Part shown: positions 1 to 37,082 of the stretch, piece by piece
Layout: every line of letters starts with the position of its first letter
Numbering within the stretch: the first letter of the stretch is position 1
DNA from: Clostridium sp.
GTDB lineage: Bacteria > Bacillota > Clostridia > Lachnospirales > Lachnospiraceae
Direction of reading: 5' to 3'
Length of the DNA: 37,082 nt
Assembly (NCBI GenBank): GCA_023664385.1
Contig: JAMPFU010000031.1
Span: 1-37,082, forward strand
The notes under the pieces: generated by a model
What the model was told of the DNA's origin: nothing
Databases searched by the model: none
The model's input: the letters and a program-made list of their open reading frames with translations, nothing else
Made by a program: the position numbers and the translations under genes

Positions 1-54
<54 letters not shown>

Positions 55-199
55 GAAGATTGTCTCCTTTCCTGTCATATGGTGTCAACTCCTATTTTTC
101 ATTTTATCTTATTAGAACAAAGTGCCTTTAGTATCCTTTATGTTACCACCACGTTCACGGCACTTTGGGCGAATCTTAGCAGGATTTTTAATCCTTGCC

Positions 200-224
200 T
201 AATAGGAAACGAAGTTTCCTATTA
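200..224. repeat. Perfect palindrome downstream of rubrerythrin
   Basis: TAATAGGAAAC, a GAA spacer and GTTTCCTATTA form an 11-bp perfect stem with a 3-nt loop. It lies about 65 bp past the rubrerythrin stop. There is no T-run directly after it on either strand, so it is a weak terminator candidate; an operator or mRNA 3'-end stabiliser is equally possible. The rest of positions 55-290 shows no gene. Confidence 0.55.
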
Positions 225-290
225 AATCAGAAAACCGTGTTATATTATACACGAAAAACAAGAATTTGAAAATAGGTTTATAACATGTTA

Positions 291-830
291 TTAATAATTT
301 TCAGCGCTTACCTCAAAAAAGCTTTGTGGATGGTTGCAGGTCGGACAAACCTCAGGCGCCTTTGTTCCCACAACGATATGTCCACAATTTCTACATTCCC
401 ATACCTTAACCTCGCTCTTTTCAAACACCTTGGCAGTCTCTATATTTTTAAGCAATGCCCTGTATCTTTCCTCATGGTGCTTTTCAATCTGTCCCACAAG
501 GCGGAATTTTTCTGCAAGCTCGGCAAAGCCCTCTGTCTCAGCAGTCTTGGCAAATTCCTCATACATATCCGTCCACTCATGGTTTTCTCCATCAGCGGCA
601 GCCTCAAGATTTTCCGATGTGTTTCCAATTCCGCAAAGCTCCTTGAACCACATTTTAGCATGCTCCTTCTCATTGTCTGCGGTCTTTAAAAATATTGAAG
701 AAATCTGCTCATATCCTTCCTTTTTTGCAACAGATGCAAAGTATGTATACTTGTTTCTCGCCTGTGATTCTCCCGCAAATGCTGCCTGTAAATTTTTCTC
801 CGTCTGCGTTCCCTCATATTTGTTTCCCAT
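291..830 (-). CDS. rbr: Rubrerythrin
   Basis: Peroxide-reducing non-haem iron protein of anaerobes, cytosolic. The 179 residues match the usual family length. Residues 10-140 are the ferritin-like four-helix diiron domain, with Glu-rich helices ([31 protein letters not shown]). Residues 143-175 form the rubredoxin-like domain with two CxxC knuckles (CRNC and CPTC) for a single iron. An AAGGAGG site sits just before the ATG. The gene begins 26 bp after the hydrogenase stop on the same strand, so the two are probably co-transcribed. Rubrerythrin takes electrons from rubredoxin or ferredoxin-type donors and reduces H2O2, a sensible partner for an oxygen-sensitive hydrogenase. Confidence 0.95.
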
Positions 831-856
831 GTTTTTTTCCTCCTTATTGTCTTTGA

Positions 857-2371
857 CTATTCTTCTAATTCTTCAAACAAATCCTTATAATCACTTTGCA
901 GTGCATGTGCATTTGTTGATACTCTTTTATGTAAATTGATTGCGGCTGTGGATTTTGCAATCGGCTGTATGGTTCCTGCACCCGCAACGCAGCCGCCCGG
1001 ACATGCCATTCCCTCAAGCAGATATCCGTCATACTTTCCTGCCTTTGCCATTGCAAGAAGCTTTCTACACTCTGAAAGTCCCTCGGCATTCTGCACCTTG
1101 ACCTCATAGTCAGGATAAAGCTCTGAAATACAGTTTACAACTGCATTGGCAACACCGCCGCTGACAGCAAAGCCTCGTCCGTCACCACTTGCGCCATGCA
1201 TTGTATCATCATCCTTCAGCTCCTCAAATTTTATTTCCTTCGCCTCGAACATTCCCATTACCTCCTCAAAGGTAAGGACAAAATCGACGTCACTTCTTAT
1301 CGTCCGTCTGCTCGCCTCAAGCTTTTTCGCGGCACATGGTCCGATAAAGGCAACCTTACAGCCCGGATATTTTTTCTTGATAAGTCTGCCTGTAAACACC
1401 ATAGGAGTAAGCGCCATGGAAATACATTTTGCGATTTCAGGAAATTCCTTTTTCGCCATCATGGACCACGCAGGACAGCAGGATGTAGCCATAAACGGAA
1501 GATTGTCAGGGACCTCCTCCACAAAGTCCTTCGCCTCCTGTATTGTACAAAGGTCAGCGCCTATGGCAACCTCTATCACGTCCGTAAATCCAAGTGCCTG
1601 AAATGCAGACCTTATTTTTTCAGGGGTAAGCTTCGGTCCGAATTGTCCTGCAACGGCAGGCGCTATCGCAGCATACACAGGCACGTCACTCTTGATTGCC
1701 TGTATTACCTGAAATATCTGCGCCTTGTCCGCAATTGCCCCGAATGGACAGTTTGCCAGACACATTCCGCAGGATACGCATTTATCCTGATTGATTTCTG
1801 CACGTCCATATTCATCTGATGATATTGCATTCATTCCACACGCCTTTGCACAAGGACGTTCCTGCTTTACGATAGCACCATACGGACAGACACTGACACA
1901 TTTTCCGCATTTGATACATTTCTCCTGATTAATCTCTGTCTTACCACCATAAAATTTGATGGCACCTCTCGGACATACCTCCTTACACGGATGGGCAAGA
2001 CAGCCCTGACAGGCATCTGTTATTTTTACAACATTATCAGGACATGCATGACATGCAAACTTTATGATATTAATAAGCGGTGGCTGATAATATTTTTCGG
2101 GCTTTACGCACTCCTCCGCTCCTGTCGATACGGGTGCATGCTCCGTTGGTGACCGCAGGGGCAGACCCATAGAAAGTCTCATACGCTCCTTTACAATCGC
2201 CCGCTCAAGAAACACACTGTCCCTATACACCGTGACCTCACCGGGAATAATCTTGTAAGGTATCTGCTCCATTTGTGACAAATCTCCGTCCTTATAGTCA
2301 TAAGAAAGCTTTGCAACCTCTGCGTAAACTCTTTCTCTAAGGTCATTTACCGATGTGTATATACCTCGCAT
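857..2371 (-). CDS. [FeFe] hydrogenase, group B-like, with N-terminal ferredoxin domains
   Basis: Iron-only hydrogenase homologue of 504 residues. The N-terminal half is Cys-rich: CHACP near residue 108, CQGC near 122, then two 4Fe-4S ferredoxin motifs ([12 protein letters not shown] near 152 and [12 protein letters not shown] near 197). The C-terminal half carries the three H-cluster motifs: TSCCPAW near 298, GPCAAKK near 348 and EGMACPGGC near 457. The second motif reads GPC rather than the MPC of well-studied H2-producing enzymes, and the last has GAGT in place of GGG. Both match my recollection of the group B family, whose physiological role is poorly characterised. AGGAGG precedes the ATG. 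No maturases (HydE, F, G) are seen in this window. Confidence 0.9.
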
Positions 2372-2438
2372 CCCATTCCTCCTGATAAACTATTATTTGT
2401 TTCACATACTGTTATTATATCAGTCCGAACATGAAGTT

Positions 2439-3290
2439 TCAACTGACACAAAGATATTCTTTTATTCTCTCAAGCTCCGCATAAGCCTTTTCCCGTCCAA
2501 TCTGATATACCCGCTCAAGCTCATCAGGGTTTCGGCATACCTTTCCAATTGCAAGCCCGGTGTCCGGTCGTATGACAAACAGCCTTCCAAGCTTTTCCTG
2601 CTGTTCAATATACGCAAGGATTTTATTATATCTCATGTATCTTCTTGACATTGTACCTATAAAATTCGGATATTTCCCAAGCACCTTTTTCATAACAGGC
2701 ATCATGCGGGACTGATGCTTCACATAACCCTTTGGCTGCGTCAAAATGACAACAAGCTTATCATATCCTTTATATTCCATAAATTTTACCGGTATTGAAT
2801 CAGCAGTTCCCCCGTCTGACAAAACCCGTCCTGCAAGCTCTACAGGTCTTGCGGCAAAGGGAAGGGACGCCGACGCCCGCATCCACTGGATATCATTTTC
2901 GCCGCCGTCAGTGCATTTGTGATATACTGCCCTGCCTGTAAGCATGTCGGTACATACAACATAAAATTCCATGGGAGATTTTGCAAATGCGTCCGTATCA
3001 AATACATCAAGCTCCTTCGGCAGCGTGTGATAGGAAAACTCAGCACCGTAAAGGTCGCCTGTGGTAATCCATGATTTAAGGCTCACATATCTGTCATCCG
3101 TGCAATATTTTTTGTTATACCTTATGCTCCTGCCTATCTGCTTGGACTTGTAGTTACACCCAAACACTGCTCCTGCCGAAACGCCAACAGCCCCATCAAA
3201 GTCAATATCATGTTCCATAAAAACATCTAAAATTCCTGCGGTAAACATGCCTCGCATGGCGCCGCCCTCAAGCACTAATCCTTTTTTCAT
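2439..3290 (-). CDS. Patatin-like phospholipase family protein
   Basis: Predicted acyl hydrolase with a Ser-Asp dyad, 283 residues. The oxyanion-hole glycine motif GGAMRG is at residues 9-14, the nucleophile elbow GVSAG at 36-40 and the DGG motif with the catalytic Asp near 158-160. No signal peptide is visible, so it is probably cytosolic or membrane-peripheral. The size and the KGLVLEGGAMRG start resemble the bacterial YjjU-like patatin group. It reads toward the hydrogenase gene with a 67-bp gap. The substrate is not evident. Confidence 0.88.
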   Translation of the reverse strand: MKKGLVLEGGAMRGMFTAGILDVFMEHDIDFDGAVGVSAGAVFGCNYKSKQIGRSIRYNKKYCTDDRYVSLKSWITTGDLYGAEFSYHTLPKELDVFDTDAFAKSPMEFYVVCTDMLTGRAVYHKCTDGGENDIQWMRASASLPFAARPVELAGRVLSDGGTADSIPVKFMEYKGYDKLVVILTQPKGYVKHQSRMMPVMKKVLGKYPNFIGTMSRRYMRYNKILAYIEQQEKLGRLFVIRPDTGLAIGKVCRNPDELERVYQIGREKAYAELERIKEYLCVS

Positions 3291-3402
3291 CTAAAAATCC
3301 TTCCAGATTTGATATTACGAAATTTTCTTTCAAATCATAAAATAATTTCAATCATAATTATTTATCATTATATCAACTTAAAAAATAAAAAGCAATAAAA
3401 GA

Positions 3403-3457
3403 GGGGCTGTCACAGTAAGAATTTAAGGTGCATAATTGTTTACCTGCGGCAAGCCCC
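3403..3457 (-). terminator. Intrinsic terminator built from a dispersed palindromic repeat
   Basis: On the minus strand GGGGCT pairs with AGCCCC at the ends of a 55-nt unit, an inner AGGT/ACCT pair extends it, and a T-rich tail (TCTTTTATTG then CTTTTT) follows. It starts 18 bp after the stop of the symporter gene. The same sequence, with about ten differences, forms each end of the large palindrome at 20831-21214, so this is one copy of a repeat family that also serves as a terminator. Confidence 0.75.
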
Positions 3458-3475
3458 TGAAAACATCTTAATTAT

Positions 3476-4960
3476 TTAGTCTTCTTCTTCCTTAAGTGCT
3501 TTTTCCTGCATTGTCTGTATATCGTCATATGCAGAAAGCATTGGAGTTATATCTTCATTTTTGAAATGTCTCTTTACATAGTTTGCAGTGATTGCAGCTA
3601 CCGTTCCTGAAAGCGTAAGCACGCCAATCAGGTTCGGGATTGCCATAAGACCGTTAAGCGTATCTGCAATATCCCATGCGAGGTTCTGTCCCATAACGGC
3701 CCCCCCAAAAACAGCAATTGTAAAGATTACCTTATAAACATAAGTTGCCTTTAAACCGAAAAGATACTCACACGCCTTGCTGCCGTAGTGGCTCCAGCCA
3801 AGCACTGTGGAAAACGCAAAGAGAAGAATCGCTATGGCAATAAACATTTCTCCCGCCGTACCAAACATTTTTCCAAATGCCTCTGACGCAAGATTATTGG
3901 AATCCACACCTGAAACGACCTGCCCGGTTGCAAGGTCAATATCACCTGATGCAAGTATGGAAACTGCCGTAAGGGTACATACGATAATCGTATCCGTAAA
4001 CACCTCAAAGATACCCCACATTCCCTGTACAACAGGCTCCTTAACATTTGAATTTGAATGTACCATAACTGAAGAACCAAGACCTGCCTCATTTGAGAAC
4101 ACGCCACGCTTCATACCAAGCACAACTGCCTGCTTGATTCCAAAACCGACGATACCACCGCCTACAGCCTTCATGCCGAACGCACTCTTAAATATAGATA
4201 CAAATATATCAGGTACCACAGTTATATGTGTAGCAATAATTACAATTGCACCGACTATGTAAAGAATAACCATGAACGGAACGATTTTCTCAGTAACCGC
4301 TGCAATTCTCTTTAATCCGCCAATTACAACCAATCCGACAGCAATTACAAGGATAATGCCGATTACAGGCTTTGGAATACCAAATGCCTTCTTTACATTT
4401 GATGCGATAGAGTTTACCTGTGTCATGTTTCCTATGCCAAATGAGGCAAGGAAACAGAATACTGAAAACAATACAGCGAGAACTGTTGCAATTCCCTTGC
4501 AATGCTTCTTGGAGCCGAGTCCATTTTGGAGATAGTACATGGCACCGCCAGACCACTCTCCCGCTTCGTTTTTCTTACGGTAATAGATACCTAATACATT
4601 TTCAGAATAATTTGTCATCATTCCAAAAAATGCAATTACCCACATCCAAAAAACTGCACCCGGACCACCTGACGCTATGGCTCCTGCAACACCGACGATA
4701 TTACCTGTACCTACCGTTGCCGCAAGTGCAGTACAAAGCGACTGAAACTGTGATATCGATTTATCCTCAGTATGTGCGGTTACATGCTTCTTTCCGAAAA
4801 TTCCTCCGATTGTATTTTTCATCCAATGCCCAAAATGGCTGACCTGAAAAAACTTTGTAAGTATTGTCATAAGAATACCTACCACGCCCATAAGAATAAG
4901 CATTGGTGGTCCCCAAACAACACCATTTACGGCAGAATTAATTTTTTCAATTAAATCCAT
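3476..4960 (-). CDS. Sodium:alanine (AGCS family) symporter
   Basis: Multi-spanning inner-membrane transporter of 494 residues that takes up alanine or glycine with Na+ (family knowledge; substrate inferred). The AGCS signature VGTGNIVGVAGAI lies near residues 82-94, followed by GGPGAVFWMW and NYSENVLG. About ten hydrophobic segments run to residue 455, and the last 40 residues are a charged cytosolic tail. GGAGAGAGG precedes the ATG. The gene stands alone between a terminator upstream (5039-5083) and its own terminator downstream (3403-3457). Confidence 0.93.
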   Translation of the reverse strand: MDLIEKINSAVNGVVWGPPMLILMGVVGILMTILTKFFQVSHFGHWMKNTIGGIFGKKHVTAHTEDKSISQFQSLCTALAATVGTGNIVGVAGAIASGGPGAVFWMWVIAFFGMMTNYSENVLGIYYRKKNEAGEWSGGAMYYLQNGLGSKKHCKGIATVLAVLFSVFCFLASFGIGNMTQVNSIASNVKKAFGIPKPVIGIILVIAVGLVVIGGLKRIAAVTEKIVPFMVILYIVGAIVIIATHITVVPDIFVSIFKSAFGMKAVGGGIVGFGIKQAVVLGMKRGVFSNEAGLGSSVMVHSNSNVKEPVVQGMWGIFEVFTDTIIVCTLTAVSILASGDIDLATGQVVSGVDSNNLASEAFGKMFGTAGEMFIAIAILLFAFSTVLGWSHYGSKACEYLFGLKATYVYKVIFTIAVFGGAVMGQNLAWDIADTLNGLMAIPNLIGVLTLSGTVAAITANYVKRHFKNEDITPMLSAYDDIQTMQEKALKEEED

Positions 4961-5038
4961 AATCCTCTCTCCTTCTTAAATTAATGAACACACTGCCTTT
5001 GCACCTTTTATGTGTTTTTTACCGCTGTAGCTTAACAT

Positions 5039-5083
5039 AAAAAAGGTGCCTAGATACAGTATTTGCCTACTCTAGACACCTTT
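5039..5083 (-). terminator. Intrinsic terminator of the nucleoside salvage operon
   Basis: On the minus strand AAAGGTGTCTAGA pairs with TCTAGGCACCTTT (13 bp, one mismatch, 16-nt loop) and runs into TTTTTT. It lies about 90 bp after the deoB stop. The 3' arm can also pair with 5001-5013, see the findings. Confidence 0.8.
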
Positions 5084-5171
5084 GTCCTTGTATTTTATAT
5101 CATATTCCGACTAATCTTGTCAATAAAATTCACTTTATTTTTCTAATGTTTCATCACTGTAATAAAGTAAA

Positions 5172-6362
5172 TTATATTAATTTATCCAGCAAGGAGTTCC
5201 CTATCGTACCGCTTGGCATTGCAACGCCAAAATTGTCCGTTATGGTTGCCCCGATATCCGCAAAGGTATCGGAATCTGTCAATCTGCCGTTTCCTTTTAG
5301 GCATGGGGAATATGCAATAAACAAAACCCGCTCTCTTGTGTGGTCGGTTCCTGTGTGTGTAGGGTCATTGCCGTGGTCTGCCGTTATAATAAGTAAATCA
5401 TCCTCCCGCAGAACCGTAAGAAGCTGTCCTAACTTTTCGTCAAAACGCTCCAGCTCCTGTCCATATCCAATTGGATTTCTCCTGTGCCCCCATAAGGTGT
5501 CAAAGTCAACTAAGTTTACATAACACAAGCCTGTGAAATCCCTGCCTGCAATTTCTATCGTCTGCTCCATACCATGTACGGAGGACTTTGACCGATTGCT
5601 CTCAGTAATTCCCTCCCCTGCAAATATATCGTTTATCTTGCCGACCGATATCACGTCATAGCCTGCATCCTTTAGTGCATTTAACGCCGTTTGTCCATAG
5701 GGCTTCAATGCATAATCGTGCCGGTTACTCGTCCTTACAAACGCTCCCTTTTTCTTTCCCACATAAGGTCTTGCTATGACACGTCCTACCTTCCATTCAT
5801 CCCGCATGGTAAGCTCTCTTGCAATTTCGCAGCATCTGTAAAGCTCATCCAGCCCAAAGGTCTCCTCGTTGCCGCAGATTTGAAGAACCGAGTCGGAGGA
5901 TGTGTACACAATCATATTTCCTGTTGCTATCTCCTCCTCTGCAAGCTCATCCAAAATTGCAGTTCCGCTTGCACTTTTATTTCCGATTACCTTGTGTCCC
6001 GTCCTCTTTTCCAGCTCTGCAATAAGCTCAGCAGGAAAGCCTGTATCCGTAAAGGTCTGAAACGGCTTTGTAATGTGAAGCCCCATCATTTCCCAATGTC
6101 CTGTCATGGTGTCCTTGCCTGTGCTCGCCTCGTTCATTTTCATGTAATAGCCCATAGGTTCATCAATCGGCGGCACCTGTTTCAGGGGATGCAGATTTGC
6201 AAGTCCAAGCTTTTGTAAATTTGGTATGTGAAAAGCATCCATACGCTGTGAAATGTGCCCCAGCGTATCTGTTCCCACATCTCCGAAGCTTGCCGCATCC
6301 TCCATTGCACCCACGCCCAAGGAATCTATCACTATTGTAAATATACGTTTAAATCCTGCCAT
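5172..6362 (-). CDS. deoB: Phosphopentomutase
   Basis: Interconverts ribose (or deoxyribose) 1-phosphate and the 5-phosphate, linking the nucleoside phosphorylases to DeoC and the pentose phosphate pool. The 396 residues equal the usual DeoB length. Alkaline-phosphatase-superfamily metal motifs are visible: [13 protein letters not shown] at residues 11-23, with the metal Asp, and [18 protein letters not shown] near 324-341, with Asp and His ligands. AGGAGG lies 7 bp before the ATG. It is the last gene of the salvage operon; between it and udp lie two gene remnants, so its supply of transcript may have been changed by the rearrangement. Confidence 0.96.
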
Positions 6363-6395
6363 AAATAACCTCCTAGGAAAATTGTATGTTGTGTG

Positions 6396-6515
6396 TTACT
6401 TACTATATTTTTTCTTTACCACTTTTGCAACAATAAATACGATAACACTTGGTATTAAAAACTCCAAAGCTGTTCCAAAGCTGAAATAGAGCTTTAGAAC
6501 AGCTTTAAAGAATTT
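6396..6515 (-). pseudogene. C-terminal remnant of an integral membrane protein
   Basis: About 39 codons are open on the minus strand, ending in TAA 33 bp before the deoB start. The translation ends FLIPSVIVFIVAKVVKKKYSK, split as a hydrophobic stretch FLIPSVIVFIVAKVV followed by a Lys-rich tail, typical of the last membrane helix of a transporter. It begins directly after the stop of the AAA_4-like remnant, so the rest of the gene is missing. Its place in the operon suggests a lost nucleoside transporter, but that is inference. A 17-bp inverted repeat with one mismatch (AAAGCTGTTC...GAACAGCTTT, about 6470-6510) lies inside it and may now act as a hairpin. Confidence 0.45.
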
Positions 6516-6777
6516 CTATTTTTTTACTTCCCAAAATCCAAATCGTTTTCCACCCTTACGTTCTATCGTGCCTTCATTCACCAATTCTTTAACAATCCCT
6601 TGTATATGTGTTCTTGTCTCATTTAAGCTTTCTTGTAGTTCTTTTTGAGTAGCTGTTGGTTTTTCTTTCAACTGTCTGATAAGTATATCTAAAAATACTT
6701 TTTTCTTTCTCAGTTATTTTATCGCTCATTTTATCGCTCATTTTTTTCAATACATTCAAATCACTGTCTCTTCTAAA
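6516..6777 (-). pseudogene. Winged-helix C-terminal fragment of an AAA_4/AlbA-2-type ATP-binding protein, frameshifted
   Basis: On the minus strand one frame gives SDLNVLKKMSDKMSDKITEKEK. After a one-base shift in a run of six A residues (plus-strand T at 6699-6704) the next frame continues VFLDILIRQLKEKPTATQKE, then ETRTHIQGIVKELVNEGTI and ends FGFWEVKK. Repeated (M)SDK or TDK linkers followed by a winged helix are typical of the tail of divergent AAA (AlbA_2) proteins. The ATPase domain is absent, and an in-frame TGA precedes the fragment. With the adjoining membrane-protein remnant, it marks an insertion plus deletion inside the salvage operon. Confidence 0.6.
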
Positions 6778-6804
6778 TCAATTTTATAGACATATCTACT
6801 CTTA

Positions 6805-7578
6805 TTAATGTTCCTCCTCAATCAGCCTCTTAATCGCCTCAATTCCTACCTTGATTGCCGATTCCGTATCGTGGACAATCGGGTTGTCAAGTCCTGCTGC
6901 ATTCCGCTCCTGATTACCGACCACAAGGAAATTGGAGCCGCATCTTACGCCTAAATGGCTTGCCACAACAAAGAGTGCCGCAGACTCCATTTCTGACGCC
7001 TTGACCCCAAGACGTTTCCATGCCTCCCATTTGTTAAGGAGCTCATAGCTTACAGGCATACGCTCAGGCTCATGCTGTCCGTAAAATGCATCCTTGCACT
7101 GCACCACCCCTGTGTGATAGGTATAACCAAGCTCCTTTGCCGCACCGACCAGTGCATTTGTAACATCAAGATTTGCAACCGCCGGAAATTCAATCGGTGC
7201 ATACTCCCTGCTTGTTCCCTCCATACGGATTGCTCCTGTGGCAATTACAATGTCGCCACCCTTAACGTCCATGTCTATTCCGCCGCAGGTTCCCACTCGC
7301 ACGAATGTGTCTGCACCACAAAGCACAAGCTCCTCCATGGCGATGGATGCAGATGGTCCGCCTATGCCTGTGGAGGTAACGCTCACCTTTTCTCCATTCA
7401 AATATCCTGTATAGGTCACAAATTCCCTGCTGTCGGCAACAAGCCTTGCATCCTCAAAATGTTCTGCTATCTTCTCACATCGTTTTGGATCACCCGGAAG
7501 TATAACATACCGTCCTACATCACCCGGTCTTATCTGTAAATGATATTGCAATCCTGCCTCACCTGAATAATTCTGCAT
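6805..7578 (-). CDS. udp: Uridine phosphorylase
   Basis: Cleaves uridine or deoxyuridine with phosphate to uracil and (deoxy)ribose 1-phosphate. The 257 residues fit the NP-I phosphorylase family. GDPKR (residues 29-33) is the phosphate loop, VGTCGGI near 96-102 belongs to the phosphate/ribose site, and MESAALF near 198-204 is the conserved Met-Glu ribose-binding motif. AGGAGG precedes the ATG. It follows add by 36 bp. A broader pyrimidine or purine nucleoside specificity cannot be excluded from sequence, but the similarity is to the Udp branch. Confidence 0.9.
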
Positions 7579-7614
7579 GGCAATTCCTCCTTTTGAACAT
7601 TAAACACAAAGTCT

Positions 7615-8574
7615 TCAAAACAGCTTCATCAGTTTGTCCTTTATAGTTTCATCCGCCCACGATACCTCTACGGCATTTTTCATCATACAAATAATTTCAT
7701 CGTCCGTGATACCATAATTTTTCTGTATAAAGTCAAGCTCTTTATCCATAGTTGTCGTGCTCACGGTACGGTTATCAGTATTTACCGTTACCAGTATATG
7801 GTTATCTAAAAACTGCTTCATGGGATATTCGGACATATCCTTTACTGCCTTTGTCTGAAGATTGCTGATTGGACAAAGCTCCACACCAATTCTCCTGTCG
7901 GCACAAAGCTTCATTACAGCTTCATCAGTTCGCATGGCTATTCCATGTCCAATTCTCGTTGCTCCGCACGCTATGGCATCTGTGATGTTTTTTACATTTC
8001 CACATTCACCTGCATGTATCGTAAATGGCATTCCCAGCCTATGAACCTCCCGAAACAGCTCCATAAATTCAGACATGGGATATGCAGCCTCATTTCCTGC
8101 AAGGTCAGCACCGCAGACACCGTTTCCAAGAAATTCCCTTGATGCCTTTATCATGGCAAGATTTTCCTCATGGCTGTGATGCCGCATGGCACATACAATT
8201 ACACCATATTCAACGCCATATTCCATTTTACCCTTTTCCAAACCGTCTATGACCGACGCTATTATCTGATCCACTGCAAGTCCTTTTTGCGTGGATAAAA
8301 GCGGGGCAAATCTAACCTCCACATAATCCATACGCTCGTGATGCATTGTTTTCATAAAGTCATAGCCTGCACGTTTTAAACCTGCCTCACTTTGCAAAAC
8401 GGAAAGGGGCAAGTCAAATTTCTCAAGATACTGTGCAAGGTCGCGGCAGTCAACCGATACACCAAGCTCCTCATCCTCCACTGGTCTTCCCAGCAGCTCC
8501 TCAATGCAGCCCTTGGAAAGCGAACCGTCCAAGTGACAATGAAGCTCAACCCTCGGCATTTTATTTTTTGTCAT
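7615..8574 (-). CDS. add: Adenosine deaminase
   Basis: Hydrolyses adenosine and deoxyadenosine to inosine and deoxyinosine, feeding PunA. It has 319 residues of the amidohydrolase TIM barrel. Zinc and catalytic motifs are HCHLDGSL at 12-19, HAGECG near 191-196, RIGHGIAM near 211-218 and NTDNRTVS near 267-274. The last motif has Asn where animal enzymes have a second Asp, a variant I recall in Firmicutes homologues. It lies 42 bp after cdd in the same operon. Confidence 0.94.
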   Translation of the reverse strand: MTKNKMPRVELHCHLDGSLSKGCIEELLGRPVEDEELGVSVDCRDLAQYLEKFDLPLSVLQSEAGLKRAGYDFMKTMHHERMDYVEVRFAPLLSTQKGLAVDQIIASVIDGLEKGKMEYGVEYGVIVCAMRHHSHEENLAMIKASREFLGNGVCGADLAGNEAAYPMSEFMELFREVHRLGMPFTIHAGECGNVKNITDAIACGATRIGHGIAMRTDEAVMKLCADRRIGVELCPISNLQTKAVKDMSEYPMKQFLDNHILVTVNTDNRTVSTTTMDKELDFIQKNYGITDDEIICMMKNAVEVSWADETIKDKLMKLF

Positions 8575-8616
8575 CTCCCAGCCTCCTCATAAATATCCTT
8601 CCAGCCATGGTATACA

Positions 8617-9036
8617 TCACCCCATACTTTCTCCTGCAAAGCTTCTCGGCAAAAGCTCCTCCAAGGTCATGGAAAATGTACCGTCCTTGCCATCCTCAAG
8701 GATAACGCTAAAGTCCTTCGGCTCGCAAAATTCCCGCATAACCTGACGGCATATGCCGCAAGGTGCACATGCATCCTTCGTATCGGCATCGCTTGATGCT
8801 CCCACTATAGCAATCGCCTTAAATTCACGTTCTCCCTCCGATACCGCCTTGAAAAACGCTGTCCGTTCCGCACAATTTGTTGCCCCAAAGGACGCATTTT
8901 CCACATTGCAGCCTGTATATATTTTCCCGTCACTGGCAAGGAGTGCCGCACCAACCTTAAAATGGGAGTATGGTGCATATGCATGTTCCCTCGCCGCCTT
9001 TGCAAGACGTATCAATTCTGCTTCGTTTATCTCCAT
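8617..9036 (-). CDS. cdd: Cytidine deaminase
   Basis: Converts cytidine and deoxycytidine to uridine and deoxyuridine, the substrate of Udp. It has 139 residues, the usual length for the small tetrameric type. TGCNVENASFG (residues 46-56) binds the nucleoside, TNCAERTA carries the zinc Cys and catalytic Glu, and PCGICRQ carries the other two zinc Cys. The ATG at 9036 is chosen because TAAGGAGG lies 5 bp upstream; a longer frame to 9111 overlaps the preceding gene and has no such site. The start is 10 bp after the stop of the membrane protein gene. Confidence 0.95.
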   Translation of the reverse strand: MEINEAELIRLAKAAREHAYAPYSHFKVGAALLASDGKIYTGCNVENASFGATNCAERTAFFKAVSEGEREFKAIAIVGASSDADTKDACAPCGICRQVMREFCEPKDFSVILEDGKDGTFSMTLEELLPRSFAGESMG

Positions 9037-9046
9037 ATAAACCTCC

Positions 9047-10816
9047 TTACCACAAAACATAGCCCTCAAATTTCCAGTCCCTGATATCATTATCCGTTTT
9101 TTCATACTCAAAATAACAATAGGTTATGATATATTTCCTGCCACTCTCCGACACAATTTCATACGGCAGTGTGCCATCATCAACGTCATTCGGGTAATCA
9201 CTGTTTATCATGCTCCACACAAGCTCCTTTACATTTATCGTGTCATGGATTGAATTCCCGTTTCCTATATCTTCAATGTCAACCACCATATCTATGTGGT
9301 CTCCCCCAGCACTCATTTCTTCGTAATAATCACCATCGACCCTAAAGCTGCACATATAACTGTATCCTTCTATGGAAACGGCAGCATCAGTTTCCCGCCT
9401 GCGAAAAACCCACTGTCTCCCATCATATGTCTGCTGTCCAAAAAAGCTCTTTATTGCAGTCAGCTCTGCCGCCGTATATTTTTCTTCTAAATATTCCTCA
9501 CCGTATCTGTTCCATTTTAAAACATTGTATATGCTTCTTGCATTTTTAAATTCCTCACTGTTTTTTTGTAAATCAATATCATATGCCGTCTCATAGGAAC
9601 CCATCAAAGCCTCAAACCGTTTTTTCTGTGACAGAAATTCTATTTTTTCCACACTGAAAAATGGTAACATGATACACAGGATATAAACCAAAATGCCAAT
9701 ATAAAGGAAATGCTCATACCCCTCGGCATAGCCGTTCTTTTCCTTTTTAAACAGCTTACGCAACAAGCCGTAAATCGGCTCCCATGCCACATAAATAATC
9801 TGCAATATGATAAATACCACAGCCCAGTAACGGGAAGCTGTAATCCCATAATCATTGATACGAATACCGATTGACCAACATTCAAGAAGGATAAACGGTG
9901 CATAAATATATTTTGCATATTTTATGACAGCCCGGTATATCACGCCCGCCTTCAAATCCTTATATGCATTTGCCGCAAATGGATATGCCGTTGTCCAGAT
10001 AACCGCCCCAATGCAAAACAAACCCGCACAAATGCCAAACACTTCATTTTTCGGCATATAACCCGTAACAAGAATTTTCAGCACATACATGTAAATGATA
10101 ATCATTGCTGCCATCACCATCGGCATCAGCACCCACAGCAAAAGTCCTTTGATAAACCTTGAATTTGTTTCCGTTTTATCCGTCAAACAAATGAGGGCAT
10201 AGGGTGCATACACGATACCCACAAGGAGTATTTCAACATAGGTCACAAACTGCCACTCGTCAACATCGACAATTAAAATATCAAATATTGTCACCAAAAG
10301 AATAAATCCAATGTTAAGCAGGAGCAGAACCGTTCCTACCTTGATGACGCTCACAACAAGATTTACCATATATTTTTCAAATGCCATGCCGCTTAATTTT
10401 ATCAGCCTGTGAAATGCAAGGACAACACATAAAAGAATATACAGCACCATTACCTTATAAAACATGTCCTGTCCCGCTTCCGGGAATATGTCGGTATTGT
10501 TTCCGAGAATGTCAAAGACAACACTGATGATTGCAAATATAATGTAGTGCAGTATCAGCCTTTTTCGGTTGCTTCCATCCTCTGTAAAAATGCTCTCCAC
10601 AAAAAAGCTTCCGACTGCAAACATCATAAGAAAGCCAAATATATAATTAACTGCCCGCTGTGCAGAATCACTGCTTCGTGAATAAAAGTCGCTTGCGTCC
10701 AAAGCGACAAAAAGCACACATGCAAGATTTACACAAATAAGCATTATCATATATCGCTTGATGATGCCTTTAATTGATTCCTTTTGTTTGTCGACCACAA
10801 TTCCCAGCTTACCCAT
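9047..10816 (-). CDS. DUF4153-like multi-spanning membrane protein
   Basis: Protein of 589 residues with about eleven hydrophobic segments between residues 20 and 385, then a soluble C-terminal domain of about 190 residues. The layout and length resemble DUF4153 proteins; the function of that family is not known to me. No transporter signature is recognised. AAGGAG precedes the ATG. It sits inside the nucleoside operon between punA (70 bp upstream) and cdd (10 bp downstream), so it is surely co-expressed with salvage enzymes. A role in nucleoside uptake or sensing is only a contextual guess. Confidence 0.7.
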   Translation of the reverse strand: MGKLGIVVDKQKESIKGIIKRYMIMLICVNLACVLFVALDASDFYSRSSDSAQRAVNYIFGFLMMFAVGSFFVESIFTEDGSNRKRLILHYIIFAIISVVFDILGNNTDIFPEAGQDMFYKVMVLYILLCVVLAFHRLIKLSGMAFEKYMVNLVVSVIKVGTVLLLLNIGFILLVTIFDILIVDVDEWQFVTYVEILLVGIVYAPYALICLTDKTETNSRFIKGLLLWVLMPMVMAAMIIIYMYVLKILVTGYMPKNEVFGICAGLFCIGAVIWTTAYPFAANAYKDLKAGVIYRAVIKYAKYIYAPFILLECWSIGIRINDYGITASRYWAVVFIILQIIYVAWEPIYGLLRKLFKKEKNGYAEGYEHFLYIGILVYILCIMLPFFSVEKIEFLSQKKRFEALMGSYETAYDIDLQKNSEEFKNARSIYNVLKWNRYGEEYLEEKYTAAELTAIKSFFGQQTYDGRQWVFRRRETDAAVSIEGYSYMCSFRVDGDYYEEMSAGGDHIDMVVDIEDIGNGNSIHDTINVKELVWSMINSDYPNDVDDGTLPYEIVSESGRKYIITYCYFEYEKTDNDIRDWKFEGYVLW

Positions 10817-10885
10817 AAAAATTCTCCTTATTTACCTTTACATTTTCATAATCTATCAAATAGTATGTCATTATTGTCACCCCCC

Positions 10886-11743
10886 CTAGTTATACAGGCT
10901 CTCGCAGGCATAATCATCCTCGCCTATCAATCGTATCAGCTCCGTAACAAGCTTTTTAAAATTAGCAGCCGCCTTGTCTGCCGTCTCCTGCACCTCACTA
11001 TGGTTCAGGGGCTTTGGTGAAATTCCTGCTGCCATATTTGTGATACAGGAGATTCCGCAGACATTAAGCCCCATATGTCTTGCCGCCATAGCCTCACATG
11101 CCGTACTCATTCCGACTGCATCGCCGCCAAGGGACCGATACATACGGATTTCGGCAGGCGTCTCATAATTTGGTCCTGTTGTCTGCAAATACACGCCCTG
11201 TTGTATGGAAACAGCCGTATTTCTTGCCGCCTGCTTTATCAGCTCCCGAAGCTTTTTGCCGTACACCTCGCTCATGTCAGGGAACCTCGTACCAAGCTCA
11301 TTTACATTTTCGCCAATCAAAGAGCTTGGAACAAAGCTTGTGATATGGTCTGTTATCATCATCAAATCCCCTGGAACAAAGGACGGATTCATGCCGCCTG
11401 CCGCATTTGTGAGGATAACGGTTTTCGCCCCCATCAGCCCCATCAGTCTCACGGGAAGCACAACGTCCGACATTGGATAACCCTCGTAATAATGTACCCT
11501 GCCTTGCATTGCAACAACAGGCACTTCCTCAACATATCCGAAAATAAATCTTCCTTTATGTCCTGCCACAGTCGATGTGGGAAATCCCTCTATATCTGAA
11601 TAATCTATAGCTGCCTTTATATCCATCTGCTCTGCGTAATCCCCAAGTCCTGACCCAAGCACAAGTGCAGCCTTTGGCTCAAATGCGACCTTACTTTTCA
11701 CTGCCGCAAGACACCGCTGCAATTTTTCATATACCCCATTCAT
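10886..11743 (-). CDS. punA: Purine nucleoside phosphorylase (trimeric class)
   Basis: Phosphorolysis of inosine and guanosine and their deoxy forms. It has 285 residues, the length of the trimeric PNP family. Motifs: LGSGLGDYA at 29-37 (phosphate loop), GRVHYYEGY near 81-89, NAAGGMNPSF near 113-122, TTGPNYETPAE near 188-198, and GMSTACEA and CITNMAAG further on, with the Asn that recognises 6-oxopurines. AGGAGGG precedes the ATG. It starts 14 bp after deoC. Confidence 0.95.
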   Translation of the reverse strand: MNGVYEKLQRCLAAVKSKVAFEPKAALVLGSGLGDYAEQMDIKAAIDYSDIEGFPTSTVAGHKGRFIFGYVEEVPVVAMQGRVHYYEGYPMSDVVLPVRLMGLMGAKTVILTNAAGGMNPSFVPGDLMMITDHITSFVPSSLIGENVNELGTRFPDMSEVYGKKLRELIKQAARNTAVSIQQGVYLQTTGPNYETPAEIRMYRSLGGDAVGMSTACEAMAARHMGLNVCGISCITNMAAGISPKPLNHSEVQETADKAAANFKKLVTELIRLIGEDDYACESLYN

Positions 11744-11757
11744 ATCAATACCCTCCT

Positions 11758-12399
11758 TTATTTGTTCATCATATCTACGGCTGAGCTTGTTCCAAGCCTG
11801 TCGCAGCCTGCGGCGAGAAATGCCTCCATATCCTCCACAGACCTGATTCCGCCTGCCGCCTTAATTTTAACGCCGTCCCCTATATTTTCCTTAAAAAGTA
11901 TGACATCCTCCATTGTTGCCCCGCCTGTACCAAAACCAGTTGACGTTTTTATATAATCTGCTCCTGCATTTGTCACTGCATGACACATGGCTATTTTTTC
12001 TTCCTCCGTAAGATAGCAGGTTTCTATTATTACCTTTAAAATTTTATTCCCTGCAGCCTTTTTCAGTGCCCGTATTTCATGTTCTACAGCTTCATAATTT
12101 CCGTTTTTTACATCAGAAATATTGACTACCATGTCAAGCTCCGAGGCACCGTCAATAATTGCCTGTTCTGCCTCTGCTATCTTTGCTTCGGTAACGGAGT
12201 AGCCAAGTGGAAATCCGATTACGGTGCAGATGTTAAGCTTATCCTTGTATGTGTCATGTATACGTTTTATATAGCAGGGCGGCACACATACGGACGCCGT
12301 TTTATATTCAATTGCCTCGTCACACAGCTTTTTTATGTCATTCCATGTTGCATAGGGTTTCAGCTGGGTGTGGTCAACGTGAGAAAGTATATGCTTCAA
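11758..12399 (-). CDS. deoC: Deoxyribose-phosphate aldolase
   Basis: Cleaves 2-deoxyribose 5-phosphate to glyceraldehyde 3-phosphate and acetaldehyde, the final step of deoxynucleoside use. It has 213 residues of the TIM-barrel family. The Schiff-base lysine is in IKTSTGFGTGG near 150-160 and the second active-site lysine in KAAGGIR near 178-184. The reading starts at TTG, preceded by AAGGAGG about 8 bp upstream; no ATG is better placed. It is the first gene of the salvage operon. Confidence 0.94.
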   Translation of the reverse strand: MKHILSHVDHTQLKPYATWNDIKKLCDEAIEYKTASVCVPPCYIKRIHDTYKDKLNICTVIGFPLGYSVTEAKIAEAEQAIIDGASELDMVVNISDVKNGNYEAVEHEIRALKKAAGNKILKVIIETCYLTEEEKIAMCHAVTNAGADYIKTSTGFGTGGATMEDVILFKENIGDGVKIKAAGGIRSVEDMEAFLAAGCDRLGTSSAVDMMNK

Positions 12400-12428
12400 T
12401 GTAAGTCCTCCTTAATATATATCTTAAT

Positions 12429-12574
12429 GTACCATAAGTCCACAATACAGTTCATTGCTTCCGTGTATATTTTACCATAAGTCAAATTTTATATAAAGCA
12501 GAATATCATTTCCGTTGAAATCCCAATTTCTTTGTGATATTATACCTTAGTATTGCATTAGTGCTTTACCATAA
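12429..12574. promoter_or_regulatory. Three repeated T(T/G)TACCATAA boxes in the divergent control region
   Basis: TGTACCATAA at 12429-12438 and TTTACCATAA at 12471-12480 lie upstream of deoC; the first two extend to ACCATAAGTC and are 42 bp apart, four helical turns. A third TTTACCATAA lies at 12565-12574 in the leader of the ABC transporter. Regularly spaced direct repeats between divergent operons are typical of operators. The regulator is unknown and none is encoded nearby. Confidence 0.5.
12515..12543 (+). promoter_or_regulatory. Sigma-70-type promoter of the amino acid ABC operon
   Basis: TTGAAA at 12515-12520, a 17-bp spacer and TATTAT at 12538-12543. Transcription would begin near 12550 and give a 5' leader of about 130 nt. 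Confidence 0.65.
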
Positions 12575-12578
12575 TAAA

Positions 12579-12664
12579 GGTTGCGCCAGCCCAAGGCTGC
12601 CGATTTACAAATCAAATCGGAACATATGCCGAAGAAAAGCCTGAAACGGCTGGCATTTATAACC
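12579..12664 (+). ncRNA. Folded 5' leader, possible unassigned cis-regulatory RNA
   Basis: Nested perfect complementary segments build a compact structure. GGTT (12579) pairs with AACC (12661-12664), GCCAGCC (12585-12591) with GGCTGGC (12648-12654), AGGCT (12594-12598) with AGCCT (12638-12642), and CCGATTT (12600-12606) with AAATCGG (12614-12620). A 17-nt purine-rich single-stranded segment, 12621-12637, lies inside. The structure ends just before the AAGGGAG ribosome binding site. I do not recognise it as T-box, SAM, lysine, glycine, TPP or c-di-GMP. A ligand-sensing role is inference. Confidence 0.45.
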
Positions 12665-12678
12665 GAAGGGAGAAAAAA

Positions 12679-13470
12679 ATGAAATTAAAGAAAAAAATTT
12701 TAAGCGGTCTTCTTGTGCTTGGTCTTGTGGCAGCAGCTTTCACAGGCTGTGGCAAAAAGGACGATGCAGGAAAAACATTTACTGTCGGATTTGACGCAGA
12801 GTACCCGCCATATGGCTACATGGACGATAACGGCGATTACACAGGCTTTGACCTTGAGCTTGCCGAGGAGGTTTGCAAGCTGAAGGGCTGGACGCTGAAA
12901 AAACAGCCTATCGCTTGGGACAGCAAGGATGCTGAGCTTAACTCAGGCACGATTGACTGTATCTGGAACGGCTTTACAATGAATGGTCGTGAAAATGATT
13001 ACGAATGGTCTGTGCCTTATGTTGATAACAGTCAGGTTATCGTTGTAAAGGAAAGTGCGGGCATCACAAAATTTGGGGACCTTGCAGGAAAGAGGGTCGG
13101 CGTTCAGGCTGCCTCTGCCGCTCTTGACGTTTTATCGGACGAGGAGGGTCAGAAAGCTCTCGCTGACACATTCGGTGCACTTCAGGAGTTTGGAGATTAC
13201 AACACAGCCTTTGCAGAATTAGAAGCAGGCTCTATTGATGCGCTTGCAATGGATATCGGCGTTGCCCAGTATCAGATTGAGAGCCGCGGAGGCGGATATA
13301 TTATCCTTGACGAGCATCTTAATGCAGAGCAGTACGGCATCGGCTTTAAGCTTGGCAATACAGAGCTTAGGGACGAGGTAAATGCAGCACTCAAGGAGCT
13401 TAAAGCAAACGGCAAGTTTGATGAGCTTGCAAAGAAATACGGCTTAGAGGATATGACTTGTCTCGAGTAA
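12679..13470 (+). CDS. Amino acid ABC transporter, substrate-binding lipoprotein
   Basis: Family 3 solute-binding protein of 263 residues. A signal peptide ends in a lipobox (AAFTGC, Cys at residue 24), so it is anchored outside the membrane. The mature part carries VGFDAEYPPYGY and GFDLELAEEVCKLKGW, conserved in polar amino acid binders, and an Asp near 156-160 region typical of ligand carboxylate/amine binding. It opens a three-gene operon with its permease and ATPase. Which amino acid is bound (for example cystine, glutamine or arginine) cannot be told from sequence alone. Confidence 0.92.
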   Translation: MKLKKKILSGLLVLGLVAAAFTGCGKKDDAGKTFTVGFDAEYPPYGYMDDNGDYTGFDLELAEEVCKLKGWTLKKQPIAWDSKDAELNSGTIDCIWNGFTMNGRENDYEWSVPYVDNSQVIVVKESAGITKFGDLAGKRVGVQAASAALDVLSDEEGQKALADTFGALQEFGDYNTAFAELEAGSIDALAMDIGVAQYQIESRGGGYIILDEHLNAEQYGIGFKLGNTELRDEVNAALKELKANGKFDELAKKYGLEDMTCLE

Positions 13471-13510
13471 CCTGCAGCATAATAATGTTGTGAAATTTTA
13501 GGAGCGATAT

Positions 13511-14161
13511 ATGAGTTTTTCAGTGATGCTTGAACAACTCGCAAACGGTATGTTAAAGAGCATGGGGATTTTCTTTCTTACCCTGCTCTTTTCCCTGCCG
13601 TTTGGACTTGTAGTTGCTTTCGGCAGGATGTCAAAAAATAAAATACTGAGTGGAATTACAAGCCTTTTTATTTCAATTCTTCGAGGAACGCCCCTTATGC
13701 TTCAATTGCTTGTCGTTTATTTTGGTCCATATTATTTGTTCAGATTGCCTTTAAGCGATAGCTGGCGTTTTCCTGCAATTATAATCGGCTTTTCAATAAA
13801 CTATGCCGCTTATTTTGCGGAAATATACCGTTCAGGCATCGAGGCAATTCCAAAAGGGCAATATGAAGCAGCCCAAATACTTGGCTACAGCAAAATGCAG
13901 ACATTTAGAAAAATTATTCTGCCACAGGTAATAAAGATTATATTGCCGTCAGTTACTAACGAGATTATTACCTTGGTTAAGGACACGTCTTTGGCATTTT
14001 CTATTTCCTATGCTGAAATGTTCAGCACTGCAAAGATGATTGCTGCAAAGAGTACAACCTTTATGCCGTTTGTGGTTGCAGCCGTATTCTATTACATATT
14101 TAATCTGCTTGTTGCATTTGTTATGAGAAAATGCGAGAAGAAGCTTAACTATTACAGTTAG
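13511..14161 (+). CDS. Amino acid ABC transporter permease
   Basis: HisM/GlnP-type inner-membrane permease of 216 residues with about five hydrophobic segments. The EAA loop that docks on the ATPase is visible as [18 protein letters not shown] near 117-134, followed by LPQ. GGAG lies 8 bp before the ATG. The gene follows the binding protein by 40 bp and precedes the ATPase by 10 bp. Only one permease gene is present, so the channel is probably a homodimer. Confidence 0.93.
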
Positions 14162-14171
14162 GAGGGTCATC

Positions 14172-14930
14172 ATGGTCTATCTTGAAATGAACGATATAAA
14201 AAAATCCTTCGGCGAGCTTGAGGTATTGAAGGGGATTTCACTGAAAGTAAATGAGGGCGAGGTTGTTTCCATTATCGGACCTTCAGGTTCAGGCAAATCC
14301 ACCCTGCTCCGCATAGCGACACTGCTTGAAACCATGGACCACGGCGACCTTTCTTACCTTGGTCAAAAGGCGGTACACTTGATAAATGGCGAGTCCGTAT
14401 ATGAAAAGCCCGCAAAGCTTACACAGATAAAAAAGAATTTTGGACTTGTATTTCAGAATTTTAATTTATTTCCACACAAAAGCGTGATGCAGAATATTAT
14501 TGATGCGCCTATCCATGTTCAGAAAAGAAACAAAAAAGAGGTTGTGGAGGAAGCAAAAGGACTTTTGGAGAAAATGGGACTTGCTGACAAGGCAGACTAT
14601 TATCCATGTCAGCTCTCAGGCGGTCAGCAGCAGCGTGTTGCCATAGCAAGAGCCCTTGCATTAAATCCAAAGGTGCTTTTCTTTGACGAGCCGACCTCTG
14701 CACTGGACCCTGAGCTTACAGGCGAGGTTTTAAAGGTTATCAAGTCACTTGCAGAGCTTAAAATGACAATGGTTATCGTTACCCATGAGATGAGCTTCGC
14801 AAAAAACATTTCAGACAGAGTGATTTTTATGGACAATGGCGTTATCGCCGTCGAGGGCAAGCCTGAGGACGTATTTAATTCTGACAATACACGCATGCAG
14901 GAGTTCCTTGGAAAGCTGAAGCATGAGTAA
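14172..14930 (+). CDS. Amino acid ABC transporter, ATP-binding protein
   Basis: GlnQ-type ATPase of 252 residues that drives uptake through the preceding permease. Walker A is GPSGSGKST near 36-44, the signature [15 protein letters not shown] near 144-158, Walker [15 protein letters not shown] near 165-178 and the switch His in VTHEM near 199-203. GGAGGG precedes the ATG. It ends 9 bp before the convergent sfsA, which leaves no room for a separate terminator. Confidence 0.95.
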
Positions 14931-14939
14931 ATACTTGTG

Positions 14940-15635
14940 CTACAGCCTTACTTCAACATACTTATCCAACTCCATATAATCTGTTCCTGCCCTACAGTCC
15001 ACTGCAAGCACATGAACGCCCTTGTCTGCTGCCTCCCGCAGCACCTTTCCAAAATCAGGATGCGTTTTTTCGTTCGGAGAAAATGCATACATTTCCTTCA
15101 TCTGGATAACAAAAAGTATGTATGCCTCGTAGCCCTCATCCATACATGCAGAAAGCTCCCTAATATGCTTAACGCCTCTTTCCGTCGGTGCATCGGGGAA
15201 CAATGCCAATCCGTCTTCCTCAAGCGTCACTCCCTTGACCTCAAGAAACGCTTTTTTCTCCCCATCCTCAATGTAAAAATCAAATCTTGATTTGTTGTAT
15301 GTATATTCATGCCTGATTAATGCCTGTTTTGAAAAAAGATTGCCCTTTCGCAGCCATTCTTCCACTGCATAATTTGGCGCTTGGGAATCCATATTGATAA
15401 ACAGCGGCGTTTTGCCCTCCCGCGCCTTTTCCACTGCAATTAAATCATATGCCGTCTTTCGGTTCGGGTTATCGGATTTTTCAAGATACACAATTGCATT
15501 TGGCAAAAGAAGCTCCCTGCATCTTCCCGTGTTTTTTACATGAACCTTCTCTATTTTGCCTTCTATTTCCACATAAGCGATAAATCTGTTTGGTCTATCT
15601 ATAAATGTTCCCTTTACTATATTTTTATATTTCAT
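14940..15635 (-). CDS. sfsA: SfsA family protein (DNA/RNA nuclease SfsA)
   Basis: The protein has 231 residues, the typical SfsA length. Conserved stretches: FIDRPNRFIAYVEI at 11-24, HVKNTGRCRELL at 33-44 and a restriction-endonuclease-like core DFYIEDGEKKAFLEVKGVTL near 119-138, with Asp, Glu and Lys in nuclease-like order (D-x(n)-ExK). E. coli SfsA was first linked to maltose gene expression and binds DNA; family members have been assigned nuclease activity. It follows trpF by 15 bp and was probably transcribed with it. Confidence 0.93.
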   Translation of the reverse strand: MKYKNIVKGTFIDRPNRFIAYVEIEGKIEKVHVKNTGRCRELLLPNAIVYLEKSDNPNRKTAYDLIAVEKAREGKTPLFINMDSQAPNYAVEEWLRKGNLFSKQALIRHEYTYNKSRFDFYIEDGEKKAFLEVKGVTLEEDGLALFPDAPTERGVKHIRELSACMDEGYEAYILFVIQMKEMYAFSPNEKTHPDFGKVLREAADKGVHVLAVDCRAGTDYMELDKYVEVRL

Positions 15636-15650
15636 TTATCACCTTTCTTT

Positions 15651-16277
15651 TCACTTACCTGCCGCTCTGACTGACGCAACAAAACGTTCAATTTTCTTTG
15701 GGTCTTTGCCCTGCCTGTCTTCATATTCAACGCCTGATGAAACGTCCACGCCGTCAGGATTTACATATTCTAACGCAGCAGCCACATTACTGTCATCAAG
15801 ACCTCCTGCAAGCAGAAACAGCTTTCCGTCACGGGGTATTTCCTTTAACAAATTCCAGTCAAAGGTTTTTCCACTTCCAGGCTCATGGGCATCAAAAACG
15901 TAGCCTGCTATCTGCGGACATTTCCCATATGCCTCATATTTGTCCATATCGCTTATGTTAAATGCCTTTAATATGGGAATGTGTCCTTCCTTTATAATGT
16001 CCTCACCAAGCTCACCATGTATCTGAACATAGTCAAAGCCCGCCTGTCTGGCAAGCCTCACCTGCTCTAAGGTTGGCGACACCATAACGGCAACCGCCTT
16101 TATATCGTCAGAAAGTGCCTTAATTATTTTTGCAGCAGTCTCCACGCCTGTATTACGTCTGCTTTTTTCATAAAACATGACAATGCCTGCAAAATCAACC
16201 TTATTTTTGTTCAGGTACTCCGCTTCCAAGGCATCCGTCAAGCCGCATATTTTAATTTTATAGCTTCCTTCTGACAT
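15651..16277 (-). CDS. trpF: Phosphoribosylanthranilate isomerase
   Basis: Third step of tryptophan synthesis, an Amadori rearrangement of PRA to CdRP. It has 208 residues of a TIM barrel. The catalytic Cys is in KICGLTD at residues 9-15, the catalytic Asp in GYVFDAHEPGSGKTF near 120-134, and LAGGLDDSNV and GVDVSSGVE near the C-terminus form the phosphate site. No other trp gene lies within this window, so it is an isolated copy. GGAG precedes the ATG. A 141-bp palindrome lies just upstream. Confidence 0.93.
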   Translation of the reverse strand: MSEGSYKIKICGLTDALEAEYLNKNKVDFAGIVMFYEKSRRNTGVETAAKIIKALSDDIKAVAVMVSPTLEQVRLARQAGFDYVQIHGELGEDIIKEGHIPILKAFNISDMDKYEAYGKCPQIAGYVFDAHEPGSGKTFDWNLLKEIPRDGKLFLLAGGLDDSNVAAALEYVNPDGVDVSSGVEYEDRQGKDPKKIERFVASVRAAGK

Positions 16278-16319
16278 AAATTTCGCTCCTATCCTTTCAT
16301 CATTATCTGCCCGTTAGGT

Positions 16320-16460
16320 AATTGCGAAACTAACATTTTATTAATATATGTTGTCGAAAATATACAAATTCAACTCAGGGCACGCTTGCGCTTAACGCCC
16401 TGCCTATGAACTTGTATATTTTCTCCAACTTACGTTATTATAAAGCAGAGTTTCGCAATT
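16320..16460. repeat. 141-bp imperfect palindrome (MITE-like)
   Basis: AATTGCGAAACT at 16320-16331 is exactly complementary to AGTTTCGCAATT at 16449-16460. Inside, GAAAATATACAA pairs with TTGTATATTTTC and CAGGGC with GCCCTG around a short GC-rich centre. Arms match over most of their 65-70 bases. It begins 5 bp beyond the stop of the LRR lipoprotein gene and 42 bp before the trpF start. It has no coding capacity and no T-run, and its sequence differs from the repeat at 20831-21214. Confidence 0.8.
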
Positions 16461-16465
16461 GTCTA

Positions 16466-17569
16466 TTATCTGCCTGTAACTGACACCGCAGCATCACATT
16501 CCAGTTTTTCAAGCTCAGGACAATTGCTTACATCTAAGGCTGTCAGCATATTACCATTACATACAAGGCTATAAAGCTTTGTACATTTGCTTACATCCAA
16601 CGTACTAATCTGATTATTATAGCATTCCAATATAGTCAGGTCAGGACAAAACACCACATCTAATGTATCAATCTGATTATCATAGCAGTGCAGCCTGTCA
16701 AGCTTTGTACAATTGCTTACATCCAATGCGTCAATTTGATTATTACAACAGTCTAAATCAGTCAATAGATTACAGCCGCTTAAATCAAGCTCCTTTATAT
16801 TATTATTTCCACAGTAAAACTCTCTCAATTTAGCACACATCGTCACATCCAATGCTTCCAGCAAATTATCATAGCATGCAAACAAGTAGAGATTTGGACA
16901 GTTACTGACATCTAACGAGTTAATCTGATTTTCCTGACAATAGAACCATGTCAGATTTGGACAATTACCAACATCAAGACTGGTAAGCTTGTTATTGGCA
17001 CATGCCAAATCAGATAATTTCGTACAGTCGCTTATATCAAGATTTTCAAGTTGATTGTTGGAGCAATATAATTCATACATTGTCCTACAATTGCTCACAT
17101 CAAGGCTTACAAGCTGGTTATTTCCACAAAAAAGTGCTTCAAGGGCATAACAATCGCTGACATCAAGCTCTATCATTGAATTATCCCTGCAATAAAAATC
17201 CACCAAAGCAGTCAAGCCGTTACAGGAAATTGTCCCGCTTAAATTTTTCTCGCTCCATGCAATTGATATCAATCTTCCTGCGCGCCAAGTATACTGCTCC
17301 TCATCGTATATGTCCTCCGATACATCAGCCCCAAGCGCCTTTTGCTCCGCAATCAGCCTCTGCAAGATTTCCACATCTGTCTCGTGAGAACCCTCCGTTG
17401 TCTCCGGCACTACTAATGCAGTATCCGTATTTTCCTCCTCGACCTCCAACACCTGTCCATCGGTATTTCCTTCCGTATCCGTATTTCCAGTGTTTCCACA
17501 GCCTGTCAGCAGTCCAAACACAAGAAGCCCTGACAGCAGCTTTGCACTGATTTTCTTTAATTTCTTCAT
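16466..17569 (-). CDS. Leucine-rich-repeat lipoprotein
   Basis: Protein of 367 residues. A signal peptide ends in a lipobox (FGLLTGC, Cys at residue 24), so it is a surface lipoprotein. A low-complexity acidic linker (Asn, Thr, Asp, Glu) spans about 25-60. From about residue 105 to 360 there are some 11-12 repeats of about 21 residues with the pattern LDVSNCxxLxxLxCxxNxIxx. The near-invariant Cys and Asn in each unit make a very regular solenoid. Such proteins usually bind other proteins or glycans; no specific partner can be named. It ends an apparent operon and its stop is followed at once by a palindrome. Confidence 0.9.
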   Translation of the reverse strand: MKKLKKISAKLLSGLLVFGLLTGCGNTGNTDTEGNTDGQVLEVEEENTDTALVVPETTEGSHETDVEILQRLIAEQKALGADVSEDIYDEEQYTWRAGRLISIAWSEKNLSGTISCNGLTALVDFYCRDNSMIELDVSDCYALEALFCGNNQLVSLDVSNCRTMYELYCSNNQLENLDISDCTKLSDLACANNKLTSLDVGNCPNLTWFYCQENQINSLDVSNCPNLYLFACYDNLLEALDVTMCAKLREFYCGNNNIKELDLSGCNLLTDLDCCNNQIDALDVSNCTKLDRLHCYDNQIDTLDVVFCPDLTILECYNNQISTLDVSKCTKLYSLVCNGNMLTALDVSNCPELEKLECDAAVSVTGR

Positions 17570-17581
17570 TCGGCTTTTCTC

Positions 17582-18211
17582 CTATTCCTTATTCTTGTTC
17601 AAGACAATTCCAAAAACGGCGCCGCAAATACCACCGATAATATGCGTGAGCTGAGAAATGTTGTCATTTTCAAATATTCCACTTACAACCTCTGCACCTA
17701 AGTAAATAATAATAATCAAAATCATCGTCAACGGTATACCGTCACCCTTTATGCTCGAGGCTGACGTAAGTATAATCATCATAAACACAATTCCACTTGC
17801 GCCAAGCAATGCAACATGCGGAAAGAACAGTATATTTACAAGTCCCGACACAACTGCCGTTATGGCTATCATTCCAAGCAGCCTTCCACTGCCGTATTTT
17901 TCTTCCAAGATAGGTCCAAGCAGCAGAAACAGCATCATATTTCCCGAAAGGTGCGCCCAGCTTGCATGTCCTAATGTATGTCCGAACAGCCTTATAAAAA
18001 ATCCAAAGGAGATAGGCGAACGGTATACGGAAAAAGCTGCCATTACCAATTTTCCGTTAAACACTTTATCCAATATGAGTATGATAAGCGCCGCAATTGC
18101 AAAGGTAAGCACGACAGGCGCATTATAGCTTATCCTTGGAAGCTTACGCTTTTTCGGTGCTTCAGCCACAGCTTCATTTTCTCTGGTTTGTAACTGATTA
18201 AAATTATCCAT
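17582..18211 (-). CDS. Rhomboid family intramembrane serine protease
   Basis: Integral membrane protease of 209 residues with about six hydrophobic segments and a Lys/Arg-rich cytosolic N-terminus. The diagnostic residues are present: HLSGNMM near 83-89 (oxyanion Asn), GASGI near 133-137 (nucleophile Ser) and HIIGG near 189-193 (catalytic His). AAGGAGG precedes the ATG. It lies 12 bp before the LRR lipoprotein and 17 bp after the phosphoesterase. Substrates are unknown. Confidence 0.92.
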   Translation of the reverse strand: MDNFNQLQTRENEAVAEAPKKRKLPRISYNAPVVLTFAIAALIILILDKVFNGKLVMAAFSVYRSPISFGFFIRLFGHTLGHASWAHLSGNMMLFLLLGPILEEKYGSGRLLGMIAITAVVSGLVNILFFPHVALLGASGIVFMMIILTSASSIKGDGIPLTMILIIIIYLGAEVVSGIFENDNISQLTHIIGGICGAVFGIVLNKNKE

Positions 18212-18228
18212 AGTTCCTCCTTCTTTCT

Positions 18229-19053
18229 CTACTGCCCTGCCTTAAATCTGACACATACAATATCGGGAAAATTAAACAGCCGCACAGGAATAACACTGTT
18301 TCCAAGTCCACGGCTTACAACCATGGCTGTATCATTTTCCTCATATACTCCACTTGTGTACGCAGGATGAAACCCTTGGTCGGGCGCATAAACCCCGCCA
18401 ATAAACGGCAGCCTGAACTGTCCTCCATGTGCATGTCCCGCAAGCACAAGGTCTGCTCCATATATGCTGTAATCCTTAATATACTGTGGTTCATGTGTAA
18501 GAAGAACCACTAGCTCCGTTTTATCATTCAGGCGAAGCTCCTTTAACGTATCATCTAAAAGAGAGCCGTCATCAAGCCCTGCAAGAATAAAATCGGAATC
18601 ACCCTTTTCTATACTAAGGTACGTATTGTCCAAAATTGTAACGCCCTCCTGCCGAAGCATGTCCATAAGCGCATTATATAAATCATCGGAAAGCCATTTT
18701 TCATGGTTTCCCGTAACGTAATACACAGGCGCTATCGAAGCTGCATTTCGGACAAGTGCAGCCGCTTTATCAAAATTCTTACTGCGCTCATCAACCAAAT
18801 CCCCTGTTATCACTATCATGTCAGGCTCACATTCCTCAATTTTCTTTATGAGCCGCTTCTGATTTTTGCCAAAGCCCTTATTGTGAAGGTCGGATAAATG
18901 AACAATTGTAAAGCCGTCCATTTCCTTTGTTATTTTCTCGTTGGCGTATTCGTACTCCGACAACACAAGCATATTGTTTTGCCAATAACAAAATCCCACT
19001 AAAAAGACAATGACACAGATTACTATTATGTACCTTTTTTTACTTTTCTTCAT
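18229..19053 (-). CDS. Membrane-anchored metallophosphoesterase (YkuE-like)
   Basis: Calcineurin-like phosphoesterase of 274 residues. One N-terminal hydrophobic segment (residues 8-24) anchors it with the catalytic domain outside. Metal-binding motifs in order: HLSDLHN near 52-58, GDLVDE near 84-89, GNHEKW near 115-120, LTHEPQY near 186-192 and GHAHGGQFRLP near 206-216. Similar B. subtilis proteins were linked to lipid phosphate hydrolysis; here the substrate is not known. It lies in the same minus-strand run as the YczE-like and rhomboid genes. Confidence 0.92.
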   Translation of the reverse strand: MKKSKKRYIIVICVIVFLVGFCYWQNNMLVLSEYEYANEKITKEMDGFTIVHLSDLHNKGFGKNQKRLIKKIEECEPDMIVITGDLVDERSKNFDKAAALVRNAASIAPVYYVTGNHEKWLSDDLYNALMDMLRQEGVTILDNTYLSIEKGDSDFILAGLDDGSLLDDTLKELRLNDKTELVVLLTHEPQYIKDYSIYGADLVLAGHAHGGQFRLPFIGGVYAPDQGFHPAYTSGVYEENDTAMVVSRGLGNSVIPVRLFNFPDIVCVRFKAGQ

Positions 19054-19084
19054 ACCAAAATCTCCACTTATGTGAATTTATTTT

Positions 19085-19792
19085 TTATTTCCTAAGCAGC
19101 CTGTCCACAGGTGCAGTCAGGAATTTTTGAAAAAGCTTTACAACCATTCCCGTAAATATTGCGGCAATGATTGTACCCTCTCTTGTCCCCTGAATGGTAA
19201 AATCGAAAAATATAAGGGATAACAAAATTGTCAGCACAACGCATACACAGTCAAAGGCTATTTTTATATTTCCAAACTGCTTTCCCGTCGTGTCTGATAT
19301 TGCTTTTATAAATGCCTCTGCCGAATTCATAACAACATTTGCAATGACGGCAAGCGCAATGCCCAATGCCAAAATAACCGTACCCAAAATGACAAACAGC
19401 AGCTTCAATATGTATGCGTCAACCTGAATAAACGACACAAGCCACATTCCAAAATCAGTGAAATACCCAAACAAAAACGAAAGTGGTATCTGCAATAGCT
19501 GTATAAGCTGAAAATTCTTACGCAGTATTAAAATCTGTCCTGCAATGAGAATTAAATTCCATATAAAAAGCCAGTTGCCAAAGCTTAACGAGGTAAATTT
19601 ACGACTTAAAACATCTGAAACGGAGGATGTTGGAGGCACCCCAAGCTCTGCCTTCTTTGTTACTGCAACGCCAAGTGCCACCACAAAAAGACTGATGATG
19701 AAAAGTATGTACCTCTTTGCAAGCTCTCTTTTACCCATTTTATGCTTCTCTATATTGTTATCCGTTTCATGTTCATTTATAGTATCTTTCAT
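19085..19792 (-). CDS. YczE/YitT-like membrane protein
   Basis: Protein of 235 residues with about five to six membrane helices and a charged 25-residue N-terminal tail. The KAELGVPPTSSVSDVLS region after helix 1 and FGNWLFIWN match the YczE/YyaS family (now DUF6198) as I recall it. The biochemical role is unknown. It begins 44 bp after the small membrane protein gene upstream and lies in the same run of genes. Confidence 0.75.
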   Translation of the reverse strand: MKDTINEHETDNNIEKHKMGKRELAKRYILFIISLFVVALGVAVTKKAELGVPPTSSVSDVLSRKFTSLSFGNWLFIWNLILIAGQILILRKNFQLIQLLQIPLSFLFGYFTDFGMWLVSFIQVDAYILKLLFVILGTVILALGIALAVIANVVMNSAEAFIKAISDTTGKQFGNIKIAFDCVCVVLTILLSLIFFDFTIQGTREGTIIAAIFTGMVVKLFQKFLTAPVDRLLRK

Positions 19793-19836
19793 GTTTTCTC
19801 CAATTTCTGTTGTAAATTATGCCGCATTTTATAAAA

Positions 19837-20253
19837 TCATTTTTGCTTGGAAGCCCAATCTATGACATTCTGAAAGAACTCTATGATTATGCCTGCCGCA
19901 GCCAATATAAACACAATAATGGTAACAACTACGGCAATTACTGAAACAATGCTCAAAATAAGGGCAGGAAGCCTCAGTCCATTTTCCCGCTCCTGAAATC
20001 CGAATATGCCAAACAAAACGGCGATTATCGGAAAAACATACAAAAATATTTTATCCAATACAAGCATGACGACCCGCATAACGCTGAACAGCCTGACAGG
20101 TGGCATAAAAACAAGAATTGCTATGTAAAGCAGGCTTATAACCGACAACACAATGGCAGCCCTTGAGTATTTCCCCGCCCTGTCTATTCTTCGTCTTTCA
20201 ACTGCACTTGCATTATTGTAATTCATGGCAGACTTATCATAAATATTTTCCAT
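19837..20253 (-). CDS. Small membrane protein with three hydrophobic segments
   Basis: Protein of 138 residues not assigned to a named family. Hydrophobic segments are at about 33-51, 61-85 and 94-125, with an Asn/Arg-rich soluble start. The arrangement recalls DUF4190-type proteins but the match is weak. It starts 16 bp after the YunG-like gene, preceded by an AGGAG-like site, and looks translationally linked to its neighbours. Confidence 0.65.
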   Translation of the reverse strand: MENIYDKSAMNYNNASAVERRRIDRAGKYSRAAIVLSVISLLYIAILVFMPPVRLFSVMRVVMLVLDKIFLYVFPIIAVLFGIFGFQERENGLRLPALILSIVSVIAVVVTIIVFILAAAGIIIEFFQNVIDWASKQK

Positions 20254-20269
20254 AGGTTGACTCCTTTAT

Positions 20270-20707
20270 TTACACCTGTCCATCCAACAGCATTTGCCTC
20301 AACTTCTCGTACCTAAGCCTCTTTTCTTCCTTTGCAAAATGAACCTCCCTAAGCTGTTCGGGATTGTTCTCATAAACAAGGCTTTTTGCCTCCTCGCCAA
20401 ACTGCTCGCTTGTAAGGTCAAAGCAGCAGTCGCCAATCACATTATAGCAGTGATAGTTGCCGCCGTCACGCAAAATACCGTAAACCGTTCCACCGAAAAT
20501 ATCCTGCGCAAGAAATGCAGTAATCGAGCATTGTCCAAGTGTCTTGTTATCCTTGCTCCACTCATGCCTCATTCTTGGCGCACATGTATCGGCACACCAT
20601 ATCTTAGATAAGGCGTCATACAAATCTCTCGGCGTATGAATCAAAGGATATGTTTCATTTTCTGTTGTAATTGTGGCTGTCTCCCAGCCGTAAAACTTGT
20701 ACTGCAT
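20270..20707 (-). CDS. YunG-like cytosolic protein
   Basis: Protein of 145 residues without membrane segments. The features I associate with the B. subtilis YunG family are present: a Trp/Cys motif near residue 33 (IWCADTCAP), QCSITAFLAQDIFGG near 57-71, HCYNVIGDCCFDLTSEQF near 85-102. The Cys and His residues could suggest a papain-like fold, but catalysis has not been shown to my knowledge. It is the first gene after a good promoter and AGGAGG. Confidence 0.7.
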   Translation of the reverse strand: MQYKFYGWETATITTENETYPLIHTPRDLYDALSKIWCADTCAPRMRHEWSKDNKTLGQCSITAFLAQDIFGGTVYGILRDGGNYHCYNVIGDCCFDLTSEQFGEEAKSLVYENNPEQLREVHFAKEEKRLRYEKLRQMLLDGQV

Positions 20708-20750
20708 GGCTACCTCCTAATACACCTTGTCAATTGCTGCCCGTACCCGA

Positions 20751-20779
20751 ATTATATCAAAAACAAAAAATAAGCTCAA
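20751..20779 (-). promoter_or_regulatory. Promoter of the YunG-to-LRR gene run
   Basis: On the minus strand TTGAGC (20774-20779), a 17-bp spacer and TATAAT (20751-20756). The -35 lies inside the terminator hairpin of the upstream unit, so ending one transcript and starting the next share the same 50 bp. Confidence 0.6.
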
Positions 20780-20802
20780 CCACTATTCATTGGCTGAGCT
20801 TA
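20759..20802 (-). terminator. Intrinsic terminator
   Basis: On the minus strand TAAGCTCAGCC pairs with GGTTGAGCTTA (11 bp, one G-U pair) and is followed by TTTTTTGTTTTTG. It would end transcripts coming from the repeat-protein gene or the palindrome at 20831-21214. Confidence 0.75.
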
Positions 20803-20830
20803 GCTATTAACGGAAAAATGCAACGAAACA

Positions 20831-21214
20831 GGCTGTCGCAGTAAGGATTTTAAGGCACACATAAAATTACACTGACAAGCCCTCTTATATTTTGTATTTT
20901 TATAGTTACCGGCTATCTTTAGCATATTGATATTTTGTCTTTTCTATTATGTGGGGCACGTACTGTTGTCTGAGTGCACAGCCTTATGCTGCAAATGGTA
21001 TGTGTATTTTGAATTGCAACTTTTTAAGACCGTAAGAATACCTCGCATTTGACAGCATAGCTGTGTACGAGTTCAAGGGAGTGCCCCACAAGCCATAATA
21101 GAACAGACAAAATATCTTAATATGCTTAGATAGCACAGGTTATAAAAATAGAAAATATAAGAGGGCTTGTCTTGAGGAAACAACTATGTGCCTTAAATCC
21201 TTACTGCGGCAGCC
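20831..21214. repeat. 384-bp palindromic element with hairpin ends
   Basis: The left arm starts GGCTGTCGCAGTAAGGATTT and the right arm, read inward on the other strand, GGCTGCCGCAGTAAGGATTT. The arms stay complementary with gaps for about 175 bp: AAGCCCTCTTATATTTT, GCTATCT, GCATATT, ATATTTTGTC, TTCTATTATG and GTGGGGCAC all recur inverted. The outer 55-60 bp of each arm is a hairpin (GGGCT/AGCCC) that matches the lone copy at 3403-3457. No ORF of note lies inside. It begins 7 bp beyond the stop of the repeat-protein gene. A non-autonomous transposable element (MITE-like) is the likely explanation. Confidence 0.8.
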
Positions 21215-21221
21215 CATTATC

Positions 21222-21982
21222 CTACTCAGTTTCTGCATATACAACGTACCACTTGCCATCATCATAGCCTATCACAATGACTTCCGTCTGATTAATTTCA
21301 TTGTAGCTTCCATAATACCGTTCCTCGACCTTATACGCATATGCTTTTTTCACGTTCAAATCCACTCCATATGCAACACGCATATTAGAGAGTATACGGT
21401 CAAGCTCATCATCTGTAACCTTTTTTCATTTACAATCTTATAATCAACCTGCATGCCTCCAAGGTAATTGTCATACAGTTCAAAAAACTGGCTTCCGTTT
21501 TCCACTCCGTTTATGGCAAGCGCTCCATCTTTAACAGTCTGTCTTATTTGCGGATGAAACGTATCGTAAGTTGCATCAAAATCCATATCGTTATAGCCCT
21601 TAAAGAAATTATCCACAACCTCCCTACTTGCCTTTTCGTTCATTTTTTCCATAACTACAAAGGCACCAAATACGCCTGCTGCAATAAGGACTAAGACGCC
21701 GATAACAATTCCGATAATGGCTCCTGCCTTCTTTTTCTTCTTCGGCGGCATGGCAGCTCCACCCACAGGATTTTGATTATAACCATTTGTCCATTGTCCT
21801 GCATTTGGATTGTAGCCCTGCATAGGCTGTCCTGCATTTGGATCGTAACCCTGTACAGGCTGTCCTGCGTTTGGATTGTAGCCCTGCATAGGCTGTCCTG
21901 CATTTGGATCGTAACCCTGCATAGGCTATCCCATGTTTGGGTCATAACCATAAGGTGTCTGATTTTCATTTCTCTCATTCAT
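21222..21982 (-). pseudogene. Broken gene for a GYxPN-repeat membrane protein (nonsense plus frameshift)
   Basis: The ATG at 21982, with AGGAGG upstream, reads MNERNENQTPYGYDPNMG and then TAG at 21926-21928, where the neighbouring repeats have CAG. Reading goes on in frame through five 11-residue repeats (GQPMQGYDPNA type), a Lys-rich stretch and a membrane helix (AGAIIGIVIGVLVLIAAGVF), then an extracellular domain. A one-base loss in a run of A (plus-strand T at 21421-21426) shifts the frame; the next frame continues VTDDELDRILSNMRVAYGV and ends WYVVYAETE at 21222. Two independent lesions suggest real decay, although an internal ATG just after the TAG could restart translation. Confidence 0.75.
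21796..21930 (-). repeat. 33-bp tandem repeats encoding GQPxQGYxPNA
   Basis: About four complete copies of a 33-bp unit plus partial ends, alternating GYDPNA and GYNPNA and PMQ and PVQ. The near identity of the copies shows recent expansion by slippage or recombination. Confidence 0.85.
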
Positions 21983-22001
21983 ATAAATACCCTCCTATTA
22001 T

Positions 22002-22079
22002 TTATTCATTTTCTTCCTTTTCTGATAGTGCCGTCCCCAACACGTCATTATATTCCAATTCAAACTTAATCTCAATATT
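22002..22079 (-). pseudogene. C-terminal remnant in frame after the lipoprotein stop
   Basis: Directly after the TGA of the lipoprotein gene the same frame reads NIEIKFELEYNDVLGTALSE and then KEENE before TAA. FELEYNDVL resembles the FELEYDDLLYF just before the TGA, and the DNA around it is duplicated (TTTGAATTGGAATAT occurs in both). The simplest reading is a collapsed tandem duplicate of the lipoprotein gene; stop-codon readthrough is a less likely alternative. Confidence 0.5.
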
Positions 22080-22913
22080 TCAGTGCGTGTAAATAAAATA
22101 CAACAAATCATCATATTCCAATTCAAACCTGCCATTTTCATATTTCACGGAAAACACTATCTTAATCGGTGAATATGGAAATGAATTTTCCACCATAATC
22201 TGTGGTATTACTTCCAGCTGCATTGTCTCCGCATCAAACCGTATGTTGCCTTCAAAATCCACCGTTCCCGCATATGGGTATTGCTCCGTCCAATTCGGCA
22301 GCTCTATTTCTGCTAAAATAATTCCCTCTTTATCTGAAAAAATAATTTTGCGGGAAGCCTCATCATAACGATAATCAATGAGAGCGTCTATATCCTGTGG
22401 ATAATCCTTATACTCGTAACTATTCCACGCCGTATCATAATCGTATACCAGCAATTTATACCAATTACCCGGCGAATCTGTGCCCGTCCTAATACTAATA
22501 ATTATTTCTGCCACACCATCATTATCAATATCTGCATCGGACAGCTTCGGAAGCTCTTGATAATAATTTTTGTACGTTTGGTTAATCAATACCTTTTCTC
22601 CCCGAACATAAAGAAGCATTGCCGATTCTTCACCCTCAGTGATGCCGTACAGCCGTACATCATCATTCAATTGATTCAATAATACTAAGGAATCATCCCA
22701 ATAAGCATCTAAATCAGGATATGTATTACACGAATCCAAATTATCGTTGGTGATGGAATTAAAATAGTTTGTCAGATTTTCAGATGCAGCCACTGTGTTT
22801 TCTGCATCAGCTTTCGCTTCGCCTGCCGCCGCTTCCTTATTGCTGCAGCCAAAGCAGCATACAGACATTACCGCAAACAGCAAAATAAATCTCAGCTTTT
22901 TTACTCCACTCAC
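22080..22913 (-). CDS. Lipoprotein with EF-hand-like DxDNDG motif
   Basis: Protein of 277 residues, not assigned to a family. GTG at 22913 is chosen as start because GGAGGG lies 7 bp upstream; the ATG at 22928 overlaps that site. The signal peptide ends in a lipobox (VCCFGC), so it is a surface lipoprotein. SDADIDNDGVAEIIISI near residue 145-160 resembles the calcium loop of FG-GAP/VCBS-type proteins. The remainder is acidic and beta-rich in appearance. It is the first gene after a strong promoter and is followed by the broken repeat-protein gene. Confidence 0.75.
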   Translation of the reverse strand: MSGVKKLRFILLFAVMSVCCFGCSNKEAAAGEAKADAENTVAASENLTNYFNSITNDNLDSCNTYPDLDAYWDDSLVLLNQLNDDVRLYGITEGEESAMLLYVRGEKVLINQTYKNYYQELPKLSDADIDNDGVAEIIISIRTGTDSPGNWYKLLVYDYDTAWNSYEYKDYPQDIDALIDYRYDEASRKIIFSDKEGIILAEIELPNWTEQYPYAGTVDFEGNIRFDAETMQLEVIPQIMVENSFPYSPIKIVFSVKYENGRFELEYDDLLYFIYTH

Positions 22914-22927
22914 GCAAATACCCTCCA

Positions 22928-22971
22928 TATAGTGATATGTACACTATAGTAATTTGCCCATTACAAGTCAA
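22928..22971 (-). promoter_or_regulatory. Promoter and putative operator of the lipoprotein gene
   Basis: On the minus strand TTGACT (22966-22971), a 17-bp spacer and TATAGT (22943-22948). The -10 forms half of a perfect inverted repeat, TATAGTG-N7-CACTATA (22928-22949 region), a likely repressor site or leader hairpin that ends at the ribosome binding site. The remaining 250 bp up to the next gene is AT-rich with no gene seen; a short ATGATTT/AAATCAT repeat lies at about 23153-23173. Confidence 0.6.
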
Positions 22972-23222
22972 GCACCCTGCAGTTTCCTTTCCGCAACCTA
23001 CAGTTTCTTTCTATAATGCTTGTTTTTTTTCTGCATCTGTCAGTCAGACTGATTCACATGAAATCGGTCATACATTTTTATTAAAATTTTTCCATAAAAA
23101 ACAAATTTGTATTCGTATATAAAATATAACCTTAAAAAGCAGAGTGCTTACATATGATTTTTCAACATAAATCATAATTTCACAAACATTTATAAAATTT
23201 TTTTAACGGGAGGACACTTTCT

Positions 23223-24353
23223 ATGAAAAAGAAGCTTATAATTTCAGCAATGATAGCTACATTCATCTGCACAGGCTGTGGAAATACCAAATCAGCCGAT
23301 GCCACAGCCAACGACTACAGCGACTATACGTATACAACTGAAGCTGTCCAAGACGGGTTTGACATGACATATTCAAACGGTCAGGGTGCCTATTACGATG
23401 GTGGAATGTCTGATGAATATGTATCTATGGACTCTACGGAGGCAGTAAAAAACGAAACGACCTCAGGCTCTGACGTATCACAGGCAACCAAAGAGGTTAC
23501 GGGCGTTATAAATAAGGAAATGCTTGTTTACCGCGGTGCGCTTTCCATTGACACCTTGGACTTTAATACCTCCGTAAATGATTTTAAGGCTCTTATAAAT
23601 GAAAAAGGCGGCTTTATCGAATCTGAATCATACACGGACAATCGTTCCACAAACGGCTACTACGCCGTAGACGCTTCGGAAAAGCATAATGTATATTCTG
23701 CCATGATAAGAGTACCAAGCTCCGAATATGATGCAGTTATGAACTCGGCAGGCAGCTTTGGCGATGTGAGGAACAAATCCTCCGACGCCACAAACGTTAC
23801 ACAGCAGTACGGAACATACAAATCACAGCTTGAAATCTACGAGACAGAATACAAAAGATACCTTGCCTTACTGGAGGAAGCAACCGAGGACGAATATGCG
23901 CTTATGATTGAAAATGAGCTGTTTAATATTCAGATACAGATAGCCACCCTGAAATCAAGCATTACCAACATTGAAAATGATGTAGCATATTCCTATATAG
24001 ACATAACAATCAAAGAGGTAACAAAATACGAGGACGCACCGGCAAAGACCGACACCTTCGGAGATAGATTTAAAAACATCTGTAAGGCTTCATGGACGGG
24101 ATTTTTAAATGTATTAGAGAACCTTCTGTTCTTCATTATTTTAAATATATATTACCTCATTATAATCGCTGCCATTATAATCGCAATCGTACTGGCAGTA
24201 AAGAAGAAACGGAAGAAAAAAGCCTTGAAAAATGCAAACGCACCTGTTCGGAATATACAAAACAAAAATACAGTCACGACAAATACAACTGAAACAGAAA
24301 CAGCCGCACAAAGTAAGAAAGCCGAAGCTGACACACCAAAAAATTGGCAATAG
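23223..24353 (+). CDS. DUF4349 domain lipoprotein
   Basis: Protein of 376 residues. The signal peptide ends in a lipobox (TFICTGC, Cys at 19). A Tyr/Asp/Ser-rich linker spans 25-95. The DUF4349 domain follows from about 98 to 270, recognised by the MLVYRGALSIDT start, GGFIESE, IRVPSSEYDAVM and a coiled-coil section around 200-250 before YSYIDITIKE. A C-terminal membrane helix at about 298-325 is followed by a KKKRKKKALK stretch and a Thr-rich cytosolic tail. The function of the family is not known. GGGAGG precedes the ATG. Confidence 0.88.
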   Translation: MKKKLIISAMIATFICTGCGNTKSADATANDYSDYTYTTEAVQDGFDMTYSNGQGAYYDGGMSDEYVSMDSTEAVKNETTSGSDVSQATKEVTGVINKEMLVYRGALSIDTLDFNTSVNDFKALINEKGGFIESESYTDNRSTNGYYAVDASEKHNVYSAMIRVPSSEYDAVMNSAGSFGDVRNKSSDATNVTQQYGTYKSQLEIYETEYKRYLALLEEATEDEYALMIENELFNIQIQIATLKSSITNIENDVAYSYIDITIKEVTKYEDAPAKTDTFGDRFKNICKASWTGFLNVLENLLFFIILNIYYLIIIAAIIIAIVLAVKKKRKKKALKNANAPVRNIQNKNTVTTNTTETETAAQSKKAEADTPKNWQ

Positions 24354-24361
24354 CCTCCCCT

Positions 24362-24411
24362 AGCCCAGCCTGCCGCATGAAGCCGTAAATCTTATGCTTG
24401 CAGGCTGGGCT
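24362..24411. terminator. GC-rich hairpin between the lipoprotein and the next gene
   Basis: AGCCCAGCCTGC pairs perfectly with GCAGGCTGGGCT (12 bp), with an inner GCAT/ATGC pair extending it. It lies 9 bp after the DUF4349 stop. The T-run of a standard terminator is missing on both strands, so it may be a weak terminator, an mRNA processing or stability element, or a small repeat. Confidence 0.5.
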
Positions 24412-24453
24412 GCATCTATGGTATTCTAACAAAAAACAAAAGGACAGGAATTT

Positions 24454-25185
24454 ATGGAATTAAAGCTTAAGGATGACACAAAAAACGAAAGCAGGGATAA
24501 CCAAAATGATACACAATTTATCCAAAATGACAATTACGGCGGAACGCAGGATAAGGTAGTTCCAAATCCCGTTGTAATTAACTTTGACGAGGTTCATGCA
24601 CCCATCGATTCCCGCAAAAGCTCACATACAGGACTAATTATCAAGCTATTTGTATTCATTATTTTGGCTGTCATTTTCATGGTTATTTACAAAAATGTAA
24701 TCAAGCCAAACTTCACTACAACAGATATTACGGATTATGTAAAATCCGATGAGGTAGCAATGATAGGAGGGCTAAAGCTGAGTGGGAGCTTTGAAGCCGA
24801 CAGTGCATGGGCAGGCCGCCTCCCGATTTTCAGCAATGTAAGCAGCGGCATTACAGTTAAATCCAACAGCGGCATAGCCATCATTTACAAAAATAATAAA
24901 CAGTTCGGCATAGCCATAGACGGCAAGGGGTATAAAATGTTTGGCGTGAAAATAGGCGACCCCGAATATGATGCTGTCGACAATATTACATTTGCATATG
25001 ACAGCGACTTCAGCATTTTAAACGATTTGGTGGACACACGTTCCATGAGTACCTACTATCAAAATACAAAAACAAATGAGCTGCTTGTTATAACCGTCAA
25101 TGGAAACTCAAACAGAGTTGTTGCAGTGACATATTTTTATGACGGACGGTTTCTGACGAACACCTTAGATGACCTTTCTGATTAG
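24454..25185 (+). CDS. Membrane-anchored protein of unknown function
   Basis: Protein of 243 residues not assigned to a family. Residues 1-52 are hydrophilic and rich in Asn, Asp and Lys. One membrane helix spans about 54-78 (LIIKLFVFIILAVIFMVIY). The rest, about 165 residues, is probably outside the cell and ends FYDGRFLTNTLDDLSD. The short tail with type II anchor topology suggests an envelope protein. GGA-rich but weak ribosome site (AAAAGGACAGG) before the ATG. It ends 43 bp before the start of the aldo/keto reductase gene. Confidence 0.75.
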   Translation: MELKLKDDTKNESRDNQNDTQFIQNDNYGGTQDKVVPNPVVINFDEVHAPIDSRKSSHTGLIIKLFVFIILAVIFMVIYKNVIKPNFTTTDITDYVKSDEVAMIGGLKLSGSFEADSAWAGRLPIFSNVSSGITVKSNSGIAIIYKNNKQFGIAIDGKGYKMFGVKIGDPEYDAVDNITFAYDSDFSILNDLVDTRSMSTYYQNTKTNELLVITVNGNSNRVVAVTYFYDGRFLTNTLDDLSD

Positions 25186-25228
25186 CAACTCTTATAAAAT
25201 AGAAATTAGTTTTAAAAAAAGAAGGTGC

Positions 25229-26410
25229 ATGATGCAATATCGCAACGACAGAAACGGACAGCCAATATCATTGCTTGGTTACGGCTGTATGCGTTTTACC
25301 AAAAAGGGAAATTCAATTGATATGGAAAAAGCGGAGCAGGAGCTGCTTCGGGCTATGGAGCTTGGCGTAAATTATTTTGATACGGCATACATTTATGGGG
25401 GAAGCGAGGCTGCACTCGGCAAAATTTTTGCAAAAAACAATTGCCGTGAAAAAATCAACATTGCAACAAAGCTGCCCCAGTATCTTATAAAATCGAAAGC
25501 AGGCATAGACAAGTATTTTAAGGAGCAGTGCGAGAGACTGCAAACAAATTATATCGATTACTACTTAATGCATATGCTTACCGACATCGGTGCATGGGAA
25601 AAACTAAAACGGCTTGGAATAGAGGATTGGATTGCCGAAAAAAAAGCGTCAGGAGAAATTAGAAGCTTGGGATTTTCCTTTCATGGCAATACGGAAAAGT
25701 TTTTGGAAATTTTAAATGCCTATGATTGGGATTTCTGTCAGATACAGTACAACTATTTGGATGAGCACAGTCAGGCAGGCGTCACAGGACTGAAAGCAGC
25801 TCACGAAAAGGGAATCCCTGTCATTATTATGGAGCCCTTGCGTGGCGGCAAGCTTGTGAATATGCTTCCTGAAACTGCAAAGAAAATAATTGCAGGTTAT
25901 AAAACAAAACGCACGCCTGCCGAGTGGGCGTTCCGCTGGCTTTACAACCAGCCTGAGGTAACCTGCGTCCTTTCAGGCATGAACAGCCTTGACATGGTTG
26001 AGGAAAACTGCCGTATCGCCTCCGACACAAACGCTCTTAGCTTTACAGATGAGGACTTTGCCTTAATTGAGCAGGTAAAGGATGAGATTAAAAAGAAAAC
26101 AAAAGTGGGCTGTACTGCCTGTGGTTACTGTATGCCTTGTCCAAAGGGAATTGACATTCCTACTGCTTTCAGATGCTACAATCAGATGTATACAGAAAAG
26201 AAAGGTTCAGGACGTTTTGAGTACCTGCAATGTCTCGCATACAGCAAAGATAGAGCAGATATTAAGTCCTGCGTGGGGTGTGGCAAATGCGAAAAGCACT
26301 GCCCGCAGCATATTGAAATTCGTAAGGAGCTTAAAAAGGCAAGAAAAGCATTACAGCCCTTTTACTATAATGTTATGCTAAAGCTGATGCGCACTTTTAA
26401 ATTTTGGTAG
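25229..26410 (+). CDS. Aldo/keto reductase with C-terminal 4Fe-4S domain
   Basis: Predicted NADPH-dependent oxidoreductase with an iron-sulfur tail, 393 residues. The AKR tetrad is visible: Asp and Tyr in FDTAYIYGG near 49-57, Lys in ATKLP near 77-81, and His in LMHML near 112-116. After the barrel come CTACGYCMPCPKGIDIP and CVGCGKCEKHCPQ, which bind Fe-S clusters. ATG at 25229 follows AAGAAGG; an in-frame ATG lies further upstream inside the preceding gene and lacks a site. The physiological substrate is unknown. The last 14 bp overlap the convergent symporter gene. Confidence 0.92.
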   Translation: MMQYRNDRNGQPISLLGYGCMRFTKKGNSIDMEKAEQELLRAMELGVNYFDTAYIYGGSEAALGKIFAKNNCREKINIATKLPQYLIKSKAGIDKYFKEQCERLQTNYIDYYLMHMLTDIGAWEKLKRLGIEDWIAEKKASGEIRSLGFSFHGNTEKFLEILNAYDWDFCQIQYNYLDEHSQAGVTGLKAAHEKGIPVIIMEPLRGGKLVNMLPETAKKIIAGYKTKRTPAEWAFRWLYNQPEVTCVLSGMNSLDMVEENCRIASDTNALSFTDEDFALIEQVKDEIKKKTKVGCTACGYCMPCPKGIDIPTAFRCYNQMYTEKKGSGRFEYLQCLAYSKDRADIKSCVGCGKCEKHCPQHIEIRKELKKARKALQPFYYNVMLKLMRTFKFW

Positions 26411-27728
26411 GCAAACTGCATACCGACAAAATGCTGAATATAAGAGATACCCCCATTCCCATTAATGGAAGATACTCTCCTCCTATATGCAAATATGTAT
26501 TTAAAAGTCCCATGACCGTTCCTGCTACAATTCCCATGTAGAGAAGCGGTCTTTTTATTTTTCTTTTTCCATGACAGATGATGCCTATAAAAAGAGGAAA
26601 TACAATTCCCGGCGCATAGATGGAATATGCTCCTGTAAGAAGCCCTATTATATCCGTCTTAAATAGAGCAATCCCCAAAGAAGCCAGTCCCACAATTGCA
26701 ACAATAATCCTTACCTCATTTACCTTATTTCTGCCTATCAGGTCATGCTCGATGATTGATGCTACATTTACAAGACAGGTATCTAAGGAGGAAAGAATGG
26801 TTGACACAAGTCCTAAACACAAAAGAACCGCAAGGGGATACGGTATTATTTCATCAAGAAGGCAAATGAGGGGAGATGTCCCTTCAAGCTCTCCCTTATC
26901 ACTTATGACCCACATGCCAATAAGCACTATCATTACGGCAAAAGCCGCAAGTGCTATGCCTGCAGAAATTGCTGCTTTTTTTGCAGTTTTTCCATCCTTT
27001 GACACAAGGTTTCTTGATAAAATGTCAGGTCCTAAGAAATAGGTTCCTCCAACGACAAAGAAAAGATTGAACAACCCCATTATGCCGAAGCTTTCGTTTG
27101 TAAGCGCAATGTTTTCAAATACTGCTTTGTTTGCGTCTCCATTTACAAAGAAAAGATAGACAAATACAAGCAAAAAGCCCACTGCCATAATAATCGCCTG
27201 TATCATATCGGTTTTCACAACCGACATCTGTCCGCCAACCACAGAATAAAGGATTGTAACTGCAACGACAATGATAAGGATTGTCCTGCTGTTTTTACTG
27301 CCTGTCACGGCAGACATAACCGTAGCCATGGACACATACTGTGCCGCTATCACTCCAATCCACGAAACGGCAATGATTGCCGCAATAAATTTTCTTGCAG
27401 GCGCTCCTATCGTCTTTTCTGCCACATCAGGCAATGTATCGGCATCCAACGTCCTTACCTTTTCTGAAAGAAAAATGCCCTGCAAAACAAGTCCCACAGC
27501 ACCTACCAAAAGCCACCACACAGCAGGAAAACCGATACTGGCAGTCCGGTCAACAATTCCTATGGTTGCTGACGCTCCGATTGCCGTTGCAAGTATGGAA
27601 AGAAGCACCCTTGACGTCCCCTGTTTCTTACCTGCAACAGCAAATTCCTCAAAGCTTTTTACCTTTTTCATGTCATAAAAACCAATGACAGTAAAAATAA
27701 ATAGGTAGATTAATACGAATATAAGCAT
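26397..27728 (-). CDS. Sodium:solute symporter (SSS/SLC5 family)
   Basis: Inner-membrane transporter of 443 residues with about 12-13 helices. Family features include YDMKKVKSFEEFAVAGKK after helix 1, ATAIGASATIGI in the second helix (unwound Na+/substrate site) and GGQMSVVKTDMIQ near 190. The ATG at 27728 is chosen because GGAGG lies 6 bp upstream; a frame to 27788 lacks a site. The substrate is not evident. The promoter, a 28-bp palindrome and two leader hairpins precede it (27781-27880). The 3' end overlaps the convergent reductase by 14 bp. Confidence 0.9.
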   Translation of the reverse strand: MLIFVLIYLFIFTVIGFYDMKKVKSFEEFAVAGKKQGTSRVLLSILATAIGASATIGIVDRTASIGFPAVWWLLVGAVGLVLQGIFLSEKVRTLDADTLPDVAEKTIGAPARKFIAAIIAVSWIGVIAAQYVSMATVMSAVTGSKNSRTILIIVVAVTILYSVVGGQMSVVKTDMIQAIIMAVGFLLVFVYLFFVNGDANKAVFENIALTNESFGIMGLFNLFFVVGGTYFLGPDILSRNLVSKDGKTAKKAAISAGIALAAFAVMIVLIGMWVISDKGELEGTSPLICLLDEIIPYPLAVLLCLGLVSTILSSLDTCLVNVASIIEHDLIGRNKVNEVRIIVAIVGLASLGIALFKTDIIGLLTGAYSIYAPGIVFPLFIGIICHGKRKIKRPLLYMGIVAGTVMGLLNTYLHIGGEYLPLMGMGVSLIFSILSVCSLPTKI

Positions 27729-27780
27729 CTTCATCCTCCGTAAAGCCTCAATAAAATTCTGCTTACGCATATAATACCTT

Positions 27781-27880
27781 ATCGCCAATCGAAGATTGAC
27801 GATGGGCTATTTGCGAGGTTCTTTCGCAAAGTATCATATGTGTTTACACATATAATACCATGAATATTCAACATTGTAAA
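27781..27880 (-). promoter_or_regulatory. Promoter, 28-bp palindromic operator and leader hairpins of the symporter
   Basis: On the minus strand TTTACA (27875-27880), a 17-bp spacer and TATTAT (27852-27857). Overlapping the -10 and start point is GTATCATATGTGT-TT-ACACATATAATAC (27831-27858), a near-perfect palindrome of two 13-bp arms. In the leader, TTTGCGA/TCGCAAA (27810-27830) and ATCGCCAATC/GATTGACGAT (27781-27803) form two hairpins before the start. Repression by a dimeric regulator at the palindrome is inferred. Confidence 0.65.
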
Positions 27881-27909
27881 CTTAATTTTATTTTTACTTT
27901 ACAATTTAT

Positions 27910-28062
27910 CTACTGCATGTGAAGATACTTCTCCTTTGTCGCCAGCCCTCCCCTGATATGCCGTTCCGCCTTGTTTACATCCAGCACCTTTCTCACTTCC
28001 TCCGCCAGCCCCGCATTAATATAAACAAGCCGTTCAGCGCAGTCCATGTGTACGGTCGTCAT
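27910..28062 (-). CDS. Small ORF overlapping the recombinase 3' end
   Basis: A frame of 50 codons starts at ATG 28062, inside the last codons of the recombinase gene, directly after an in-frame stop; a second ATG is at 28047. It reads MTTVHMDCAERLVYINAGLA, then VRKVLDVNKAERHIRGGLAT and ends KEKYLHMQ. It has the composition of a real helical protein, and the ends overlap by 29 bp, suggesting translational coupling. There is no good ribosome site of its own. I have an impression of similar short ORFs beside large serine recombinases in Clostridia but cannot name a family. Confidence 0.55.
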   Translation of the reverse strand: MTTVHMDCAERLVYINAGLAEEVRKVLDVNKAERHIRGGLATKEKYLHMQ

Positions 28063-29599
28063 TAACTAGGACGGTATCATCAACCAGCACGGACTCCTCC
28101 AAGCCCAAGTCCCCGAAGAGCCTCAGGTAAATGTCGATGTTGCCGTCCTTATCCACTTCTATTTTTTTAATAATCTTCTTCAGCTGTGTATTGGACATCT
28201 GACGCACATCAGTGATATCTTCGATTTCCTTAAATGTCGTGTTCAGTATCTTTTCCAGCTGTTCTCCTTTTGTCAGGTGGTAGGCAACCATTTTCAGCTC
28301 ATTTTCCAGCCGTTCAATTTCCTTCCTTGCACCGCCGATTTTCTCATTCAAATCCTCTCGGGTAATGAGGTCATCCATATACATATCCATATATTTCTGT
28401 CTGCTCTTTTTCAGCTTATTCAACTGTGCATTCAATTCTTTTTCATATTCAATGTTCTCATCCTTTGCCCTGTAGACCCGCTGAAATTCTCCAACCACAT
28501 GGTTGATGACCTTCTTTTTTTGCTTCAGCATGTCCGCAAAGTAATCCTGAATGACCGAGATAAGCTCGTCCTCATCCAAGGTGATTGCATTCGGGCAGCT
28601 ATCCGCCCCTCTGCCATTATGTCCTGAGCATACCCAGCGGACATATGTATTCTTGTAGGTGCGTACTGAACGCCGGAACGACCAGCCGCATTCCTTGCAT
28701 TTTATCAGCGTGGAAAACAGGTGCCTGTTACTCTGGCGTTCACGGGTCATTTTGAATGCATTATGCCGTGATTTCAGTATTTCCTGCGCCTTTTCATAAA
28801 GCTCATTGTCAATAATCTGCAAATCAGGACGCTCAACTATCATCCATTCTGCCTCGTCCTTATTTGTTCTCTGCCCTGTCAGAAAGTCTGTCACCTCCTG
28901 CTTGCCATTAATGATTTTTCCCGTATACAGTTCGTTTGTCAGAATCCTAGATACAGCATTCTGGCTCCACGCACAATTCCGTTTCGTTTTTAGCCCCCGC
29001 TCGTTGAGCATATTAGAAATTCTGGCAGTTCCATAACCGCCCTCTATGTACCATTTGTAAATCTGTCTTACAATTACCGCTTCTTCTTCATTGATAGTAA
29101 GATTAAAATAATCACCAATCGTTTTTTCATAACCATAGACTATGTTCGGAACGCGTCCTTTTTCGGCATTCATTTTCTTGCCGAACTTGACACGCTTGGA
29201 TGTGTTGGCACTCTCCTCCTGCGCTAAGGCTCCGAATATCGTAAGGACAAATTCACTGTTTCCCATGCTGGTCATGTTGGCAGTCAGGAATTGGGTTTCA
29301 ATTCCCAGTGCTTTGAGCTTGCGTATATTTTGCAGTAAATCAACTGTGTTTCTGGCAAAACGTGATATATCTTTTACCACTACCATGTCGAATATTCCAC
29401 GCTCAGCATCAGACATCATTTGCAGAAATTCCTTACGATTCTTTATCTTCGTACCTGATATTCCTTCATCCGCGTACAGCCGCACCAATGTATCACCTGT
29501 CCGTTTGGTATATTCTGCAAAAAACTCCTTCTGTGCCTCCAGACTGTTGAGCTGGTCCTCTTTATCCGTGGAAACACGACAGTATGCAGCTATATTCAT
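28034..29599 (-). CDS. Large serine recombinase (site-specific integrase)
   Basis: Integrase/transposase of 521 residues that excises and inserts a mobile element. The N-terminal resolvase domain has YCRVST (catalytic Ser at residue 9) and VVVKDISRFARN near 73-84 with the catalytic Arg. The recombinase domain spans about 160-270 (GYEKT, RISNMLNERG, NAVSRILTNE). The zinc ribbon has CKECGW near 297 and CSGH and CPNA near 321-332, and a coiled coil follows at about 375-435. GGGAGG precedes the ATG. The position marks the left part of an accessory element; the att sites were not located. Confidence 0.95.
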   Translation of the reverse strand: MNIAAYCRVSTDKEDQLNSLEAQKEFFAEYTKRTGDTLVRLYADEGISGTKIKNRKEFLQMMSDAERGIFDMVVVKDISRFARNTVDLLQNIRKLKALGIETQFLTANMTSMGNSEFVLTIFGALAQEESANTSKRVKFGKKMNAEKGRVPNIVYGYEKTIGDYFNLTINEEEAVIVRQIYKWYIEGGYGTARISNMLNERGLKTKRNCAWSQNAVSRILTNELYTGKIINGKQEVTDFLTGQRTNKDEAEWMIVERPDLQIIDNELYEKAQEILKSRHNAFKMTRERQSNRHLFSTLIKCKECGWSFRRSVRTYKNTYVRWVCSGHNGRGADSCPNAITLDEDELISVIQDYFADMLKQKKKVINHVVGEFQRVYRAKDENIEYEKELNAQLNKLKKSRQKYMDMYMDDLITREDLNEKIGGARKEIERLENELKMVAYHLTKGEQLEKILNTTFKEIEDITDVRQMSNTQLKKIIKKIEVDKDGNIDIYLRLFGDLGLEESVLVDDTVLVNDDRTHGLR

Positions 29600-29691
29600 C
29601 CCAAAACCTCCCTATTAAAATATTACCATTCCGTAACAACTTTACTATATCAAAGAACGCACCTGAAAGCAACGAAATAGTTGTAATAGCT

Positions 29692-30063
29692 TTATATTTG
29701 GTACGCGTCTTTTATATCATTTATGATATCTACTCCCTCTTTTGTCAGGATTTCCACCAACATTCTAGTCAGGGCTTCCAAATCCAACTTCAAATTTGTA
29801 ACAACATCCACAATGCGACCTTTGGTGCTGGTATTTAACATTGCAATAATCCAAGCATCCTTTTGAATCTCAGAATACGTGTCATTTGCAAATTTTCTCG
29901 CCTCATCAAATAATTGCTGACTTAATGCATTTTGTGCAATTATACTGAGATAATTATTGCACCTCTGTAATAGTTGCTTATGCTTTGCTATTTTCTTGGC
30001 AGTATCAATCTCCTCACATACCTTATCTGCAGGAACCGCCGCCCCATTTAACTGTTTGTCCAT
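29692..30063 (-). CDS. Small helical protein of unknown function
   Basis: Protein of 123 residues, no family recognised. It is hydrophilic and mostly helical in composition, with a central FANDTYSEIQKDAWIIAML and a Leu/Ile-rich C-terminal helix. AGGAGG precedes the ATG. It lies 92 bp upstream of the recombinase on the same strand and could be an accessory factor of the element, but nothing in the sequence shows that. Confidence 0.6.
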   Translation of the reverse strand: MDKQLNGAAVPADKVCEEIDTAKKIAKHKQLLQRCNNYLSIIAQNALSQQLFDEARKFANDTYSEIQKDAWIIAMLNTSTKGRIVDVVTNLKLDLEALTRMLVEILTKEGVDIINDIKDAYQI

Positions 30064-30257
30064 TTTATGCCTCCTATGTTGTAATTTCTATTTCTATAAT
30101 TATATTAGCATATTGTTGTAAAAAGAAAATGTCACAAAAGTGTCAAAAATGTATCAGAAAAGTATCACATAAACATCAGGATTTTTCACCTGAAATTGTT
30201 TGGGTGCAAATTGTTTAACCGTCAATGTCCTTATTATTTTTAAAGTCAACGATTATT

Positions 30258-30302
30258 AAAAATAAAAAGGCAGCCGTTTGTCTGTTAAGATAAACCGCTA
30301 CC
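30258..30302 (-). terminator. Intrinsic terminator of the three-gene cassette
   Basis: On the minus strand GGTAGCGGTTTATC pairs with GACAAACGGCTGCC (14 bp with G-U pairs and one mismatch, 6-nt loop) and is followed by TTTTTATTTTT. It is the first good terminator downstream of the UDG-like gene. The remaining part of 30064-30520 holds two gene fragments listed separately and otherwise AT-rich sequence. Confidence 0.8.
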
Positions 30303-30393
30303 CGTGATTGATATTCTGTTTTTCATCTTTATACCTTTTCAAAAAAGTATTCATATCCTTCCTCATCAAATACCGATTATGATTTGATACTTT
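30298..30393 (-). pseudogene. Excisionase-like C-terminal remnant
   Basis: About 31 codons are open on the minus strand: KVSNHNRYLMRKDMNTFLKR, then YKDEKQNINHG and TAG. RYLMRKDMNTFL resembles the wing and last helix of excisionase-type winged-helix DNA-binding proteins (pattern xNRYLxxxxDLxxFL). The N-terminal half is absent and an in-frame TAA precedes it. A fresh start at ATG 30370 or so cannot be excluded. Confidence 0.35.
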
Positions 30394-30437
30394 TTAAAGG
30401 AAACACCATCTGTTATATTTTGTTATTAAAAACTTCG

Positions 30438-30512
30438 CTAACCCTTATTCTCTTTCAACGCCATACCCACAAAATCATTAAAATCAATGTGAAAATACTC
30501 TTTTAATTTCCC
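30438..30512 (-). pseudogene. Short C-terminal gene fragment
   Basis: Twenty-five codons open on the minus strand between TAA and TAG: EGKLKEYFHIDFNDFVGMAL and KENKG. The composition looks like a real protein end but no family can be named. It lies 10 bp after the UDG-like gene. Confidence 0.25.
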
Positions 30513-30522
30513 CTCTTAATTA

Positions 30523-31071
30523 TCACAACAATTGATTTACTATTTTCTCTACACTTTTAATATATTCATCCATTATTTTTCTTTTATATACATAAATGTA
30601 AGAAGGATGGTGTATTGGAACATAATAAATATTTTCATGTACTTTATAGCGATATTCAAAACCGTCCCATTTTTCAAAATCAATATTCAAATGCTTTCCC
30701 ACCGAAGAATATACTTTTTCACCTAACAAAAAAACAATTTTAGGGGACATTATATGTATTTCATTAAGTAAATTTTCAAAACAACTATCAATTTCTTTTT
30801 TATTAGGATATCTAAGTTTCTGTTGTTCTGTTAATGGTAAGCATTTTACTAAATTAGTTTTGTAAGTTATAACATTATTACACACATCTTCTATTTTTTG
30901 AATCAGCATTCCTGTATTTGTTTCTGGTGATAAAGGAATTTCAACATCAGACATCATTTTTTTTGCTGATAACCCAACCCAAAAAATTTGACATTTTTTT
31001 TCTACATCCAGTAAGGGCTTCTGGTTTAAGCATAAGCCACATTTTCGACATTTATGTATTTGTTCTATCAT
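30523..31071 (-). CDS. Uracil-DNA-glycosylase-superfamily protein with altered active site
   Basis: Protein of 182 residues. It keeps the Fe-S pattern of family 4 UDGs: CRKCGLC at 8-14, a third Cys in TNLVKCLP near 73-80 and a fourth in EIDSCFENLL near 91-100. The C-terminal HHPSYIY and following Lys/Arg residues match the HPS(x)nR motif. The first catalytic motif, normally GEAPG followed by acidic residues, reads VGLSAKKMMSD instead, so ordinary uracil excision is doubtful. The ATG overlaps the radical SAM stop as ATGA. It is the last gene of the cassette; a base-binding or different base-chemistry role is inferred. Confidence 0.7.
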   Translation of the reverse strand: MIEQIHKCRKCGLCLNQKPLLDVEKKCQIFWVGLSAKKMMSDVEIPLSPETNTGMLIQKIEDVCNNVITYKTNLVKCLPLTEQQKLRYPNKKEIDSCFENLLNEIHIMSPKIVFLLGEKVYSSVGKHLNIDFEKWDGFEYRYKVHENIYYVPIHHPSYIYVYKRKIMDEYIKSVEKIVNQLL

Positions 31072-32402
31072 GATTTTTCCTCTGTAAGCTCCTGTGTTTT
31101 TATAATATATTCATTCAAAACTTCATCTGGTTCTTCACTATAATTTCCAAAATCAAAATTAAATTGTGATCTTCCACTAAAATGACTTATTGATTTATTA
31201 AATTCACATTCATGAATGATACCCGTATTTTCTAATATTTCATTAAATAACTGCGTACCATGATAGGGTCTAAATTGAAAAACACTCGTTCTAAAGGTCC
31301 CAGTAGTATTTTGTGAGATTGCTTGTAATTGTGAAGCTAATTCAAATGTTTTTTGAAAGTCATTTTTTGTTTCTTGAGGAAATCCATATATAAAATATCC
31401 TTTTAAGTCAATTCCACAACGCAATATCTCATGTGCTACTTTAATTATATCATCCGTTTTCCCCAACTTATTAATCTTCTTACGTATTGATTCTGAACCT
31501 GATTCGATTCCAATAAATAGTTCTTTGCATTTTCCAATTTGAAGCTGTTCTATTTTATCAATATCTCTTGCCAAAGATAATACATGCACCATACCTCTCC
31601 AACTCAATTTAGGAAATTGCAAAAATATGTTATTTGCCATATCAATACTTTTAGAATTGCGCAAAAACAAATCATCTAATATTCTGACACTTTGGATATC
31701 TGGATACGAATCAATTATATTTTGGATTTCTTTAATAACGCTTTCCTCTGTGCGAATTCGAATATTTACGTCCTTATTCAAACTTTTAGCTCCACCACAA
31801 AATGCACAATCAAATGCACATCCTCTTGATGTTATAATTGCTATTTCCTTTTCACCATAATGGTTAACAATCATTTCGTTTCCTAAGTATTTTCGATTTA
31901 AAAAAATGTTTGAGATATCATTAGGAAAATATATGGAATTATTATTCACCCTATATACATATTTATTTTCTTGTACTAATTCTGGTTCTTGTTCACACTT
32001 TCCTAAAGCAAGCGAAGGAATAATATATTCCCCTTCACCAATAATAATATTTAATTTATTTATAACATTCCATTGTAAGATTTCTTGATAAATGCTTTTA
32101 ACAACTTGCCCACCTATAAGACACTCACACTTTTCATAAATATTTTCCATGATGCATTTAACTATTTTATAATTTTGAGTAAATATATTTATTCCCAAAT
32201 AGTCTGGTCTCATTCTATCAACAAAGGCAATTATATCAGTAACTGATTTCTTCTCTTTCACACAATCTATAAGTTGAACATCTATGTTGCTTTTTTCTAA
32301 ATATGTAGCTATATAACCCAATCCTAATGGCGATAGATATTGTTCATCTTCTTCTGTGGATTCCCAAAAAATAGGTGAATTCAGCAAAACAAATTTTTTC
32401 AT
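31068..32402 (-). CDS. B12-binding-type radical SAM protein
   Basis: Protein of 444 residues. The N-terminal half (about 1-150) has the Rossmann-like layout of B12-binding domains, with SPLGLGYIATYLE near 24-36, but the DxHxxG histidine motif is not seen, so cobalamin may not bind base-off. The 4Fe-4S/SAM motif CAFDCAFC lies near 196-203, followed by GGAKSL, DDLFLRN and GIESGSESIRKKI. ATG at 32402 follows GGAGG and overlaps the kinase stop as ATGA; a TTG start lies four codons upstream. Reaction unknown: methylation, rearrangement or sulfur/carbon insertion on a small substrate or base are all possible. Confidence 0.8.
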   Translation of the reverse strand: MKKFVLLNSPIFWESTEEDEQYLSPLGLGYIATYLEKSNIDVQLIDCVKEKKSVTDIIAFVDRMRPDYLGINIFTQNYKIVKCIMENIYEKCECLIGGQVVKSIYQEILQWNVINKLNIIIGEGEYIIPSLALGKCEQEPELVQENKYVYRVNNNSIYFPNDISNIFLNRKYLGNEMIVNHYGEKEIAIITSRGCAFDCAFCGGAKSLNKDVNIRIRTEESVIKEIQNIIDSYPDIQSVRILDDLFLRNSKSIDMANNIFLQFPKLSWRGMVHVLSLARDIDKIEQLQIGKCKELFIGIESGSESIRKKINKLGKTDDIIKVAHEILRCGIDLKGYFIYGFPQETKNDFQKTFELASQLQAISQNTTGTFRTSVFQFRPYHGTQLFNEILENTGIIHECEFNKSISHFSGRSQFNFDFGNYSEEPDEVLNEYIIKTQELTEEKS

Positions 32403-33019
32403 TCTATCCTCCAATTTTTAATAATACATGAAACTATTTTTTCAACATTTCCATCAAGACTATCATTATTATTTATCAGTAAAATCTCTATATTTTTTTC
32501 TTGCAATTCTGCTATGCCCTTTTTCATGCAACAAAGCTCGTTATAAGATTGGTTATTTTTTTCAAACCGTGTTAAACTTTCTCGCTCTGATAATCTTTTC
32601 TGCAAAATATTTTCATTTGCAAAAACAGCTATCTGTAAATCCGGCTTTATAATTTCTGAATTCAAACTCAAAATGGTAGTATTTTTAACATTATCCATTG
32701 CCTGTAAAATTAAAGAAGATAAAATATATCTATCGGTGATAACAATTTTACCCTTATTCAATTCTGGAAGAATCTCGGCCGATATATGCTCATATCTATC
32801 AGCTGCAACTAAACAAGCCAAACTTATTCCTGAATGTTGTTCAGCGAATTTTCTTGTAAAATTCCCCAACTCAGAATTAGTTGGCTCGCACGTTATATAA
32901 ACTGCATAATTTTCAGATTCTAGCTTATTTTTCACTTTTTCTATAAGTGTTGATTTGCCGACACCGTTTGGTCCGTCTACTGCAACTAAAAACCCATTTG
33001 TATTGTTATGTTTAAACAT
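32399..33019 (-). CDS. Thymidylate kinase-like P-loop kinase
   Basis: Protein of 206 residues of the dTMP kinase family. The P-loop is GPNGVGKST near 16-24, the DRYILSS motif near 97-103 corresponds to the DRY/DRF of TMKs, TCEPTNSELG near 39-48 to the substrate loop, and RLSERESLTRFE near 136-147 is the lid region. It is the first gene of the three-gene cassette after a sigma-70-like promoter (33067-33095) and AGAGGGA. It is unlikely to be the housekeeping tmk, because of its AT-rich accessory context. A dedicated kinase for a modified or deoxy-pyrimidine nucleotide is inferred. Confidence 0.8.
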   Translation of the reverse strand: MFKHNNTNGFLVAVDGPNGVGKSTLIEKVKNKLESENYAVYITCEPTNSELGNFTRKFAEQHSGISLACLVAADRYEHISAEILPELNKGKIVITDRYILSSLILQAMDNVKNTTILSLNSEIIKPDLQIAVFANENILQKRLSERESLTRFEKNNQSYNELCCMKKGIAELQEKNIEILLINNNDSLDGNVEKIVSCIIKNWRIE

Positions 33020-33066
33020 GGTATTTCCCTCTAAATTGTTTCAAACCACCTTTTCTATAGCTTCTG

Positions 33067-33095
33067 ATTATACTATATCAAAAATGTTTTGTCGA
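33067..33095 (-). promoter_or_regulatory. Promoter of the kinase-radical SAM-UDG cassette
   Basis: On the minus strand TCGACA (33090-33095), a 17-bp spacer and TATAAT (33067-33072), about 48 bp before the kinase ATG. Confidence 0.65.
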
Positions 33096-33143
33096 TAATT
33101 TCCACAATATAATTACGCAATCAACCATATCATTCATCCAAAA

Positions 33144-33391
33144 TTACTCTTTTGCTTTTAAATTCTGTATTTTTTGATTATATTTATTACATACTAATTC
33201 CATTTTATTAAAATCTATCTTGTCTCGCATCTTTTCATGTTTTTTCTTAGGCTTTGACAGCGGTACACAATATTTGTGTTCATTGCATACAAGAATTACG
33301 CCTAGAAAGGGGGGCGTTCATCTTTTCCTGCCTGCGATGATACAGAAAATATCCTGCTATCAATATTGTGTACGTTTCTAATGTACTTCAT
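33144..33391 (-). pseudogene. ToxN/AbiQ-family toxin remnant (type III toxin-antitoxin)
   Basis: On the minus strand the first frame gives MKYIRNVHNIDSRIFSVSSQ and AGKDERP, then a one-base shift in a run of six C (33311-33314 region) leads to FLGVILVCNEHKYCVPLSKP, KKKHEKMRDKIDF, and ends NKMELVCNKYNQKIQNLKAK. The NIDSR/YV start, RPFLGV-IL, KYxxPLSxPKxKHxKM and IDF order are the N-terminal half of ToxN/AbiQ endoribonucleases. The C-terminal half is mostly missing; the last 20 residues look like the family's final KLExxCxxY segment joined at the shared IDF/CDF, as if by an internal deletion. Confidence 0.6.
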
Positions 33392-33439
33392 ATCTATCCA
33401 CTAATGGTAACTGTGTCATAAAATTCTACCATAAAGTAT

Positions 33440-33493
33440 TTCAAGGACTATGTAATCATAGTCCTTGAATGTAGTGTCACCGTAGCGACACTA
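33440..33493 (-). ncRNA. Two hairpins upstream of the ToxN remnant, possible antitoxin RNA or attenuator
   Basis: TTCAAGGACTATG pairs perfectly with CATAGTCCTTGAA (13 bp, 4-nt loop, 33440-33469) and TAGTGTC with GACACTA (33472-33493). They lie between a strong minus-strand promoter and the toxin remnant, where type III systems have the antitoxin RNA repeats and a leaky terminator. I see no clear tandem repeats, so this may be only the attenuator or a decayed antitoxin. Confidence 0.4.
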
Positions 33494-33539
33494 TCGCTTT
33501 TTGAACATCCACTTGCTGGCAGGACTCTCCTTTAATAGT

Positions 33540-33567
33540 ATCTTACTAAATTTTAAAAATATGTCAA
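33540..33567 (-). promoter_or_regulatory. Strong promoter upstream of the ToxN remnant
   Basis: On the minus strand consensus TTGACA (33562-33567), a 16-bp spacer and TAAGAT (33540-33545). It points at the hairpins and the toxin remnant. The rest of the 650-bp gap between 33020 and 33671 shows no other gene. Confidence 0.6.
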
Positions 33568-33671
33568 AGTCTTTGCAGAAAGTTTTACCTATAAATTTGG
33601 CTGTTTTTGAATGCATCATGTTTTGCTAAAATATTAGCTGCTTAGTTGATACTTATATACATTGAGGCACT

Positions 33672-33893
33672 TTATAACTGCATGAATTGCCCTTCTTCAT
33701 ATTCTTCCTGATCAGGAATCTGATCCGCTGCCTTTTGGATTGCCTGCTCCACCTTTTTTGAGTTGGCTTCAATTAATATCTCAAGTAAATAGTCGGCGGT
33801 TACTGACGCTGTATTTGGATTATGAAACCGATAATTTAATTTCTGTTTCTTCACGGCGGAGTCTCCACCTCCTTCTGTTTGCCCTTTGTCCAT
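33672..33893 (-). CDS. Small conserved element protein
   Basis: Protein of 73 residues. KLNYRFHNPNTASVTADYLL and ILIEANSKKVEQAI are of a type I recall from integrative elements of Clostridia, function unknown. The ATG lies in the degraded tail of the sigma-like gene, and the frame is open upstream of it, so it may once have been translated by coupling. No membrane segment or enzyme motif is visible. Confidence 0.55.
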   Translation of the reverse strand: MDKGQTEGGGDSAVKKQKLNYRFHNPNTASVTADYLLEILIEANSKKVEQAIQKAADQIPDQEEYEEGQFMQL

Positions 33894-33909
33894 ATTATGA
33901 AATTTCAGT

Positions 33910-34413
33910 TTAAAATAGTCCTGTGGAACTACTCGTATCTGCTGATAGATTTCGCCAATTAATTATCAAATGCTTTGATTCCGGCACCGAAGTGACAAAG
34001 GAACCGATCATAAGCTGTTCTTCCGCACTCAGGCATTGCATTGCTTCCTTCAGTTTTTTAAGCAGAATGTTCTTCTCTGCTTCAGCAGCAACATCCACAA
34101 GACAATCTGCAGGCAGTCCGTTTAACTCCTGCTTCAGCAACGCATCCATCGACACATCCTTATTTCTGACTGACTGTTCCATCAAATACTTCTGCCTGCG
34201 TCTTTCTTTATAAAATTCCCTGTACTGCTCCTGTGTCACCTCCATGAGCATTCCGTGCAACGGAATCAACCATTTTGTTTTATATTTGTCATCCTTTTCC
34301 TGACGGCGGCATAATTCCGTATATGTGATTTCTTCATAACCGTCGGCAGAAAAGATAAAACATTTGTTGTCGGCATACTTCTTTTTTCCGCCATATATCT
34401 TCCTCCGTTTCAT
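33910..34413 (-). pseudogene. Decayed sigma-factor-like regulator of the mobile element
   Basis: The open frame shows KKKYADNKCFIFSADGYEEI, LHGMLMEVTQEQYREFYKER, RRQKYL and LSAEEQLMI, a pattern of sigma-70-like regulators in integrative elements. The region 4 helix-turn-helix expected after LSAEEQ is absent in this frame; pieces of it (GAGIKAFDN, LAKSIS, then KLKFHNM) lie in the other two frames. Near the start, GGAGG and ATG at 34394 begin MAEK in another frame and enter this one only if the following A-run gained one base. A start at ATG 34413 stays in frame but lacks a good site. Damage at both ends suggests a non-functional gene. Confidence 0.5.
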
Positions 34414-34494
34414 GCAAATTCTTAAACGAATTGATGAATATGGAGGACTGCGACAGTTATACATTAATATCATTTGGAATTAACCCTTCAAAAC

Positions 34495-34541
34495 AAAAAA
34501 CGCTGAACTTATTCGGTTTAACAGAATAAATCCAGCGTTTT
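34495..34541 (-). terminator. Intrinsic terminator after the MazF-XRE operon
   Basis: On the minus strand AAAACGCTG pairs with CAGCGTTTT and TTATTC with GAATAA inside; the stem runs into TTTTTTGTTTTG. It lies about 70 bp past the XRE gene stop. Confidence 0.8.
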
Positions 34542-34612
34542 AGCAACTCACCCATAATTAAATTTTAGTTTGTACCTTCTTCTATTTCATTTTAAAATTT
34601 CTCCGTAACGGC

Positions 34613-34924
34613 TTATGTAATCAATTCCCTGATATCATCTATCAGTTGTTCCACTAAATCACACTTTTGCTCCAGTATGGATTTGGACATTTCTTTTGTC
34701 TCCTCAACACTGTAAATGCAACCGCTTATAATATAATCGGCGGTTGTCTGATAATAACCGCTCAGCAAATCTACGACAACCACGGACGGACTCCTTTTGC
34801 CCTGTTCAACCTTACACAGGGTGTCTATGGATAATCCCACCTCGCTTGCGACATCCTGCTGTGTTTTCCCTTTTGCCTCCCGAAGCTGTCTCAATCGGTT
34901 TCCGCACTCTCTTTTATCATACAT
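34613..34924 (-). CDS. XRE-family helix-turn-helix regulator
   Basis: Protein of 103 residues. The HTH covers residues 9-62: LRQLREAKGKTQQDVASEVG and LSIDTLCKVEQGKRSPSVVV, followed by YYQTTADYII, a full Cro/C1-type fold. The C-terminal 35 residues form an acidic helix, perhaps for dimer or partner contact. The ATG lies inside the last 34 bp of the MazF-like gene, so the two are translated together. It may take the place of a MazE antitoxin or repress the operon. Confidence 0.85.
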   Translation of the reverse strand: MYDKRECGNRLRQLREAKGKTQQDVASEVGLSIDTLCKVEQGKRSPSVVVVDLLSGYYQTTADYIISGCIYSVEETKEMSKSILEQKCDLVEQLIDDIRELIT

Positions 34925-35298
34925 ATATTTGTCTCCTTATTAATTCCAAACTGTCTCATAATAGCCTTTTCCAACCGCCTCATAATATCTGAGTTGCCGT
35001 CAATATGCCCTGCTTTCCTAATAATTTTACTTTTATCCACAGTGGCAATCTGCTCCGGCATGCAGACAGAAACCATATCTAAGAACCCATCTACATCATT
35101 CGGCGTGACCTGAACATGCACAGGAATAAATTTCTTATCCTGCTTTCCTGAAAACGGACAAACATTCACAACAGTGGAACATTTATTATTTCTGTCATTA
35201 CTTACTACAATACATGGTCTTAAACCCGATTGAACGGAGCTTTTGGGATGTTGTCCCAAATCAACATATACAATATCTCCCCGCATAATTTCTTTCAT
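34891..35298 (-). CDS. MazF/PemK-family toxin
   Basis: Predicted mRNA interferase of 135 residues. Family motifs: RGDIVYVDLG at 6-15, QSGLRPCIVVSND near 22-34 and STVVNVCPFSG near 40-50; DMVSVCMPEQI near 74-84 and RRLEKAIMRQFGI near 105-117 match the strand and last helix. AGGAGG precedes the ATG, which lies 18 bp after the recombinase-like gene. There is no MazE-type gene upstream; the overlapping XRE gene downstream is the only candidate antitoxin. An extra 15-residue tail encodes the overlap. Confidence 0.88.
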   Translation of the reverse strand: MKEIMRGDIVYVDLGQHPKSSVQSGLRPCIVVSNDRNNKCSTVVNVCPFSGKQDKKFIPVHVQVTPNDVDGFLDMVSVCMPEQIATVDKSKIIRKAGHIDGNSDIMRRLEKAIMRQFGINKETNICMIKESAETD

Positions 35299-35316
35299 GT
35301 CACGCCTCCTGCACCA

Positions 35317-35661
35317 TTAATCATTATAAAAATTCAACGAAAGTCTCAAATCCCCTTCCTCAACCGTTATAATATGCCCTCCTGCTTCAATCACCTTTCC
35401 AATCTTTGTGTATGCATCTGCGATGCCAATTGAAACGGATGACATGTTGACCATTAGAATTCCATCATACTTTCTACTTTTTACGCTGTTAACCATGCTT
35501 TCAAAATGACGATTTACTTCATATTGTCCAAGACCATGCCTGTATATCACACCTATTATCTCTATTTTGTTTGCCTTCGCATATTCTCTGATGTAAAGGA
35601 GCTGTCGTTCTTCCCTACGCTCCATATCCGCAAATTTGGCATGAACAGATATGTATGCCAT
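35317..35661 (-). CDS. Serine-recombinase-like protein lacking the catalytic serine
   Basis: Protein of 114 residues if started at MAYISVHAK, where GGAG lies 4 bp upstream; in-frame ATGs at 35688 and 35724 allow up to 135. The fold follows the resolvase N-terminal domain (EERQLLYIREYAKANKIEII, then KYDGILMVNMSSVS, VIEAGGHIITVEEG). The normal YxRVS of the active site reads YISVH, so both the conserved Arg and the nucleophile Ser are lost, and the DNA-binding domain is absent. A regulatory or structural role is more likely than recombination. It leads the MazF-XRE operon. Confidence 0.7.
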   Translation of the reverse strand: MAYISVHAKFADMERREERQLLYIREYAKANKIEIIGVIYRHGLGQYEVNRHFESMVNSVKSRKYDGILMVNMSSVSIGIADAYTKIGKVIEAGGHIITVEEGDLRLSLNFYND

Positions 35662-35716
35662 ACATCTCCAAACTTTTCTTTTAACCATGTCTTTTTCCCG
35701 CCATTTCCATAAGCTA

Positions 35717-36168
35717 TTGACCAACTTCTGCTTTTCTTTGACCGTATTTTATATCATATAAAAATCATGCGAATTTTTTTCCAAGTTGGTCAAGAGCTTC
35801 TGACCAACTTGCCTGATCAATTTTTGACCATCCATAGAACAAAATACTGTGATATTCTATACGAACCTACGATGCCTCTTATATGCAAAAACCGCCGGAA
35901 ATATGCCTGTTCCCGGCGGTTTTAAGGTGATTCGTATCAACCGTTTTATTGTATTTGAAATTTCTTACATTCCCATCTGTTTTGTGAACAATATTAAATC
36001 AGTTTGGTAACTTTCCTTAAAAAAGGGCTTTTCATCGGTTTCCTCCAAATAGATTTTTGGATTGACCAACTTTTTGATTATTCAGCTCTTTTTCCTGTTT
36101 TCTGACTGTTTTTCTTCTCTGAATTGGTCAAAACAGAAAGTTGGTTAGATGTGTACTGTGTTGGTCAA
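35717..36168. repeat. Cluster of TTGACCAACTT / AAGTTGGTCAA motifs
   Basis: Copies at 35717-35727, 35783-35793 (inverse), 35801-35810, 36062-36072, partial TTGACCA at 35824, TTGGTCAA at 36124-36131, AGTTGGTTAG at 36139 and TTGGTCAAG at 36161-36168. Two of them (35783-35810) form a perfect inverted repeat with an 8-bp spacer. They lie in the 445-bp gap before the recombinase-like gene and reach the doc stop. The pattern suits operator sites or iterons. Apart from one terminator no gene was seen in the gap. Confidence 0.6.
35888..35923 (-). terminator. Terminator of the Phd-Doc operon
   Basis: AAAACCGCCGG pairs perfectly with CCGGCGGTTTT (11 bp). On the minus strand TTTTTGC follows the stem, on the plus strand TTTTAAGG, so it favours minus-strand transcripts but may act both ways. 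Confidence 0.75.
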
Positions 36169-36169
36169 G

Positions 36170-36547
36170 TTATATTTGATGCTCTAACAGCCATTGTAGG
36201 ACATCCTCATACTGTTTTTTATCTGCTGCTACATCTAGTATTAAATCTGACAACTCTTTCTGGGTATATCCTAATTCATATCCATTAACGGATAAAAACA
36301 CCAGCATCGCATGAACACCGATTCTTTTATTTCCATCTACCATCGCATGGTTTTTGACCAGTCCATAACATAATCTCGCTGCCTTTGCCTGTATACTTGG
36401 ATATAATTCTTTTCCGCCATAGGATTGGAACGGTGCTTCCAAGGCAGATTCAAGTAGTCCAATATCTCTAATGCCATCACTGCCCCCTGTCATTTTTATT
36501 AGCTCCGAATGAAGCATTAAAATCTGCTCCTTTGTCAGTTTAATCAT
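36170..36547 (-). CDS. doc: Doc-type toxin (Fic/death-on-curing family)
   Basis: Predicted Fic-fold kinase-like toxin of 125 residues that phosphorylates EF-Tu in the studied P1 Doc. The core motif is HAMVDGNKRIG near residues 66-76, matching HxFxxxNKR; here Met replaces the usual Phe. IRDIGLLESALEAPFQSYGG near 25-44 is typical of the Doc N-terminus. Its ATG overlaps the antitoxin stop as ATGA. Confidence 0.9.
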   Translation of the reverse strand: MIKLTKEQILMLHSELIKMTGGSDGIRDIGLLESALEAPFQSYGGKELYPSIQAKAARLCYGLVKNHAMVDGNKRIGVHAMLVFLSVNGYELGYTQKELSDLILDVAADKKQYEDVLQWLLEHQI

Positions 36548-36786
36548 TTTGCCAATACCTCATAGGCTTCTCTATTCTGTTCAATCAATCTTTTTGAAAT
36601 ACTCAATATATCCTCTTCGGATGTGGTAGTATCCTCTTCTGCCTTGCTAAAGTCTATAACCAGATATCTTGGTACATTATTTTTAAGAATAACTGCTGTT
36701 CCGTGTTCATCTACCAACCTTGCCACCTTGGAAAAATTCTGGTTGGCTTCAGTAATAGAAACCAATGTGTTTGTATTTATCGTCAT
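36544..36786 (-). CDS. phd: Phd/YefM-family antitoxin
   Basis: Protein of 80 residues. The N-terminal DNA-binding part has SITEANQNFSKVARLVDEHG at 11-30 and AVILKNNVPRYLVID, the standard Phd/YefM pattern; the acidic C-terminal part (about 50-80) should be the toxin-binding tail. AGGAGG precedes the ATG. It is the first gene of the two-gene operon. Confidence 0.92.
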   Translation of the reverse strand: MTINTNTLVSITEANQNFSKVARLVDEHGTAVILKNNVPRYLVIDFSKAEEDTTTSEEDILSISKRLIEQNREAYEVLAK

Positions 36787-36817
36787 CCATCACACCTCCT
36801 GACGGTTTGATAGTTTT

Positions 36818-36862
36818 ATTATAGTCATTTTTTAGGATAATTTCAACCTATTTATTTATCCT
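36818..36862 (-). promoter_or_regulatory. Phd-Doc promoter with flanking inverted repeat
   Basis: On the minus strand TTGAAA (36841-36846), a 17-bp spacer and consensus TATAAT (36818-36823). AGGATAA (36834-36840) and TTATCCT (36856-36862) are inverted around the -35, a likely autoregulatory operator for Phd. Confidence 0.7.
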
Positions 36863-36892
36863 ATTATTTCCGACTTATTTTATACTAACATC

Positions 36893-37035
36893 CTATTCAC
36901 CTGTAGCAGCAGCTTCTTCTACACAAGGAGATGTTTCCTTTTTTGCCAAACAAATTGCAACACCTTCACCTGGCAAAAGCCATCTATCAAAACGAATAGA
37001 AATATTATTTTCATAATCAGTATTTGAACTTGAGT
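36893..37035 (-). pseudogene. C-terminal fragment of an unknown protein
   Basis: About 46 codons open on the minus strand: NCENSSSNTDYENNISIRFD, then RWLLPGEGVAICLAKKETSP and an Ala/Glu-rich end before TAG. It is preceded by an in-frame TAA near 37035, so either the gene is truncated or a frameshift lies there and the gene continues beyond the window. No family recognised. Confidence 0.35.
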
Positions 37036-37082
37036 TTTCGCAGTTTTATCCACACAACCATGATTTTAGTTATGTTCTTATA

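Follow-up and report, generated by a model that had tools for sequence, protein, structure and literature searches.

A three-gene cassette was found on the minus strand of the window, that is, the whole analysed stretch of 37,082 nucleotides from Clostridium sp. (Lachnospiraceae). It encodes a thymidylate kinase (TMK)-like protein, a B12-binding radical SAM enzyme and a divergent protein of the uracil-DNA glycosylase (UDG) superfamily. We tentatively interpret it as a mobile nucleotide-chemistry module, probably directed against phages, in which the radical SAM enzyme and the kinase would make a poison and the UDG-like protein would serve as antidote.

The cassette and its genes

The following features were assigned in the cassette and next to it.

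33067..33095, minus strand: promoter-like site TCGACA-17-TATAAT, matching 11/12 positions
32399..33019, minus strand: TMK-like nucleotide kinase, first gene, 206 aa (Pfam Thymidylate_kin, 1.4e-31)
32399..32402, minus strand: ATGA overlap of the TMK stop and the radical SAM start
31068..32402, minus strand: B12-binding radical SAM enzyme, 444 aa from ATG (Pfam B12-binding, 7.1e-12; Radical_SAM, 6.4e-16)
31068..31071, minus strand: ATGA overlap of the radical SAM stop and the UDG start
30523..31071, minus strand: divergent UDG-superfamily protein, closest to family 4, 182 aa (Pfam UDG, 2.6e-13)
28034..29599, minus strand: large serine recombinase adjoining the cassette, outside the unit (Pfam Resolvase, 1e-33; Recombinase, 7.2e-25)
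34891-35298: PemK-like toxin (by Pfam)
36170-36786: Fic/Phd pair (by Pfam; the Phd match is below its cut-off)

All three cassette ORFs are complete and both junctions are 4-nt overlaps, in agreement with the original prediction of ATGA-overlapping genes. An in-frame TTG at 32414, upstream of the radical SAM ATG, would extend that protein to 448 aa. The single shared promoter that had also been predicted has a candidate in the region's best promoter-like site, with the TMK start about 50 nt further on; this site is suggestive, since 28 promoter-like sites were found in the region, compared to 23.3 (sd 5.2) in shuffles. The predicted shared terminator was not recovered: no clear terminator was found, and the only candidate on the minus strand is a weak stem of 5 bp, some 330 nt downstream. 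The three genes are under purifying selection, with dN/dS of 0.06-0.21 against four relatives and dS close to saturation in some pairs.

The cassette is richer in A and T than the genes to its left, as had been noted earlier: G+C is 0.28-0.30 across 30001-33000 and 0.37-0.48 in segments from 1 to 29500. The toxin-antitoxin and recombinase surroundings expected from the same prediction are likewise present, as the serine recombinase, the PemK-like toxin and the Fic/Phd pair. The recombinase may be able to mobilise the element. The host genome carries a separate TMK on contig C15 and a separate UDG on contig C13; given these genes and the separate position of the cassette TMKs in the tree described below, ordinary housekeeping genes were rejected as an explanation of the cassette.

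The radical SAM enzyme combines an N-terminal B12-binding domain with a radical SAM core whose CxxxCxxC motif lies within SRGCAFDCAFC, and is thus predicted to be cobalamin-dependent. It does not belong to the viperin lineage, as it contains the B12-binding domain and matches other families of radical SAM enzymes best. To our knowledge, radical SAM enzymes of the viperin lineage have no B12 domain.

The UDG-like protein retains the UDG fold, four Fe-S cysteines at the family 4 positions and the HPS motif. However, its motif 1 is GLSA in place of the GEAPG found in the aligned protein of family 4 (4zbx), so that the acidic residue is absent; its position is occupied by L in 57/60 rows and by I in the remaining 3/60. 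The motif-1 acid of UDGs has a catalytic role, and so has the aspartate of AlkA. The cassette protein has a signature of its own, PL...TxSG and YKRK, and scores 50.5 bits against the NCBIfam family 4 equivalog, far below the cut-off of 250. Two patterns, Y[KR]TNLVKC and RYPN[KRD]KEI, served to select the UDG loci, and the conservation of the residues in these patterns is therefore partly built in, which does not apply to GLSA, PL, the N-terminal cysteines or HPS. We infer that the protein may be catalytically active.

The kinase passes the thymidylate kinase model TIGR00041 (111.1 bits, cut-off 83.25), and the cassette TMKs carry the subfamily motifs EPTxSxLG ... ACLVAADRYEH ... TRFE. In the tree, 18 cassette TMKs together with the TMK of L047 split from 20 other TMK rows with support 100/99. 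The cassette kinases form a subfamily of their own, apart from the sampled housekeeping TMKs, which came from the window's own phylum and L072, with no Bacteroidota housekeeping set. Six rows (L090, L095, L102, L107, L108, L109) were removed beforehand, their extracted frames encoding either no TMK or only a distant one; the L023 TMK was also omitted. A single clade of the Firmicutes and Streptomyces cassette TMKs was not established, as its support is only 74/29; the 100/99 branch unites them with the L047 TMK.

Recurrence and exchange of partners

Among 64 loci found by the UDG (L021, L023 and L029, which share their contigs with the G086, G212 and G604 loci, being counted once), 45 contain a radical SAM gene, adjacent and co-directed in 43. 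The distances of the two proteins correlate (r 0.851 over 37 loci; 0/5000 permutations gave a value as high), and the radical SAM-UDG pair is the fixed part of the cassette. The full trio, with the TMK preceding the pair, occurs in 11/64 loci, including L025, whose radical SAM frame is broken into two ORFs; in one further locus the TMK is convergent. The idea of an invariable three-gene unit was therefore rejected, as the TMK is missing from most UDG loci. Of the predicted fixed unit the pair stands. The prediction was to fall if the genes were found mostly apart, which is the case for the kinase and not for the pair.

The third component is repeatedly swapped among proteins of base-excision and nucleotide-pool types. 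The radical SAM protein matched 71 plasmid records, eight of which were opened; these Streptomyces-type loci combine an AlkA-like glycosylase (relation to AlkA, 6.6e-6), a radical SAM enzyme and a TMK with a NUDIX protein (seven loci) or a MazG-like protein (one locus). In L120, an AlkZ-like glycosylase (4.7e-32) is placed between the radical SAM and TMK genes. In L126, a dCTP deaminase-like gene (1.2e-36) has a TMK gene and a radical SAM gene as neighbours, and an Exo_endo_phos-type (exonuclease III-like) protein accompanies a TMK and another radical SAM enzyme in L138-L140, with a MazG-like protein in two of these. L069 links the types, having NUDIX, UDG and Streptomyces-type radical SAM genes in one locus.

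Seen from the kinase side, a partner is present in 13/13 close matches (four genomes and nine viral rows, among the matches listed); two of the four genomes, G000 and G692, had supplied rows to the search profile. There were at least 33 viral TMK matches, and the nine used are those at 42% identity or more among the matches listed. The other 24 listed, at 38% identity or less, resemble general phage TMKs, and no radical SAM match was observed at the three opened low-identity viral loci (L141, L143, L151). L132, with a remote radical SAM protein (28% identity), was opened and kept out of the counts. When single proteins or a small alignment served as query, there was no match to the radical SAM protein or A3 in viral contigs and no match to the UDG in plasmids. 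The UDG search gave one unannotated phage record, and larger profiles gave more matches.

Neighbouring genes and known systems

The cassettes occur in a mobile and defence-gene context, with integrases and resolvases among the neighbours and, in L165, a phage terminase next after the trio. Kiwa genes lie beside the radical SAM-UDG pair in two loci; in L021, KwaB-KwaA are directly upstream with an ATGA overlap. RosmerTA-like regulator genes and PIN-like genes adjoin the pair in 13 loci. The XRE-M78 gene of L056 matches the RosmerTA RmrA model at 6.7e-53; its cluster is present in 14 loci and the PIN-like gene in 13. The PIN-like assignment is based on PADLOC PDC-S70 (7.5e-7) in L056 and a sub-cut-off Pfam PIN match in L037, with no Pfam match in L061. 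RosmerTA and Kiwa genes adjoin the pair in some relatives and were not found in the window's own cassette; they look like add-on modules rather than core components. The neighbour statistics cover 150/153 proteins of 100-1300 residues and the best 25 of 213 and of 149 families, with no matched control; neighbour matches such as mad2 are unspecific. Judged by eye, genes in L012 look Tn7-like and genes in L058 ASCH-like, and the cassette of L120 seems to interrupt a conjugative coupling gene.

In our searches the trio matched no named operon, except for a remote, unnamed two-component relative in PADLOC. The models of PDC-M51, an anonymous phage-defence candidate, match the cassette radical SAM enzyme (PDC-M51A, 3.8e-13, 47 bits, model positions 21-350 of 420) and the TMK (PDC-M51B, 3.7e-13, 47.6 bits, model positions 4-142 of 191). 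This kinship is remote, as each component scores only about 47 bits. The models also match the radical SAM proteins of L120 and L056 and the TMKs of L120 and L007; the Streptomyces radical SAM protein of L007 has no PDC-M51 match, and no glycosylase or pool-type model was matched in PADLOC searches of the cassette proteins. None of the PADLOC models matched in 199 phylum genomes at 1e-60, a threshold too strict for such matches, at which the controls were silent too. Literature searches, covering titles and the beginnings of abstracts, found no paper describing the trio, the radical SAM-UDG pair or PDC-M51 by name.

Kinase genes neighbour prokaryotic viperins, and thymidine hypermodification of phages uses kinases and radical enzymes. 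The likeness to prokaryotic viperins and SAND lies in the use of a radical SAM enzyme, tied in their case to antiviral analogues of nucleotides through ddhCTP chemistry (retrieved part of PMC9642334). OxsB, which is among the best structural matches of the cassette enzyme, is a B12 radical SAM enzyme that acts on dAMP, dADP or dATP for an antiviral nucleoside (retrieved part of PMC13331322). However, in the oxetanocin and albucidin systems (OxsB/AlsB) the substrate is a purine, and OxsB is larger, with four domains, and only 17% identical to the cassette enzyme over the structural alignment. Its partner is the HD phosphohydrolase OxsA, and the retrieved part of PMC13331322 names no TMK or glycosylase partner. 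In self-resistance of the AlkZ/YcaQ type, an antidote glycosylase lies beside biosynthetic genes, and an AlkZ-like protein is indeed encoded in the L120 cassette. On the other hand, the toxins of these clusters are large alkylating natural products, whereas the cassette operon encodes nucleotide enzymes; neither "radical SAM" nor "thymidylate kinase" occurs in the retrieved text of PMC9040887. Family 4 uracil-DNA glycosylases share with the cassette UDG the fold, the Fe-S cysteine pattern and HPS, and differ in motif 1.

Proposed mechanism and alternatives

The original prediction was that the genes make or handle a modified pyrimidine nucleotide or base and so serve defence or the upkeep of an element, and the comparative evidence, that is, swappable partners and defence and mobile contexts, points in this direction. 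In the mechanism that we propose, the B12-dependent radical SAM enzyme would alter a deoxypyrimidine nucleotide, the simplest candidates being dUMP, dTMP or a relative, and the TMK-like kinase would raise the product towards the triphosphate. The altered dNTP would poison DNA synthesis of a replicating phage, and the UDG-like protein would act as the host antidote by removing the altered base from host DNA. In the relatives, the antidote would be an AlkA-like or AlkZ-like glycosylase or the exonuclease III-like protein, or would act on the pool as a NUDIX, MazG-like or dCTP deaminase/dUTPase-type protein. The overall logic would be that of viperin with a repair antidote. The substrate, the product and its toxicity, and the phage as target are all inferred.

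One possibility is that the glycosylase is itself the weapon: the radical SAM enzyme and the kinase would bring the altered base into new phage DNA, and abasic sites left by its excision would break the phage genome and possibly the cell. Glycosylases and an exonuclease III-like protein in one operon with nucleotide genes are consistent with this, as are the defence-gene neighbours and the dCTP deaminase-like partner, whose effect would be more dUTP and not a cleaner pool. However, NUDIX and MazG-like partners would oppose incorporation, the 19/64 UDG copies without a radical SAM gene are more easily read as orphan immunity, and the UDG lacks the usual motif-1 acid, so that this reading is unlikely. 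The same missing acid, in 60/60 rows, would suit a protein that reads or controls a modified pyrimidine built into the DNA of the element or phage itself, possibly without catalysis. The earlier analogy to phage thymidine hypermodification, with a kinase, a radical enzyme and a base-recognition fold, and the terminase beside the trio of L165 agree with such self-marking. It is nevertheless improbable, as no DNA polymerase, methylase or transferase gene was seen recurring in the unit, and the AlkA-like, AlkZ-like and pool-type partners elsewhere would antagonise a wanted modification.

Production of a small nucleoside antibiotic against competitors, with the glycosylase, NUDIX or MazG-like protein conferring self-resistance like AlkZ in azinomycin clusters, is no more probable than self-marking. 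AlkZ-family glycosylases are tested self-resistance genes against genotoxic natural products (retrieved parts of PMC9040887, PMC8934636), OxsB makes oxetanocin (retrieved part of PMC13331322), the Streptomyces types are on plasmids, and an ABC transporter, a methyltransferase and additional radical SAM genes lie near the cassette in L081. On the other hand, the units of Firmicutes and Bacteroidota show no recurrent exporter and no recurrent dephosphorylating enzyme, and the cassettes are compact, some on phage-like contigs and some adjoining defence genes. A repair or salvage unit that cleans up damaged pyrimidine nucleotides and bases and makes no poison would explain the base-excision and pool-type partners; still, the kinase would activate damaged nucleotides rather than remove them, and the distribution is sparse (3/299 family genomes and 2/398 phylum genomes, the window's own genome included in both), which makes this explanation very improbable.

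Under the poison-and-antidote interpretation, the cassettes could, somewhat more tentatively than for the window itself, represent a scattered, widespread and unnamed class of bacterial and phage-borne immunity, in which the poison of foreign DNA synthesis, an altered deoxypyrimidine triphosphate, comes from a radical SAM enzyme working with a dedicated TMK, and the lineage-specific antidote is interchangeable. If so, it would be a DNA-precursor poison-and-antidote counterpart of viperin: bacteria would make DNA-chain poisons by radical chemistry, beyond the altered ribonucleotides of viperin, and protect themselves by base-excision repair. Antiviral nucleotides, self-resistance glycosylases and defence islands would be united in a single testable module, which could also show the way to new nucleoside analogues and, since the antidote reveals which base is altered, to new glycosylase specificities.

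The candidate cassette and its place in the genome

The window, a complete contig of the assembly (37082 bases), contains on its minus strand a tight cluster in the order TMK-like kinase, radical SAM enzyme, UDG-like protein, with ATGA overlaps at both junctions.

Features of the cassette
33095-33067, minus strand, best promoter-like site, TCGACA-17-TATAAT
32399-33019, minus strand, TMK-like gene (Pfam Thymidylate_kin, 1.4e-31)
31068-32402, minus strand, radical SAM gene (Pfam B12-binding, 7.1e-12, and Radical_SAM, 6.4e-16)
30523-31071, minus strand, UDG-like gene (Pfam UDG, 2.6e-13)

The original prediction also included a shared terminator; none was found directly 3' of the UDG gene. The G+C content is 0.28-0.30 over the cassette, compared with 0.37-0.48 for window positions 1 to 29500. 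The TMK and UDG of the cassette are extra copies, as the same genome has another TMK (contig C15, 3.9e-56) and another UDG (contig C13, 1.2e-17). All three genes have dN/dS of 0.06-0.21 relative to four relatives; for some of these pairs dS is close to saturation. Nearby, Pfam identifies a serine recombinase gene and, to the right of the cassette, a PemK/MazF-like toxin gene (34891-35298) and a Fic/Phd pair (36170-36786).

Linkage, distribution and neighbours

Scanning genome contigs with an alignment of the UDG yielded 64 loci, spread over Firmicutes, Bacteroidota, Ignavibacteria, Proteobacteria, archaeal MAGs and others. At 45 of them the radical SAM gene accompanies the UDG gene: at 43 it is on the same strand and at most 200 nt away, and at two (L041, L069) it is on the opposite strand. 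It was not found at the other 19, of which L033 and L064 are at a contig edge. Across 37 loci, protein distances of the radical SAM enzyme and the UDG are correlated (Mantel r 0.851; none of 5000 permutations as high), and therefore the pair travels together. A TMK gene precedes the pair at 11/64 loci (L013, L014, L015, L017, L018, L022, L023, L025, L026, L027, L028) and is convergent with it at L047; the TMK of L072 has a DNA polymerase III gene context. The cassette is rare: counting the centre genome in each case, the radical SAM protein search found 3/299 genomes of the family, the UDG profile 2/398 genomes of the phylum, and the cassette occurs in 1/335 genomes of the phylum to which the Bacteroidota genome G692 belongs.

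At L020 and L021 the position of the TMK is occupied by Kiwa genes kwaB and kwaA, the latter overlapping the radical SAM start by ATGA in L021. In the Bacteroidota type, the pair is preceded by XRE-M78 (14 loci, of which L074 has no radical SAM call) and PIN-like genes (13 loci), often separated from it by a gene for a membrane protein (10 loci). The sole XRE-M78 protein scanned, from L056, matches the model of RmrA (6.7e-53), the antitoxin of RosmerTA, a tested defence family (PMC10440598). The pair of L070 lies between an Eco57I-type restriction-modification gene and a Schlafen AlbA_2 gene, and in the IMG/VR contig L165 a phage terminase gene (1.5e-42) comes after the complete trio. Among 150 proteins around 46 loci, the window included, raw counts without a matched control were six for phage integrases, four for SoFic, and two each for the GajB, KwaA, KwaB, type IIG restriction and type I methylase models.

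The membrane protein (about 263 aa; L056:5790-6602 and relatives at ten Bacteroidota/Ignavibacteria loci) is encoded ahead of the radical SAM gene in nine loci, and 3' of the UDG gene on the other strand in L042; the member scanned (L073) had no Pfam match. An rlmCD/TrmA-like RNA methyltransferase gene lies directly upstream of the cassette, before TMK or radical SAM, in several genomes (e.g. L022, L023, L024, L028), and thus the 3' end of this gene is a possible hot spot for insertion. This cluster (c9) covers seven loci, two being short pieces; tRNA_U5-meth_tr was matched by 4/150 neighbour proteins. In L012 (2-8101, genome G604) genes that by eye resemble Tn7-type transposition genes adjoin the radical SAM-UDG end, and this cassette may be transposon cargo.

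Exchange of the third component

Eight Streptomyces-type plasmid loci were examined, out of 71 matching plasmid records. Their order is AlkA-like protein, radical SAM, TMK, NUDIX, with a MazG-like gene in the NUDIX position of L009; L082 is unannotated and its order was established by tblastn. The two AlkA-like proteins scanned gave no glycosylase match in Pfam at E 5. The relation to AlkA comes from a profile of seven sequences, which matched a solved 3-methyladenine glycosylase (6.6e-6) and in which the DLAVR aspartate is invariant. The same four-gene order was observed on seven IMG/VR contigs (L128, L130/L133, L131/L137, L134, L135, L136, L129), the last ending before the AlkA-like gene.

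Other partners were found as well. The order in L120, a different contig of the genome to which L013 belongs, is radical SAM, AlkZ-like (4.7e-32), TMK; by eye, this cassette seemingly splits a conjugative coupling-protein gene (L120:1-357 and 5027-5791). L126 has TMK, a dCTP deaminase-like gene (1.2e-36), a radical SAM gene with an apparently interrupted frame, and a second deaminase-like gene (2.3e-9). Viral contigs L138:3874-6856, L139:3874-6584 and L140:3688-6445 combine a cassette-subfamily TMK and a radical SAM enzyme of another lineage with an Exo_endo_phos-type (exonuclease III-like) protein (1.5e-13, 2.8e-9 and 3.8e-4, the last under the cut-off); the first two also have a MazG-like gene. 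L069 unites NUDIX and UDG genes with a radical SAM gene of the Streptomyces type. In the search from the TMK side, a repair- or pool-type partner accompanied 13/13 close matches among those listed, representing four genomes (two fed rows into the profile) and nine viral rows. A longer UDG relative (about 360 aa) was observed in some Bacilli (L058, L060, L063), followed by two genes of ASCH appearance, by eye, and without a radical SAM gene.

Possible function

The common feature of the partners is their job, not their fold: removal of an unwanted base from DNA, or of an unwanted nucleotide from the pool. The radical SAM-TMK core would be suited to making and activating a nucleotide analogue. 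Together these observations lead to the proposal that the core pair may produce a poison to which the exchangeable partner would be the antidote. DNA glycosylases are known as antidotes in genotoxin clusters (PMC9040887, PMC8934636). The 19/64 UDG copies that lack the radical SAM gene fit orphan immunity, other readings being possible. The main structural doubt is that the UDG has lost the usual motif-1 acid. The alternatives to a poison with its antidote are excision used offensively, self-marking, secretion of a nucleoside, and repair alone.

The PADLOC PDC-M51 models remotely match both proteins (about 47 bits each), so that a radical SAM-TMK pair has already been flagged as a candidate; our literature search found no function for pairs of this type. 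The nearest working principle is that of viperin, which, however, belongs to a different family. The cassette may follow the known logic of radical SAM antiviral nucleotides.
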